From an uncultured Flammeovirgaceae bacterium (GTDB lineage Bacteria > Bacteroidota > Bacteroidia > Cytophagales > Cyclobacteriaceae): a stretch of 56,874 nucleotides of DNA. This document shows positions 1-56,874 of this stretch, piece by piece. Every line of letters starts with the position of its first letter. Position 1 is the stretch's first letter. Where the stretch lies: contig CAKZYJ010000075.1 of the NCBI GenBank assembly GCA_937884755.1, forward strand, positions 1-56,874, read 5' to 3'. Below the pieces are notes generated by a model. That model saw only the letters and a program-made list of their open reading frames with translations, was not told where the DNA came from and did no database searches. A program made the translations under genes and the position numbers.

Positions 1-1
1 A

Positions 2-448
2 GGAGTACCCGTGGTCTCGCACGGCATGAATACCGATCCGGCGTCGGTGGCCTACGATGCGGTGAAGCAGGGGGTGGATCAGAAGGCTGATCTAGTGATT
101 GTGGATACCGCCGGTCGTCTACATAATAAGGTCAATCTGATGAATGAGCTTTCTAAGATTAAGCGCGTCATTCAGAAATTTGTGCCCGAAGCTCCCCACG
201 AGGTGCTGTTGGTGTTGGATGGTAGCACTGGTCAGAATGCCTTCATTCAGGCTCGGGAGTTTACCAAAGCTACTGAAGTAAGCGCGCTGGCTATTACCAA
301 ACTAGATGGCTCAGCCAAGGGCGGAGTGGTTATCGGTATCTCTGATCAATTTAAAATTCCGGTGAAATATATTGGAGTAGGCGAGAAGATGGAAGATCTA
401 CAAGTCTTCAACAAAATGGAATTTGTCGATTCGCTGTTTAGTAAGTAG
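2..448 (+). CDS. ftsY: Signal recognition particle receptor FtsY, C-terminal part (5' end outside window)
   Basis: This is the 3' end of the SRP receptor GTPase, which docks SRP-bound ribosomes at the inner membrane for co-translational insertion. About 148 residues are visible. The SRP-GTPase G3 motif DTAGR (with the typical following NLMNEL helix), the G4 motif TKLDG followed by SAKGG, and the closing segment GVGEKMEDLQVF are all present. The reading frame is open at the window edge, so the N-terminal A/NG part and the P-loop lie upstream. The DNxxxAAA-like segment and the spacing between G3 and G4 match FtsY better than Ffh, and there is no M domain after the G domain. Identification is firm; only the start is missing. 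Confidence 0.95.
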   Translation, partial: GVPVVSHGMNTDPASVAYDAVKQGVDQKADLVIVDTAGRLHNKVNLMNELSKIKRVIQKFVPEAPHEVLLVLDGSTGQNAFIQAREFTKATEVSALAITKLDGSAKGGVVIGISDQFKIPVKYIGVGEKMEDLQVFNKMEFVDSLFSK

Positions 449-576
449 TTATTTGGGTTTTCCTAAGAATTTAGGTGCATTACGTATGAGTAGGTACTTA
501 ATCAGAAAATTTTTCTAAACGATCTTATCAAACCTCGAGCTAGCTTTCCTGTTTTATAGCTGTAAAGCGAATAGAA

Positions 577-1878
577 ATGAAGAAAGCCTATTTTTTGCCT
601 TTTTGTTTTTACCTACTCTCCTACGCTCAGGCTCAAGTCGATACTACTGTATACTCGCAAGAGTATATTGAAAGAAGTACGAAGTTTGCCTGGTTTACTC
701 TGGGAGGTGATATACTGATGCTATCGGGAGGAGATACTGATTTTTTGCAAGATGGTACCCTACGAAATACCTCATTTAGCAATACTTTTATTCCTCGAAT
801 AACGCTAGGCGGGATACACTTCTGGGGATATGCTGACTTCTACGTTACTTTTCCTCTGTCTCTTTTATCGTGGCAAAATACTCCTACTGTTTTTGAAGAG
901 CTTTCCTACTCCCAGGGAATAGAAACTGGCATGCGGATCTACCCTATAAAACTACAGCCAGACCGGGTTAGCCCGTTTGTAGGGTTAAGTTTCCGCAGCT
1001 TATCGTACCAACACACGCTCGAGGAAGGTGAGTATACTGAAGGAGGAGCGCGTTACCGGCGCATGATCGCCCCCCTACAATTCGGTGCTACTTATACTAC
1101 CGATAAATACTTAATCTCCGCTTCGGCCTATTATCAGTTTCAAGACGAGATTGATTATTATATTTCCCCCACTCAAACTGGTACCACAACATTTGAGCCG
1201 TTTTCGTTCAATGTCAGTCTTCTACGGTATTGGGATACCGATGGGTTTATGAGAAATCCGAAGGTGGTTCGCAATCTTAATGAGCAGCATCATGTTCTCG
1301 TGAAAGAAAACCGTTTGAGTACTTGGTATTGGGGATTAGGACCATCGGCGGGGCTACAGATTTCCAGATCGGGTTATCTGGAGCGTAACTTTCCCTATTT
1401 GTACGATGATTACTTTGGAGGCTTTATGCCGGATATTACTTTCGGGCGATTTTTTAACAAACCTGACATGAATGTGGGGGTATCATTTCGAACTTTGGGT
1501 GACCGCCTAACCGGGTTTGATACTGAAATTAGATTACGAAGGTATTCTTTTATGCTAGAGTCGTACAAGAACTTGTTTAATTGGTTGGGGTTTGTGCCTT
1601 TTGCTGGAGTTACTGGATCTGTAGAGAATCTGAGAGCTAACGTAAATGGAACGGAGTATCAAGAAACCAAGCCAGCGTTGGGGTTGATATTCGGTTGGGA
1701 TATTCGTGTGACGAAAACCGGAACAAGCCTTCTCCGCACCAATCTGCGTTGGATTCCTGATTTACACTTAGAAATAGAGGGTGAGAAAATGATGTTTGAC
1801 CACCTGGAGTTTAATTTCATTCAGTGGGTACAATTTATTGGCCGAAAGAAAGCGTACGAAAAATACAGGACAAAGTAA
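577..1878 (+). CDS. Predicted secreted outer-membrane beta-barrel-like protein
   Basis: The 433-residue product starts with a short signal peptide (MKKAYFLPFCFYLLSYAQAQ, cleavage after AQA). The mature part is rich in alternating aromatic/polar strands (for example LGGIHFWGYADFYVTFPLSLL and repeated Y/F/W endings), which is typical of outer-membrane barrels. I do not recognise a named family. It stands alone on the plus strand: ftsY ends 128 bp upstream and the minus-strand PAP2-like gene converges 31 bp downstream. The start was chosen because the signal peptide follows directly. Function unknown; a barrel or a surface beta protein is inferred from composition only. Confidence 0.7.
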   Translation: MKKAYFLPFCFYLLSYAQAQVDTTVYSQEYIERSTKFAWFTLGGDILMLSGGDTDFLQDGTLRNTSFSNTFIPRITLGGIHFWGYADFYVTFPLSLLSWQNTPTVFEELSYSQGIETGMRIYPIKLQPDRVSPFVGLSFRSLSYQHTLEEGEYTEGGARYRRMIAPLQFGATYTTDKYLISASAYYQFQDEIDYYISPTQTGTTTFEPFSFNVSLLRYWDTDGFMRNPKVVRNLNEQHHVLVKENRLSTWYWGLGPSAGLQISRSGYLERNFPYLYDDYFGGFMPDITFGRFFNKPDMNVGVSFRTLGDRLTGFDTEIRLRRYSFMLESYKNLFNWLGFVPFAGVTGSVENLRANVNGTEYQETKPALGLIFGWDIRVTKTGTSLLRTNLRWIPDLHLEIEGEKMMFDHLEFNFIQWVQFIGRKKAYEKYRTK

Positions 1879-1909
1879 GTAGCTAAAGGAGTAAGGACAT
1901 TCTTATATA

Positions 1910-2542
1910 CTAGGGAACAAATATCAAAACGGAGGATAGGCTGATGGTTATACCGATGATGCAGCCAACCAGTACATCCATGGGTTTATGGGAGCCCAAG
2001 TAAAGTCTCGCCGACATTACCAGTCCACTCAGGAGCAGAAAGCCTACTAGTGGAAGTACCAGAAAGGCTTGAGGATACTTGGTACCTAATCCAATTATGA
2101 ATCCTACCAACCCAAAACTGCTAGCACTGTAAGCACTTACTTTCAAAAATAGATTGGCGATAGTCACTGCTACGATGATAGCTGTGGTGGCGGCCAAAAT
2201 TACACTTAGCACCGGGCTGGCCTCAAACTTATAAACAAACAGAAATGTGACAATCAGGTAAAAAATGCTGATGAAGAAGAAGGGGAGTATCCGTTCCTGC
2301 CGGGTAGGCATGGATATAATAGCTAGATAGTTAGCCCGGATTACCAGAAAGCGGGAAACTGTTACGTAGACTATCGGGATGAGGAAAGTGGTTAAGAAGA
2401 TAGCCAACAGTAAATAATCTGCGTTTCCTACACCTGGACGGACAACAATAGGAGCGTAGTAAAATAGCAGTGCAAATAAGTAGGTAGGCATCAGCAGAGG
2501 GTGCATCAGCACCGAGCACACAACCGCCAGTTTTCGTATCAT
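1910..2542 (-). CDS. PAP2-like integral membrane protein
   Basis: A 210-residue polytopic protein with about six hydrophobic segments. The C-terminal stretch SARLYLGSHKPMDVLVGCIIG resembles the last conserved motif of PAP2-type lipid phosphatases (SRxYLGxHxPxDVxxG). The first PAP2 motif (KxxxxxxRP) is not evident and the middle SGH motif is replaced by a serine-rich segment (SAYSASSFG), so phosphatase activity is doubtful. Its ATG shares one base with the rpoN stop (TAATG at 2540-2544), so translation is probably coupled to rpoN. Bacteroidetes commonly carry such short PAP2 relatives of unknown substrate. Confidence 0.7.
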   Translation of the reverse strand: MIRKLAVVCSVLMHPLLMPTYLFALLFYYAPIVVRPGVGNADYLLLAIFLTTFLIPIVYVTVSRFLVIRANYLAIISMPTRQERILPFFFISIFYLIVTFLFVYKFEASPVLSVILAATTAIIVAVTIANLFLKVSAYSASSFGLVGFIIGLGTKYPQAFLVLPLVGFLLLSGLVMSARLYLGSHKPMDVLVGCIIGITISLSSVLIFVP

Positions 2543-3996
2543 TAAAGTTCCTTTCTTAGCCGAGCCACCGGAATCTGTAGCTGCTCCCGATACTTCGCTA
2601 CCGTTCTACGGGCAATATTATAACCTTTATCCTTTAGTAGTTTTTCTAGCTTATCGTCTGAAAGCGGTTTGCGCTTATCTTCGTTATCAACCAGTTCTTT
2701 CAGATAGTTTTTCACCTCGCGGCTACTTACATCTTCACCCGAATCGGTAGCAATACCTTCCGAGAAGAAGTATTTAAGCGGATACGTGCCGTACTCGGTT
2801 TGTACCGACTTGCTGTTAGCTACCCGCGACACGGTAGAGATATCCATTCCAATTTCGGTGGCGATATCCTTCAGAATCATGGGGCGTAACTTGCTTTCAT
2901 CTCCCGTAAGGAAGAAATCGTACTGGTACTTCACGATGGTTTCCATGGTATTGAGCAAGGTGTTTTGCCGCTGCTTAATAGCATCAATAAACCACTTGGC
3001 TGAATCTAACTTCTGCTTTACAAACGAGACCTGTTCCTTCAGCCTTTTGTCTTTTTTGTCACTCTTATCGTAAGATTGCATCAAATCGGAATACGAGCGG
3101 CTGACCCTAAGCTCGGGGGCATTCTTTGAGTTCAAGGAAAGTTCTAATTTGCCATTATCGTTCGTCAGGATGTAGTCTGGTACTACGTATTGAGTTCGGG
3201 AAGCTAGGCCAGTATCTACTCCACCTGGTTTCGGATTCAGTTTGGTAATGATATTAATTGCCTCCCGCAGGGTGTTTTCGTCTACCCCCAGTTTGCGGCA
3301 AATCTTGTCAAAGTGTTTTTTAGTGAACTCCTTAAAGTTGTTCTCAATAATATCAATAGCCACCCGAGTATAACGATCCTGTTCCGGTTTTCTCTCGAGT
3401 TGCAGTAGCAGGCACTCCTGTAAGTTGCGCGCTCCAATGCCAGGAGGATCAAAATTATGAATCTTGGACAGCAGTTCTTCTAGTTCTTCTACATCCGTAT
3501 CAATATTCAGGGAAAACGCCAAGTCGTTTACGATGGCTTCCAGGTCGCGGCGAATGTATCCGTCGCTTTCAATGCTACCAATAAGTTGTAATCCGATTTG
3601 CTGGCGTCGGTCATCTAATTGAAGAAAATTGAGTTGAGTGAGTAGTTGCTCTACTAGCGAAACCGAAGTAGGCATCGGTAAATCTTTATCGTCCTCGTCT
3701 TGGTACGATCCGTCGCCTTGCATTTTATAACCGCTGAATTCATCCTCCGCCAGATAATCCTCTACACTGATCTCTTCCGAGTAGTCCTCCTGATCATTAT
3801 CGCCAAAATCATCTTCGGCCGTTACGGGCACTTCCTCTTCGTTATCCCGGCCTTCTTCCAAGGCAGGATTTACTTCCAATTCCTGTTCAATACGGGCTTC
3901 CAACTCAGCCGTAGGTATCTGCAACAGCTTGATAAATTGTATCTGCTGCGGCGATAATCGTTGACTAAGTGTTTGGTTTAAACCAAGCTTTTGCAT
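2542..3996 (-). CDS. rpoN: RNA polymerase sigma-54 factor
   Basis: The 484-residue product is a complete sigma-54. Region I at the N-terminus is glutamine/leucine rich (LGLNQTLSQRLSPQQIQFIK), region II is strongly acidic (about residues 50-105, many D/E), then come the core-binding region, the helix-turn-helix (DIATEIGMDISTVSRVAN), and at residues 462-471 the diagnostic RpoN box ARRTVAKYRE that reads the -24 element. It directs transcription from -24/-12 promoters with AAA+ activators; none of those activators is seen in this window. A possible -7 element TAAATTTG lies at 4038-4045 on the same strand. The downstream PAP2-like gene overlaps the stop by one base. Confidence 0.97.
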   Translation of the reverse strand: MQKLGLNQTLSQRLSPQQIQFIKLLQIPTAELEARIEQELEVNPALEEGRDNEEEVPVTAEDDFGDNDQEDYSEEISVEDYLAEDEFSGYKMQGDGSYQDEDDKDLPMPTSVSLVEQLLTQLNFLQLDDRRQQIGLQLIGSIESDGYIRRDLEAIVNDLAFSLNIDTDVEELEELLSKIHNFDPPGIGARNLQECLLLQLERKPEQDRYTRVAIDIIENNFKEFTKKHFDKICRKLGVDENTLREAINIITKLNPKPGGVDTGLASRTQYVVPDYILTNDNGKLELSLNSKNAPELRVSRSYSDLMQSYDKSDKKDKRLKEQVSFVKQKLDSAKWFIDAIKQRQNTLLNTMETIVKYQYDFFLTGDESKLRPMILKDIATEIGMDISTVSRVANSKSVQTEYGTYPLKYFFSEGIATDSGEDVSSREVKNYLKELVDNEDKRKPLSDDKLEKLLKDKGYNIARRTVAKYREQLQIPVARLRKEL

Positions 3997-4037
3997 GCTA
4001 TTTCTTCATGATAAAAATGTGTGCCCCCACTGAGGCG

Positions 4038-4045
4038 CAAATTTA
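4038..4045 (-). promoter_or_regulatory. Possible -7 box of the rpoN promoter
   Basis: The minus strand reads TAAATTTG, matching the Bacteroidetes -7 consensus TAnnTTTG, about 40 bases before the rpoN start. No TTG occurs 19-20 bases upstream, so the call rests on one box only. Confidence 0.3.
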
Positions 4046-4186
4046 TGATATTATCACAAATCTTTGTTAAAAAGACCAAATTATCGTTGTTTTACGGCCA
4101 GTTTTACTACATCCGTAAGGTATTAACTAACTTTCAAGCAGGGTGGTTCTAACCCTTTTAAAAAGCACATTTCTCAAGATAATAGT

Positions 4187-5647
4187 ATGCAAAAATCGCG
4201 GTGGAAAATCAAGCAGTTATTAGGAGATAACTTACCTCAGGAGGCCACTAGCCAACCGGTGGTAGTGAAAGGGTGGGTGCGCACTAAACGAGGCAGCAAG
4301 AATGTGAATTTTATTGCCTTGAATGATGGCTCTACCATCTATAATCTGCAAATAGTGGCTGACCCTGAGCAAGTTTCAGAAGCGGTGCTGGATCGTATTC
4401 ATACCGGGGCGGCACTGTCGGTAACTGGGACATTAGTAGAATCTCAGGGGCAAGGACAACGTTTTGAACTACAGGCTGAAACGATTGAAGTACTGGGAGA
4501 GGCTGACCCTGAGACATATCCATTACAACCTAAAAAGCATTCTTACGAGTTTTTGCGGGAGAAAGCCCATTTGCGTCCTCGTACCTCTACCTTTAGTGCA
4601 GTGTTTCGCTTACGGCATGCCATGACCTTTGCCATCCACAAGTACTTTCACGATCGAGGCTTCTATTGTTTGCATTCGCCTATTATAACCGGCTCGGATG
4701 CGGAGGGTGCGGGAGAGATGTTTCGAGTAACCACCCTCGATCCTAAGAATCCGCCTTTGACTGAAGAAGGTGAGGTGGATTTTCAGGAAGATTTTTTCGG
4801 CAAGGAAGCCAACCTGACCGTATCGGGCCAACTAGAGGCCGAACTGGGCGCGCTGGCACTGTCGGATGTATACACCTTTGGCCCTACCTTCCGGGCCGAA
4901 AACTCCAATACTTCCCGCCATCTGGCCGAGTTCTGGATGATTGAGCCGGAGATGGCTTTTTACGATCTGGACGATAACATGGATCTGGCGGAAGATTTTG
5001 TGAAGTACCTGGTGCAGTTTGCCCTGGACAACTATGCCGACGATCTGGATTTCCTGAACCAACGCCAACTGGACGAAGAGAAGAATAAAAAGAAAGAAGA
5101 GCGCAGCGATATGACGTTGTTGGAACGGTTGCAGTTTGTGGTAGATAGTGAGTTTGAGCGCATTACCTATACTGAGGCCATTAACATTTTGCGTAATTCT
5201 AAGCCGAATAAGAAAAAGAAATTCCAGTTTCTTATCGACCAATGGGGTGCTGATTTGCAATCGGAGCACGAGCGTTTTTTAGTAGAGAAGCACTTCAAGA
5301 AGCCAGTCATTCTGTATAACTACCCCAAAGAGATTAAGGCCTTTTACATGCGGCAAAACGAGGATGATAAAACTGTGGCGGCAATGGATGTGCTCTTTCC
5401 GGGGATTGGCGAGATCATCGGTGGCTCGCAGCGAGAGGAGCGGTTAAGCAATCTGCAACGGAGGATGGCTGAGATGGGGATTCCAGAAAAAGAGATGTGG
5501 TGGTACCTAGAAACCCGCAAGTTTGGTACGGTTCCTCACAGCGGCTTTGGTATTGGCTTTGAGCGGCTAATGATGTTCGTTACCGGTATGCAAAACATCC
5601 GCGATGTGATTCCTTTTCCCCGCACTCCCAAAAATGCTGAATTCTAA
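4187..5647 (+). CDS. asnS: Asparaginyl-tRNA synthetase
   Basis: A 486-residue class IIb aminoacyl-tRNA synthetase that charges tRNA-Asn. The N-terminal OB-fold anticodon-binding domain (about residues 20-110) contains the [19 protein letters not shown] segment. The catalytic core shows class II motif 2 ([20 protein letters not shown]) and motif 3 ([15 protein letters not shown]), ending with the usual [11 protein letters not shown] lysine/glutamate-rich insertion (about residues 285-310, NKKKEERSD) lies inside the catalytic domain, as is common in bacterial AsnRS. It is transcribed divergently from rpoN. The asparagine (not aspartate) assignment follows from the overall AsnRS-like length and the [13 protein letters not shown] ending. 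Confidence 0.96.
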
Positions 5648-5815
5648 ATATTGAGTGTTATTGTGTTTAAGTGTTATTGTGTTATAGAGTTTAGTGTTTG
5701 AAGTTGAGTCAGTTCTAGCTCTGAACTCCAAACACTGAACTCAGAACACAGAACACTGTTCCTTAGCAACCCGACCACCATAACACTCTATACAATCGCA
5801 CTATAACACCCAACT
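5648..5815. repeat. Spacer made of short-word degenerate inverted repeats
   Basis: The 168-bp gap between asnS and the helicase gene is built from repeated words: GTGTTATTGTG twice at the left end, then AGTTTAGTGTTTG, answered on the right by CCAAACACTGAACTC, GAACACAGAACAC and finally TAACACTC, CACTATAACACC. Left and right halves are imperfect reverse complements, so the transcript could fold into one long hairpin. No gene is visible in it. Confidence 0.7.
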
Positions 5816-7225
5816 ATGTCTAAGCCTTCGGAAGTAATTGCGGCTTATTTTCCTCATCAGCCCACCGAAGGTCAGCAGAAGCTATTTACCCTATTTGATC
5901 TTTTTCTGGCCCAAAAGGCCGACCGCAAAACCGCCTTGTTGCTTAAAGGATACGCCGGCACAGGAAAAACTTCGGTGGTAAGTGCACTAGTAAAAGCCCT
6001 GCCGGAATTCAAGCTAAAGCTAATGCTGCTGGCCCCCACTGGGCGGGCGGCTAAGGTAATGGCCAGCTACTCCGAGCGCAGTGCGTTTACTATTCATAAG
6101 ATTATCTACCAGCGTACCGCTGATCCGATCTCGGGTAGATTGCAGTTCTCCCGTCGCCGAAACTACCAGAAAAATACACTATATGTGGTAGATGAAGCTT
6201 CTATGCTCTCCAACGATGGGGGAAGTGGGCGTAACGGATTGCTATCGGATTTAATCGATTATGTGTTTGAGCAACCGACCAACCGACTGATGCTCATTGG
6301 CGATGCTGCCCAACTGCCCCCGGTGGGGCAAACGCTAAGCCAGGGGTTGAATGCAGAACATCTGGAACACTTGTACGGACTCGATATCTTTGAAACCGAA
6401 CTAACTGAGGTAATGCGGCAAGAGCAGAATTCGGGTATTCTGCGGAATGCCACTCAACTGCGGCAGCAACTTAGTCAGGAAGAATTTGGTATTCAGCTAC
6501 AAACGAGGGGTTTCTCGGATGTATACCGGATGGAAGGCCGTAAGCTGGAGGATGGCCTGCGCTATGCTTATGATAAATTTGGAAAAGATAATACAGCGGT
6601 AATCTGCCGCTCGAACCGGGCAGCGGTACAGTACAATCGCTTCATCCGGCATCAAATATTTTTCTACGACAATGAATTGGAAGTAGGCGATTACCTCATG
6701 ATCGTAAAGAATAATTATTTCTTCACCGAAGAAAATTCCGCCATTTCCTTTCTAGCCAATGGCGATTTTGTGGAGATCATCAAAGTGTTTAATCTGGAGG
6801 AGAAGCACGGATTACGCTTTGCCGACCTGGAATTACGCTTGCTGGACTATCCCGACCAGCCCGCCTTTGATGCTAAAATCATACTGGATGTATTGCACTC
6901 TCCTTCGGTGGCACTGGAGGAAGATAAATATCGGGAGTTGTTTCAGCAGGTGCTGGAAGAGTACGAAGATCAGGAAACCCGCAAGCAACAGCAGGAAGCA
7001 GTACGTAACGATTTGTACCTGAATGCTTTGCAGGTAAAGTACGCTTACGCACTCACCTGTCATAAATCGCAGGGCGGGCAGTGGGATGCGGTATTTGTAG
7101 ACCAAGGCTATCTGCCCGATGAACGGCTTACAATGGAATACATCCGCTGGCTATATACGGCCGTTACTCGCGCTAAACAGCAGCTATTTCTCATGAATTT
7201 CCGCGAAGAATTTTTTTCTGGATAA
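5816..7225 (+). CDS. RecD-like superfamily 1 DNA helicase
   Basis: A 469-residue ATP-dependent helicase of the AAA_30/RecD-Dda type. Motif I (Walker A) GYAGTGKTS lies at residues 45-53, motif Ia LLAPTGRAAKVM at about 71-82, motif II VVDEASM at 124-130, motif III GDAAQLPPVG near 160, and at the C-terminus the UvrD_C_2 elements LTCHKSQGGQWDAVFVDQG and YTAVTRAK. It lacks the N-terminal RecD domains and there is no recB/recC beside it, so it is probably a stand-alone 5'-3' helicase in repair or recombination, as in many Bacteroidetes. The two-frame start is clear: ATG directly after the repeat-rich spacer. Confidence 0.88.
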   Translation: MSKPSEVIAAYFPHQPTEGQQKLFTLFDLFLAQKADRKTALLLKGYAGTGKTSVVSALVKALPEFKLKLMLLAPTGRAAKVMASYSERSAFTIHKIIYQRTADPISGRLQFSRRRNYQKNTLYVVDEASMLSNDGGSGRNGLLSDLIDYVFEQPTNRLMLIGDAAQLPPVGQTLSQGLNAEHLEHLYGLDIFETELTEVMRQEQNSGILRNATQLRQQLSQEEFGIQLQTRGFSDVYRMEGRKLEDGLRYAYDKFGKDNTAVICRSNRAAVQYNRFIRHQIFFYDNELEVGDYLMIVKNNYFFTEENSAISFLANGDFVEIIKVFNLEEKHGLRFADLELRLLDYPDQPAFDAKIILDVLHSPSVALEEDKYRELFQQVLEEYEDQETRKQQQEAVRNDLYLNALQVKYAYALTCHKSQGGQWDAVFVDQGYLPDERLTMEYIRWLYTAVTRAKQQLFLMNFREEFFSG

Positions 7226-7314
7226 GAGCAGCGGACTAGGAGTAAGGCATAGGGGCAGATAACAAGGCGAAGAAATCATCGTGTAACACCATAACACCAA
7301 GTACTATATCTTGG

Positions 7315-8268
7315 CTACTGGATATCAACTAGCTCTAAATCAAAAATGATTGGCTCGTAGGGTCGCCAGTCGCGGATGTTATACTCCTTCAGAAAATCCT
7401 TGCGGATAGCCGGGGGAATGACTTGAATGCCTTCGGCAAAGCCTAGGTGAGAGGGAATCATCACTCGGCCTTTACTACCCTTTTTTAAGGCGCTTACTCC
7501 CGCTTCAAACCCAGGAATTACTGTTTCTTTTCCTATAAAAAACTCAATAGGCTTATTTTCCTCCGATTCATCAAATACCTCACCGTCTAGATAATAGCCT
7601 TTATAATTAACTTTCACCAGACTTCCGGTTTTAGGTAAATCTCCAGTACCCTCTTCTAGTATCTCCAGAAATACTCCAGCTGCCAGCTCTTCTATGCTCA
7701 CAAAGTTCTCCTGAAGGATAAATGCTTCCATAGTCTGATGATTGTTGACTTTAATAGAGTCTTCGTGTTCTAATTTTACTACTTCAACCTCCGCTATCAC
7801 AATAGTTTTTCGGGGGATTAGCTGACCGAAAGAGTAGGAGTCAAAAGCATGGTAGGAAGGTAGGTAGAGCCGATAGCGTTCTCCCACTCGCATACGTTCA
7901 ATTGCGATATTAATTCCTCGGGGGAACAGAGCATTAGGGTTGCGCTGGGCGTGAAAAAACCGGATGGGTGCCACCGAATCGGGTAGATTGCCAATAAGTT
8001 TACCGTTTAAAGTACTTAACGAATAGCGAATAGCTACAATTGATTCATCCTCTACCGCTGCTCCGGCATCGTTTGAAGTCAGCATTTCGGTATAGATACC
8101 ACTGTTGAGGCGCTCGGCCTGTATGCTGTTATCGGTGAGATAGTTGTTAATAAGTTGATCTTCTTCCCGTACTTGCTGCTCAAAGGCGGATTCTTCCTGA
8201 TCCATACACCCTAGCAGTGGACAGGCCACTAAAAGAGAAAATAGAAAATTGGTAAATACTGATTTCAT
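7315..8268 (-). CDS. FKBP-type peptidyl-prolyl isomerase lipoprotein with two FKBP-like domains
   Basis: A 317-residue lipoprotein: signal peptide with lipobox LLGC, cysteine 21. The C-terminal domain (about 205-315) is a normal FKBP (VKVNYKGYYLDGEVFDESEE, FFIGKETVIPGFEAGVSALK, KGSKGRVMIPSHLGF). A second, diverged FKBP-like unit precedes it (about 80-172): VAIRYSLSTLNGKLIGNL, IERMRVGERYRLYLPSYHAF, IVIAEVEVVKLE follow the same strand order. The family catalyses cis-trans isomerisation of proline bonds; a periplasmic, membrane-anchored folding role is inferred. It is divergent from the DUF1573 gene. The tandem layout is read from motif order and not from an alignment. Confidence 0.88.
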   Translation of the reverse strand: MKSVFTNFLFSLLVACPLLGCMDQEESAFEQQVREEDQLINNYLTDNSIQAERLNSGIYTEMLTSNDAGAAVEDESIVAIRYSLSTLNGKLIGNLPDSVAPIRFFHAQRNPNALFPRGINIAIERMRVGERYRLYLPSYHAFDSYSFGQLIPRKTIVIAEVEVVKLEHEDSIKVNNHQTMEAFILQENFVSIEELAAGVFLEILEEGTGDLPKTGSLVKVNYKGYYLDGEVFDESEENKPIEFFIGKETVIPGFEAGVSALKKGSKGRVMIPSHLGFAEGIQVIPPAIRKDFLKEYNIRDWRPYEPIIFDLELVDIQ

Positions 8269-8452
8269 TACTGGGAAAATTAGGTTGTTGCTTCATTGAC
8301 CCAGAATAAGCGTAAAGCGTTGGAAAAACTCGAACTTTCTACAAAATCAGAGAGAAATCATACGCTGGCAGAAAAAAGATGGCAGTAGGGAAATTATTTC
8401 AGGACTACTTTTTGTTGGTGATTTAGCCAACCAATCAAAAACTTTACATAAC

Positions 8453-8863
8453 ATGAAGTACATCTTTGTATCCTTGCTAAGCATCTTTATGATTCAGGCA
8501 GCAGTAGCGCAAAACGCTGCCGAAGAAGCCCCAGACGGACCTCAAATTACTTTTGCTGAAGACACTAAAGACTTTGGGGATATTGTTCAGGGCGATAAGG
8601 TAAGCCACACCTTTGAATTTGAGAACACTGGTACTGAGCCGTTGATTTTATCGAACGTGCTTACTACTTGCGGCTGCACCGCTACTTCCTGGCCTCGCGA
8701 GCCTATCGCACCGGGCGAAACTGCTTCTATTGACGTATCTTTTAACAGTACTGGTAAGAAGGGACGCCAAAACAAAGTGATTACAGTAGTTTCTAACGCA
8801 GTAAATGCTCAGGAGCGGGTGAAATTGATTACTAATGTTCTTCCCAATAAGGATGTACAGTAG
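8453..8863 (+). CDS. DUF1573 secreted protein
   Basis: A 136-residue protein with a signal peptide (cleavage after AVAQ, about residue 19) and one DUF1573 domain: DTKDFGDIVQGDKVSHTF, FENTGTEPLILSNV, then the hallmark TTCGCTATSWPREPIAPGE and the closing FNSTGKKGRQNKVITVVSN. The domain is an Ig-like beta sandwich (ASPM/SPD-2/Hydin related) found mostly in Bacteroidetes; its biochemical role is not established. Single-gene unit: it is followed by a strong stem-loop terminator at 8889-8920. Confidence 0.9.
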   Translation: MKYIFVSLLSIFMIQAAVAQNAAEEAPDGPQITFAEDTKDFGDIVQGDKVSHTFEFENTGTEPLILSNVLTTCGCTATSWPREPIAPGETASIDVSFNSTGKKGRQNKVITVVSNAVNAQERVKLITNVLPNKDVQ

Positions 8864-8888
8864 ATAGGTGCTATCCAAGAATATTGAG

Positions 8889-8920
8889 AATCTCATTCGA
8901 TAGTCGGATGAGGTTTTTTT
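8889..8920 (+). terminator. Rho-independent terminator after the DUF1573 gene
   Basis: A 12-bp stem (AATCTCATTCGA with TCGGATGAGGTT, two G-T pairs), 3-base loop, followed by a T-run. Confidence 0.85.
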
Positions 8921-10319
8921 ATTCTGGAAACTGTAGGTGCATCTTAGTTCCTTCTCGACTGCTGAGTTCCAGTTTTCCGTTGAGTTGTCGGGTGAGGTTA
9001 GCAATAAGTTGAAATCCAAGTGAGTTACTTTTTTCTAAGTCAAACTCGGCGGGGAGACCTACTCCATTATCGTTGATGATGATATGCATGGCTTCGTCTT
9101 CGGCGTAGGCCTGAATACGGATTTGAGCTGAGCTATGGTTTTTATCGACGGTAAAGGCGTATTTATAACTGTTGGGCAGTACTTCGTTAATAACCAAACC
9201 ACAGGCAATGGCTTTGTCTACATCCAGAGGTATAGCCGATATTTCCTGGATGATGCTAATTTGCTGAGCCTTGTCCCGAAACGTAGACTCTACGTTACCC
9301 ACCAAGGAGTGAACGTATTCTTTGAGATTAATTGAGGTATAATTATCGTTACGGTAAAGCTGCTCATGAATAAGAGAGAGCGATTTTATCCGACTAATGC
9401 TCTCGTGAAAAAGATCGTAAACAAAAGGGCGGTCTTTCACTTTTTCGGCCTGGAGATACAGCAGACCCGAGATAATATTAATATTGTTCTTTACCCGATG
9501 GTGAATTTCCCGGGCGTAAGAGTCTTTTTCATCTAGAGCTTGAGTTAATTTCCGGACATCCTGTTTTCGCTCAGTAACATCCGTTACTGTAGTAATCTTG
9601 TATTGTTGTCCATCTTCGGTGGTTAGCCGACCAGCGGTAACGTACACGTCCTTCTGGTTTCCCTGTTTATCGAGCACCTGCCATTCTCCATTGCTTTCTT
9701 CGGTTTCTCCTGCCAAATACTCACGATGGAGGGTTTCCGCATACTTATGAATATTTTCGGGTAGTACTATCGTAAATGGTTGCCCGATCAGTTCCTGTTC
9801 GGAATATCCGTATATGGCACAATAGGCCTTATTTACCCTTACAAACCGTCCCTGATCATTAGTGACGCAGATACCTACGTCGGCCGCATCTAAAATCTGG
9901 TCCAGCATGTGTCGGCTGTTCAACTGATTTACCTTATCGTGGTAGGTCTTATAATTCAGCGCTCCCGAGATAGACTTCTGCAGGATTGCCAGATCGTAGG
10001 GTTTATAGATAATACTGTAGGGCTGGCAGTCCATTGCGCGCTGTATAGTCTGCCGGTCGGTGCTGGCGGTCAGGAAAATTAGGGGAAGATCACTGGTTTT
10101 TTTCTGGATTTGCTTAGCAGTATCTACTCCGTCCATCTCTCCCCGAATACGAATATCCAGGAATATCAGGTCAATGGAAGACGACTCAATGGTCTTCAGG
10201 GCATCTGACCCATTATTTACAGTTACGACGTTTTCGTAGCCCAAATCTCGCAAGTATTGTAAAAAGGTGAGTTGGGCAATGGCATCGTCTTCAACAATCA
10301 GGATGGTTGCGTCTTGCAT
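8919..10319 (-). CDS. Response regulator-PAS-histidine kinase (HisKA_2) hybrid
   Basis: A 466-residue cytoplasmic signalling protein. Residues 1-125 are a receiver domain with acidic pocket VEDD at 9-12 and phosphoacceptor Asp55 in IFLDIRIRG. Residues about 135-260 are a PAS domain (ILDAADVGICVTNDQGRFVR, VNKAYCAIYGYSEQELIGQP). The C-terminal half is a HisKA_2-type kinase: REIHHRVKNNINIISGLLYL carries the phosphorylatable His, followed by an HATPase with N-box NEVLPNSYKYAF and G1 DNGVGLP. The receiver-first order means the kinase output is probably controlled by a partner kinase. No transmembrane segment. No cognate partner is adjacent; modC lies upstream on the same strand after a 168-bp gap. 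Confidence 0.9.
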   Translation of the reverse strand: MQDATILIVEDDAIAQLTFLQYLRDLGYENVVTVNNGSDALKTIESSSIDLIFLDIRIRGEMDGVDTAKQIQKKTSDLPLIFLTASTDRQTIQRAMDCQPYSIIYKPYDLAILQKSISGALNYKTYHDKVNQLNSRHMLDQILDAADVGICVTNDQGRFVRVNKAYCAIYGYSEQELIGQPFTIVLPENIHKYAETLHREYLAGETEESNGEWQVLDKQGNQKDVYVTAGRLTTEDGQQYKITTVTDVTERKQDVRKLTQALDEKDSYAREIHHRVKNNINIISGLLYLQAEKVKDRPFVYDLFHESISRIKSLSLIHEQLYRNDNYTSINLKEYVHSLVGNVESTFRDKAQQISIIQEISAIPLDVDKAIACGLVINEVLPNSYKYAFTVDKNHSSAQIRIQAYAEDEAMHIIINDNGVGLPAEFDLEKSNSLGFQLIANLTRQLNGKLELSSREGTKMHLQFPE

Positions 10320-10487
10320 ACAGGGCTGATTTAATAGAACAGGAGGTCTACTTACTTTCGGGTCAGAATGTGATTTGCTGTTTTCATGAATTCAGCAGTA
10401 ATTTTATAAAAGCGAGAGATAGGGTTAGTACGAATGATAGATAGGCAAAAAAATAATGAATTGCCACTCTGCTAAGCAGTTAATGCG

Positions 10488-11357
10488 TTAGTAGCTATTA
10501 TCGGTGTTTCTTTCAACTTTCTTACTCTCAATCTGGTAGTCTTCCGAGTTTATACTGAGGGTATCGCCTACTTTATAACGACTAGTAGCATTACTAATTA
10601 CCAGAGTACTGAGCGAGTTTTTGATCACCACGGTTACCCGGTCCTGGTCAATAGCCAGTACTTCTCCTTTCAATAGTACATCGCCGCTGCTGGCCAACAC
10701 TGAAGCCGGGCGACCCTGATGCACTATCTGACCATCACGAAGCATCAATACCTGGCTAGCCATACGGGCTACTTCGGTCGGATTATGACTAACCAGCAAA
10801 GTGGTAGTTCGGTAGCGCTGGTGCAGTTCCATCAGATCATCCTGGAGTTTAGATCGCATGATCTCATCGAGTGCCGCAAAGGGTTCATCTAGCAACAGCA
10901 CCTTGGGGCGGCGAATAATGGCTCGAGCTAACGCTACCCGCTGCTGTTGCCCTCCCGATAGGGCAGTAGGCTTTTGATTAGCCAGATTCTGAATATGAAT
11001 AAGATCCAGTACTTCATCAATAATCTCGCGTGATTGCCCCGCTGCCAGCGCGTACTCCAAATTTTTCCGCACGCTCATATTGGGGAACAAAGCATAATCT
11101 TGAAATACGTAGCCAATAGAGCGATCCTGGGTGCGCAGATTAATTCGCTTCTGGCTTTGGTACCAGAGTTGCCCGTTAATTTCTATCGATCCCCGATCAG
11201 GAGCTACCAGTCCGGCAATCATTTTTAGCAAGGTGGTTTTACCCGCTCCGGAAGGCCCCATGACAGCCAGCATTTCGCCACTCGGTATCTCAAACGGCAC
11301 ATCTAACTGAAAAAAATTCTTTCCGCCTCTAAGCTGTTTCTGTAAGCTGACTTTCAT
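10488..11357 (-). CDS. modC: Molybdate ABC transporter ATP-binding protein
   Basis: A 289-residue ABC ATPase driving molybdate import. Walker A GPSGAGKTT at residues 34-42, signature LSGGQQQRVALARA, Walker B VLLLDEPFAALD, and a short C-terminal region (about 225-289) that resembles the MOP/TOBE oxyanion-sensing domain but is shorter than in E. coli ModC (352 aa). It is the last gene of modABC; its ATG overlaps the modB stop in a TAATG (11355-11359), which suggests translational coupling. Molybdate rather than sulfate is inferred from the modA and modB neighbours. Confidence 0.9.
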   Translation of the reverse strand: MKVSLQKQLRGGKNFFQLDVPFEIPSGEMLAVMGPSGAGKTTLLKMIAGLVAPDRGSIEINGQLWYQSQKRINLRTQDRSIGYVFQDYALFPNMSVRKNLEYALAAGQSREIIDEVLDLIHIQNLANQKPTALSGGQQQRVALARAIIRRPKVLLLDEPFAALDEIMRSKLQDDLMELHQRYRTTTLLVSHNPTEVARMASQVLMLRDGQIVHQGRPASVLASSGDVLLKGEVLAIDQDRVTVVIKNSLSTLVISNATSRYKVGDTLSINSEDYQIESKKVERNTDNSY

Positions 11358-12025
11358 TAAATAATACCTTGCGTCCGCTGATGCTGATACAAGTAAACTA
11401 AAATAAGTACGATAAACGAGAATAGCAGCAAAATAGCTGCGTATACATTGGCATCGGCGTAATTGAGCATCTCTACTTCATTATAGATTGCGATAGAAGC
11501 TACCCGGGTTTGCTCTGGAATACTTCCCCCAATCATGAGTACCACTCCAAACTCCCCAATAGTGTGGGCGAAAGTCATTACGCCACCTACCCAAAGCGAA
11601 GCCTTTATGTTTGGCAGCAGCACGTGAATTAGAGTGTTCCAACGAGATTTTCCTAAAGTGTAGGCTGCTTCCCGGTAGGTATCTGGTAGATTCTCTAAGG
11701 CCGAAAGGATAGGGTTAACCATAAATGGTAAACTGAAAATAATAGATCCGATCACCAAGCCTGGAAAACTAAATACCAGCCGGATGTCCAGCCATTGCTG
11801 ACTTAACTGGCCCAGCCAGCCTTCGGGTCGTAACAGCAGCAACAGATAATACCCTAACACCGTAGGGGGTAGTACCAGCGGTAAGCTAATAACTGCTTTA
11901 AGAAGTGGTTTGCTGCTTCTTCCGTAAAAGTAGATGAAGTATACCAGTGGAATACCCAGCAAAAATAGCAGTACCGTAGTAACCGATGCCAGTTTAAAGC
12001 TTAACCAAAAGGGAGACCAGTTCAT
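11357..12025 (-). CDS. modB: Molybdate ABC transporter permease
   Basis: A 222-residue inner-membrane permease with about five to six membrane segments and the binding-protein-dependent transport signature region (TYREAAYTLGKSRWNTLIHV) that contacts the ATPase, followed by GEFGVVLMIGGSIPEQTRVA, which is characteristic of ModB. Length is normal for the family (about 225). It sits 5 bases after modA and overlaps modC by one base. Confidence 0.93.
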   Translation of the reverse strand: MNWSPFWLSFKLASVTTVLLFLLGIPLVYFIYFYGRSSKPLLKAVISLPLVLPPTVLGYYLLLLLRPEGWLGQLSQQWLDIRLVFSFPGLVIGSIIFSLPFMVNPILSALENLPDTYREAAYTLGKSRWNTLIHVLLPNIKASLWVGGVMTFAHTIGEFGVVLMIGGSIPEQTRVASIAIYNEVEMLNYADANVYAAILLLFSFIVLILVYLYQHQRTQGII

Positions 12026-12030
12026 GCGTT

Positions 12031-12771
12031 TTACGGTAGTGCGTAACCAAAATCCTGAAAGACCTTTTGCGCAACTGGTGAAATGATAAACTCCAGAAAC
12101 TGATTAACGGTGTACTCTGGAGCTTCGGAGTTTTGGAGTAGCACCATGCCGTGCGGCAATAGCGTAGCTTCAGGTACTGTTTTCCATTTTCCTTTTCTAC
12201 CTACGGCTTCGGTATATTGGGCTGAGTTGGCGGTGAAGGCCGCATCTACTGCTCCAGTAGCAATGTACTGGTTTACCTGGCTTACATTTTCGGCGTATAC
12301 CAGTTTGCTCTGAACTTGTTCCCACCAACCTTGCGCCTGTAGCCATTGCTGGGTTTGGTAACCGTAAGGTGCTAGCTCGGGCTGGGCGATAGCAATGGTT
12401 TTCGCCTGCTGCAAACCTTCCTCAATTGAATGTACACTAGGTTCTTTCGTCCAAAAAGCAAGTTTTCCCTGAATAAGCACATCCGGTGTCTGTTGGCCGT
12501 TTCCTGCGCTGTAGACTTTCGCCGGATACTTCATGTCAGCCGAAATGAATACGTCGTAGGGAGCACCGTTGATAATTTGGGCGGTTAGTTTGCCCGAGGA
12601 GGCAACGATCAAGGTAAGGCTGCTTTGAAATTTTTCTTCGTACAAAGCTTCAATCTGACTCATAGCCGGAAGCAGATTGGCAGCGATGGCAATATTCAAA
12701 TTCTCATCCTGAGCCCTAACTAAGTTAACACTGCTTATCAGAAGTAAGAAAAGGAGAACAATACGCGCCAT
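12031..12771 (-). CDS. modA: Molybdate-binding periplasmic protein
   Basis: A 246-residue substrate-binding protein with signal peptide (MARIVLLFLLLISSVNLVRAQ). The mature protein starts with the family segment LNIAIAANLLPAMSQIEALY and contains SGKLTAQIINGAPYDVFISAD, which matches the oxyanion-binding site region of ModA (SS/SGxLxxQIxxGAPxDVFxSAD). First gene of modABC. The upstream gap (12772-12869) is shared with a divergent soluble binding-protein homologue. No molybdate riboswitch was recognised in the 98-bp gap. Confidence 0.93.
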   Translation of the reverse strand: MARIVLLFLLLISSVNLVRAQDENLNIAIAANLLPAMSQIEALYEEKFQSSLTLIVASSGKLTAQIINGAPYDVFISADMKYPAKVYSAGNGQQTPDVLIQGKLAFWTKEPSVHSIEEGLQQAKTIAIAQPELAPYGYQTQQWLQAQGWWEQVQSKLVYAENVSQVNQYIATGAVDAAFTANSAQYTEAVGRKGKWKTVPEATLLPHGMVLLQNSEAPEYTVNQFLEFIISPVAQKVFQDFGYALP

Positions 12772-12875
12772 ACGTCAATTTAGTAGTAAGCAAAAAAACG
12801 AAGATAGCACTTTCACTTACAAAAAACGTACTTTAGCTCCAGGTTTGATGTATCATCACTAAGTAGCTATTGCCT

Positions 12876-13742
12876 ATGGATCAGTTTCGAGTAGGTAGCG
12901 TACCTGAGCACTTTATGTTGCCCTGGCATTTGGCCATTGAAAATGCTGCGTTTCGAGCACAAAACCTCGCTGTTGACTGGCAAGATTACCCCGGAGGGAC
13001 CGGGGCCATGATGACCGATCTACGCTCGGGTCAGCTAGACATTGCAATTGCCCTGACCGAGGGAGTAGTAGCCAGCATTATTCAGCACGCTGCCGGAAAA
13101 ATTGCCCAGATTTACGTAGAAAGCCCACTCACTTGGGGCGTTCATGTGGCGGCTAATTCATCCTATCAATCGGTGGCCGAACTAGAGGGAAAAACCTTTG
13201 CCGTAAGTCGGATGGGGTCGGGTTCGCACCTGATGGCCTTTGTGATGGCCAAACAATACGGTTGGTCTACGGATCAAATCAAACTACAGATAGTGGGCGG
13301 TATGGACGGTGCCCGTCAGGCGTTACCCCAGGGCGAAGCCGATGCCTTCATGTGGGAAAAATTTATGACTCAGCCGGTAGTGGAGCGAGGCGAGTTCCGT
13401 CGAATCGGAGAGTTTGATACGCCCTGGCCTTGTTTTGTGGTAATTGTCCGGAATGAGATCCTAGAAAAGCATTTGAATAAAGTGCGAACAGTGCTAAAGA
13501 TAGTACAGCAATATGCTCAGGATTTTATGCAACGGATTGATGCTGCTACAATGGTTGCACAACGTTACGGACTATCCGAAGCCGACGCTCAGGCCTGGTT
13601 TGCGGGTACGGTCTGGAAAACCGATTTTAGTGTTTCGTCCGAAACGCTAACTCAAGTTATGACAGCACTACTGGACTGCCAGGTCATTGAAGAGCGGGTT
13701 GAACCTGAATCGCTGTGTAGTGAGCTGGTACAGTTGATTTAA
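12876..13742 (+). CDS. Solute-binding-protein-like (PBP2 fold) protein without signal peptide
   Basis: About 288 residues. Sequence features follow SsuA/NMT1-type binding proteins: DYPGGTGAMMTDLRSGQLDI, then ALTEGVVASI, a lobe with VAELEGKTFAVSRMGSGSHL, and LPQGEADAFMWEKF. The odd point is the N-terminus MDQFRVGSVPEHFMLPWHLA, which begins the fold at once and has no signal peptide or lipobox, so the protein should be cytoplasmic. A TTG six bases upstream (12870) could also start it but adds only two residues. It is divergent from modA. It may be a ligand sensor or a cofactor/thiamin-precursor binding enzyme of the THI5-like family; the ligand is unknown. Confidence 0.75.
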   Translation: MDQFRVGSVPEHFMLPWHLAIENAAFRAQNLAVDWQDYPGGTGAMMTDLRSGQLDIAIALTEGVVASIIQHAAGKIAQIYVESPLTWGVHVAANSSYQSVAELEGKTFAVSRMGSGSHLMAFVMAKQYGWSTDQIKLQIVGGMDGARQALPQGEADAFMWEKFMTQPVVERGEFRRIGEFDTPWPCFVVIVRNEILEKHLNKVRTVLKIVQQYAQDFMQRIDAATMVAQRYGLSEADAQAWFAGTVWKTDFSVSSETLTQVMTALLDCQVIEERVEPESLCSELVQLI

Positions 13743-13760
13743 AAATGTATCGAAATAAAA

Positions 13761-13786
13761 AGGCCGTATCAGAATGGATACAGCCT
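13761..13786 (-). terminator. Terminator of the partner-switching operon
   Basis: The minus strand forms a 10-bp stem (AGGCTGTATC with GATACGGCCT, one mismatch) with a 6-base loop, followed by TTTTTATTT. It sits right after the RsbW-like gene and may also serve the convergent plus-strand gene. Confidence 0.8.
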
Positions 13787-13788
13787 CA

Positions 13789-14229
13789 CTAAGACCGGAT
13801 AGCCGGTTGAATAGCAAGCTTCTTGTGAAGCCGGTAAATATTGCGCTGCGATTTTTTGTGAAAATCGTAGTCAATTTGGTCCATGATTCTTCGAACCAAT
13901 AGCAAACCTACTCCACCTTTTCGCCGATCTTTGATAATCTGTTTGATGCAGGGTTCTTCGTACTTTTTAAAATTAAACCCCTTACCAAAGTCGTAAATCT
14001 CGAAGGTAATACCCTTATTATCATCTATCTCAATCCGAAGCTCTAAGCTGTGCTTAGGGTTACACTGGTGAGAGTGGATCATCAGGTTAGAGCAGACCTC
14101 ATCAACCGCTAATACTAGCTGGTGCATCTCTACATCAGAGATGGTATAGTTTCCTAAAGTAGTTCGTACAAAATCTCGTACACTCTGTAGCTGATCTTTG
14201 CAACAGGGTACTTTATAATTATATTTCAT
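13789..14229 (-). CDS. RsbW-like anti-sigma/serine kinase ATPase
   Basis: A 146-residue GHKL ATPase of the RsbW/SpoIIAB type. N-box DEVCSNLMIHSH near residue 50, G1 DFGKGFN near 88, G2 region RRKGGVGLLLVRRIMDQID near 110. Such kinases phosphorylate the STAS partner and, in its absence, bind their target (often a sigma factor). Last gene of the operon phosphatase - STAS - kinase; it overlaps the STAS gene by 11 bases. Its target is not encoded here. Confidence 0.88.
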   Translation of the reverse strand: MKYNYKVPCCKDQLQSVRDFVRTTLGNYTISDVEMHQLVLAVDEVCSNLMIHSHQCNPKHSLELRIEIDDNKGITFEIYDFGKGFNFKKYEEPCIKQIIKDRRKGGVGLLLVRRIMDQIDYDFHKKSQRNIYRLHKKLAIQPAIRS

Positions 14230-14563
14230 CGGCCCCAGTCTTGGCTTGTTCCTCAGTTTCTACTATGGTTAACAATTGATGTAGTCCCAGGATTTCAAAC
14301 ACTTTGTATACCTTAGCACTCATATGGTACAGTACCATTTTCTTATTTTTGGCTTCCAGTTCTTGGATGTAGGACATAAACACTCCTAATCCGGCGGAAG
14401 AAATATAGTTTAGGTTCTGACAATCTACAAGAATTTTGGTGACATCGGCATTTACAGCCTTCTCCAGTGCTTCATCTAGGTATATGGAAGAACTGGCGTC
14501 TACCTCACCGTTTATTGTAATTAGGCAGCTATCGCCCTCAAAATCAGTTCGTACATCCACCAT
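14219..14563 (-). CDS. RsbV-like STAS anti-sigma-factor antagonist
   Basis: A 114-residue single STAS domain. The typical strand DCQNLNYISSAGLGVFMSYI contains the Ser-Ser-Ala-Gly site whose serine is phosphorylated in the SpoIIAA/RsbV family. Dephosphorylated protein would sequester the RsbW-like kinase encoded just downstream (11-base overlap); the SpoIIE-type phosphatase upstream would reactivate it. Confidence 0.92.
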   Translation of the reverse strand: MVDVRTDFEGDSCLITINGEVDASSSIYLDEALEKAVNADVTKILVDCQNLNYISSAGLGVFMSYIQELEAKNKKMVLYHMSAKVYKVFEILGLHQLLTIVETEEQAKTGADEI

Positions 14564-14606
14564 AGCTAGTTTAGTATACGCTTAGTCTTAGTTAAGGTTC
14601 TTTTTG

Positions 14607-16697
14607 TCATGTAAACTTGATAATCAATGCTGTATAATCGTCGTTTAGTGGCTCATGGTTACAAAATTCGTAAAGTTCTTCGATTAATTTTTTCTGGAGT
14701 ATTTTAGAAGACTCTTGAGCGTGGTTGATAACTACTTCTCGAAGGCGATCAAAACCAAATTCTTCACCCTGTTGGTTCGTAGCTTCGGTGATACCGTCGG
14801 TGTAGAGCACGATAATATCTCCCGATTCGTACTGCTGCTCGCTTACTTCAATATACTGGTTAAATTTCTCGTTGCGGATAATCCCCAATCCTAATCCCCG
14901 AATTTCCAGATAACAGGCCTGTTGCTTGCGGCGACTGTAGTATAGCGTGGGAGTATGACCAGCCCGGGCAAAGCTGATAGTTTTCTTTTGGGTATTCACC
15001 ACAAAAAAGGAAGCGGTAATGAAGGAGGTTTTTTCCATACAGCGACCTAAGGCGCTATTAGCGTAAGCCAGAAATGTATCGGGAGCCAAGTCTAGCGGAG
15101 CCAGACTGTGGAATACGCCTTTCATCTGCGACATATTAAAAGCGGCCGAGGTCCCCTTGCCCGAAACGTCTCCGATGATAATAATAAACTTTTGTTCGTT
15201 GATTTGATACTGATCGTAGTAATCGCCTCCTACCTGATCGGCGGCTTCGGAGAAGGCGGCAATATCAAATGCTTCGTTGGTAATTGGTTTGTTGGGTAGC
15301 AGGCTGCGGTGCACCCGGTTGGCAATCTTCAATTCTTCCTGGTAACGCTCGTTTACCAGTGTCTCATTCATCAGCTGAAAGTTCTCCACCGAGATGGAAG
15401 CCTGACTGGCAAACGTAGTGATGATGCTAACCATTTCTTTATTGAAACCATCGCTCACTTCCTTCAACAGAACCAAAGTTCCGTTGATGTTATTTTTTAC
15501 TACTAGCGGAATCCATAGTACGGAACGGTACTCTGGTAGCTTTAGAATTCGGTGGCGACGCTGTCGCTGTTCGTAATCCTGCCGCTGGAGGCGTGGACGG
15601 GGTAGCGGGTTGATGATCTCTGGTTGTTCGGTGTTAGCCTGTAAGCGTTTCTTGAAAATCTCAACTCGCTCTTTCGTCATACTTTTAGTAAGCAGTTGAG
15701 GAGTGCCATTGGTGGTCGCTTCAATCCAGCCCGCGTCAGCCGATACTGCTTTCGCGGCACTCTCCAGTAAAATATCGTATACCTGAGAAATGTCGTAACC
15801 CGATTGTGAAGATTGGCTTAGTCGCTGAAAGTTGATAATTTCTTCCAGCTTTTGCTCAAATACCGAAGAAGTTGGCAGATTGAAAATAATAACCAGCAGC
15901 GAAAAAATACTATATACCAGCGTGAAGCCTAATGTAGCAAAGATGAAGGGATTAACTACCAGAACGGCGAGTTCAGGTAAATCCTCCAGGGCTACAACTT
16001 CATTGTATAGCTCTAGAGTATAGTAAATAATAAAGACGGCAATTGCCAGCATAATAGAAATGCTTTTCCATTTCTGCCGGAAATCCAGATAGGCCACCCA
16101 CTTTAGGTTCACTGAAAGAATTATTCCTAAAACAAACAGTGGGATGAGAATAGTCAGAAGAATGGCATCAACGCCTTGCCGGTCGGGAAGAAAGACAAAC
16201 GCAATGCTAGCTAGCAGAGAATACTCGAATATCTGCCAAAGCAGAATCAGTCGCTTCGATTTTTGGTAGAGAATCAACTGCTTCCAGACCATAAAGGTGG
16301 ATATGATGAAAGCTGCGAACAGACCAAAGCGAACGTGAAAGAAGAAACTCAGTAGCAGCACCTTACTGGCCAGTGGACTATTGCCCAGCAGCAGATAAAA
16401 CAGATAGATGGCTAGCGAAACAATAGTAGCCAACAGGCCGGTGGCAAACACCCTCCACAGCAAATCGATGAAATTGACCCGCTCGGCCCGACCCGTTATA
16501 AAACGGTAGTATACCGATACCGACAACAAATACAGACACAAAAAAACCAGGGCGAGTTCCGGTTTAAATCCGGAGGGTAAATCATGGGTACGGGCAAACT
16601 GTATCAGCAGGTTGATAGTCACCAAGCCCACCCAGCCGATAATACCCAGCAGTAGCGAGAGCCGAATTACATTTCTATGAAAGCCCAATCTGACCAT
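14607..16697 (-). CDS. Membrane-anchored GAF-SpoIIE (PP2C) serine phosphatase, RsbU-like
   Basis: A 696-residue protein. About residues 1-285 hold seven to eight hydrophobic membrane segments; about 300-450 form a GAF domain (YDISQVYDILLESAAKAVSA, STITTFASQASISVENFQ-type ending); about 470-696 is the SpoIIE phosphatase with metal-binding motifs DQVGGDYYD, IIGDVSGKGTSAAF and DDYTALII. It would dephosphorylate the STAS protein encoded 43 bases downstream in response to a membrane or GAF-sensed signal. The trio is a complete partner-switching module. Confidence 0.92.
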   Translation of the reverse strand: MVRLGFHRNVIRLSLLLGIIGWVGLVTINLLIQFARTHDLPSGFKPELALVFLCLYLLSVSVYYRFITGRAERVNFIDLLWRVFATGLLATIVSLAIYLFYLLLGNSPLASKVLLLSFFFHVRFGLFAAFIISTFMVWKQLILYQKSKRLILLWQIFEYSLLASIAFVFLPDRQGVDAILLTILIPLFVLGIILSVNLKWVAYLDFRQKWKSISIMLAIAVFIIYYTLELYNEVVALEDLPELAVLVVNPFIFATLGFTLVYSIFSLLVIIFNLPTSSVFEQKLEEIINFQRLSQSSQSGYDISQVYDILLESAAKAVSADAGWIEATTNGTPQLLTKSMTKERVEIFKKRLQANTEQPEIINPLPRPRLQRQDYEQRQRRHRILKLPEYRSVLWIPLVVKNNINGTLVLLKEVSDGFNKEMVSIITTFASQASISVENFQLMNETLVNERYQEELKIANRVHRSLLPNKPITNEAFDIAAFSEAADQVGGDYYDQYQINEQKFIIIIGDVSGKGTSAAFNMSQMKGVFHSLAPLDLAPDTFLAYANSALGRCMEKTSFITASFFVVNTQKKTISFARAGHTPTLYYSRRKQQACYLEIRGLGLGIIRNEKFNQYIEVSEQQYESGDIIVLYTDGITEATNQQGEEFGFDRLREVVINHAQESSKILQKKLIEELYEFCNHEPLNDDYTALIIKFT

Positions 16698-16831
16698 ACA
16701 GAAGAGGCGCTGGCTTGGATTAGTTTAATAGAATGATTTGGCCAACACCTGCCGTTGCAAAACTAACATAAATTTTGTAACCGAGAGTCAGAGGAAGTTT
16801 GGGTAAAACGATGAGACAAGCGGTTGATAGA

Positions 16832-18301
16832 TCAGAGACTGTAATTAGGTGCTCCTCGAGTGATAGTCACGTCGTGCGGATGGCTTTCTCGAACCCCCGC
16901 CGCTGTAATCTTTACAAATTTAGCCTGCTGCAAGCTAGGAATATCGGCTGCTCCGCAGTAGCCCATGCCCGAACGTAGCCCGCCCTCCATTTGGTACAAC
17001 ACTTCTTCTACCAGTCCTTTGTACGGTACTCGCCCCACAATACCTTCGGGCACCAGCTTTTTGATGTCATCTTCAGCATCCTGGAAGTAGCGGTCTTTGG
17101 AGCCCTCTTCCATCGCCTCAATAGAACCCATACCCCGGTACGATTTAAACTTACGTCCTTCGTACAGTATTACTTCACCGGGGGCCTCATCAGTACCGGC
17201 CAGTAGCGAGCCGATCATGACGCAGTTAGCTCCGGCAACAATCGCCTTCACAATGTCGCCCGAAAAGCGAATACCCCCATCGGCAATAACCGGTATGCCA
17301 GAACCTTTGGCTGCTGGAGCGGCTTCATACACTGCTGATAGTTGAGGGACACCTACTCCGGCAATAACTCGTGTGGTACAAATGCTACCCGGCCCCACAC
17401 CTACTTTTACTGCATCGGCTCCGGCATTGATAAGGGCTTTGGTAGCTTCGGCAGTAGCCACGTTTCCTACTACCACGTCCAGATCGGGAAATTCACGCTT
17501 TATCGAAATGCAGGCATCAATCACCCCTTTGGAATGGCCGTGGGCGGTATCTACGCTAATAATATCTACCCCAGCGTTTTTGAGCATAGCTACCCGCTCG
17601 GTAATGTCAGGGGTAACTCCTACGGCAGCTCCTACCCGTAGGCGTCCGAATTCATCCTTGCAGGCATTGGGCCGGTCTATGTTTTTCAGAATATCTTTGT
17701 AGGTGATTAAGCCAGTAAGCTTTCCGTTCCCATCTACAATGGGTAGTTTCTCAATTTTATGTTCCTGAAGAATGTCTTCGGCCTCTTCCAGCCCTACTCC
17801 GCTTTTAGCGGTAATCAACCGGTCTTTGGTCATTACCTCTGTCACGGGTTGGCTAGCATCTTTTAGAAAACGCAGGTCGCGGTTAGTAATAATCCCGATT
17901 AGTTTCTGCTCACTGTCTACCACCGGAATTCCGCCGATTTTATTTTCTCGCATGATAGTTAGTGCATCGGCTACGGTAGCATCGGCATCCAGAGTGATGG
18001 GGTCCAGAATCATGCCGCTTTGGGACCGCTTTACTTTGCGAACCTGCTGAGCCTGAGCTTCAATCGACATATTCTTGTGGATAAATCCTAGCCCTCCGGA
18101 TAGTGCCATGGCAATCGCCAACTTGCTTTCGGTAACGGTATCCATAGCGGCTGAAACCAGTGGAATATTTAATTTTATCCGTTTGGTCAGAAAGGTAGAA
18201 GTCTTGGTTTCGCGGGGAAGTATTTCGGAATAATGTGGTACGAGCAGAACGTCATCGTAGGTGAGCGCTTCGTACAGGAACTTGTCGGCGTGATTCATCA
18301 T
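16832..18301 (-). CDS. guaB: Inosine-5'-monophosphate dehydrogenase
   Basis: A 489-residue enzyme converting IMP to XMP, the committed step of GMP synthesis. N-terminal TIM-barrel start ([20 protein letters not shown]), a pair of CBS domains at about 95-215 ([38 protein letters not shown]), then the catalytic loop [12 protein letters not shown] with the active-site Cys, the flap ([20 protein letters not shown]) and the C-terminal RSGMGYCGA. Single gene, with a Bacteroidetes -7 box 29 bases before the start. Confidence 0.97.
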
Positions 18302-18329
18302 AGCAAATAATCTAGCGTTATTTGCCGGT

Positions 18330-18337
18330 CAAATATA
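18330..18337 (-). promoter_or_regulatory. -7 box of the guaB promoter
   Basis: TATATTTG on the minus strand matches TAnnTTTG exactly, ending about 29 bases before the guaB ATG; upstream at the -33 distance there is only a T-run. This gives a leader of roughly 20-25 bases. Confidence 0.5.
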
Positions 18338-18552
18338 CTTACAATCCTGAAAAGAAAAAAAGAGGAATCTGATAAATTATCCGGTTCCCCCGCGAGAAAA
18401 AAAATGCAGATAGAAAGTGGTTGAAAGAAGAATTTCGTCCGTTCGTAGACGAAGCCATTGAAGTATTAACCAGCGACGATCAGGTAGGTTGACCGTTTAC
18501 CCTTGACCTTGTACTTCCCATTCTCTGCCCTTCACCTTTCACTCTCTACTTC

Positions 18553-19242
18553 TTACCCCATCAACTGGCGATAGGTACGTATGCCTCTTTTTTCGGCTTG
18601 GGCTAGGAGTTTAAGCAGCAGATGAGCCGTGAGGAAAGCATCTCCGGCGGCGGTGTGGCGGTCGTTGGGGGTAAGATGGTAGCGTTGGCATAGGGCATCC
18701 AGACTGTAGTGGGCGGGGTTTTGTGCGCCGGGCATGGTATTGAACCGATCTAGACGCTTCGCGAGCTGGGCCGTATCTAGAGTGGGGTTTCGTAAGCGCA
18801 CTTTGTAATCAGTGTAATGCCGGTGCAGGGCCTGATTGATGATCTGCTCATCAAAGGCGGCGTGATGGGCCACTAGTACGGCTCCTTCAATAAACGACAA
18901 CCACTCTGGTAAGACCTCTGATTCGGAAGTACCTTCGGTGAGGGATTGCTGGGTGATTCCGTGTACGCCAACCTGCTCTGCAATATCTACATCAGTTTGA
19001 AGGAGAGTGAACTCTAGGCTCTGTTCAACTCGGATAGACCGATCTTGTACTACCACCGCTCCCAGCGACAACCAATGATCTTTCTTTGGGTTCAGTCCGG
19101 TAGTCTCGGTATCGTACACCACAAAGCGAATTTGCTGGAGAGGTAGGGAAGCCGCGGGTTTGGTACGAGCTGCCTGTTGGTACCGCACAATGAAGTCGGG
19201 AGGAGGCTCGGTTGGGGGAGAAGTACGGCGGAACCACTTCAT
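18553..19242 (-). CDS. DEDDh 3'-5' exonuclease (DNA polymerase III epsilon-like)
   Basis: A 229-residue exonuclease. ExoI FVVYDTETTGLNPKKDHWLS gives the D-E pair, ExoII HHAAFDEQIIN the second Asp, and ExoIII RHTAAGDAFLTAHLLL the H-x4-D that defines DEDDh enzymes. It overlaps by four bases the 639-residue cNMP/CBS/DUF294 gene upstream, a pairing common in Bacteroidetes and Proteobacteria. It has no polymerase partner here; repair or nucleotide-signal-linked degradation is inferred. Confidence 0.88.
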   Translation of the reverse strand: MKWFRRTSPPTEPPPDFIVRYQQAARTKPAASLPLQQIRFVVYDTETTGLNPKKDHWLSLGAVVVQDRSIRVEQSLEFTLLQTDVDIAEQVGVHGITQQSLTEGTSESEVLPEWLSFIEGAVLVAHHAAFDEQIINQALHRHYTDYKVRLRNPTLDTAQLAKRLDRFNTMPGAQNPAHYSLDALCQRYHLTPNDRHTAAGDAFLTAHLLLKLLAQAEKRGIRTYRQLMG

Positions 19243-21158
19243 CGGCGAAAGAAATCAAGCTGGAAACGGTGGCGCAAAACCTGCTGCACATCCCGGATCA
19301 CTCCAAAAATAGAACGAAGCATTTCGCGCTCCAAATGGCTAAGTGCCTCAGGGTTAATATATCTCCCGGAGTCGCCTTGGTTAAGTCCCTCGCGGGTTCT
19401 GATCTCAATTAGTTTGTCGTAAGCATCGGCGGCTTCCTGATAGAGGGAAGCGTGGGCCGGATCGGACTTGGCAACCTCCTGAAAGCGGCGCTGGGTGTTG
19501 GTGACCTCGGGGAGATGGGCTTCGTAGGCCAGTACCCGGGCGGCATCGGTCAGGGGCATCATGGCGCGGCGCTTAATATCAAAACTGTCTTCGTGCTCCC
19601 CACTTTTCTCCAGCACAAACTTCCGAAAGAAACTCAGTGGGGGCGGGTTGAGTAAAGCGTTATTCGCCAGATGATTCATAAACAGCGATTCAGACTCCAA
19701 CTGATCAAAAATATAGGCTCGTATGGTTTCGGCCATAGCCACATCGCCTACGGTAGTCCGGAAATCGAAGAAGATGGCAGCGTGCAGTAAGGACTGCGTG
19801 TCGGGCACCTGAATCCAGTGCTTAAATTGCTGTTGCCAATCGCTTAGCGATGTACACCATTTGGGGTTACTAGCCATTACCTCGGCTGGGCAGCGAGCAA
19901 AGCCACATTCTACTAAGGTATCAACCACTCTTTCGGATAAAGCCAGATAGTATTCTTTCGTAACCTCAGCTTCCTCCGTCGGAGGATCGTGGTAGACCAG
20001 CGCATTATCCAGATCGGTACGGAGCAGTTGTTCTTCTCGCCCTTCACTGCCTAGTGAGAGCCAGCAGAAGTCTGAGGAGGGAGTAGCGTAGCCTTGTTTC
20101 TTCAAATCTTCCTGAGCCCAGGTCACGCTTTTAGCAATCAGCGCATCATTAATCACCGTGATGAGGGATGAGATAGTCCGGATGGCAATTCCCTGATGGA
20201 TATACTGCTGAATCATGGTTTCGGCCCGGTCGCGCAGTTCGGCTAATTGACTAACCACCTTAGCTTTATAGATCTCCCGCAGCAGAATAGCTGGATTATT
20301 CTCCTGAAGCAACAGCAGATCGCGATTGCTGACCATACCCAGGGCTTCGCTGTTGGGACTACCGTCTTTGGTCATGCAAATGTGGTGCACGTTGTGCTGC
20401 ATCATCCGAATAAGTACCTCGGCAATGGTCTGATGCAGCCCCGCCGTAATCACTGGCTGACTCATGACTTTAGATACCGGAGTATTCAGTGGCAATTTAC
20501 CAGTGGCTACCCAGTCGCGCAGGTCAGTATCGGTTACAATACCTAGTGGGTGATGGGCAGCACTGGTGATGATAATAGACCCGACGCGCCAGTCCGACAT
20601 TTGCTGAGCAGCTTGTTGCAGACTGGTGTCGGAAGCGCAGTACAGTAAATTATCAAAGGTAGCCGGGGGCAGTGCCTGTTGCAGGGGAGTAGTGAATAGC
20701 GAAGTTTCCTGCGGAAACGACCAGGGGGCTGCTTCCTCTACAGTGGTTTTGGCTTGGCGAGCCAGCCCAGAAGCAAAGAATAAGGCTACCTGTGAGTTAT
20801 CTTTAAGAGCGGGCCGAAACTGCTGAACACTAACGGCGTACACCAACGTTTCTTCCTGCGCCTGCGCGGTTAAAACGTAGTTCTGCTGCGTAATTAGGGA
20901 GCGTACCCCAAAGACGTCACCTTCGCCGCAAATATCAATTAATTCATCTTGCTTGCGCAGGCAAACGGCTCCCTGTTGCACAATAAAAAAGTGCGTAGCC
21001 GGAGGATCGCCCTCCTTAAAAATGATTTCGTCGGGTGGGTAGTACTGAACCAGGCTCATAGCCGCTAGCTGATGCACAAACTCGGCGGAGCAGTAAGAAA
21101 AGGGAGGGTGTTCCTTCAGAAATTCGTAAACCCGGTGTTGTATGGTGTTGGACGGCAT
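19239..21158 (-). CDS. Cyclic-nucleotide-binding / CBS / DUF294 nucleotidyltransferase-like protein
   Basis: A 639-residue cytoplasmic regulator. About 15-135: cNMP-binding domain (YYPPDEIIFKEGDPPATHFF, ICGEGDVFGVRSL). About 165-300: two CBS motifs (MSDWRVGSIIIT, VMSQPVITAGLHQTIAEV). About 335-470: DUF294 GlnD-like nucleotidyltransferase with LSLGSEGREEQLLRTDLDNA, keeping the G-S and D-x-D metal residues. The rest is the DUF294 C-terminal helical domain. Proteins of this form are often encoded next to a sodium/solute symporter; here only the epsilon-like exonuclease is adjacent (4-base overlap). Confidence 0.9.
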   Translation of the reverse strand: MPSNTIQHRVYEFLKEHPPFSYCSAEFVHQLAAMSLVQYYPPDEIIFKEGDPPATHFFIVQQGAVCLRKQDELIDICGEGDVFGVRSLITQQNYVLTAQAQEETLVYAVSVQQFRPALKDNSQVALFFASGLARQAKTTVEEAAPWSFPQETSLFTTPLQQALPPATFDNLLYCASDTSLQQAAQQMSDWRVGSIIITSAAHHPLGIVTDTDLRDWVATGKLPLNTPVSKVMSQPVITAGLHQTIAEVLIRMMQHNVHHICMTKDGSPNSEALGMVSNRDLLLLQENNPAILLREIYKAKVVSQLAELRDRAETMIQQYIHQGIAIRTISSLITVINDALIAKSVTWAQEDLKKQGYATPSSDFCWLSLGSEGREEQLLRTDLDNALVYHDPPTEEAEVTKEYYLALSERVVDTLVECGFARCPAEVMASNPKWCTSLSDWQQQFKHWIQVPDTQSLLHAAIFFDFRTTVGDVAMAETIRAYIFDQLESESLFMNHLANNALLNPPPLSFFRKFVLEKSGEHEDSFDIKRRAMMPLTDAARVLAYEAHLPEVTNTQRRFQEVAKSDPAHASLYQEAADAYDKLIEIRTREGLNQGDSGRYINPEALSHLEREMLRSIFGVIRDVQQVLRHRFQLDFFRR

Positions 21159-21244
21159 AGGTTGTGTAGGCGGACGGTAGGTTGAGAAAGTAGCACTTCA
21201 CCTGCACAAATGCAAGTGAGTACTCAGTAGCTTGTCAGTGCTCG

Positions 21245-21284
21245 AATAAAAAACCGGTAGCCAGCGGGTGCTCACTTCCGGTTT
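21245..21284 (-). terminator. Stem-loop terminator after the 214-residue gene
   Basis: The minus strand has AAACCGG ... CCGGTTT (7-bp stem with GC-rich internal loop) followed by TTTTATT. Confidence 0.65.
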
Positions 21285-21306
21285 GGGTTTGGGGTTAATT
21301 AGTCTT

Positions 21307-21951
21307 TTACGAGCGTACTTCAATGCCTAGCGCTTCCAGTAACTGCGGCTGGTCCATCAGGGCCACTTCGGCTACGCGGCTGAATCGGTCAAACCAGGTT
21401 TCCCAGGCTTCCAGTGCCTGATTACGGTATTGGGTAGCCTGCTGGGCTTCGGCCTGTTTGTTCTGCCGGTTACCGAGCACATCAACCAATGTATCGGCCA
21501 TGGCCTGTGCCTGCGTAATCTCTTCAGTCACCACTCCGAATTTCTTGAGTGTATTAATGGCCGGGGTGGTAAGGCGACGGTAGAAGGTACGGATTTGATC
21601 CAGCTTTCCGGCCCGTACGGTAGCGCGAGGGCCATTCAACTCCAGTGTTTTTTGCCATACTTCATCGTTGCGGAAGGCAAAGCGGGCAATGGTTAAATGA
21701 TTGGTATAAATCGCTAGCAGTTCCTGCTCGTCTTCAGCTAGCTGACGGCTAAGCTCGCTTTTATCGGTGTACAAATCCTTCTGGGTTTGCTGCCATTCCT
21801 CGGCAGCATTCAGTTTATCTTCTCCTTCCAGAATGCGAGCGTCGTTGTAGCCAAACTGGGCCAGGGCGGCTTTAATCTGAGCGTTCTTTCGGGCATTTTC
21901 CAGGGCTAAGCGACCGGCCAGCACCCGTACCTCAATGGTATTTTTCTTCAT
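21307..21951 (-). CDS. Uncharacterised alpha-helical protein (paralogue of 48020-48658)
   Basis: A 214-residue, glutamine/alanine/leucine-rich protein that should be nearly all helix, no signal peptide or membrane segment. I do not recognise a named family. It shares an ordered set of motifs with the protein at 48020-48658: GYNDARILEGE near residue 34, HLTIARFAF, WQKTLELNGPRATVR, a segment ending in FYRRL, GVVTEEITQAQ, and W(F/M)xxFxRxA ... PQLLEALGI at the C-terminus. It is monocistronic with its own terminator. Both copies lie beside palindromic repeat clusters. Confidence 0.8.
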   Translation of the reverse strand: MKKNTIEVRVLAGRLALENARKNAQIKAALAQFGYNDARILEGEDKLNAAEEWQQTQKDLYTDKSELSRQLAEDEQELLAIYTNHLTIARFAFRNDEVWQKTLELNGPRATVRAGKLDQIRTFYRRLTTPAINTLKKFGVVTEEITQAQAMADTLVDVLGNRQNKQAEAQQATQYRNQALEAWETWFDRFSRVAEVALMDQPQLLEALGIEVRS

Positions 21952-22087
21952 GGTTTGTTTTTAACCCTAAAGATAGGGTGGGGGGTATCTCTTTAACTGT
22001 GTTGAGTGAGGGCCTTTCTTACGGAGGTAATGTTCCACGCGTTTTCTTTCTCTTCTTCACATATTCACCACTACTCTCACTCCTCAC

Positions 22088-22220
22088 CGTCATTCCCGGG
22101 CCGCGTAGGCTAACCAAGCAGAATGAAGATCTTCCCTTCCCGTCATTCCTGACGAAGCAGAGCGTAGATCGCCCCTCCCCGTCATTCCGGGCGAAGTGTA
22201 AGACCCGGAATCTCGAACAT
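22088..22220. repeat. Outer palindromic repeat cluster, left flank of the Argonaute cassette
   Basis: Three heads of the form CGTCATTCC(T/G)G begin at 22088, 22141 and 22180, each followed by a piece of the CGAAGC-AGCGTAGATC / GGAATCTCG unit. The same arrangement, inverted, lies at 25645-25790 on the other side of the cassette. No gene is visible in the 449-bp gap 21952-22400. Confidence 0.75.
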
Positions 22221-22261
22221 GGCATCTCTGATACTCACATGTACCACCTCTATACTAGAAC

Positions 22262-22390
22262 GTTAGTGGTATGTTCATTTCTTTTGTCTTGAAACAAAAG
22301 AAACGGAACCAAAGAAAAATTCAAGAAAGCTCAAAGCTTCCCCCCTAAGAGCTGACGCACACCCCGCTGAACTTTCGGGCCTACGCACCG
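22262..22390 (+). repeat. Left arm of 129-bp inverted repeat flanking the Argonaute-Sir2 cassette
   Basis: The reverse complement of this segment aligns without gaps to 25452-25580 with about seven mismatches in 129 positions. It contains a perfect 10-bp hairpin, TTTCTTTTGT at 22278-22287 with ACAAAAGAAA at 22294-22303. It ends 10 bases from the Sir2 stop codon. Confidence 0.92.
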
Positions 22391-22400
22391 GACTGAAAAA

Positions 22401-23474
22401 TTAGAACGGTAAACTTTCATCATCAGGGAAAAGCTGATTTAAACGAGCTATATCAAAGAATTCGTTGAAGAAATCACTTGCCGGACCTATTGATACTTCA
22501 ATATTACTTCCACTTGCAATATCTATCTTATCTTTTATGAATGTAACTTCATCTTCATCGTCTCCAGAATATCTGTTTACTAATAACTTTTTATTATCAT
22601 CTGTCTCTAGACCAAATTTAATTATATCATTTATATGGGCATCCCAAAAGCCATAGCCACATACGATTATTAGTTTTGCATCTAGTATATGTTGCCTAAA
22701 TTCATAAATAAAGAATAAGAAAGGGTCATAATGCCTAACTTTTTGACGAGTGCCGAAGATAATTTCATGTTTCCTAATTCCCATTATTGAACTGTGTATC
22801 AGTTTTTGTTCTTCGTTTCGTTCCCAGTCAATTGAACCATGCATCTTGTAGAGGTATATATCCGGTTCTTTTTTTTCACTAGAGGTACTAAATCGCTGCC
22901 AATCCCAAGAGTGGTTATGCTCACTTTCGTCACCAAACCCTCTCTCTATCAAACATTGTATGTGGTTTCCCTTATTCTCGAAATTACGACATACTTGCTC
23001 TATACAAAGGTCATAGTTCAGAGTAAAGACATTTATAGGGTTGTTATAACTCTTCTGAAGTAACGCTAAATTACGATAGTAATGGGCATCTACTTGGTTT
23101 TTTAAATCAACCCACTCTCTCAATTTGCTAATAATCTTATCCCTAAAATCTCTAACGAATCCAGCAGTGTACCCAACTTTTTCGGTAAACTCTATCCAAC
23201 TTAGTTGAAAAGGTGTTAGTGGATGTTTTTTCTCTAATAACTGAAGTAATTCATCAAGAATGTTTACTAAATCCTCTATATTGAGCGTTTGTTCATGTGT
23301 CTTTTCAATTTGCTCTTTAATGAAGAAGTATAACCCATAATATTCCTTCCAAGAACCACTTAGTTCCTCCTCAATCTTTTCTATCATCTCAGATGTTATT
23401 AATATACCTGCTTCCTGACTAGCTCCTGCACCTAATAATATGATTATATCGTTTTTTTGAAGTTGATACGCCAT
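22401..23474 (-). CDS. Sir2-like (SIR2_2) NADase-type effector of an Argonaute system
   Basis: A 357-residue Sir2-family protein of the antiphage type. Visible motifs: NAD-binding GAGAS at residues 15-19, TLNYD at 151-155, catalytic His212 in MHGSIDW, and GYGFWDAHIND at 273-283. All hallmark residues are intact. Known relatives (Thoeris ThsA, DSR, short-Argonaute-associated Sir2) hydrolyse NAD+ and stop growth of infected cells; that activity is inferred here. In usual short-Argonaute systems Sir2 is fused to an APAZ domain; this protein ends about 75 residues after the last Sir2 motif, leaving no room for APAZ. It follows the Argonaute gene by 4 bases. The region is visibly AT-rich compared with neighbours. 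Confidence 0.88.
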   Translation of the reverse strand: MAYQLQKNDIIILLGAGASQEAGILITSEMIEKIEEELSGSWKEYYGLYFFIKEQIEKTHEQTLNIEDLVNILDELLQLLEKKHPLTPFQLSWIEFTEKVGYTAGFVRDFRDKIISKLREWVDLKNQVDAHYYRNLALLQKSYNNPINVFTLNYDLCIEQVCRNFENKGNHIQCLIERGFGDESEHNHSWDWQRFSTSSEKKEPDIYLYKMHGSIDWERNEEQKLIHSSIMGIRKHEIIFGTRQKVRHYDPFLFFIYEFRQHILDAKLIIVCGYGFWDAHINDIIKFGLETDDNKKLLVNRYSGDDEDEVTFIKDKIDIASGSNIEVSIGPASDFFNEFFDIARLNQLFPDDESLPF

Positions 23475-23478
23475 TGCA

Positions 23479-25302
23479 CTATAGGAACCAGGGTTCAGAA
23501 TTTTCTATTTCAATATCCTTCATGTCACGATTTTTAAATTCACGAATAAAATCTGACACTAAACGACAATAGTAAATTGAAACGGGTAGTGATTTAGCGT
23601 TAAACCCTCTCCAGTTTGCACCAGATAAATTGATAATGTCTTGAATGTAATTTTTCAATATTGTCTCATCTAACTGATTGTTACTGTAATGAAGTTTGAT
23701 GTATGTAGGGCCTGAATACCTTTTTTGGGGTTTTGTATCGTGATACTGAAGTCCTTCAAACCAAACTAAAAACTCAGTGTTAGAAATTTTGACGCAAGAA
23801 CTTTCGTAAGGCGTAAGACTATTCATTGCTTTCTGATAGCCAAAAAACTTGTTATCGGTATTAATTCTAAGCACCAAGAATTCGAGTTTGCCAGACGAAT
23901 ATTCCTCTAGAATACTCTTTATCTTTTCTAACTCTTCGCGTTTAACTTTGAAAGGGGTATGAATAGCAATCTTGTCGTATTCGCTGGAGTATTCACTTAT
24001 AATGTTTTTTAAAGTATCTCCTAGTTTTGTCAGGTATGTTTCTTGTTCTGAATCTTCACTAATAACTTTAAGTGCTTTGTAAAGACCTGAAGAGTCTATC
24101 AAAATAGAATATGCAAAGTATCTCTCATCCTGAGACATTGATTGACTTAATCCTATTATTAAACATTTTTCATTTCTTGGTTTAACCTTCCATGGCTTTC
24201 CACCTAGCTTGGCAAAAATTTGAAGGGCAGTATTACCCATAGAATATTTATTTCTAAGTATTTCATAGCTTAGAAATTGAGTGGCTATTTGATTTGAGGT
24301 AAACTTGTGCTTTATCTTATAGTACAAATCATCATTATCTCCTTTCTTTCTTAAAAGAAAAATTACGATTTTTCTGGAATTTAGAGGTAATTGGTTCAAT
24401 TCTTCAGTTATGGAACTGATAGTACCGTCATCAATAGTATCAGCTCGATAAGACTTAAATTGAAAATCAAATTTGTAATCTTCATTTAATTTTTCCTCAA
24501 GACGTGGATAAAAATCTTTAATGAGATTAACTTCTTCTTTTCTGTAGAGAAAATATATATATGCATGTTCTGAAAAGCTTTCATAAGGCCCATATGTTTT
24601 AATACTATACTGTGATGTTGTCTCAGTATCATCCCCAACTATGTAAGTCTTCTTCTCTAAATAATCAACAGGCAGCAGTTTGTTTGACTCAAAGTCAAGA
24701 TCTGTTTCTAAAAATACACGTTCATAATATTTTTTTGCAAATTTTCTGATTTGAGCATAACGATCAGCATAGAAGTTTGTATTCGCTCTTCCTTTTTCAT
24801 TTAGACTCAAACTGAGCTTTTGTACAACTCTATTAGAAGGTTGATGGTCAGCTCCTAAGAAGCCAAAATCAATTAAAAATCCAAATTCCTGGGAGACATC
24901 TAAAAAATACGGCTCAACCCAGACAATCTGCTTTCCTTCCCGATATTGATCATTTACGAAAGCTATTCTTCTATATTTTCCTTTTCCATATTCAAAAAAA
25001 TCACCACTGTTGAGCTTTGATTTGCAGCTAGCGAGTAATTGATTGTAAATATAGTCGTGAGTTAAGTATCGGTTTTCATCAATCGTAACCTGATATTCCA
25101 GAAATCCCTCTATACTGTCATAACTAACCCAGTACTTCGAATATACATTATTACTAAACTTTAAACTTCTTTCCGATACAGAATTATCAAAGTTCTCTTT
25201 GCGACTCCCAGGTTCCTTTTTTTTACGATAGACTATAAAACTGAAATGTTGATTTTTTAAAGGAGAAAAATTAAGAGCTATGTAGTTATGATTTTCTTCC
25301 AT
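23479..25302 (-). CDS. Prokaryotic Argonaute, catalytically inactive, with extended N-terminal region
   Basis: A 607-residue Argonaute. The MID domain (about 245-375) has the guide 5'-phosphate pocket residues: Tyr327/328-x-Lys region (LYYKIKHKF), Gln342 in IATQFLSYE, and Lys365 in LQIFAKLGGKPW. PIWI spans about 376-607, with C-terminal NLSGANWRGFNAKSLPVSIY. Slicer residues are missing: the expected GID is GLS (384-386) and the second acidic site is IHTPFK (447-452). Residues 1-245 would correspond to N/L1/L2 (APAZ-like) and no clear PAZ is seen, so it is longer than short pAgos (about 450-500) and shorter than long ones (about 700+). First gene of the pair. I infer a guide-dependent sensor for the Sir2 effector. 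Confidence 0.85.
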   Translation of the reverse strand: MEENHNYIALNFSPLKNQHFSFIVYRKKKEPGSRKENFDNSVSERSLKFSNNVYSKYWVSYDSIEGFLEYQVTIDENRYLTHDYIYNQLLASCKSKLNSGDFFEYGKGKYRRIAFVNDQYREGKQIVWVEPYFLDVSQEFGFLIDFGFLGADHQPSNRVVQKLSLSLNEKGRANTNFYADRYAQIRKFAKKYYERVFLETDLDFESNKLLPVDYLEKKTYIVGDDTETTSQYSIKTYGPYESFSEHAYIYFLYRKEEVNLIKDFYPRLEEKLNEDYKFDFQFKSYRADTIDDGTISSITEELNQLPLNSRKIVIFLLRKKGDNDDLYYKIKHKFTSNQIATQFLSYEILRNKYSMGNTALQIFAKLGGKPWKVKPRNEKCLIIGLSQSMSQDERYFAYSILIDSSGLYKALKVISEDSEQETYLTKLGDTLKNIISEYSSEYDKIAIHTPFKVKREELEKIKSILEEYSSGKLEFLVLRINTDNKFFGYQKAMNSLTPYESSCVKISNTEFLVWFEGLQYHDTKPQKRYSGPTYIKLHYSNNQLDETILKNYIQDIINLSGANWRGFNAKSLPVSIYYCRLVSDFIREFKNRDMKDIEIENSEPWFL

Positions 25303-25451
25303 ATAAGGTCATCAATATTCAACCTCTAAATGCCATAATAGCATATTATAACTTAATATACCCAGGCAAATAAGATCTTCAGGATAGTATTTAAGGTGAT
25401 TGACAAATATAACTAAAAGAAACCATCTAGTTTTTTTAGTATCTACGACTT
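25303..25451 (-). promoter_or_regulatory. Upstream region of the Argonaute-Sir2 operon
   Basis: Very AT-rich 149 bp between the Argonaute ATG and the right inverted-repeat arm. On the minus strand a TATATTTG (plus-strand positions 25404-25411) fits the Bacteroidetes -7 consensus, with no convincing -33 TTG. The promoter is inferred to lie inside the inverted repeats, so the cassette would carry its own expression signals. Confidence 0.35.
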
Positions 25452-25580
25452 CGGTGCGTAGGCCTGAAAGTTCAGCGGGGTGTGCGCTAGCTCATCGCGG
25501 GGAAGCTTTGAGCTTTCTTGAATTTTTCTTTGGTTCTGTTTCTTTTGTTTCAAGACAAAAGAAATGAACATACCACTAAC
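25452..25580 (-). repeat. Right arm of 129-bp inverted repeat flanking the Argonaute-Sir2 cassette
   Basis: Partner of 22262-22390; about 122 of 129 positions identical in inverted orientation, most differences clustered near 25486-25498. Contains the same hairpin, TTTCTTTTGT at 25539-25548 with ACAAAAGAAA at 25555-25564. Confidence 0.92.
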
Positions 25581-25644
25581 TTACGAGCTTATAGGTAGCA
25601 CTTTTGAGCAATTACAAGTAGAGCACAATCAGCAGCATCAATGT

Positions 25645-25790
25645 CTGAGATTCCTGATCTACGTTTCACTTCGTCAGGAATGACGTGTAAGATGTGGTCT
25701 CGCTCACTCGATAGGAATGACGAGAAGGGTGGATCTACGTCAGGGCGCGTAGCCTCCACTTCGTCAGACAATGCGGTGCGTGAATGACGG
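25645..25790. repeat. Outer palindromic repeat cluster, right flank of the Argonaute cassette
   Basis: Three tails of the form GGAATGACG end near 25685, 25722 and 25789, preceded by GAGATTCCTGATCTACG, TTTCACTTCGTCAGGAATGAC and a GCGCGTAGCCTCCACTTCG segment. This mirrors the three heads at 22088-22220, and the edges (GAATGACGGTG-x-GAGGAG) also match in inverted form. Confidence 0.75.
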
Positions 25791-25919
25791 TGTGAGGAGG
25801 CCAATGCAAGATTTACCACCAAACTGTACAAAAACCCCCATTTCAACCAACAATTACTAACAATCAGCATAAAAGTGGCTGTTTTCCGGTAATTAACCCC
25901 TATCATTCATCCGTTTAGA

Positions 25920-26205
25920 GAAGGATTCTCGATGAGAAAAATCTTATTTCGGTACTCTAGAGTGAAATTTCCAACTGGAAAAGTCACTCCTAGCACTTTT
26001 GAGTGATATTTCGAACTAGAAAAATTTAATTCGCCCTACTCAAAGTCATTTTTCCAGTCAGGAAAGTCTCAAAAAACACTTTTTTATCGCATTTCCCGCC
26101 AGAAAAATCACTAAAAGAGTGCTGGGAGTCATTTTTCAGATCGAAACAATGACAAAAAAGTGCTTAAAGTCATTTTTCCCAGCCGGAATGTAAGGTTCGA
26201 TCTGC
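25920..26205. repeat. Degenerate 41-bp-period array of palindromic units
   Basis: Unit starts AGT(G/C)A-T-rich are found at 25961, 26002, 26044, about 26087, 26127 and 26168 (steps 41, 42, 43, 40, 41), perhaps with a weaker unit at 25920. Each unit is AGTSATTTTTCC-x4-GGAAAA-TCACT, an imperfect palindrome, followed by a linker containing AGCACTTTT or its complement AAAAGTGCT. No open frame. The rest of the 1159-bp gap 25303-26461 holds the repeats described separately and the promoter region of the next gene. Confidence 0.7.
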
Positions 26206-26382
26206 TTTCTGTCACACTTCGGCGGCGAAAAGTCGTTGCTAGCTGTTTTTTAAAACTTTTCATCTGCCAACATCCATGCTGAAGCAGAAGAACGGGGCTG
26301 CTAGCGGACAAAGACTTTCTCTGAGCACTTAAACAAACCCGCATTTTGTAGGACAATTATCTTCGTTTTGGCTGTTTGGGTG

Positions 26383-26404
26383 GGAGCACGATTAATCGTG
26401 TTCC
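26383..26404. promoter_or_regulatory. 22-bp dyad upstream of the GH140-like gene
   Basis: GGAGCACGATT followed directly by AATCGTGTTCC: an 11-bp inverted repeat with one mismatch, 58 bases before the start codon. It could be an operator or a copy of a dispersed palindrome; the sequence alone does not decide. Confidence 0.45.
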
Positions 26405-26461
26405 TACGTAATTTTGTCATAATTCACTATCATTACCCATCAATCACCAACACAACCACCT

Positions 26462-28117
26462 ATGAAAACCTGCTGGCTACTCATCTGCCTACTGACATCC
26501 ACGATCACTGCCTACAGTCAAATTCCCACTCGTGCGACGCTTCGCTGGGAAAAATTTGAGCAGAGCTTCACCAGCTCCCAAACCTACGACAACCCAATTT
26601 ACGATCTGAAAGACTTCCACGCCGTATTCACCGCGCCTAGCGGACGGACCATGAAGATCAACGGTTTTTGGGATGGTGGCACTACTTTCAAAGTTCGATT
26701 CGCTCCCGATGAGGTAGGGGAGTGGCAATACCAAACCGTCTGCTCCGATACAGATAATGCTGGCCTGCATAATCAATCAGGTAGTTTCACTTGTGAGACT
26801 AACGATAGCGAGCTTACCCTCTACCAGCGGGGTACGCTCATTCAACCTAAAGGCACCTACCACCTGGCTTACCACGATGGTACCCCCTTTCTGTGGATAG
26901 GCTGCACCGCCTGGAACGGCGGACTGAAATCTACCGAAGAGGAGTGGGATACCTACCTCCAACACCGCAAGGATCATAACTACAACGTCATTCAACTCGT
27001 CACCACCCAGTGGCGCGGGGGCGATCAGAACAGCGAAGGGCAAATCGCCTACGAGTACTCCAACCAACTACGGATAAACCCTGAGTTTTACCAGCATATG
27101 GATGCTAAGATTGACCGGGTGAATGAGTACGGACTAATTGCTGCTCCCGTGCTGCTGTGGGCGTTACCAGCGGTTACAGGACGCTACCTTAGTCCTGGCT
27201 ATAGCTTACCGTTAGAAGAAGCGGTGATGCTGGCTAAGTATCAGGTAGCTCGCTACGGCGGCAACCAGGTGGTTTGGATGCTGGGCGGCGATGGTCGCTA
27301 CGCCTGGGAGTACGAACAGCGCTGGTTAGAGATTGGCCGTCGGGTGTTTGCCGATGACCCTCCCGGTCTGGTAGCCCAGCACCCCCACGGTCGGTTGTGG
27401 ATTGGTGACAATCACGCCGCCGAAGACTGGCTGGATATTGTCGGCTATCAGTCGAGCCACTCTGACCGGCAGCCAACGGTTGATTGGATCAACAAGGGAG
27501 AGATTGCTACCCGTTGGCCCCACGTACCCGCTCGTCCGGTCATTAATCTGGAACCCAACTACGAGGAGATTCGACCAACTATTGATGCGGAGGACGTCCG
27601 CAACGCCTCTTACTGGAGTTTGTTTGCCACGCCTATGTCGGGCATTACCTACGGGGCCAACGCCATCTGGCCCTGGATTCGGGAAGGTGAAAGTATCCTG
27701 AACCACGGTACCCCTGAAAAGCTCAGCACCTGGCGCGAGAGCATCGATTTTCCCGGCAGTCTCCAGGTTGGCTACCTGGCTGAGTTTCTGAACCAATACG
27801 AATGGTGGAACCTGCGTCCGGCTAACGAGTTATTAGTGGAACAACCTGGCGATACCAATGAGCAGTACAACCACTTTATCTCCGTAGTACAATCACTAGA
27901 TCGTCAAACCCTGATGGCCTATATTCCCAAAGCCAGTACCCTCAAGCTCTATAATCCTGACCATGCCGAATACGAAGCCAGTTGGTTCAACCCCTCGGAT
28001 AACACAAGTACTTCGGCTGAGCTAACTACCGCTACCGGACAGCTTTCCGCCATTCCACCCTCGCAGACGGACTACATCCTCGTCCTCCAGCGCCATACTA
28101 CTGGGGTAGGTCGCTGA
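26462..28117 (+). CDS. Secreted DUF5060-DUF4038 glycoside hydrolase, GH140-like
   Basis: A 551-residue protein with signal peptide (cleavage after AYSQ, about 20). About 25-115 is a DUF5060 N-terminal beta domain (WEKFEQSFTSSQTYDNPIYD, VRFAPDEVGEWQYQTVC). About 125-455 is a DUF4038 TIM barrel (TPFLWIGCTAWNGGLKSTEE). Candidate catalytic acids are the Asp of VWMLGGDGRYAWEYE and the Glu of PVINLEPNYEEIRP, placed as expected for GH140 apiosidase-type enzymes. The last about 90 residues form a C-terminal beta domain (TLMAYIPKASTLKLYN). Substrate (apiose-linked or other pectin side chain) is inferred. Single gene downstream of a repeat-rich region. Confidence 0.82.
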   Translation: MKTCWLLICLLTSTITAYSQIPTRATLRWEKFEQSFTSSQTYDNPIYDLKDFHAVFTAPSGRTMKINGFWDGGTTFKVRFAPDEVGEWQYQTVCSDTDNAGLHNQSGSFTCETNDSELTLYQRGTLIQPKGTYHLAYHDGTPFLWIGCTAWNGGLKSTEEEWDTYLQHRKDHNYNVIQLVTTQWRGGDQNSEGQIAYEYSNQLRINPEFYQHMDAKIDRVNEYGLIAAPVLLWALPAVTGRYLSPGYSLPLEEAVMLAKYQVARYGGNQVVWMLGGDGRYAWEYEQRWLEIGRRVFADDPPGLVAQHPHGRLWIGDNHAAEDWLDIVGYQSSHSDRQPTVDWINKGEIATRWPHVPARPVINLEPNYEEIRPTIDAEDVRNASYWSLFATPMSGITYGANAIWPWIREGESILNHGTPEKLSTWRESIDFPGSLQVGYLAEFLNQYEWWNLRPANELLVEQPGDTNEQYNHFISVVQSLDRQTLMAYIPKASTLKLYNPDHAEYEASWFNPSDNTSTSAELTTATGQLSAIPPSQTDYILVLQRHTTGVGR

Positions 28118-28155
28118 GCAAGGGTGCTCTCTGTTGCCTGTGCAACCTCCGTACC

Positions 28156-28257
28156 CGTCATCCCTGACGAAGTGAAGTGCAACGGAACGTAGATCAGGGA
28201 TCTCGGACATAGGTACTCGAGATCCCTGGTCTGCGTTTCACTTCGCCAGGGATGACG
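28156..28257. repeat. 102-bp extragenic palindrome
   Basis: Left arm CGTCATCCCTGACGAAGTGAA ... AGATCAGGGATCTCG, right arm CGAGATCCCTGGTCTGCG ... CTTCGCCAGGGATGACG, about 45 bp each with one insertion. Best-preserved copy of the family also found at 22088-22220, 25645-25790 and 47762-47879. Confidence 0.85.
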
Positions 28258-28351
28258 TTAAGGGGAGAGGTAATTGTGTGGTAGGTATGTTTATAGCGAT
28301 TGTTATACCATCTCGTATCGGAAAAGGCACACCCATTGTAGCAGTGAGGCT

Positions 28352-28639
28352 ATGCAAAGAGGCGGTTGTGTATACATTGTATCAAACAAGAGAAGAACGG
28401 TTTACTACATCGGAGTTACGGCTGATCTGATGCGCAGAATACGGGAGCATAAGTCCGGCGAGGGTTCAGCGTTCACCAAGAAATACAATTGTACTGACCT
28501 CATCTACTATGAATCATTTCTGCGCATAGACGAAGCCATTGCCCGAGAGAAACGGCTTAAGAAATGGAAGCGAGCGTGGAAGGAAGAGCTGATCAAAAAG
28601 TTGAATCCGGATTTGAGAGACCTTTATCCGGAAATCTGA
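28352..28639 (+). CDS. GIY-YIG domain protein (UPF0213-like)
   Basis: A 95-residue single GIY-YIG nuclease domain. The family signature appears as VYIVSNKRRTVYYIGVTADL with VYI/YIG in the places of GIY and YIG, the catalytic-type Arg in RRIREHKSG, and Glu in IDEAIAREKRLKKWKR. Start chosen at 28352 because MQRGGCVYIVSN begins the domain; an upstream in-frame start at 28274 would add 26 residues reading into the palindromic repeat. Such small proteins are widespread in Bacteroidetes; cellular role unclear. Confidence 0.82.
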   Translation: MQRGGCVYIVSNKRRTVYYIGVTADLMRRIREHKSGEGSAFTKKYNCTDLIYYESFLRIDEAIAREKRLKKWKRAWKEELIKKLNPDLRDLYPEI

Positions 28640-28668
28640 CTTTTAAGAGTGAATGAACAGTTTCTAAA

Positions 28669-29127
28669 CTAGTCTTTAATTTCTTTCACACCGGTTAGGG
28701 AGCTATGGTAGCGGGCCTCTTGCCAGCCGTGCTCAGTTTTCTTCCAGATAATAGTAGCCAACACCGAAAAACGCATGCGTTGGTTGCCAGCAATAAACAT
28801 CTGGTCAAAGTCTACCACACTATAGCCCATCTCAGCGGATTCCATTGCTTCATAGTTAGTAATCTCCGACCAGGTTTGGGCCTGCATGCGTTCTAGCTGT
28901 TCAAACAGCCCGGTAAACCAGCGCTCCCAACCGGCCCGGTCGCGAATAATCTCTGATCCGCCTTCGGTATTAATATCTACAATACCGTAGTCATCGTCGC
29001 AGATTTGGGCTAGTCGCGCAAAGTTATGATCCCGTACGCATTCCAGCATCTCTACCGTTAGGTCAAAAAACGGCTTTTGAGTCATTTCGTCAGGGTAATT
29101 TATGGTCTCGGGGGCAGAAGTGTTCAT
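28669..29127 (-). CDS. NTF2-like (SnoaL/DUF4440-type) protein
   Basis: A 152-residue soluble protein with the cone-shaped NTF2-like pattern: helical start (FDLTVEMLECVRDHNFARLA), a central segment with RDRAGWERWFTGLFEQL, and long C-terminal strands (MRFSVLATIIWKKTEHGWQE, ARYHSSLT). Small-molecule binding or minor enzymatic activity is typical of the fold; no specific function is assignable. Convergent with the GIY-YIG gene (29 bp) and divergent from the dehydrogenase gene. Confidence 0.7.
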   Translation of the reverse strand: MNTSAPETINYPDEMTQKPFFDLTVEMLECVRDHNFARLAQICDDDYGIVDINTEGGSEIIRDRAGWERWFTGLFEQLERMQAQTWSEITNYEAMESAEMGYSVVDFDQMFIAGNQRMRFSVLATIIWKKTEHGWQEARYHSSLTGVKEIKD

Positions 29128-29280
29128 AGTTACTGTAGGTTTTGTAGTGATAGCATTACTACCATTCTAACATACTATTTGTTTAGAACGGCAGTAGAAT
29201 TTAAACCTGAATTGACCGTCACCGTTATTTCTGCGATATTGTTTCATCAATCGTTTCTAATTAATTTCTACCGCAACTCT

Positions 29281-30723
29281 ATGCTTCCCCCTTCACCCAA
29301 CTTCTACTCAGTGCTGTTTTGGTTCTTCTGGCTGATTAGTACTGCGTTTGTAGCCACACCTAATCAATTAGTAGCCCAGGATGGTGCTGAAGTGTATCGA
29401 ACCTACTGTGCGGGTTGCCACGGAGCCCAACTACAGGGCGGCTCGGGAGGTACATTAATCAAAACTGATTGGACCTACGGTCGAGGTAAAGGAGCCATGA
29501 TCCGCAATATCCGCTTTGGCATTCCGGGTACTGAGATGGCAGCTTGGGGTAATGTGCTGAGCGATGAGCAGATTCGGGCGGTAGCCGATTACGTAGTAGA
29601 AGCCCAGAGTGTGCCACCCAACGCCCAGCGACCTATTCCAACTGAACTGACTACCGAAAAATACTCGCTAGAAGTGGAAGAACTAGTTTCGGAAGGACTG
29701 AATACCCCCTGGGGCATTGCCTTCGTGAACGAGCAAAGAGTCCTCATTTCCGAACGAGATGGAAACCTGCGCTGGCTAGTCAACGGCCAACTAGTCTCCC
29801 AACCTATTCAGGGCTTACCGTCCACCCATACCGAAAGTACCACGGGAGGGTATATGGACATTATTCTTGATCCGGCCTACGAAGAGAACGGCTGGGTGTA
29901 TCTGGCCTACAGTCATACCAACCAGGATATAACTGACCCCGAAGCCCCGGCTTTAACGAAGATAGTACGAGGGAAGATTGAGGATAATCAGTGGATCAAT
30001 CAGCAAACTCTGTTTGAAGTGCCCGACTCGCTGATGGTGGTGGAAGGCAACCGTTGGGGCTGTCGCTTTCTGTTTGATGATGCCGGGTACTTGTATTTCA
30101 CTATTGGCGATATGGCACAGGCCATGGATTCCCAAGATCCAACCAAGGCAACCGGTAAAGTTTTTCGGATTAATCCGGACGGAAGTATCCCTAAGGATAA
30201 TCCGTTTGTGAATGAGCCAGGGGCTTTGGGAGCAGTGTATTCGCTGGGCAACCGCAATGTGCAGGGATTAGCCCAACATCCTGAAACCGGCGAAATTTGG
30301 ATGACAGATCACGGCCCCATGGGCGGTGATGAACTCAATATTCTGAAGCAAGGGGCTAACTACGGCTGGCCGGTGATTACTTATGGAGTAGACTACAGCG
30401 GAGAGATTGTCTCTACCAAAACCGAGCAGGAAGGTATGGAGCAACCTATTACGTATTGGACCCCATCCATTGCTGTTTGCCCGGTAGAGTTTGTAGATAG
30501 TCCTCTATTTCTCGCCTGGGAAAATAATCTACTGGTGGGAGCACTCGCTTACGAGGAACTACGCCGCCTAGTGGTTGACGGTGATCAGGTAGTGCAGCAG
30601 GAGATGATCCTGAAAGGAGTGGGCCGCGTGCGGGATATTGCCTTCGGGCCCGATGGAGCATTGTATGTGTTATTAAACAATCCGGATAAGGTGCTGAAAA
30701 TTACTCCGCGAGATGAGTTGTAG
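29281..30723 (+). CDS. Cytochrome c - PQQ-type sugar (GSDH/sorbosone) dehydrogenase fusion
   Basis: About 480 residues. N-terminal signal segment (VLFWFFWLISTAFVATP), then a cytochrome c domain with heme site CAGCH (Cys43, Cys46, His47) and a distal Met in GTEMAAWG, then a six-bladed propeller of the glucose/sorbosone dehydrogenase family (about 125-475: LNTPWGIAFVNEQRVLISER, LDPAYEENGWVYLAYSH, GNRNVQGLAQHPETGEIWMT, TDHGPMGGDELN). Periplasmic oxidation of a sugar with electron transfer to the heme is inferred. An upstream in-frame start (29077) would overlap the divergent gene and lacks a signal peptide, so 29281 was chosen. Confidence 0.88.
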   Translation: MLPPSPNFYSVLFWFFWLISTAFVATPNQLVAQDGAEVYRTYCAGCHGAQLQGGSGGTLIKTDWTYGRGKGAMIRNIRFGIPGTEMAAWGNVLSDEQIRAVADYVVEAQSVPPNAQRPIPTELTTEKYSLEVEELVSEGLNTPWGIAFVNEQRVLISERDGNLRWLVNGQLVSQPIQGLPSTHTESTTGGYMDIILDPAYEENGWVYLAYSHTNQDITDPEAPALTKIVRGKIEDNQWINQQTLFEVPDSLMVVEGNRWGCRFLFDDAGYLYFTIGDMAQAMDSQDPTKATGKVFRINPDGSIPKDNPFVNEPGALGAVYSLGNRNVQGLAQHPETGEIWMTDHGPMGGDELNILKQGANYGWPVITYGVDYSGEIVSTKTEQEGMEQPITYWTPSIAVCPVEFVDSPLFLAWENNLLVGALAYEELRRLVVDGDQVVQQEMILKGVGRVRDIAFGPDGALYVLLNNPDKVLKITPRDEL

Positions 30724-31014
30724 AACGTAGGTTCTATTTTAGTTTTTTTTGTGTTTAAAAAGCTTTTGTTTAACAAATACTTTTTAAAGTTAATCATCGT
30801 ATTTTTTTGGTGAAGATTTTATAAGAAACTACTTGTAAAATATTCCGAATTCTTCTATCTATACCGTAGATTATATCAAAATCTCTCCTCTCCGTCGCTA
30901 TATCGCTTATCTTCTAGTATTGTCGCATTTTTTTTTGAGTAAGCACATCATGCATGTGCCGATAGGGTGAGTTCTGCTCAAATGGTATCTTTTTACTATT
31001 ATATATTATACCCT

Positions 31015-34000
31015 ATGAGACGACAACTAGTACTATTTTTACTTTGCCTCACTAGCTGGGGCGTGGTACAGGCGCAATCTGTCACCAGCTTCACGCTAAT
31101 TAATGCCGATACTGATGCCGATATCGGTCTGCTGCAAAATGGTCAAACCCTTAACCTAGCCACTTTACCAACCACCAACCTCAATGTTCGAGCCAATACT
31201 AATCCCGCTACGGTAGGTTCAGTACGCTTTGCTCTTAACGGAAACAGTAATTTCCAAACGGAGAATGTAGTGCCCTATGCCCTCAAAGGAGACATTAATG
31301 GTAACTACCAAAATTGGACGCCAAACCCAGGTGATTATACTTTAAAAGCGACACCTTATTCGGGCTCTAAAGCTAGTGGTACTGCCGGAACTGCGCTTAC
31401 CGTCACGTTCACCGTGATTAATGAAGCGACTACCCCTCTTCCCGACCCACCTACGAACTTGGTCGCTACGGCTTTGTCCGACACCGAAATCTATCTCACC
31501 TGGGACGAACCCGCTCTCGGCAACGACTATGCCATTGAACGTTCGCTTTCGCCTACTTCAGGATTCGTTCAGGTAGACGCCAGCTATTACGGTGACAATC
31601 AGCACACTAGTAGCGTGTTGGAACCCAACACTACTTACTACTTTCGGGTGAAAGTTTTTTACAATAGTGTAGCATCGCCTTACAGTGCAGTGGCTTCGGC
31701 TACCACTCAGTCTATTCCTGAACCCAGCAAAGTATTATACGCGATCAACTCCGGAGGCGCAGCCTTTACCGCTGCTGATGGCACCAAATTTACCGCTGAT
31801 CGGCTAGTGAGCGGCGGAAAAACCTACAAAAGTAATGCAGGCATCTCAAGCACTACCGATGATGTTGTCTACCAAAGTGAACGCTTCGGCAACTTTACCT
31901 ATAATCTCCCCGTGAGCAACGGCACCTACGAGGTGACGCTGCTACTTGCCGAGATTTACTTCAATGCTCCTAACAAACGGGTGTTTGATGTGAAGATGGA
32001 AGGCAAGGAAGAAGTAAGTAATCTGGACTTATACGCGACCGTTGGTAAGAACGCGGCTTACCAGATTACTAAAACAGTGAGTGTGACCGACGGAAGTCTT
32101 ACGCTGGCGTTTTCGGCAGATGTAAATAATGCTAAACTAGCAGGACTGCTGGTGAGTGGTGAAGGTGACACAGACCCCGGACTGGGCACAGCTACTGTCA
32201 GTGGCGAACTGCGTAAGTGGCACAAAGTAACCCTTAGCTTTGATGGTCCTAACCACTCCGAAACCGATAATAACCCTAATCCTTTCTTAGACTACCGTTT
32301 AAACGTGACGTTCTCGCATAGCGGCTCCGGAAAATCGTACACCGTGCCCGGTTACTTTGCTACTGATGGTAACGCCGCGGAAAGCAGTGCCTCATCGGGG
32401 AATCAGTGGCGCGTCCACTTTCGCCCCGACGAAACCGGAACCTGGAACTACTCTGCTTCCTTCCGGCAGGGTAATCAGGTAGCGATTAGCACTAGTGCAT
32501 CAGCCGGAACGGCTAACAGTACCATTAACGGAATAAGCGGATCACTACAAATTCAGAACTCTAATAAATCTGGGCGAGATTTTCGGGCGAAGGGTCGGCT
32601 GGAATACGTAGGTAAGCACTATTTGCAATTTGCCGAAACCGGAGATTACTTCGTGAAGGGTGGCTCCGACGCTCCTGAAAATTTCCTTGCTTACGACGAC
32701 TTTGATAATACTCCTAACGTAGGAGGAAGAAGAAAATCTTGGTCGCCCCACGCTTCAGACTGGAATAATGGCGATCCTGACTGGAAAGGAAATAAAGGTA
32801 GAGAGATGATAGGGGCACTGAACTATTTAGCGTCCGAAGAAGTCAATGTCTTCTCCTTTCTGACGATGAATATCAATGGCGATGATAGGAATGTGTACCC
32901 CTACGTCAGCAACAGCGATTTCAAACACTTTGATGTCTCTAAGCTTGACCAGTGGGAGATTGTATTTGAACACGCTCAGGAGCTAGGCTTGTACCTACAC
33001 TTTAAAACCCAGGAAACTGAAAACGATCAGCTACTGGATGGTGGAGATTTAGGAACAAACCGAAAGCTTTACTACCGAATGCTCATCGCTCGCTTCGGTC
33101 ATCATCTAGCTCTGAACTGGAACTTGGGAGAAGAAAATGACATTTGGCAAGAATTGAATGACCCTGGTAATAACCGGATTAAAAGCTACGCTCAGTACAT
33201 TCAAGATATTGATCCTTACGATCATCATATTGTCATCCATAGCTATCCAGGGCAACAAAATAATGTGTATAATCCACTAATAGGAAATAAATCACGTTTA
33301 ACGGGGGCTTCTGTGCAGACTGGCTTTTCTAATGTATACCGCGATACCAAGAAGTGGGTAGAGGCTTCCAAAGCCGCCGGAAAACCCTGGGTAGTAGCGA
33401 ATGACGAGCAAGGAAGTGCCAATATTGGCGTGCCACCTGATTTGGGCTACAAAGATCCCAGTACCGGAAAGACGTATCAGGGAAAAGATAATGATGGCAA
33501 AACAGTTAGTGTCAGTCAGGCTGATATTCGGAAGAAAACCCTGTGGGGCAACCTGATGGCCGGCGGCGCGGGGGTAGAATACTACTACGGCTATCGTTTA
33601 CCTCAGTCAGACTTGACACTACAAGATTACCGCAGCAGGGACAAGATGTGGGACTTTACCCGCTATGCGTTGCAGTTCTTTAATCAGCACTTACCCTTCT
33701 GGGAGATGACTCCCAACAATAACCTAGTGAATAACGGATGGTGCTTGGCTAAATCCGGAGAGGTGTATGCCGTCTACTTAGAAAGTGGTGGTTCCACCAA
33801 TATTAGTCTAGGAAGTAACGGAACCAAATACGATGTCCGCTGGTATAATCCGCGCAGCGGGGGTAATCTACAAACCGGATCAAAGGCAACGCTCACAGCT
33901 ACGGGTAGTGTATCGGTAGGGAATCCCCCGAATAGCAGTAGCCAGGATTGGGTAGTGCTACTGAAAAGTCAGGGAAGTGGAAGTAACACCGCTATTGCTC

Positions 34001-34254
34001 GCGAAGAAGTGATCCAAATTGATGAGATGGCTGCCTACCCAGTTCCACTCCAAGAGCAGCTTACCGTTAGCTTTGAGACTGAGAAAGCCACCGTAGCCGT
34101 AGAAATTCTCGATTTTAGCGGGAATGTGCTACAAAGGTTAAAATCAGATCATCGCCAGCAAGTAAACATACCTTCCGGTAGTTTAGCTCCCGGAGCCTAC
34201 TATCTGCGAGTAACCGCTGATGGCAAAGTATACCGAAGCGCACTGTTGAAATAA
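31015..34254 (+). CDS. T9SS-exported multidomain glycosidase-like protein (Ig - FN3 - malectin - DUF5060 - barrel)
   Basis: About 1079 residues. Signal peptide 1-21; Ig-like domain about 22-140 (FTLINADTDADIGLLQNGQT); fibronectin III about 145-235; malectin-like carbohydrate-binding domain about 240-385 (YAINSGGAAFTAADGTKFTA); DUF5060 about 395-500 (WRVHFRPDETGTWNYSASF); a barrel-like region about 520-900 with LNWNLGEENDIWQE and VVANDEQGSAN as candidate catalytic segments; a C-terminal beta domain with VRWYNPRSGG; and at about 1005-1079 a type A T9SS sorting domain (AYPVPLQEQLTVSFE, LAPGAYYLRVTADGKVYRSA). A surface or secreted polysaccharide-degrading enzyme is inferred. An upstream GTG at 30967 is less likely because the signal peptide begins at 31015. 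Confidence 0.85.
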   Translation: MRRQLVLFLLCLTSWGVVQAQSVTSFTLINADTDADIGLLQNGQTLNLATLPTTNLNVRANTNPATVGSVRFALNGNSNFQTENVVPYALKGDINGNYQNWTPNPGDYTLKATPYSGSKASGTAGTALTVTFTVINEATTPLPDPPTNLVATALSDTEIYLTWDEPALGNDYAIERSLSPTSGFVQVDASYYGDNQHTSSVLEPNTTYYFRVKVFYNSVASPYSAVASATTQSIPEPSKVLYAINSGGAAFTAADGTKFTADRLVSGGKTYKSNAGISSTTDDVVYQSERFGNFTYNLPVSNGTYEVTLLLAEIYFNAPNKRVFDVKMEGKEEVSNLDLYATVGKNAAYQITKTVSVTDGSLTLAFSADVNNAKLAGLLVSGEGDTDPGLGTATVSGELRKWHKVTLSFDGPNHSETDNNPNPFLDYRLNVTFSHSGSGKSYTVPGYFATDGNAAESSASSGNQWRVHFRPDETGTWNYSASFRQGNQVAISTSASAGTANSTINGISGSLQIQNSNKSGRDFRAKGRLEYVGKHYLQFAETGDYFVKGGSDAPENFLAYDDFDNTPNVGGRRKSWSPHASDWNNGDPDWKGNKGREMIGALNYLASEEVNVFSFLTMNINGDDRNVYPYVSNSDFKHFDVSKLDQWEIVFEHAQELGLYLHFKTQETENDQLLDGGDLGTNRKLYYRMLIARFGHHLALNWNLGEENDIWQELNDPGNNRIKSYAQYIQDIDPYDHHIVIHSYPGQQNNVYNPLIGNKSRLTGASVQTGFSNVYRDTKKWVEASKAAGKPWVVANDEQGSANIGVPPDLGYKDPSTGKTYQGKDNDGKTVSVSQADIRKKTLWGNLMAGGAGVEYYYGYRLPQSDLTLQDYRSRDKMWDFTRYALQFFNQHLPFWEMTPNNNLVNNGWCLAKSGEVYAVYLESGGSTNISLGSNGTKYDVRWYNPRSGGNLQTGSKATLTATGSVSVGNPPNSSSQDWVVLLKSQGSGSNTAIAREEVIQIDEMAAYPVPLQEQLTVSFETEKATVAVEILDFSGNVLQRLKSDHRQQVNIPSGSLAPGAYYLRVTADGKVYRSALLK

Positions 34255-34266
34255 CAAATGATTGAG

Positions 34267-34312
34267 TGAGAGAATGAGTGAATAGGTCAGTATTTATTCA
34301 CTCATTCTCTCA
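34267..34312. terminator. Bidirectional stem-loop between convergent genes
   Basis: A perfect 18-bp stem (34267-34284 with 34295-34312) and 10-base loop lie between the stop codons of the T9SS protein and rnr. No long T-run, but the position and the perfect stem suit a bidirectional terminator. Confidence 0.7.
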
Positions 34313-34328
34313 TTCTAATATTCATTCA

Positions 34329-36509
34329 TTACCTCACGAATTCCAGGTCAATCGTTCGGCGGTCGAGGTCGGTGCTGATTACTCTGACGTTGACTTTGTC
34401 GCCAAGGGCAATAATACGTTTTCGACGCCTGCCAATCACTCGGAAGTTCTGGGCATCAAACTCGTAGTAGTCATCATTCATGTCCGCCATTCTGACCATA
34501 CCTTCGCATTTGTTGTCTACCATCTCTACGTACACTCCCCACTCCGTCACGCCGGATACAATGCCTTTAAATTCCTGATCTCTTCGCTTCGCCATGTATT
34601 CCACCTGCTTGTACTTCACCGAAGCCCGTTCGGCATCAGCCGCGCGTTTCTCTCGTTCCGATGAATGTTCACAAAGCTTCTCGTAGCCTTCAGCTTCCGG
34701 TGATTTTCCGCAGCTCAGATAATGAGCCAGCAAACGATGCGTCATCACATCGGGATAACGACGGATAGGGGAAGTGAAGTGGGAATAGTGCTTGAAGGCT
34801 AAACCAAAATGTCCTTTGGCTTCGGTGGTATAAATCGCTTTCGCCATCGCACGAATTGCAATAGACTGGAGAATATCTTGCTCGGGCTTGCCTTCCACAG
34901 CCTGCATCAGCTCATTAAAGGAGTGAGAAATTTTATCATCCGAAGTATGCAGTTTATAGCCAAAACGCTGAGCAAACTGGGCAAAATCAGCGATTTTCTC
35001 TACATTAGGGTAGTCGTGTACCCGGTACACAAAGGTGTTTTTCTCCTTTTTGTTCTGATAATTGTAGACAAACTCCGCCACTTTCCTATTTGCCAGCAGC
35101 ATGAATTCCTCAATTAGCTTATGGGCATCTACCCGCACCTTCGGAATAACCTCTACAGGAGTACCGTCTTCATCCAGTCGGAAGCGTACTTCGGTGGTTT
35201 CAAAGCTGATAGCACCCTGCCCAAACCGCTCATCGCGTATCTTCTTAGCCAACTTGTTTAGCTGCGTGATCTCTTCGGCAAAGTCACCCTGCTGCGTATC
35301 AATGCGTTCTTGAGCTTCCTCGTAGGCAAACCGACGATCGGAATAAATCACCGTTCGCCCGAACCACTCTTTTTTGATCTGCCCTTGATCATCTATCTCA
35401 AACACCGCGGAAAAAGTTAGTTTTTCTTCCTTCGGGCGCAGCGAGCAGAGTTCATTCGAGAGCTTTTCGGGCAGCATCGGGATTACTCGATCAACGAGGT
35501 ACACCGAAGTAGCTCGATCCTGAGCTTCATCTTCTAGTGCCGTATCTGGTTGCAAGTAATGAGTTACGTCGGCAATGTGTACTCCAATTTCCCACAGCCC
35601 ATTGTCTAGTTTCTGAATGGAGAGCGCATCGTCAAAATCCTTGGCATCTACCGGATCAATGGTGAAGGTGGTGATCTTACGGAAGTCACGCCGTTTCGCA
35701 ATTTCTTTCTTGGTAATATCTCCCCGAATCTTATCGGCTTCCTGATTCACGTGCTTCGGAAAATCAAACGGCAGTCCGAACTCGGCGATGATAGAATGCA
35801 TCTCAGCCTGATGTTCTCCGGCTTTGCCGAGTACCTGGGTAATTACGCCCACGGCGTTACGATCCTGAAAAGGCCATTCGTTAACTTTGACGATTACCTT
35901 ATCACCGTGCTTGGCTCCGTTTAAATCTTCGCGGCGTACGTAGATGTCCTCGTGCAGTTTGCGGAAGTCGGGCACCACAAAAGCGTAACGAGCCGACATT
36001 TCTACGCGTCCGACAAATTCATCTCGGACCCGCTCTACTATTTCAATCACTTCCCCTTCCGGGCGACGGGCCAAACCTCGCCCACCACTGTAGCCCGGGC
36101 CGTAGGAAAGTACCTTCACAGTATCGCCGTCCCAGGCATTCATAAGATAATCTGAATCTACCTTAATGTCCTCTTCCAATTCGTCGCTGATGATAAAGGC
36201 GAAGCGAGGATTTACGTAATCTACTTCGCCCAGAATATATTCCGGTTCTTTGGTGGATTGATACTTGCCTTTGGGTAGGGTGCGTACCTCTTCTTTTTCT
36301 ACTAGTGTATCCAGTATCTCGTGAATTGCCACCTTGGAAGCTCTATTCTCTAACGACAGTTGTTTCATAATCTGCCGGGCGGTAAAGGCTCGAGTAACGT
36401 TGGCATTAAGCAGGTTGGTTACTAAGGGTAATAGCTCACTAAAAGAACTGCTAGATTGTTTATTCTTAGCCCGCGAACGGGTTTTCTGTTTTTTGTTTCG
36501 TTTGGCCAT
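34329..36509 (-). CDS. rnr: Ribonuclease R
   Basis: A 726-residue processive 3'-5' exoribonuclease. A lysine/serine-rich N-terminus leads into a winged-helix region (about 25-85), two cold-shock OB domains (about 85-235), the RNB catalytic domain with FTIDPVDAKDFDDALSIQ (metal-binding Asp cluster) and HYSHFTSPIRRYPDVMTHR, and a C-terminal S1 domain (FKGIVSGVTEWGVYVEMVDN). Length and domain order match RNase R, not RNase II. Single gene. Confidence 0.96.
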   Translation of the reverse strand: MAKRNKKQKTRSRAKNKQSSSSFSELLPLVTNLLNANVTRAFTARQIMKQLSLENRASKVAIHEILDTLVEKEEVRTLPKGKYQSTKEPEYILGEVDYVNPRFAFIISDELEEDIKVDSDYLMNAWDGDTVKVLSYGPGYSGGRGLARRPEGEVIEIVERVRDEFVGRVEMSARYAFVVPDFRKLHEDIYVRREDLNGAKHGDKVIVKVNEWPFQDRNAVGVITQVLGKAGEHQAEMHSIIAEFGLPFDFPKHVNQEADKIRGDITKKEIAKRRDFRKITTFTIDPVDAKDFDDALSIQKLDNGLWEIGVHIADVTHYLQPDTALEDEAQDRATSVYLVDRVIPMLPEKLSNELCSLRPKEEKLTFSAVFEIDDQGQIKKEWFGRTVIYSDRRFAYEEAQERIDTQQGDFAEEITQLNKLAKKIRDERFGQGAISFETTEVRFRLDEDGTPVEVIPKVRVDAHKLIEEFMLLANRKVAEFVYNYQNKKEKNTFVYRVHDYPNVEKIADFAQFAQRFGYKLHTSDDKISHSFNELMQAVEGKPEQDILQSIAIRAMAKAIYTTEAKGHFGLAFKHYSHFTSPIRRYPDVMTHRLLAHYLSCGKSPEAEGYEKLCEHSSEREKRAADAERASVKYKQVEYMAKRRDQEFKGIVSGVTEWGVYVEMVDNKCEGMVRMADMNDDYYEFDAQNFRVIGRRRKRIIALGDKVNVRVISTDLDRRTIDLEFVR

Positions 36510-36609
36510 AAATGGTTTACTTAGGTTAGTTGTAAAAATTAAATGATGGGGCGAGGGAGGAGGGAGAAGTGAAGCTTGTTATTCTTGAAAGGAGTACAAT
36601 ATTAAGGAA

Positions 36610-36957
36610 TTAAAGTTCACTTTTTCCTAATATTTTGTTGATGTCCCTTTCTAAAACAGGAAGATGGTTCTTAATAATTTGCCAAACTTCTTCTGCATCA
36701 ACTCCAAAGTAATTGTGAGCTACAATATTGCGGAAGTCTTTGATTTTTGTCCACGGTACCTGACCGTATTGATTTTTTAGCTCTTCGCTCAACTTGGCAA
36801 CTGACTCTCCAATGATTAAGAAGTTCATCAAAACAGCATCAAATGTCTTCACATCATTGTATAGCGAATTAGCACTTTCTAGTTTATCAACAAAGCTTTG
36901 AATTTTTGTACAGCTATCAAGAATAGCTAGTAGGTTACCTTTGTCTTTTTCAGACAT
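36610..36957 (-). CDS. hepT: HepT-like toxin (HEPN ribonuclease)
   Basis: A 115-residue HEPN (DUF86) protein. The catalytic Rx4HxY motif is intact: Arg76, His81, Tyr83 in FRNIVAHNYF. In known HepT/MntA pairs the toxin is a ribonuclease that is silenced when MntA adds AMP to the tyrosine of this motif; that chemistry is inferred. It overlaps the MntA-like gene by 8 bases. The segment is AT-rich. Confidence 0.88.
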   Translation of the reverse strand: MSEKDKGNLLAILDSCTKIQSFVDKLESANSLYNDVKTFDAVLMNFLIIGESVAKLSEELKNQYGQVPWTKIKDFRNIVAHNYFGVDAEEVWQIIKNHLPVLERDINKILGKSEL

Positions 36958-37249
36958 AGATGGTAGATGCTAAGATATGAGATTTAAAATAAGGTTTGAT
37001 ATATTTTTCTCGACAAATGTCTACATCACGATTAAATCGCTTTTCTACCAAAGATTTAATGTAGTGTTTCTTTTCGGACAGATTGTCGGTATTCGGCTCA
37101 AATTCTACTATCAGATCAATATCACTTTCTTCAGTTTCTTCACCTCTAGCAAATGAGCCGAATAACCCTAGCTTAATCAACTGATAATCAGAGAATAACT
37201 CACCTTTCTTCTCTTGTAAAAATCTCAATATTTGTTCTTTATTAGCCAA
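36950..37249 (-). CDS. mntA: MntA-like nucleotidyltransferase antitoxin
   Basis: A 99-residue minimal nucleotidyltransferase. GSx10DxD is intact: Gly31-Ser32 in LFGSFARGEE and Asp43, Asp45 in ESDIDLIVEF. It would AMPylate and neutralise the HepT toxin encoded next. Overlaps hepT by 8 bases and starts 6 bases after a DUF1493-like gene, so all three are probably one transcript. Confidence 0.88.
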   Translation of the reverse strand: MANKEQILRFLQEKKGELFSDYQLIKLGLFGSFARGEETEESDIDLIVEFEPNTDNLSEKKHYIKSLVEKRFNRDVDICREKYIKPYFKSHILASTIYV

Positions 37250-37255
37250 TTTTCT

Positions 37256-37765
37256 TCACTTTACAATCTTAAATTCCACTGTAGCTCTCTTAGTGAACTT
37301 TCCTTTTACTACTGAAGTAACTAAATCCTCGACAGTTAGACTTTCATGTTGATTTGGATATATTTTATCATAAAATTCATTGAGCACCTCGGTGAAACTA
37401 AAATTGAATATTCTCTTACTTTGTTTCTTATTAAAAAGATATACAACCCCTGAAATGACTGTCTTTATTAAAAACAAAGCCAGCAAAAGAATAATCATTG
37501 GGGTATATAAAAAGCTTCCAATACTGCCCTCAGAAGTAAAATATCTCTCGAAATCGAACTCACTTAAATCTACTTGATATTTTTCAGCAAACTTGGTCAT
37601 TAGATCTCCTGCATCATCACCTGAGATACCAAAATCTTTTTCAATATTGCTTTTTAGTGTAGAGTCTTTATCCCACCAGAACTCTGTTCTGATGAAGTCT
37701 ATTACTGACTCTGATACTCCTTTTAGATGTGAATACCGCATGTAGAGCGGTTCCATATTTTTCAT
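37256..37765 (-). CDS. DUF1493-like membrane protein at the head of the HepT/MntA operon
   Basis: A 169-residue protein. The N-terminal part resembles DUF1493 (acyl-carrier-like fold): VIDFIRTEFWWDKDSTLKSN, IEKDFGISGDDAGDLMTKFA, EKYQVDLSEFDFERYFTSEG. One membrane segment follows (about 88-112, MIILLLALFLIKTVISGVVY) and the C-terminal tail is charged. It is 6 bases before mntA on the same strand. Function unknown; position suggests a link with the toxin-antitoxin pair, but it may be only a passenger. Confidence 0.7.
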   Translation of the reverse strand: MKNMEPLYMRYSHLKGVSESVIDFIRTEFWWDKDSTLKSNIEKDFGISGDDAGDLMTKFAEKYQVDLSEFDFERYFTSEGSIGSFLYTPMIILLLALFLIKTVISGVVYLFNKKQSKRIFNFSFTEVLNEFYDKIYPNQHESLTVEDLVTSVVKGKFTKRATVEFKIVK

Positions 37766-37827
37766 TTTTCGCAGACACGTATTACCCGTAGTAATAATTT
37801 GCTTATTCTAATATACGAAACAAGTGA

Positions 37828-38525
37828 TTAAACCTCAGTAATTAGTTCATCGGGCAAAAGGGGCTGGGAAAGCATGGCCAGATAGACTTGAGCGAGTAAA
37901 CGAATATTCTGGTATCCCGACTGCACGAGCTTATCCAAATTTTCATCCTGGTAATACAATTGCTGAATATCGGAAGCATCCAGTAGTTTGTCGGAGTCAA
38001 CTTCCACCGAAAAGAGGGCCGCTAGTAAATCCAACGGAACAAACTTTTTGTACTCGCCGAATTTCCACATTTCCATCGTATCGAGGTGAGGTACTTCCCA
38101 GGCCTTTTTGTTCATCTGTTGCAGCGACTTGGGCAGCAGAGGTAGGGATAATCAAAATCGCGACCATTGTGAGCGCAGAGGCGGAGTTGGTTCTGGTCGA
38201 AGCGCTGCACTGTTTCGGTAAATTCGTGTAACACAGCCGCTTCGTCGGGGTAGGTGATGCACTTTATCCGTAGTTCGTTACAATCATCAGCTAGGGTATG
38301 GAAGTAACCAATGGCAATGCTCACAATCTTTCCGAATTCGGCGTAGAGTGCCGCTCGCTCGCTAAATAGCTGGGCTGCAGATTTGGTATCAGCCTCGCGG
38401 AAGAATTCAGCCTTACGACCCCAGGCTCGCTGGATAACTGGAGAAAGATCATCATAATTCTCCTCGACGGAAACAGTTTCAATGTCAACAAACAGAATGT
38501 TGTTAGATAACACATCGGTTGCCAT
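37828..38525 (-). pseudogene. PolB-type 3'-5' exonuclease broken by an internal deletion/frameshift
   Basis: Two frames together make one DNA_pol_B_exo2-type exonuclease. The first (38112-38525) has ExoI ILFVDIETVSVEE and ExoII LCAHNGRDFDYPYLC, then leaves the frame after PYLC and stops at 38112. In the next frame LPKSLQQ precedes MNKKAWEVPHLDTMEMWKFG, the expected continuation. The usual eight or so residues (of the type RRLLINGL) between PYLC and LPKSL are missing, so roughly 20-25 bases were lost. The second part (37828-38115) starts with an ATG overlapping the first stop (ATGA), so two polypeptides could still be made by coupling. It lies 17 bases after dcd. Confidence 0.85.
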
Positions 38526-38542
38526 ACACTAGTAAGGTTAAA

Positions 38543-39079
38543 TTATTGAAAGTCTTTATAGAGTAAACTGGGTTGAATGCCACGGTTGTTCTGGTACTTA
38601 CCACCGCTATTTCCTTTACCCTTTTGGTAGGCTTCGTAATCGCCCTCAATAGAATGGTAGAATATCTGACAGATTTCCACTCCAGCGTAAATGCGGATCG
38701 GCTGTACACAAAACATCTCCAGGGTCCAATAACCGGCAAAGCCCACGTCGCCAAACCCAGCGGTGATGTGTACAAACAGGCCTAACCGCCCGATGGACGA
38801 ACGACCTTCCAGCATGGGTACATAGTCTTTAGTCTCAGTAAACTCTAGCGTACGGCCTAGATACAGCTTATGCCGCTCCAGTAGAAGCCCCTCTTTAGGA
38901 ATAATAATTTTCTGGGCGGTGTTCTCGCTTTTCATATCCAGTTCCTCCTGGTCGTAAACCAGCAACTCATGGTGCAGCCGCAGATTATAGCTGTTCGGAT
39001 TAAGTTGCTCTTCCCGAAAAGGCTCAATGATGATATTCTTTCCTTGTTGTTCTTGTATTGATTTTCCGGATAGGATCAT
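38543..39079 (-). CDS. dcd: dCTP deaminase
   Basis: A 178-residue enzyme converting dCTP to dUTP for thymidylate synthesis. The trimeric dUTPase-like fold shows EPFREEQLNPNSYNLRLH, the P-loop-like RSSIGRLGLFVHITAGFGD, and GYWTLEM with the catalytic Glu. Length is normal (about 178-190). It is followed closely by the broken exonuclease gene on the same strand. Confidence 0.94.
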   Translation of the reverse strand: MILSGKSIQEQQGKNIIIEPFREEQLNPNSYNLRLHHELLVYDQEELDMKSENTAQKIIIPKEGLLLERHKLYLGRTLEFTETKDYVPMLEGRSSIGRLGLFVHITAGFGDVGFAGYWTLEMFCVQPIRIYAGVEICQIFYHSIEGDYEAYQKGKGNSGGKYQNNRGIQPSLLYKDFQ

Positions 39080-39265
39080 GGATGGTGTGTTACTGTGTTT
39101 AGGTGTTAGCGTGTTATAGTTCTTGGCATTACGGTGGTGATCAATTATCCTTTCGCTTGTATTTTACTCCCCACACTAACCTCCGTGCCCTTCACCATCA
39201 AAGGTACTGAAAAAAATACGGGAGGAGGAACCAATTGATTGGGATAAAAATTTCTTAAATGGATA

Positions 39266-39295
39266 TTGACTATTCGAAAGGGTTGATTAACTTTG
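39266..39295 (+). promoter_or_regulatory. Bacteroidetes-type promoter of the tRNA-Gly/tRNA-Leu unit
   Basis: TTG at 39266-39268 and TAACTTTG at 39288-39295 with exactly 19 bases between match the Bacteroidetes consensus (TTG-N19-TAnnTTTG). The predicted start lies about 12 bases before tRNA-Gly. Confidence 0.75.
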
Positions 39296-39313
39296 TAGTC
39301 CAATTTTGGAAAC

Positions 39314-39386
39314 GCGAAAGTAGCTCAGCTGGTAGAGCGCAACCTTGCCAAGGTTGAGGTCGCGGGTTCGAACCCCGTCTTTCGCT
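39314..39386 (+). tRNA. tRNA-Gly (GCC)
   Basis: Cloverleaf of 73 nt: acceptor GCGAAAG/CTTTCGC, D-arm GCTCAGCTGGTAGAGC, anticodon stem CAACC/GGTTG with loop TTGCCAA (anticodon GCC at 39347-39349), T-arm GCGGGTTCGAACCCCGT. CCA is not encoded. Confidence 0.97.
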
Positions 39387-39432
39387 CACATTAAATAAAA
39401 GCGGCTTACTCTGGTCGCTTTATTTGTTAACT

Positions 39433-39516
39433 GCCGGGATGGTGGAATTGGTAGACACGCAAGACTTAAAATCTTGTGGCCGTTAGGCCGTGCGGGTTCA
39501 AGTCCCGCTCCTGGTA
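39433..39516 (+). tRNA. tRNA-Leu (TAA)
   Basis: 84-nt class II tRNA: acceptor GCCGGGA/TCCTGGT, anticodon stem CAAGA/TCTTG with loop CTTAAAA (anticodon TAA at 39467-39469), long variable arm TGGCCGTTAGGCCGT, T-arm GCGGGTTCAAGTCCCGC. CCA is not encoded. Confidence 0.96.
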
Positions 39517-39522
39517 CATCTA

Positions 39523-39551
39523 AAGCTCACTAGTTGTAGTGGGCTTTTTTT
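39523..39551 (+). terminator. Terminator of the tRNA unit
   Basis: AGCTCAC / GTGGGCT stem (one G-T pair), 8-base loop, then seven T. Confidence 0.85.
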
Positions 39552-39554
39552 GTG

Positions 39555-39579
39555 AAAATCTTGTGGCCGTTAGGCCGTG
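39555..39579 (+). repeat. Duplicated tRNA-Leu fragment
   Basis: 25 bases identical to 39468-39492 of the tRNA-Leu gene (anticodon 3' side, stem and whole variable arm), starting 38 bases after the tRNA end; similarity fades in the following dozen bases. It cannot fold into a tRNA. A relic of site-specific integration or of tandem duplication. Confidence 0.85.
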
Positions 39580-39668
39580 TGAGTCAATTGGACGGCATTC
39601 CGTCGGGGTGGCGATCCAATAACGCTTTTGAGATTCTCAAACCTGAGAAACCGCACTGCTAAATAGGC

Positions 39669-41120
39669 TTAATTGTTTACTGTGACTACTATTCTCCGAT
39701 AACGGGATAATTTGGGGCTACCCTCATCGGTTGCGGTCAGAACGACATGAATGGTAGCTGATTCGTCAGCCTCAGGGACTATAAAGTAGGCATTAGGAAA
39801 AGTATCATTCTCAATAGATAAACGTCCAGTGTAGGTCCCGGCTTCCGGATAAACGGTCCATTGGTAAGTCAGATCATCTTGGTCGGGATCAATTGAACCG
39901 ACGGCACTCAAGGGTAGCTTGTCACCTGGGCTAGCTTCAAGATGTACAACACTTGAAGTAGTATCACTATTAAACAGTACTTTTGGCGGATGATTTGCCT
40001 GAGCGTACGATTGCACGCACCAGTCCATACGGGCACTAAAATCATTTTGGTAATGAGGGCGCCAGCGCCAGACAGTAGCCCGAGCCGACTTTTTATCCTC
40101 TACTTGATCAACTGCGTCCACAAAATGCGTATCACCGCTAGCAAATCGGCCTCCCCAACTGCCGTAGCCCGGCTCTTCCGGATTGGAAAGCCCGGTAGGC
40201 AGAAAATAAAACCAGGAGGGGGTATCTCCTTCCTTCAACACACCGTGAGGATTGGGGGCGGTCCAGGTTTTTATCGGATAAAGTGCCCCTAGCGGACCGT
40301 GATCTTCTTTGATATGGGTAGTGATCCAAGCCTGGGAAGTCAGGGATTCATCACCACCCAGATACATACCCCGGAACACCGCGTTTCGTTTATCCTGACC
40401 CTCCGGTGCCCGGTTAAGGATATAGAATAAGTCAGGGAATTGCTCGGCAATCCAGGAATAGATACCATCCTGATCCATGATGTCGTAAATACGCAGGCGG
40501 GCTACGAATTCCTGGTACTGTTTGGGCCTTCGGGTATTTTTTACTTTCCAAAGTGCCTGCGCCAAGTCGGACTGACCACCCCAAATTACGATGTTCAATG
40601 GTCTGCTGTCCTCTCGGTCAGTTGCCTCAATAATCCAATCCGAACCTTCGGTATCGTGGCCTTCCCCAATATGAGACAAGCCCCGCTGAGGGTTACCAAT
40701 TTTTACCAAACCGAGTAGATGCTGGGCCAAAGGGTAGTCGGGATGATGCTTTAAAAGGTTGGGTTGCACTTGCCCGTAGGCCTGAATAATTTCTCTGATT
40801 AATTCGGGTTTTACGACTGCCTCCTTGAGTTCGCCAGGAGTACCGGATGCGGTAGCAATAATTCCTTCAATATCAAATTCATTAGCGTAGAGCATCAACC
40901 GGATCAGAGATTGCTGATCGTCTGGATCGCCACCAATATCGGTTAGCACCAAAAGACGTGGTTTCTCGTCCTGTGATACAGTAGTTAAGGAGGAGTCTTG
41001 ACGAATAGTAGCAATGCTACTGATCGAGCAGCTAAGAGTAAACAGTAAGAAGATTATCGCTATTGACGAAAAAATGTTGATTCGGCAGTAGCACTGTGCA
41101 GCCCGAAAGCGTATTTTCAT
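39669..41120 (-). CDS. DUF1593 lipoprotein, nucleoside-hydrolase-like
   Basis: A 483-residue lipoprotein (TLSC, cysteine 31). The N-terminal two thirds are a DUF1593 domain, distantly related to inosine-uridine nucleoside hydrolases: RLLVLTDIGGDPDDQQSLIR carries the DxGxDPDD-like calcium site, followed by GIIATASGTPGELKE and IWGGQSDLAQALWKV. The C-terminal part (about 380-483) is a cadherin/PKD-like Ig domain with GSIDPDQDDLTYQWTVYPEA. Members often occur in polysaccharide-use regions and bind or cleave glycans; the substrate here is unknown. Confidence 0.85.
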   Translation of the reverse strand: MKIRFRAAQCYCRINIFSSIAIIFLLFTLSCSISSIATIRQDSSLTTVSQDEKPRLLVLTDIGGDPDDQQSLIRLMLYANEFDIEGIIATASGTPGELKEAVVKPELIREIIQAYGQVQPNLLKHHPDYPLAQHLLGLVKIGNPQRGLSHIGEGHDTEGSDWIIEATDREDSRPLNIVIWGGQSDLAQALWKVKNTRRPKQYQEFVARLRIYDIMDQDGIYSWIAEQFPDLFYILNRAPEGQDKRNAVFRGMYLGGDESLTSQAWITTHIKEDHGPLGALYPIKTWTAPNPHGVLKEGDTPSWFYFLPTGLSNPEEPGYGSWGGRFASGDTHFVDAVDQVEDKKSARATVWRWRPHYQNDFSARMDWCVQSYAQANHPPKVLFNSDTTSSVVHLEASPGDKLPLSAVGSIDPDQDDLTYQWTVYPEAGTYTGRLSIENDTFPNAYFIVPEADESATIHVVLTATDEGSPKLSRYRRIVVTVNN

Positions 41121-41205
41121 GATATTGAGATCAGTTAATTAAGGCAACCGATCTCAATATATCTTCCCGATACTGATTAAACAAGTAAGCGTACAATTAC
41201 GCCGG

Positions 41206-41586
41206 TTAGGATGCAGGTTTATCCTGAACTGCTAGCAGCTTTACTGTCACGTCGCCCATGACTTCCAGCGTGTGGGGAATATTAGCCGGTAAAATTACCC
41301 AGTGTCCAGGAGTTAGTTCTTGTGTTTTTCCATCCAGGGTAAAACGCAGCTTACCTTCCAGCACAAAAATCTGCTCATGTACCGGAGCCCCAATTCGGTT
41401 TTTCTTAAATCCCGGAGCCGCCCAAATCACGTGGGCATCTACGGCATTATCAGTAAAAACTGCTAAATCAGTAATGGGATCTGCCTCGCTGGGAGGAGCT
41501 ACATTGGGTAAGGAGATTACAGTTTGAGCCTGAACAGTTAAGATGCCGATGAATATAACTAGCATTGACAATAAGAAGGATTTCAT
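41206..41586 (-). CDS. Secreted cupin-domain protein
   Basis: A 126-residue protein with signal peptide (cleavage after VQAQ, about residue 21) and one small cupin barrel: NRIGAPVHEQIFVLEGKLRF, LTPGHWVILPANIPHTLEV. Both cupin motifs are shortened: the first keeps one His/Glu-type segment (HEQ), the second keeps PxxxPH. Metal binding is likely. No obvious link with its neighbours. Confidence 0.85.
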   Translation of the reverse strand: MKSFLLSMLVIFIGILTVQAQTVISLPNVAPPSEADPITDLAVFTDNAVDAHVIWAAPGFKKNRIGAPVHEQIFVLEGKLRFTLDGKTQELTPGHWVILPANIPHTLEVMGDVTVKLLAVQDKPAS

Positions 41587-41737
41587 AAAATTAGTATTGT
41601 TAGATTTTCCGGAAGGTAGCTTCCTTTGCTGATCCTAGCATTTTTATTGCAGTGATCTACTGAAGTGTTGCAGGAAGTGGAGCTGTTTGGTTGAGAAATA
41701 TTGAGAATACTACACACACCGATTTAATATCCCGTTT

Positions 41738-42526
41738 TTGATAGGTATGCTGATTGTTAGATTCACTGGGTTATTAGTACTTCTGTTCTGGGGAACTTCC
41801 GCTTTTGCTCAACTCTCAGTGAGTGGTCAGGTAGAATCTAGCTCGGGAGAAGAACTGCCCTTTGTACATGTGGTCAACACCAGCCAGCATACAGTAGCCG
41901 TCACCGATATTAACGGACAGTTCATGATTGAAGCCGCCTTCAATGACACCCTAGATTTTTCATTGATCGGATATCAGAGCTATCGTATCCTGCTCGAACC
42001 TTACCATTTTGAGCAGAAACTCAGGGTATTGCTAGTTGAAGACTCCATTCTTTTGCCGGGTATTACCATTTTTGAACGTTCGCCTGAGCCTATCATCAAA
42101 TTACCGAAGCGAGAGTCAATGACCGTGACCGGAGTGCGTGGCAAAGAGGACATTGTTCAGAAAGGAACTATCCGATTTAATATGGGTACTCCTGGTCAAT
42201 CAGATGAAGTGGTGCCCATAATTGAGGTAAGCGCTAGCTTATCCGGAGTATTCACTTACCTATACGATAGGTTTTCTAAAGACGGAAAAGAGCGGCGTAA
42301 ATACGCGGAAACCGTAAAGGAAGCCTACGAAGAGTCGGTCTTCAGAACGTTAATCAACGACCCCAAAACGGTGAGCCAACTCAAAGAGCAATTTCAACTT
42401 TCCCAGTCCGATTACGAACGTTTGCTTACGAAGTTTAATGAAAAGTACCCTGACGCCAAGAAGATGATCAGCCAGAGTGAAATTATGGGACTGTTGTATT
42501 ACTTTTTTAGTCAGGTTAAGCCCTAA
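41738..42526 (+). CDS. Secreted protein with CarboxypepD_reg-like domain
   Basis: A 262-residue protein with signal peptide (cleavage after AFAQ). About 25-110 is a carboxypeptidase regulatory-like domain: VSGQVESSSGEELPFVHVVN, AVTDINGQFMIEA, LDFSLIGYQSYRI. The remainder is charged and mostly helical (RRKYAETVKEAYEESVFRTL, LKEQFQLSQSDYERLLTKF) and not recognised. Small proteins of this type are common cell-envelope proteins in Bacteroidetes. It converges on the next gene with only 4 bases between. Confidence 0.82.
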   Translation: MIGMLIVRFTGLLVLLFWGTSAFAQLSVSGQVESSSGEELPFVHVVNTSQHTVAVTDINGQFMIEAAFNDTLDFSLIGYQSYRILLEPYHFEQKLRVLLVEDSILLPGITIFERSPEPIIKLPKRESMTVTGVRGKEDIVQKGTIRFNMGTPGQSDEVVPIIEVSASLSGVFTYLYDRFSKDGKERRKYAETVKEAYEESVFRTLINDPKTVSQLKEQFQLSQSDYERLLTKFNEKYPDAKKMISQSEIMGLLYYFFSQVKP

Positions 42527-42530
42527 CCTA

Positions 42531-43241
42531 TCAGTCGCGGCGAATGAGCTGAGCTTGAAACCATTCGGTAGTATCTGAAGCTGGTTCAACAAATAGCGTA
42601 TCGCTTACTAAATGCACCTGCCAGTTTTGCTTTAATCTGCGATCCAGTTCGCTTAGTTGCACCCGGTTTTGATCCAGTTGCCAATGTCCCGCAAATGTCT
42701 GAAATTTTCCTTCGCCGCTCTGGTAATCGCCACCGTACTCAAACGTGAGCCAAACTGCCTCTTTTTTGTTGGCCGGATAAAAAATGGTGTCATGCTGGTT
42801 AGTCCACCGGAAAAAGTACCAGGTGCCGGGTAAGTTAGTAGTTAGATTAGGAGCTTTCTTCTTAATTTTAGGCATCTCCTCAGTACGCGTGAGGGTAATC
42901 CGTTTGGTTCGATTTTCCAGAATTAACAAGTCGGTACCAAAAGTTACCTTCCAGCGTAGCGTATCATTCTCAGCAGCCGGAATTAGAAACAGATTTCCAT
43001 TGGGACTAAGGCGCCATGCGCCTTCTTCATGCTGATTGGTTGAAAATAGTCCTGTTTCAGTGAACCGAATAGCTGACCCCCATTGTATGGGTTCATACCG
43101 CAAAGTTGCCTTACGCGTACGATCCATTCCATCTACCAAAAACTGCTCAATCTGCCAGGTGCCAAACAGACGCTGGGGAGTAGGGGAAGAACAGCCGGAA
43201 AGTATCAGAATAGTAAGGCAAAAGAAAAAAAGTAGCTTCAT
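42531..43241 (-). CDS. Lipocalin-like lipoprotein
   Basis: About 236 residues; lipobox LSGC with cysteine 17 when started at 43241 (an upstream in-frame start adds 16 residues before the signal peptide and was rejected). Two repeats of a lipocalin-like pattern are visible: LFGTWQIEQFLVDG ... GAWRLSPNGNLFLIPAAE and PGTWYFFRWTNQHDT ... GHWQLDQNRVQLSELDRR. Function unknown. Confidence 0.72.
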   Translation of the reverse strand: MKLLFFFCLTILILSGCSSPTPQRLFGTWQIEQFLVDGMDRTRKATLRYEPIQWGSAIRFTETGLFSTNQHEEGAWRLSPNGNLFLIPAAENDTLRWKVTFGTDLLILENRTKRITLTRTEEMPKIKKKAPNLTTNLPGTWYFFRWTNQHDTIFYPANKKEAVWLTFEYGGDYQSGEGKFQTFAGHWQLDQNRVQLSELDRRLKQNWQVHLVSDTLFVEPASDTTEWFQAQLIRRD

Positions 43242-43436
43242 GTATACACTTTGATGCGGTGCGAAAGTATGAAAAAGTAAGTAGTACAAGGACGTATTGC
43301 AGTGAATGGTTTCCTTGATGCAGTAAGTTTACTAACGCTAAAAAGTCATTATGGATACAATGCTGTAATTTCTCGGGATTTTGAGTTATAAATAGGCTAA
43401 ATTTTCTAACTTCTAGTCGGTTTTCTGCAATCACTT

Positions 43437-44003
43437 ATGTTTCGCTTTTCAATTTATACCCTGTCCATCGTCTTTCTCTTCGGAGTGGTGGCTCTTCTTG
43501 GTTGTCAACCAGAAGAAGATGAGGTTGCACCTACATTAGAGCAACAGCTTTCGGTTGAGTGGCAACTATGTTCTCTAGATGCTACCATTCAGGTAGATGG
43601 CGAGGATTACACGATCTTTCTAGCTCAATTCGCTGAGTCTTTTGGACTTGTACCAGAAGAAGTAGCTATCGGTTTACTTTTATTGGAAGGCCGAATTACT
43701 CAGGAATTGCTAGCGCGTGAGCCAGTATTAAATCTTCACACTGAGCATTCGTTTGATTTTCAACAGACTGATGCTGAGCCGCTAACGGGTAGTTGGCAAC
43801 TCAATCAAGATAGCATGCAGTTGGAGCTAATATCGGAGGCGCAAGAGAGGCTGACATTATCTGTCTTATCGTTTGAAGAAACCGAAATGACGTTGCTAAT
43901 GGAAGAGAGTACGAGCACACTGTTTGGTTTTCCCCAATTTCCTGAGCAGTTAGAACTACAAATTGAAACGGATTGGAAGATGAATCAGCCTGAGAATGAA
44001 TGA
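43437..44003 (+). CDS. Lipocalin-like lipoprotein
   Basis: A 188-residue lipoprotein (ALLGC, cysteine 23). The pattern VEWQLCSLDATIQVDG ... GSWQLNQDSMQLELI ... LSVLSFEETEMTLLME follows lipocalin-like domains of Bacteroidetes. It is encoded on the strand opposite to the similar lipoprotein at 42531-43241. Function unknown. Confidence 0.68.
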   Translation: MFRFSIYTLSIVFLFGVVALLGCQPEEDEVAPTLEQQLSVEWQLCSLDATIQVDGEDYTIFLAQFAESFGLVPEEVAIGLLLLEGRITQELLAREPVLNLHTEHSFDFQQTDAEPLTGSWQLNQDSMQLELISEAQERLTLSVLSFEETEMTLLMEESTSTLFGFPQFPEQLELQIETDWKMNQPENE

Positions 44004-44108
44004 TTGAAGGTTGCACACAAATCTATAGTAGGCTCAAATCAGTATAAAATCTTTGGCGATAAGCTAAGGGAGGTTAACTTCCAGCATTACTGATACCTAT
44101 CAAACTCT

Positions 44109-45581
44109 ATGAAATACTACCTTTCCTGCTTTGCGGTCAGTACAATACTCTATTTTACAGCTTGTACTTCCGAATCATCTACCGATCAGCAAAACCTAAT
44201 GATAGCCCCCTTGGAGCCGGTACCATCTCAAGCTCAAGTGGATTGGCATCAGATGGAACTGAATGCTATCATTCACTTTACAACCAATAACTTCACCGAT
44301 AAAGAGTGGGGCTACGGTGATGAAAGCCCGGAGATATTCAATCCTACTGATTTTGATGCCGAGCAGTGGGTGAGCATACTCAAAGAAGTTGGCTTCCAGG
44401 GAGTAATTCTCACTTGTAAGCACCACGATGGCTTTTGCCTTTGGCCCAGCGAATATACCGATCATTCGGTAGAGCAAAGCCCTTGGCGCAACGGGGAAGG
44501 CGATGTAGTGGGTGCTTTGGAAGAAGCCTGTCGGAAGCACGGTCTCGAGTTTGGAGTATATCTTTCGCCCTGGGACCGTAACCGAGAGGATTACGGACAG
44601 CCTTCGTACATCACGTACTACCGCAATCAATTAGAAGAATTGTTTACGAACTACGGTCCGGTGTTCGAAATGTGGTTCGACGGGGCCAACGGAGGGGATG
44701 GTTACTACGGCGGAGCTCGAGAAACTCGGCAGATTGATCGGCAGACTTACTACGACTGGCCTGCTACTCTAGACTTGGTTCGCGAACTACAGCCTGAACC
44801 GGAAGTACTTTTCTTTAGCGATGCCGGACCGGGAGTCCGCTGGGTAGGTAACGAGCGAGGCATTGCCGGTGAAACTAACTGGAATACTATTACGGCCGAC
44901 ACGCTTTTTGCGGGAAAAAGCGGAATTAACGATCTGCTGGCTACTGGTTCACCCGATGGCACTTCCTGGATACCGGCTGAAGTGGATGTCTCAATTCGTC
45001 CGGGTTGGTTTTATCATGCCGATGAAGATTCACTGGTGAAAACTCCGGAGCAACTGTTTGATATTTACCTTTCTTCCGTAGGGCGAGGCTCTACATTGTT
45101 GCTTAATATTCCCCCCGACCGACGAGGCTTGCTACAGGAAAACGATGTGGCATCCTTGCGGGGTTGGCGAAAACTACTCGATGAAGCCTTTGCCAATAAT
45201 TTGGCAAAAGGAGTAACTGCAACAGCCGATAGCCATCGAGGAGAAAATGCTGAATTTACGGCTACGAATGTTACCGACAATGACTTTGAAACTTACTGGG
45301 CTACCGATGATGGCGTCACTAGCGGTAACATTGAAATGGATTTAGGCCAAGAACAGACCGTTCAGTACGTAATGCTTCAGGAGTATATTCCGCTAGGTCA
45401 ACGGGTCAGCAAGTTCTCGGTAGAAGCCTGGCAAAATGACGAATGGCAGACCATTGCTCAAGCTACTACTATCGGCTACAAACGCATTCTTCCCATTGAT
45501 TCAGTAAGAACCAGCAAAATCCGAGTCAATATTGAGGAGGCCCAGGCTTGCCCGGTGATTTCTGAGGTAAAGGTTTTTTAG
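44109..45581 (+). CDS. Alpha-L-fucosidase, GH29, with C-terminal F5/8 type C domain
   Basis: A 490-residue lipoprotein (FTAC, cysteine 19). The GH29 catalytic barrel covers about 40-350: MELNAIIHFTTNNFTDKEWG, LTCKHHDGFCLWPSEYTDHS, VYLSPWDRN, and MWFDGANGGDGYYGG, where the Asp of WFDG is the family's nucleophile. The C-terminal domain (about 365-490, DNDFETYWATDDGVTSGNIE) is a discoidin-type carbohydrate-binding domain. It removes terminal fucose from glycans. It converges with nagB-lmbE. Confidence 0.93.
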   Translation: MKYYLSCFAVSTILYFTACTSESSTDQQNLMIAPLEPVPSQAQVDWHQMELNAIIHFTTNNFTDKEWGYGDESPEIFNPTDFDAEQWVSILKEVGFQGVILTCKHHDGFCLWPSEYTDHSVEQSPWRNGEGDVVGALEEACRKHGLEFGVYLSPWDRNREDYGQPSYITYYRNQLEELFTNYGPVFEMWFDGANGGDGYYGGARETRQIDRQTYYDWPATLDLVRELQPEPEVLFFSDAGPGVRWVGNERGIAGETNWNTITADTLFAGKSGINDLLATGSPDGTSWIPAEVDVSIRPGWFYHADEDSLVKTPEQLFDIYLSSVGRGSTLLLNIPPDRRGLLQENDVASLRGWRKLLDEAFANNLAKGVTATADSHRGENAEFTATNVTDNDFETYWATDDGVTSGNIEMDLGQEQTVQYVMLQEYIPLGQRVSKFSVEAWQNDEWQTIAQATTIGYKRILPIDSVRTSKIRVNIEEAQACPVISEVKVF

Positions 45582-45629
45582 CTTTTACTCAAAACCTCAA
45601 TTAGCACTTTGTCCATCAGGTTTACGATG

Positions 45630-47546
45630 CTAGAAAATATGCCGAACAAAGCCTTCAATGGCTTCGTATTCAGCTAGTCCCAGATCATCGTAGGCGCGGG
45701 CAGTTGCCTGATTACGGTCTTCAGCGCGTTGCCAGAACTCCCGTGGGTCGGAGCCGGGGAAGAGCGGACGATCTTTCTGCGACTGGTGCTTGAAGATGGC
45801 TCGCCGCTTCCGCATCAGTTCTATCGGGCTAATAGGTACAGCCATTTCAATCTGATGAATATCCCATTCTTGCCAGGCACCGCGGTAGAGCCATACGTAG
45901 CAGTCATCTAACCAGGCTTCACCCTTCAGTCGGTCTAAAGCGGCAAAGATGGCGTTTAAGCAAACCCGGTGAGTACCGTGGGGATCAGACAGATCGCCGG
46001 CTGCGTAAATCTGATGAGGCTTGATCTTCTGTAGCAGATCATAGGTTAACTGAATATCCTCTTCACCCAAGGGCTTCTTCCGAACTTTACCGGTTTCGTA
46101 GAAAGGCATATCCATGAAGTGCGCATTTTCATCGGGGATACCGCAGTAACGACAGGCTGCCTTAGCTTCGCCTCTACGGATAAGTCCCTTGATCAACTGT
46201 ACCGGACGCGGATCAGACTGCCCCGGTTCTTTACTTTCCATAGCCTCAAACACCTCTTCAAAGAGCGTATCAATGCGTTCGTTCTGTAAGTTAAAAGCTT
46301 CTTTAAAATCCTTAGCGAAATCAGCAAAACGAAGGGCATCGTCATCAAACACGGCGATATTGCCCGAAGTCTGATAGGCTACGTATACTTCGTGTCCCTG
46401 ATCTACCAATCGCAGTAATGTTCCACCCATTGAGATTACATCATCGTCGGGATGAGGACTGAATATCACTACCCGTTTAGGGTGAGGTTGAGCGCGTTCG
46501 GGGCGCTGGCTGTCGTCAGCATTAGGTTTACCACCCGGCCAACCAGTGATGGTGTGTTGTAATTCATTAAATACCCGAATATTGATGTCGTAGGCTGGGC
46601 CATGATCAGCAATCAGATCGCTCATCCCATTTTCGTTATAATCTTCGGGGGTGAGTTTGAGAATAGGTTTGTCTACTTTACCGCATAACCAGACCACTGC
46701 TTTGCGTGTAAGTGGTAGTGTCCAGTCGCAGGGGCCTACCAGCCAGGGAGTTTTTACGCGGGTTAGTTCGGCTGCGGATCCTTCGTCAATAATAATATCC
46801 GACTGAGGGTGGTTTTGCAGGAACGTAGCGGGTACCTGATCGGTAATAGGGCCTTCTACCGCTTTCTGAATTACGCCCGCCTTGCCTTCGCCCCAAGCCA
46901 TTAGGATAACCCGCCGGGCTTCCATAATTGATTTCACCCCCATAGTGATGGCGCGGCGGGGTACGAACTCTTCGCCGAAGAAATCGCTAGCGGCGGCAAC
47001 ACGGGTGGTTTTATCCAGGTTGATCAGGCGGGTACGAGAAGCTTCTCGCGAACCCGGTTCGTTAAATCCAATGTGTCCGGTGCGGCCAATCCCCAGCAAT
47101 TGCAGGTCAATGCCTCCAGCATCCTGAATCATCTGCTCGTATTTAGCGCAGTATTCTCCTATTTCTTCAATGGGAGTGGTGCCGTCGGGCACGTGAACAT
47201 TGCTCTTGTCAATATCCACATGGTCAAACAAATATTCGTTCATGAAGCGAACGTAGCTCTGCAGCTTATCGGGCTCCATGGGGTAGTACTCATCCAGGTT
47301 GAAGGTGATAACGTTCTTAAAGCTCAATCCTTCTTCTTCGTACATGCGAACCAGTTCGTCGTAAACTCGAGTAGGAGAGGAACCGGTAGCTAGTCCCAGC
47401 ACACAGTTTTCACCTGCTTGTTGTTTCTCCTCAATCAGGTGGCGAATGGTTTTGGCGATCTCTAAAGATGCGGTGCCCGCGTCTTCGTAAATGGTGGTAG
47501 GTATCTTCTCAAATTGTCGCTCTAGAGCGTTGGCAGAATTCATCAT
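45630..47546 (-). CDS. nagB: Glucosamine-6-phosphate deaminase fused to a PIG-L/LmbE-type deacetylase domain
   Basis: About 638 residues. Residues 15-290 form NagB (AIxxLIEEKQQAGENCVLGL, TFNLDEYYPM with the catalytic Asp-Glu, GIGRTGHIGFNEPGS), which turns glucosamine-6-P into fructose-6-P and ammonia. Residues about 385-600 form a PIG-L/LmbE domain with zinc-binding FSPHPDDDVISMGG and LSDPHGTHRVC. The fusion is known in Bacteroidetes; the LmbE half is presumably a deacetylase acting on an amino-sugar derivative. Start set at 47546 (ATG ATG pair); an upstream start at 47687 adds 47 non-conserved residues. Confidence 0.92.
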   Translation of the reverse strand: MMNSANALERQFEKIPTTIYEDAGTASLEIAKTIRHLIEEKQQAGENCVLGLATGSSPTRVYDELVRMYEEEGLSFKNVITFNLDEYYPMEPDKLQSYVRFMNEYLFDHVDIDKSNVHVPDGTTPIEEIGEYCAKYEQMIQDAGGIDLQLLGIGRTGHIGFNEPGSREASRTRLINLDKTTRVAAASDFFGEEFVPRRAITMGVKSIMEARRVILMAWGEGKAGVIQKAVEGPITDQVPATFLQNHPQSDIIIDEGSAAELTRVKTPWLVGPCDWTLPLTRKAVVWLCGKVDKPILKLTPEDYNENGMSDLIADHGPAYDINIRVFNELQHTITGWPGGKPNADDSQRPERAQPHPKRVVIFSPHPDDDVISMGGTLLRLVDQGHEVYVAYQTSGNIAVFDDDALRFADFAKDFKEAFNLQNERIDTLFEEVFEAMESKEPGQSDPRPVQLIKGLIRRGEAKAACRYCGIPDENAHFMDMPFYETGKVRKKPLGEEDIQLTYDLLQKIKPHQIYAAGDLSDPHGTHRVCLNAIFAALDRLKGEAWLDDCYVWLYRGAWQEWDIHQIEMAVPISPIELMRKRRAIFKHQSQKDRPLFPGSDPREFWQRAEDRNQATARAYDDLGLAEYEAIEGFVRHIF

Positions 47547-47761
47547 CGGTAGTGTTAGGAAGTGTTTGAGTAAGCTGTAAAAGTAACGAGGATTTTGCCA
47601 ATCTGCAATGAGATTCGCCAGCGTATTGGCCTGAGTCCTATTGACAGCTTTCGTTGGTGAATTAGATTTTAGAGCACCATTGACCAAGGACTCACCAGCT
47701 TACCACTGCATATCCTTCAATATCCAGAAGCCGACAGTTATAACACTAATATCCTCTCTAC

Positions 47762-47879
47762 GTCATCCCTGGCAAGCGAAGCGCGACCAGGGATCTCGAG
47801 AATCAACCGCTCCAGATCCTGTTCCACAGCGGCCAGATAACGCCTTTCACTACGTTACAGCCGTTTCCGGGATGACGGG
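47762..47879. repeat. Extragenic palindromic repeat
   Basis: Begins CGTCATCCCTGGCAAGCG, contains CCAGGGATCTCGAGA in the middle and ends GTTTCCGGGATGACGGG. Member of the same dispersed family as 28156-28257, less perfect. The 473-bp gap 47547-48019 otherwise shows no gene. Confidence 0.75.
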
Positions 47880-48019
47880 TTGGGGGATGGTTGGGGATCA
47901 CGGGGCTTTGTTTGCTAAAATCACTACCCCAGAAAGCAACAATGGATGGCCAGTAGTCACCAACTATCCATTGTCAATAACATCTTACTCCTTGCGCCTC
48001 GCGCCCCGCTCCCTGCTAA

Positions 48020-48658
48020 TTACCCTGCGGTGATACCGAGAGATTCTAGCTGCTGAGGGTTTTTGGCGTAGACGAACTTAGCGGTGCGGATAAAGTCTTC
48101 CATCCACTCTTCTAAGCGGGCTAGGGTTTCGTCGCGCTGTTGCTTGCTGATTTGGGTAGCCCCCTTACGGTGGGTCTGGCTTACCCGTGCATCGCGAACG
48201 GCCTGAATTTGCTCTTTGGCCTGCTCAATGCTAGCCGCCGTAACGCCGTGGTTCTTCATAAGAGGTAGCGCCTCGGGCAGGTTGTTATAGAACGATTCCG
48301 TCTGCTCCAGCCAACCATTAAGCGATTTCTCGCGGATACCATTAAGTTGAAGGGTACGCCACAGATCGCGGTCTTTAGGAATGGCTAAGCGGGCAATTTT
48401 GACGTGGAATATATAGGTGGCATTGGCTGTTTCCTGAGCCAATTGCAACGCATCGGTGGCTCCACATTGGTCGCCAATGGCCTGCTGATAGGCCTGCTGT
48501 TGCTCCTTAAATTCACTCACTAACCCTACCCCCTCGGTCATTCGGTCGGCATTGTAGCCCTGCTTGGCGAGTTCTTTAGTAATGGTAACATCCGCCCGGG
48601 CAGCGTCAATAGTAAGCTGCCAGTCCTGAATAGAATCACTAATACCTTTGTTTCGCAT
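48020..48658 (-). CDS. Uncharacterised alpha-helical protein (paralogue of 21307-21951)
   Basis: About 212 residues; the start at 48658 (MRNKGISDSI) is preferred to 48691, which adds a hydrophobic-looking 11-residue leader with no clear role. Shared motifs with 21307-21951: QGYNADRMTEG, IFHVKIARLAI, WRTLQLNGIREKSL, FYNNLP, HGVTAASIEQAK, and PQQLESLGI at the C-terminus. No named family recognised. No membrane segment. Flanked by palindromic repeat copies on both sides. Confidence 0.8.
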   Translation of the reverse strand: MRNKGISDSIQDWQLTIDAARADVTITKELAKQGYNADRMTEGVGLVSEFKEQQQAYQQAIGDQCGATDALQLAQETANATYIFHVKIARLAIPKDRDLWRTLQLNGIREKSLNGWLEQTESFYNNLPEALPLMKNHGVTAASIEQAKEQIQAVRDARVSQTHRKGATQISKQQRDETLARLEEWMEDFIRTAKFVYAKNPQQLESLGITAG

Positions 48659-48977
48659 AACGCTGTAAACATTAATTGTAAAACATAACACCCTAAATGG
48701 TTAGGAGAAGAAAAGAGGGGAAGCCGCTATTCATACACCTGTTTTAGCCAAGACTTCCCTATCCCTATCGTCACTACGAGTGGTGGTCGCCACGCGGTAG
48801 TATCCTTTGAGCAACACCTGTGGTACTATATAGGAGACCGCTTCATCTCTTCACTTCGCGTACGGCGACCGCTCGCCCCACGCTGGGCGCGGTGACGTAA
48901 TACTTATTTTCTCTTATTCTCAACCATTAATTGTACAAATCTAAGTGTATTTATAATAATATAAATATAATATTGTA

Positions 48978-49220
48978 CTAATTCCTTACAAGGAAATAGT
49001 CGGCCGAAGAATATTTGGCAAAACCGCTGATATTACAGTAAAGTGGCAAGTAAATACGTCTGTTTTTCTGGGGATATTCGTAGATCACTGTCACTTTATA
49101 CTTATCCCCACCGGGATAAGCGTTGAGCGACGTCACTTTATACTCATCCCCGCCGGGATAAGCGTTGAGCGACCTCACTTTATACTTATCCCCGCCGGGA
49201 TAAGCGTTGAGCGACCTCAC
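48978..49220 (-). CDS. Possible small repeat protein or 3' remnant of one
   Basis: The minus-strand frame reads three and a half 14-residue repeats of the form SLNAYPGGDKYKVR, then VIYEYPQKNRRIYLPLYCN and ends in YSSADYFLVRN. The first possible start is a GTG at 49220 inside a repeat, with a stop (TAG) shortly upstream, and no ATG, so this may be a 3' remnant. The strand-like pattern faintly recalls 14-residue beta-repeat domains (septoil knot type) of Bacteroidetes, but this is only a resemblance. Confidence 0.3.
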   Translation of the reverse strand: MRSLNAYPGGDKYKVRSLNAYPGGDEYKVTSLNAYPGGDKYKVTVIYEYPQKNRRIYLPLYCNISGFAKYSSADYFLVRN

Positions 49221-49239
49221 TTTATACTTATCCCCACCG
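49092..49239. repeat. 42-bp tandem repeat, 3.5 units
   Basis: Units at 49092-49133, 49134-49175, 49176-49217 and a partial unit 49218-49239, differing at one to three positions each. The unit is exactly 14 codons and open on both strands. The rest of the gap 48659-49494 holds a palindromic cluster near 48770-48895 (CGTCACTACG ... GCGGTGACG) and nothing else I can support. Confidence 0.9.
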
Positions 49240-49494
49240 AAACAACCCCTTCGCTACGCTTATCAGATGACAAATTGTCTAAATTTACCGCTACACTACC
49301 AGCCACACCCCTAAAATTATTCCTCCCTCACCCCAAATCTTGCATCCCATACCTAACCACCACCCTACACGTCATAGAAGCATAATCAAGTTGTTGGTAG
49401 TAATACGAAGAAATAACGGTTAACAGTCTAGAGAAATTGCAAATACTGCCTACATGCACTTAATTTGTTTGATAGCAAACATAAATTCATATCA

Positions 49495-50148
49495 ATGGGA
49501 TGGAAAGCATCTTGCATTTTTGTTAAGAGTCCAGAATTTGCTGATGATAGTAAAGTTCTACACTCATTAGGTATAGATAAAGTTGATGCAATAGGTACTG
49601 AAACCTTTGACAATAGTATTTACCCCAAACCCAGATATATTTATATTGGCACTTATAACAATACTCACATTATTTGTTATGAAGGAATTCCTTCTGAATG
49701 TTACTCGATCCCCAAGCAACTTACTGAATTTGAGAAAGGGTTGACCAGCATTTACACTGATGCAGAAATATTTATCTTTTCACTGCATAGTGTGGTAAAC
49801 CATTACGCTTTTGCCTTAATTGATTGCAGCATGAAAGTAAGAGCCAAGTGCGGTGATGCAGATAACCCTCTCATAATTGACTATGGCGACCCCTTAGAAG
49901 AAGAAAAAGAGTTACTTGCTAGGGCAAAAGTAGATTCAAAAGGGCAAAGACTATTTTATTTTGATGATTTTCCCAATGAACCTTTTACCGAAGATCAAGT
50001 AGGTGAAAATTTTATCTTTAGTATATCAGCTAGATATCTGGGAGATTCATTAGATGCTTATAACCAAGAATTGTTTGAAGAAGAAATAATGCGTGGTTAC
50101 AAAATTAAGAAAGCTAATATATTCAGCTCCATATTTAAGCGTTTGTAG
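49495..50148 (+). CDS. Hypothetical protein, soluble, AT-rich gene
   Basis: About 217 residues beginning MGWKASCIFVKSPE; an in-frame TTG at 49465 is less likely. The protein is an alpha/beta type: IYIGTYNNTHIICYEGIPSE, IFIFSLHSVVNHYAFALIDC, RAKCGDADNPLIIDYGDPLE. The start and the conserved-looking RAKxGDxxxP segment faintly resemble DUF6928-type proteins, but I do not assign it. No signal peptide. Base composition is clearly lower in GC than the surrounding housekeeping genes, suggesting transfer. Confidence 0.7.
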   Translation: MGWKASCIFVKSPEFADDSKVLHSLGIDKVDAIGTETFDNSIYPKPRYIYIGTYNNTHIICYEGIPSECYSIPKQLTEFEKGLTSIYTDAEIFIFSLHSVVNHYAFALIDCSMKVRAKCGDADNPLIIDYGDPLEEEKELLARAKVDSKGQRLFYFDDFPNEPFTEDQVGENFIFSISARYLGDSLDAYNQELFEEEIMRGYKIKKANIFSSIFKRL

Positions 50149-50186
50149 CCGATGAACAACTGAAACAATGAGCCATATGCTGCCCC

Positions 50187-50205
50187 GCTATTTGTAGTGT
50201 TCCGA
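50187..50205 (+). repeat. 19-bp direct repeat, left copy
   Basis: GCTATTTGTAGTGTTCCGA; one base differs from 51082-51100. Together they bracket the toxin-antitoxin relic. Confidence 0.6.
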
Positions 50206-50213
50206 AGGCACAC

Positions 50214-50345
50214 TGCAAATCTTAATGAGAGTAGGGACTTAGTCCGAGATGCGTAGTCATGGACTATACGCCATGATATTACACTCTACTCAGTTGCACG
50301 GAACAAAGTTCCTTTATGTCGTATTAGAATCGCAGTGATCCTGCG
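50214..50345 (+). other. Hairpin-rich noncoding region, possible structured RNA
   Basis: Five perfect short stems lie close together: GAGTAG (50229-50234) with CTACTC (50286-50291) enclosing GGAC-TTA-GTCC (50235-50245) and TCATGG/CCATGA (50257-50262 with 50271-50276), then GGAAC-AAA-GTTCC (50300-50312) and CGCAG/CTGCG (50331-50345). An outer TGCAA/TTGCA (50214-50218 with 50294-50298) extends the first stem into a three-way junction. No open frame covers it. Confidence 0.4.
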
Positions 50346-50438
50346 GAATACTACCATTAGCGCGGAACAATGAATATTCTAGTGTCGGTAGGTATTTATT
50401 CAGACAATCTTTATGCAATTACATTCGTATATTTGAGT

Positions 50439-50678
50439 ATGTCGTACACTGAGAAGCATATTGTAGAGACTTACGCGGGGCTTATGGAAGGGCTAAGTCC
50501 TGAGAGTAAAATTGAGCTTCTTGAAAGTCTAGCAAAGTCGTTGAAGTCTAAGAAAAAGACTACAGAGAAAAACTTTTATCAATCTTTTGGGGCCTTCGTC
50601 TCAGATAAATCAGCCAAAGAAATTGCCGAAGAGATTAAAACTAGCCGGAAATTCAGAAAAAAAGAGATTAAACTCTAA
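50439..50678 (+). CDS. VapB-like antitoxin
   Basis: A 79-residue acidic/basic mixed protein (MSYTEKHIVETYAGLMEGLS to RKKEIKL). Start at 50439; an upstream ATG at 50370 adds 23 residues reading through the noncoding region. The helical first half and tail EEIKTSRKFRKKEIKL are typical of antitoxins paired with PIN toxins in Bacteroidetes. Its stop overlaps the next ATG (TAATG), the usual coupling of antitoxin and toxin. Confidence 0.7.
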   Translation: MSYTEKHIVETYAGLMEGLSPESKIELLESLAKSLKSKKKTTEKNFYQSFGAFVSDKSAKEIAEEIKTSRKFRKKEIKL

Positions 50679-51071
50679 TGCAATATCTGCTAGACACGAG
50701 TATCTGTGTATTTTTTCTCCGAGGAAAGCTGGCTTTAGATGAGATCATCAAAGAGAAAGGGCGGGAAAATTGTTTTGTGTCCGAAATTACTGCATTATGG
50801 AGCCGAAAACAGTGATGATCCCACCAGATCGCATAAAGCAGTAGATAACTTTTTAAAAGGGCTGACTATCATTCCTATTTATGGGTGTATATGACGCTAT
50901 GCTCGCGAAAAAGTGCGACTCAGAAAGATAGGAAAACCTATGCATGATGAATTTGATCTGTTGATTGGTATCACGGCAGTAGAAAACAAGCTTACTCTAG
51001 TAACCGATAATGCTAAAGATTTTAAGCTGATTGATGGTATTCAAATGGAAAACTGGTTTAAGCGGGCCTAA
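50678..51071 (+). pseudogene. Decayed VapC-like PIN-domain toxin
   Basis: Frame 1 gives MQYLLDTSICVFFLRGKLAL with the first PIN Asp and continues to FVSEIT; near 50790-50796 bases are lost and the protein continues in another frame as LLHYGAENSDDPTRSHKAVD, VDNFLKGLTIIPIYG. An in-frame TGA at 50892-50894 interrupts it. The rest reads RYAREKVRLRKIGKPMHDEF, DLLIGITAVENKLTLVTDN, AKDFKLIDGIQMENWFKRA, so the other acidic residues survive. At least one frameshift and one stop make a functional toxin unlikely. Confidence 0.88.
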
Positions 51072-51081
51072 CCACTATCAT

Positions 51082-51100
51082 GCTATTGGTAGTGTTCCGA
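51082..51100 (+). repeat. 19-bp direct repeat, right copy
   Basis: GCTATTGGTAGTGTTCCGA, 18 of 19 positions identical to 50187-50205. Confidence 0.6.
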
Positions 51101-51237
51101 TATACCGTTTATAAGGAAGCTACGTAATATCATAATCAGCAGTAAACATGGAGGCAAACGGAACAAATCAGGGGTGCCTGTTGGAAAAAAGGCGCACATA
51201 CACTTTATTGAGTATATACAACCTATTCATCTGACCC

Positions 51238-52674
51238 ATGAAAATTTTCATCACCTCCCTAATCGCCTCTACGATTTTGCTATTGGCTGTCTTTACTGTA
51301 CAGGCTCAAACCACTCCGCTCCGGTCGCACTACCCCGACACGCTGTGGTCGGAAACCGATACTTTTTACGTGAAAAGCAGCACGATGGAACGGCCATTTC
51401 CTTTCACCACCACCCAGGGTGATACCGTAGACCTGGGTACCGATGGTTACGAAGGAATGAGTTTCCGGGTGTACACTACTACCGATACCTTAACTATTCC
51501 CTACGTAAACGCTCCCTTTATTCAGCACGCCTATATACCCATCGCCTCCCCCAATAGCAGTATCATCTATAAACTGCGGTTTAATTTGCAAAGCTCGGTG
51601 TTCTCAGACGATTATATAGAAGCCAATACCGGCCAGGCTTCCTTTAGCATTCCGGAAACCTACGAGTTAGCCAATATCATACTTTACCTATCTGACTGTA
51701 GTGAAAAGACCGGCAACTACCCGGATACTGAGTATTCTCAAAAAGTGGTGCAACACTTCGCTCCATTTAAGAATCATGCTATTGTTCAACTACTAAACCA
51801 GCAGTGTAGTGAGGAAAGGCCGTATCATCCTTATTACAACTTTCGGGAGAATAGCATCTGCTACACCTTTGAGGGAGACAAGTTGGTCTACGGCAACCCT
51901 TACACCCACGTGATGGGAGATTGGCAAGGTGTTCAGGGAAGTTTGTTCCGGGAGTTTGCCTATCTAGTACAAGACTTTGCTACCCAATCAAGATTCCGGG
52001 AGTTCTACCAGGAAAATGCCGCCTATTATCAGGCACTAGAACAACGTCAGGAGGAATTAATGCCCGTTAGGCAAATGTGGGATTGGCTGGAGGCCGAGTT
52101 TCCTATTAAGATTCAGTCATATAAAGTATTCTTCTCTCCGTTGATTGGTGGATCGCACAGTACTCAGAGGTTCTATCATGGCTCTTACCGGGATAGTAAG
52201 TTTTACGAAGTAGCCATGTTTGTGAACGGTCCCGAGTCGGTTGACCAGCGAGCGGAGTATTCCGAACAGCGCAAGGAAGGCTTACTGTCCGGAGTAGTTT
52301 TTACCGAAATAGATCATAACTACGTAAACCCCACTACTACTAAGCACCGAAATAAAGTAAACAGCATATTTGATGACCGGGAGATATGGACCAAACCAGG
52401 CGGAGACACAGATAACTACACCACACCCTCTGCAGTATTCAATGAGTACATGACCCACGCGTTATTCTGCCTGTACGTGCAAGATACCTACGACGAAGAA
52501 ACCGTTGGATACGTAATCGACGCTCGGGAAAACCTGATGACCGAGCGTAGGCACTATATCAAGTTCGCCCAGTTTAACGAGAAACTGGCTGAGCTATACA
52601 AGAGCAAAGCCGCCGATGAAACGGTAGCTGATCTATATCCTAAAATTCTGGAATGGGCCGAAAGTGTTGAGTGA
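51238..52674 (+). CDS. Secreted DUF4932-like protein (putative metallopeptidase fold)
   Basis: A 478-residue protein with signal peptide (cleavage after VQAQ, about 24). The N-terminal about 140 residues are beta-rich; the C-terminal two thirds resemble DUF4932: VFFSPLIGGSHSTQRFYHGS, VVFTEIDHNYVNPTTTKH and FNEYMTHALFCLYVQDTYDE. The EIDHNYVNP segment would hold metal ligands. Enzymatic activity has not been shown for the family as far as I know. Single gene, between the toxin relic and the convergent ATP synthase operon. Confidence 0.78.
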   Translation: MKIFITSLIASTILLLAVFTVQAQTTPLRSHYPDTLWSETDTFYVKSSTMERPFPFTTTQGDTVDLGTDGYEGMSFRVYTTTDTLTIPYVNAPFIQHAYIPIASPNSSIIYKLRFNLQSSVFSDDYIEANTGQASFSIPETYELANIILYLSDCSEKTGNYPDTEYSQKVVQHFAPFKNHAIVQLLNQQCSEERPYHPYYNFRENSICYTFEGDKLVYGNPYTHVMGDWQGVQGSLFREFAYLVQDFATQSRFREFYQENAAYYQALEQRQEELMPVRQMWDWLEAEFPIKIQSYKVFFSPLIGGSHSTQRFYHGSYRDSKFYEVAMFVNGPESVDQRAEYSEQRKEGLLSGVVFTEIDHNYVNPTTTKHRNKVNSIFDDREIWTKPGGDTDNYTTPSAVFNEYMTHALFCLYVQDTYDEETVGYVIDARENLMTERRHYIKFAQFNEKLAELYKSKAADETVADLYPKILEWAESVE

Positions 52675-52791
52675 AAGCGATCTGTATTAGGTATGCACAG
52701 CATCCCAATGAGACTACCACACATGGCTAACCACTGCCACTCCACATAGGGCTGCATTAATGATGACCACGGAAATGATTAGAAAGGCAAA

Positions 52792-52828
52792 AGAGGTTAT
52801 CCGTCAAACAACTTGATAGATAACCTCT
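52792..52828 (-). terminator. Terminator of the ATP synthase operon
   Basis: Perfect 10-bp stem AGAGGTTATC (52792-52801) with GATAACCTCT (52819-52828), 17-base loop, followed on the minus strand by TTTTGCCTTTC. It lies 43 bases after the atpG stop. Confidence 0.75.
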
Positions 52829-52870
52829 CTTGATAGCTACTTCTGTAGCATTGTTTTACGTTGGCTTAGA

Positions 52871-53746
52871 TCAACCTCCAAGAGCGTCGGCACCGGCTAC
52901 GATCTCGAGAATTTCTCGGGTAATGGCGGCCTGACGAGTGCGGTTATAGGTAAGCTTCAGGTCTTTCAGCAAGTCCCCAGCATTCTCAGTAGCTTGATCC
53001 ATAGCCGTCATCCGGGCACCTTGCTCAGCGGCATTTGATTCCAGAAAAGCCTTGTAGAACTGTACTTTCAGTGACTGTGGAATGAGTTCTTCTACCACAA
53101 ATTCTTCCGATGGCTCGTAGATGTAGTCGATGTTCGCAGATTCTTCCTCAGTGTTAGCTTCTACCGGTAAAAGCTGCTCAAAAGTAGGAATCTGCGTAGC
53201 TACGTTTTTAAACTGATTGTATACCAAGATTACTTTATCTACCTTTCCCTCCCGGAACTGCTCCATTACGTATTCAGCTCCTTGGCGGACATGAGCAAAG
53301 GAGGGATCAGAGAATAAATCTTTGTAATCGCTACGTAAATCATACCCTCGGCGTTTGTAGTAATCAAAAGCTTTTTGTCCCACGGTCATCACTGACAGCC
53401 TTTCGTTACGCTCATAAAATTCGTATTCTTTAGAAATAAACTGCCGGGTATTGCGAAAGAGGTTGGCATTAAATGCACCACATAGTCCTCGGTCGGAGGA
53501 AAACACCACCAACATCACGTTCTTTACGTCGCGCGACTGAGCGTATTCGCTCACGTTGTCTTCACTGAGATTAGAGGATATATTGGCTAGTAGCCCCGAT
53601 AGCTTTTGCGCGTAAGGTCGCATTTGCAACAAACGGTCTTGGGCCCGCCTCAACTTGGAAGCCGCCACCATCTTCATGGCACGGGTAATCTGCTGCGTAG
53701 ACTTTACTGTTGCAATTCGGTTCTTAACTTCTTTTAAATTTGCCAT
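52871..53746 (-). CDS. atpG: ATP synthase F1 subunit gamma
   Basis: A 291-residue central-stalk subunit. N-terminal helix NLKEVKNRIATVKSTQQITR, AMKMVAASKLRRAQ, the central SSDRGLCGAFNANLFRN, and C-terminal MTAMDQATENAGDLLKDLKL, YNRTRQAAITREILEIVAGA. Last gene of the cluster; the usual atpD and atpC do not follow, and a terminator comes instead. The beta and epsilon genes must be elsewhere, as is normal in Bacteroidetes. Confidence 0.96.
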   Translation of the reverse strand: MANLKEVKNRIATVKSTQQITRAMKMVAASKLRRAQDRLLQMRPYAQKLSGLLANISSNLSEDNVSEYAQSRDVKNVMLVVFSSDRGLCGAFNANLFRNTRQFISKEYEFYERNERLSVMTVGQKAFDYYKRRGYDLRSDYKDLFSDPSFAHVRQGAEYVMEQFREGKVDKVILVYNQFKNVATQIPTFEQLLPVEANTEEESANIDYIYEPSEEFVVEELIPQSLKVQFYKAFLESNAAEQGARMTAMDQATENAGDLLKDLKLTYNRTRQAAITREILEIVAGADALGG

Positions 53747-53841
53747 TCTTATTCAATTAACAATGTGCAATGAACAATGAACAATTACGTAGTTTGCTGT
53801 GCATATTCACTGTTAATTGCACACTGTACATTGCTAATTGC
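53747..53841. repeat. Short-word inverted repeats between atpA and atpG
   Basis: The 95-bp spacer consists of variants of CAATGAACAATTA on the left and TAATTGCTCATTG / TTAATTGCACA on the right, forming a long imperfect hairpin inside the operon. Confidence 0.7.
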
Positions 53842-55422
53842 TCATTGTTTGTAGTTTTTCGCTAGATCAGAAACTACTTTTTTGATAGTACCCTGCTGCT
53901 CTTCTCCCCACTTGCCCGAGCGGATTTGATCTAACGTATCTCGGTTGTGAGCATTCATATATGCCAAGAACTCATGTTCAAAATCTTTAGCTCGCTCAAT
54001 CGGAACTTTATCCATCAGTCCGCTGGTAGACGCGTAGATAATAGCTACCTGCTCTTCTACGGATAACGGAGCGTACTGTCGCTGCATCAAAATTAACTGC
54101 TTACGCCGTCCCCGGTCAATGGTCAACTGAGTGGCCGCATCCAGATCGGAACCAAACTTAGCAAAGGCCTCTAGTTCTCGGAACTGAGCTTGATCTAGCT
54201 TTAGCGTACCGGCTACCTTCTTCATGGGTTTAATCTGTGCCGAGCCACCTACTCGCGATACCGAGATCCCCACGTTAATGGCTGGACGGATACCTGCGTT
54301 AAACAAGTTAGTTTCCAGGAAGATCTGACCGTCGGTAATGGAAATTACGTTGGTGGGAATGTAAGCGGAAACGTCACCAGCCTGAGTCTCAATAAGCGGA
54401 AGGGCGGTTAATGAGCCACCACCTTTTACCATGGGTTTGATCACGTCGGGCAAATCGTTCATTTGCGCTACAATCTCGTCATTGTCATTAAGTTTAGCAG
54501 CTCGTTCCAATAAGCGCGAGTGAAGGTAAAATACATCCCCCGGATAAGCCTCGCGTCCGGGAGGGCGGCGAAGTAGTAATGAAACCTCCCGATAAGCTAC
54601 CGCTTGCTTAGATAGATCATCGTACACTACTAGTGCTGGACGTCCGGTATCGCGGAAGTATTCACCGATTACTGCTCCAGTGAAGGGGGCAAAGAACTGC
54701 ATCGGAGCCGGGTCAGAAGCGGTTGCTGCTACTACGGTGGTGTAGTCCATCGCACCGTTTTTCTCTAATGCGGCGACTACTCCGGCTACGGTAGAAGCTT
54801 TCTGTCCGCAGGCTACGTAAATACAGTATACGGGCTCGCCTTTTTCGTAAAATTCCCTCTGATTGATGATCGTATCAAGTACCACCGCTGTTTTGCCGGT
54901 TTGGCGGTCACCAATTACCAGCTCTCGCTGTCCTCGGCCAATCGGAATCATAGAGTCAATAGACTTGATACCGGTTTGTAAGGGTTCGCTTACCGGCTGT
55001 CGGTAAATCACCCCAGGGGCTCTTCGTTCCAGTGGCAATTCGATAAGATCACCTTCTATTGGGCCTTTCCCATCAATAGGTTGTCCTAGCGTGTTTACTA
55101 CCCGTCCCACTAAGCCTTCACCTACTTTAATGGAAGCGATACTTCCGGTACGGCGTACTGAATCTCCTTCTCGAATATCTCCCTGCTCACCTAATAGTAC
55201 GGCTCCTACATTGTCTTCTTCCAGGTTAAGCACCAGGGCTCTCAGGCCGTTTTCAAATTCCAAAAGCTCACCTGATTGGGCTTTGGTAAGGCCGTAGATT
55301 CGAGCTACACCGTCACCAATCTGGAGTACGGTACCCACTTCTTCTAATTCGGCCTCGGTTTTAAAGTTAGATAGCTGTTCGCGTAGTATTGCGGAAACCT
55401 CATCGGGTCTTACTTCTGCCAT
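53842..55422 (-). CDS. atpA: ATP synthase F1 subunit alpha
   Basis: A 526-residue subunit with non-catalytic nucleotide site: Walker [11 protein letters not shown], the signature [20 protein letters not shown], and [20 protein letters not shown]. Length is close to the usual 500-525. N-terminal [20 protein letters not shown] matches the delta-binding helix. Part of atpE-F-H-A-G. Confidence 0.98.
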
Positions 55423-55545
55423 ATTTTTAAATGGTTAAATGTTATAGAGGTAAATGGTTGAGGGTGGAAGGTAGAGGGCAGAGGCTGCTGTATATTAGAT
55501 TACCCTTTACCCTATCCTACACCTTTCACCCTTCATCCATATTTA
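55423..55545. repeat. Short-word inverted repeats between atpH and atpA
   Basis: GGTTGAGGGTGGAAGGTAGAGGGC on the left is loosely complementary to CCTACACCTTTCACCCTTCATCC on the right (quoted in parts of at most 20 bases each: GGGTGGAAGGTAGAGGGC, ACACCTTTCACCCTTC). A different word set from the atpA-atpG spacer but the same design. Confidence 0.65.
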
Positions 55546-56103
55546 TTAAAATCCTTTTGTATAACTTTCGTCGATAAATTCGTAACTCATTGCCTTTAAT
55601 TTTGACTTTACTGAGTTATCCATCATTCGGTCGCCAATTTGCAGTACAAAGCCGCCAATTAAGTCGGGATCTACCTGTTCGGTCAAATCCACCTGATGCC
55701 CGGTGCGTTGTTTAATATTGCTTATTAGCTTCTCCCGAAGTTCCGGGGTAAGTGGAACCGGAGTGGTAACGGTCACCTCGTCAATATTTTTGTGCTTGCG
55801 GTACTGATGAATGAACTCTTCCGCTAGTGAAGGTAAAATAGCTTCCCGGTTTTTGCGGGTAATAATGTCAAAGATAGCGGTGGTTGATTCATTCACCTTC
55901 CCCTTGAATATTTTGTCCAGAATCGCTCGTTTCTTATCGTGGTTAATAATGGGGTTTCTTAGCATCAGCTGGAACTCGCGGTTAGAGTTGCAGAGTTGCG
56001 AGAATAGCTGCATGTCTTGGTAGATTTCCTCCAGAGCTCCTTTCTCAATGGCCAGTTCTATAAGCGATTTTGCGTAGCGCGATGCAACCCTAGTATCCGT
56101 CAT
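55546..56103 (-). CDS. atpH: ATP synthase F1 subunit delta
   Basis: A 185-residue peripheral-stalk subunit: VASRYAKSLIELAIEKGALE at the N-terminus, LRNPIINHDKKRAILDKIF, and the conserved C-terminal VDPDLIGGFVLQIGDRMMDN, SVKSKLKAMS. It connects alpha/beta with subunit b. 34 bases after atpF. Confidence 0.95.
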   Translation of the reverse strand: MTDTRVASRYAKSLIELAIEKGALEEIYQDMQLFSQLCNSNREFQLMLRNPIINHDKKRAILDKIFKGKVNESTTAIFDIITRKNREAILPSLAEEFIHQYRKHKNIDEVTVTTPVPLTPELREKLISNIKQRTGHQVDLTEQVDPDLIGGFVLQIGDRMMDNSVKSKLKAMSYEFIDESYTKGF

Positions 56104-56137
56104 GGGTTATGAATCAAATAGATAGAAATCGTTTTAC

Positions 56138-56632
56138 TTAATTTTCGTTCAGGTCGTCTACCAACTTGTTGATGTAAGTCTTCTGCGCAGCATCTCCCTG
56201 TAGATTTTCCCTAAGGATTTTTTCGGCAATCTGTAAAGAAAGCGTAGCTACCTGCTGCTTAACATCGGCTAAAGCGGCTTTCTTTTGGTTCTCAATCTCT
56301 ACTGAGGCGTCTTCTACCATACGCTTCCGCTCTTTCTCCCCTTCTTCACGGGCAGTGTCTTTTATTTTGTTGGCCGCTGTAGTAGCATCACGCAGCATAG
56401 TTTCCCGTTCCTTGCGGGCCTCAGCCAGTAGCTGTTCGTTGCTAGCCTGTAACTGCTTCATCTCTTCCTTGGCGCGCTCGGCAGAAAGTAAGGCTTCTTC
56501 AATAGAAGATTCCCGCTCACTCAGGGCGTTTAGAATAGGCTTCCAGGCGAATTTTCCCAGAATAAATAACACCGCCAGAAAAATCAGCAATTGCCATATA
56601 ATGAGACCTGAAGCCGGTGATATTAAATCCAT
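56138..56632 (-). CDS. atpF: ATP synthase F0 subunit b
   Basis: A 164-residue protein with one N-terminal membrane helix (GLIIWQLLIFLAVLFILGKF) and a long charged coiled-coil stalk (SERESSIEEALLSAERAKEE and following) that ends in the typical SLQIAEKILRENL. Peripheral stalk of F-type ATP synthase. Confidence 0.96.
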   Translation of the reverse strand: MDLISPASGLIIWQLLIFLAVLFILGKFAWKPILNALSERESSIEEALLSAERAKEEMKQLQASNEQLLAEARKERETMLRDATTAANKIKDTAREEGEKERKRMVEDASVEIENQKKAALADVKQQVATLSLQIAEKILRENLQGDAAQKTYINKLVDDLNEN

Positions 56633-56713
56633 AGTGTCGTATTTATAAAATTATTGATCAATAGGAAAGAGGAACCCGAAGCCGCCTAGCGCGGTCTTCG
56701 GAGTTCCAGTGAA

Positions 56714-56874
56714 TTAAGCAGTGGCAATAATCAAACAGATAATTACACCGAAGAGAGCAACACCCTCAATCAGTGCGGCTGCGATAATCATTGCAGTTTG
56801 GATACGGCCAGTAGCTTCTGGCTGACGGGCAATTGCTTCCATGGCAGAACCACCGATGCGACCAATACCCAGAC
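56714..56874 (-). CDS. atpE: ATP synthase F0 subunit c (5' end outside window)
   Basis: The last about 53 codons of subunit c are visible: LGIGRIGGSAMEAIARQPEA (polar loop with ARQPE) followed by TAMIIAAALIEGVALFGVII, where the Glu of ALIEG is the proton/ion-carrying carboxylate, ending CLIIATA. The N-terminal helix and atpB are expected beyond the edge. Confidence 0.95.
   Translation of the reverse strand, partial: LGIGRIGGSAMEAIARQPEATGRIQTAMIIAAALIEGVALFGVIICLIIATA

Follow-up and report, generated by a model that had tools for sequence, protein, structure and literature searches.

A Sir2-paired, PAZ-less long-B Argonaute of the BPAS type in an uncultured Flammeovirgaceae bacterium

BPAS systems consist of a long-B prokaryotic Argonaute (pAgo) and a Sir2_2 protein encoded downstream of it (Song et al. 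2023, PMC10620215). One of them, GbBPAS, depletes NAD+, and this depletion is abolished in the N155A mutant (PMC10620215). Single-chain long-B pAgos with or without a PAZ domain have also been described, EbAgo of Epilithonimonas bovis among them, and ThsA-like Sir2 genes lie downstream of long-B pAgos (PMC10954474, 2024). AfAgo, EcAgo and RsAgo have all been assigned to long-B in published papers. In SPARSA systems Sir2 is instead fused to APAZ, and N142 and H186 are required for NADase activity (PMC10781750). Here we analysed a 56,874-nucleotide stretch of DNA from an uncultured Flammeovirgaceae bacterium (the window) and found that it carries an Argonaute–Sir2 pair belonging to the BPAS family, which is widespread and already described.

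The Argonaute gene comes first and the Sir2 gene follows 4 nt downstream, both on the minus strand and both intact (Table 1), in agreement with the original prediction. The Argonaute matched Pfam Piwi (E 4e-18) and, over nearly its full length, PADLOC pAgo_II (E 2e-175), a model of 617 positions that spans the whole protein. The Sir2 protein matched Pfam SIR2_2 (PF13289; E 6e-12) and, again nearly in full, PADLOC Aga_SIR2 (E 5e-90). Because of these profile matches, a chance pair of open reading frames is ruled out. The two PADLOC models also matched, at E 1e-10 or better, all 50 rows of our Argonaute alignment and all 53 rows of our Sir2 alignment. Like GbBPAS (og_44 SIR2_2 with long-B pAgo; PMC10620215), the window has the Argonaute first and a separate downstream Sir2_2-domain protein, with no APAZ and with the catalytic Asn in the Sir2 motif; it may differ in its PAZ-less Argonaute. 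The domain division had originally been called unusual, but an Argonaute followed by a separate Sir2 protein is the ordinary BPAS layout and PAZ-less single-chain long-B Argonautes have been published too, so that homologues with the same layout were in substance already described (PMC10620215, PMC10954474).

Table 1. Features of the Argonaute–Sir2 locus, in window positions
Feature	Position	Strand	Remarks
Argonaute	23479..25302	(-)	607 aa, ATG start, intact ORF; predicted inactive, PAZ-less single-chain long-B
N-L1-L2 part, residues 1-232	24607..25302	(-)	AlphaFold2 model, Foldseek to RsAgo, alignment count
MID-PIWI, residues 233-607	23482..24606	(-)	pocket Y327/K331/Q342/K365, C-terminal PWFL
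Sir2-type effector, probable NADase	22401..23474	(-)	357 aa, ATG, intact ORF, no APAZ
Inverted repeat, left arm	22234..22390	(+)	157 nt, 89% complementary to right arm
Inverted repeat, right arm	25452..25608	(-)	flanks Argonaute–Sir2 pair

The AlphaFold2 model of the Argonaute (pLDDT 89.9, pTM 0.88) places N–L1–L2 and MID–PIWI in one predicted chain, with the L1 and L2 boundaries set by our own reading of the model. Its best Foldseek matches were AfAgo (entry 8ok9, AfAgo with AfAgo-N) and RsAgo, and the best sequence matches among solved structures were AfAgo, EcAgo and RsAgo; the tree described below contained no known long-A row. About 232 residues precede MID, so the protein is not a MID–PIWI-only short Argonaute. 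Neither PAZ nor a PAZ remnant was found in the model or in a count of the PAZ slot, which holds merely 30–37 residues in all 50 aligned rows. The predicted absence of PAZ was thus borne out, and residues 1–245 are not modelled as those of a PAZ-containing long-A Argonaute. In a phmmer alignment, Y327, K331, Q342 and K365 of MID fall on AfAgo Y123, K127, Q137 and K163, which we take to be the 5′-phosphate pocket of AfAgo; all four were identical in each of the 50 rows, that of the window among them, as expected of the intact guide pocket that had been proposed. Within PIWI, column 386 was G, S or A and column 450 was P, T or S in every one of the 50 rows, and column 449 was T, L, V, A or S in 48 of them (two not shown). 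These columns (386 and 449/450) are presumably catalytic positions, which we placed by their motifs. Two of the four catalytic positions were assessed in this way and both are non-acidic; the PIWI domain is predicted to be catalytically inactive, and the earlier claim that slicer residues are absent stands for those two positions. With no PAZ and two non-acidic tetrad positions of the two assessed among four, the window Argonaute is not long-A.

The Sir2 protein carries GAGAS (residues 15–19), TLNYD (151–155), H212 and GYGFWDAH (273–280), the NADase-type motifs that had been noted at the outset. G15, N153, D155, H212, G273, Y274 and D278 were invariant in all 53 aligned rows, window included, and a profile alignment paired N153 and H212 with N146 and H190 in SPARSA-type proteins. 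Judged by its sequence, the protein is probably an NADase. The best fold match of its model (pLDDT 88.7) was SIR2 of SIR2–HerA, with SPARSA Sir2, ThsA and the cellular deacylases CobB and SIRT2 ranking lower. As the predicted fold is closer to SIR2–HerA than to ThsA or SPARSA, activation may differ. SIR2–HerA (Nezha) offers the nearest solved Sir2 folds, but there the partner is a HerA ATPase and not an Argonaute. The Sir2 profile aligned to four SPARSA-type proteins over the Sir2 domain only (residues 4–294), and the part past residue 294 was modelled as short strands and helices. No APAZ was found in the C terminus by this profile alignment or in the structure model, as originally proposed. 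A C-terminal PF, at first present in three of four sequences, occurred in only 18 of 53 in the full alignment, and we make no claim for it.

A scan with two peptide patterns, which misses relatives without these patterns, yielded 58 related loci from named genomes, spread over many bacterial phyla and one archaeon. A Sir2 match lay directly downstream of the Argonaute in 57 of the 58, and in the remaining one the contig stops inside the Argonaute gene. They cannot be counted as independent, since L061 and L075 have the lengths and scores of the unnamed L002 and L026, and L062/L094, L085/L096 and L087/L088 are near copies. The Argonaute alignment omits L057, L065, L075, L085, L087, L088, L093, L094 and L098, and the Sir2 alignment omits L049, L075, L085, L088, L093 and L094. 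The two proteins are co-inherited: their distances co-vary across 49 loci with the window (r = 0.909, with 0 of 2,000 permutations as high), although nearest neighbours agree in only 30 of the 49. A search for a viral or plasmid origin found relatives in seven plasmid records, four of them with 80% or more of the query covered. Phage records gave no match, and of 45 IMG/VR stretches that fit a pattern none was confirmed as a relative.

In a midpoint-rooted Argonaute tree with SPARSA-type and long-B rows, 56 Sir2-paired rows, including the window and E. bovis, formed one side of a branch (100/100). This tree omits L004, L020, L021, L023, L087, L093, L176, L177, L179 and L180, and the list behind it was already without L001, L002, L026, L027, L032, L035, L040, L041, L075, L098 and L178. 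The E. bovis DSM 19482 locus (L071) in this clade encodes a 636-aa single-chain Argonaute with no room for PAZ by our own count and a Sir2 gene downstream; the Argonaute differs from that of the window in sharing 33% identity with it. We liken L071 to EbAgo-type single-chain long-B Argonautes (PMC10954474) by species, and not by accession WP_076783222.1 or published PAZ state. AfAgo with AfAgo-N, a split PAZ-less long-B Argonaute and the best match in fold and sequence, shares the MID pocket residues and a WFL C terminus, but it consists of two chains whereas the window Argonaute is one, and its downstream Af1317 is of an alpha-helical effector type, not Sir2 (PMC10954474). The conserved features of the clade (MID pocket, WFL end and Sir2 N/H dyad) are testable, and with two proteins encoded in about 2.9 kb, such a compact system lends itself to biochemical study of the way in which a Sir2 effector is kept bound by an Argonaute and then let go.

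We consider it very probable that the pair is a BPAS-type system, of a clade with PAZ-less single-chain Argonautes, in which a guide-triggered Sir2 NADase would cause abortive infection. From GbBPAS, AfAgo and RsAgo we infer the types of guide and target, complex formation, NAD+ depletion and abortive infection. The Argonaute would probably load a 5′-phosphorylated small guide (RNA, as in the inactive pAgos that have been studied) and would hold Sir2 inactive until a target is found. Pairing of the guide with complementary invader DNA would then release or rearrange Sir2, and Sir2 would hydrolyse NAD+, with the infected cell ceasing to grow or dying. The original prediction of guide-triggered NAD+ depletion is thus kept as probable by homology, but its suggestion of an intermediate is not.

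The reading of the pair as an evolutionary link between SPARSA and long-B systems, or as a distinct subtype derived from SPARSA, draws on what the pair and SPARSA have in common: a Sir2 NADase-type partner with an N/H dyad, no PAZ and an inactive-looking PIWI (for SPARSA, PMC10781750). However, the pair follows BPAS both in gene order and in how its domains are divided between the genes, whereas in the SPARSA-type loci L171–L173 the Sir2–APAZ fusion precedes an Argonaute of 465–474 aa. The profile overlap with SPARSA-type proteins was confined to the Sir2 domain, the Argonaute profile finding no real match in the Sir2–APAZ proteins of four SPARSA-type systems. In the tree, five SPARSA-type rows clustered as a separate clade, whose branch measures 3.1 changes per column, and, under midpoint rooting, joined nine other long-B rows (98/94). 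Because the tree groups the window with the Sir2-paired long-B clade, apart from the SPARSA-type rows and not between them and long-B, the sequences do not support an intermediate, and we regard either form of this reading as extremely unlikely. We also rejected SPARSA membership, as the Sir2 protein has no APAZ, the Argonaute is not MID–PIWI only and the clades are separate.

It is very unlikely that Sir2 uses a chemistry or substrate other than NAD+ hydrolysis, such as deacylation or nucleic-acid cleavage. CobB and SIRT2 do appear lower in the fold list, and pAgo-linked SIR2 proteins were taken for nucleases in an earlier survey (PMC6299218), but N153 and H212 are invariant and align with the positions required in SPARSA (PMC10781750) and GbBPAS depletes NAD+ (PMC10620215). 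A decaying or silent passenger without a working defence function is also unlikely: the low GC of the pair and the repeats around it identify it as acquired and the Argonaute genes of three relatives (L087, L088 and L093) are interrupted, but the window has two intact reading frames and retains the motif residues.

The low-GC pair is enclosed by 157-bp inverted repeats, which may have helped it to move. The host draft genome holds five clear repeat copies, and a second inverted pair on another contig encloses an OLD/GajA-like gene. Tentatively, and with considerable doubt, we suggest that compact PAZ-less BPAS pairs travel as self-contained defence cassettes that more than one capture system can acquire: in L061 an integron, and in the window host an inverted-repeat element that encloses one defence cassette at a time. 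If so, the inverted repeats would mark the ends of a small mobile unit of a new kind that carries defence genes. Both the flanking repeats and the integron-like site of L061 are relevant to the question of how unrelated hosts come to exchange defence genes. We rejected the flanking repeat itself as an integron attC site: its arms are inverted, one arm on its own does not fold into one hairpin (z -1.48; 17 of 200 shuffled versions do equally well), and no integron-integrase match in G000 scored above 81 bits, where the cut-off is 265. For repeat copies in other genomes, PADLOC gave one weak match in nine proteins and none in five, with no clear defence cargo. The flank screen covered the 54 of 58 named loci with 100 or more flanking bases on each side. 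Eight of these had a matching flank pair, of at least 50 bases in six (L043, L061, L087, L088, L095 and L099, all same-strand), and no inverted pair like that of the window was found within 2.5 kb in named relatives. On this basis we rejected the idea that the family as a whole carries flanking repeats. At L061, the sole locus examined as a cassette, the Argonaute–Sir2 pair resembles an integron cassette, and the L043 repeat pair falls inside two ORFs that resemble each other.

Both genes of the Argonaute–Sir2 pair were intact on the minus strand, separated by 4 nt, and the NADase motifs of Sir2 and the MID pocket residues of the Argonaute were present as first described. Pfam matched the Argonaute to Piwi (E 4e-18) and its partner to SIR2_2 (E 6e-12). 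The PADLOC pAgo_II model (617 positions) covered Argonaute residues 7–607 (E 2e-175), and Aga_SIR2 covered Sir2 residues 4–357 (E 5e-90). The original prediction took the pair to be of an unusual kind; the observation is sound, but such systems had been described before. BPAS is the name given to a long-B pAgo with a downstream Sir2 (PMC10620215, Song et al. 2023). PMC10954474 (2024) reports long-B pAgos of a single chain in which PAZ is reduced or absent, includes EbAgo of Epilithonimonas bovis in its single-chain examples, and places ThsA-like Sir2 genes downstream of long-B pAgos. PMC6299218 (2018) records truncated long pAgos that lack PAZ and, in addition, the SIR2 orthogroup og_44. The window pair is one more example of this kind of system. 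Judged by their listings, searches of the open-licence literature, which excludes most subscription papers and all bioRxiv preprints, turned up no work on the structure or function of a PAZ-less BPAS pair.

An AlphaFold2 model of the Argonaute, built from a 50-row alignment (pLDDT 89.9, pTM 0.88), gave AfAgo, as chain A of entry 8ok9 (AfAgo/AfAgo-N), and RsAgo as its top Foldseek matches. We read residues 1–232 of the model as N-L1-L2, judging by the succession of strands and helices and by the RsAgo match. The interval from the last L1 strand (F148) to the long L2 helix (Y178) was only 30–37 residues in all 50 rows, which is too small for a PAZ domain. AfAgo residues Y123, K127, Q137 and K163 aligned with Y327, K331, Q342 and K365 of the window MID, and its last residues aligned with the C-terminal WFL (WFL in 47 of 50 rows, WFI in three). 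The Sir2 model, from a 53-row alignment (pLDDT 88.7), most closely matched the SIR2 of SIR2-HerA, with SPARSA Sir2 at rank 35 and ThsA at rank 36; for this predicted fold, the ranking of SIR2-HerA above ThsA is a difference of degree from the term ThsA-like used for long-B partners in PMC10954474.

Profile comparison of the Sir2 family with four SPARSA-type proteins (probability 80%, E 1.4e-5) gave an alignment confined to the Sir2 domain (window residues 4–294), which supports, at the sequence level, the proposal that this Sir2 has no APAZ. SPARSA-type N146 and H190 aligned with window N153 and H212; an N142/H186 dyad is described for SPARSA Sir2 in PMC10781750. The Argonaute profile had no match in the four SPARSA-type Sir2-APAZ proteins, a result still compatible with structural kinship of APAZ and N-L1-L2 because PMC10954474 makes the two counterparts. 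In a tree of 89 MID–PIWI rows, five SPARSA-type rows found with a PADLOC model formed their own clade on a long branch, separate from the window clade. The 56 Sir2-paired compact rows, the window and E. bovis among them, made up one side of a 100/100 branch, a unity that is partly selection because the query used to collect them was the clade of the window itself. An Argonaute of 759 aa that is paired with a Sir2 protein (L003) adjoined the compact set with weak placement (86/40). If that placement is right, PAZ may have been lost inside a lineage already paired with Sir2. The tree is rooted at its midpoint, which establishes no direction, and it contains no known long-A rows.

A single scan through the named genomes, queried with an alignment of four rows via two peptide patterns, yielded 58 loci. 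A Sir2 match lay directly downstream of the Argonaute in 57; in the other (L075), the contig stops within the Argonaute gene. Sir2 ORFs measured 333–412 aa in 55 loci and were short in the remaining two, L049 (82 aa) and L093 (258 aa). Both genes were single closed ORFs in 52 of the 58 loci, L049 with its short Sir2 included. By mechanical calls with uncurated starts, Argonaute ORFs spanned 595–712 aa and Sir2 began −50 to +18 nt from the Argonaute stop. The hosts belonged to Bacteroidota, Ignavibacteriota, Acidobacteriota, Chloroflexota, Bacillota, Pseudomonadota, Myxococcota, Nitrospirota and several candidate phyla, plus one archaeon, and the closest relative came from a Pyrinomonadaceae genome (L042; Argonaute 52% and Sir2 56% identical). 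Argonaute and Sir2 distances were correlated across 49 loci including the window (r = 0.909; 0 of 2000 permutations as high), with a shared nearest neighbour in 30. Among 291 sampled genomes of the window's order, 16 had a match to the PADLOC model with E no higher than 1e-30, and three of these matches (the window, L025 and L026, which a contig end truncates) spanned essentially the whole model. The window Argonaute had matches in 23 of the 395 genomes sampled from the phylum (own genome counted), nearly all of them weak. As read from translations, the inserts in two interrupted Anoxybacillus Argonaute genes carry ORFs resembling a metal-transporting ATPase and an ArsR-type regulator, and the interrupting ORF in Entotheonella occurs twice in its locus.

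According to PMC10620215, GbBPAS Sir2 is toxic alone, its Argonaute suppresses this toxicity and co-purifies with it, and NAD+ loss is set off by plasmid and abolished by N155A. The window pair directly displays the parts, residues and predicted folds. By analogy with GbBPAS, AfAgo, RsAgo and SPARSA, from which we infer the guide and target, the complex and the NADase step, the most likely course is that the guide-loaded Argonaute holds Sir2 inactive and recognizes complementary invader DNA, and that recognition switches on NAD+ hydrolysis and abortive infection.

Features of the window and of related loci (L numbers, loci from searched genomes)
Feature	Position	Orientation	Description
Argonaute gene	window 23479-25302	minus	607 aa
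Sir2 gene	window 22401-23474	minus	357 aa
Repeat arms closely bracketing the pair	window 22234-22390 and 25452-25608	inverted	157 nt, 89% complementary
Second repeat pair	L105:2476-4773 (host contig 53, 6975-9272)	inverted	encloses a single long ORF
GIY-YIG-domain ORF	window 28274-28639		small, 121 aa, near the pair
HepT-like ribonuclease gene	window 36610-36957		PF01934, E 2e-26
Pair in Melioribacteraceae SCALA702	L061:2425-5860		between direct repeats, about 128 bp, 91% identical
Related repeats, another genome of the order	L137:3578-15989		five copies within 19 kb
Repeat copy near low-GC cluster	L139:6351-13460		
Interrupted Argonaute genes, Anoxybacillus	L087:231-6275 and L088:215-6275		near-identical loci
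Interrupted Argonaute gene, Entotheonella	L093:2405-5897		

The mobile-element setting of the pair merits a separate look. GC was 0.327 between the repeat arms versus 0.455 for the whole window, and the five lowest-GC 2.9-kb stretches (100-base steps) all began at 22301–22701; in all 52 named loci with intact genes, GC was likewise lower in the pair than in its flanks, by a tiny margin in some. The host draft genome (8.35 Mb, 528 contigs, 97.8% complete, 3.7% contaminated) held five clear copies of the repeat: the window's two, the inverted pair on contig 53 and a single copy on contig 11. Of two pattern searches, one gave 4 places and the other 6, of which the sixth (contig 501) had two mismatches. 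The contig-53 arms enclose DNA of GC 0.353 encoding a protein of 571 aa that combines an AAA_15 domain with an OLD-like TOPRIM domain (PADLOC Old, E 1e-53; GajA, E 7e-45). Estimated roughly by hand, the probability that five random sites in 8.35 Mb form two pairs as close as these is of order 1e-5, assuming independence, which local inverted duplication would break. Weaker copies occurred in 13 other genomes of the 291 (two candidates scored per genome). The stretches read there showed no clear tie to defence genes, and the repeat may thus be an intergenic element of common occurrence that simply happens to border insertions.

In the Melioribacteraceae relative, a third repeat copy precedes the gene ahead of the pair, and the first and last copies each folded into one long hairpin on top and bottom strands, in a calculation that may not have used DNA parameters. 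That genome has at least 40 copies (40 of 40 scored, from 179 candidates) and an integron integrase (431 bits; curated cut-off 265). We read this pair as an integron cassette between putative attC-like repeats; we found no literature linking integron, Argonaute, Sir2 and attC. Low-GC genes, several of which have no Pfam match, lie among the L137 repeats, and the L139 cluster contains a tyrosine recombinase (PF00589, 490 aa) with companion genes, which we take to be possibly a Tn554-like set.
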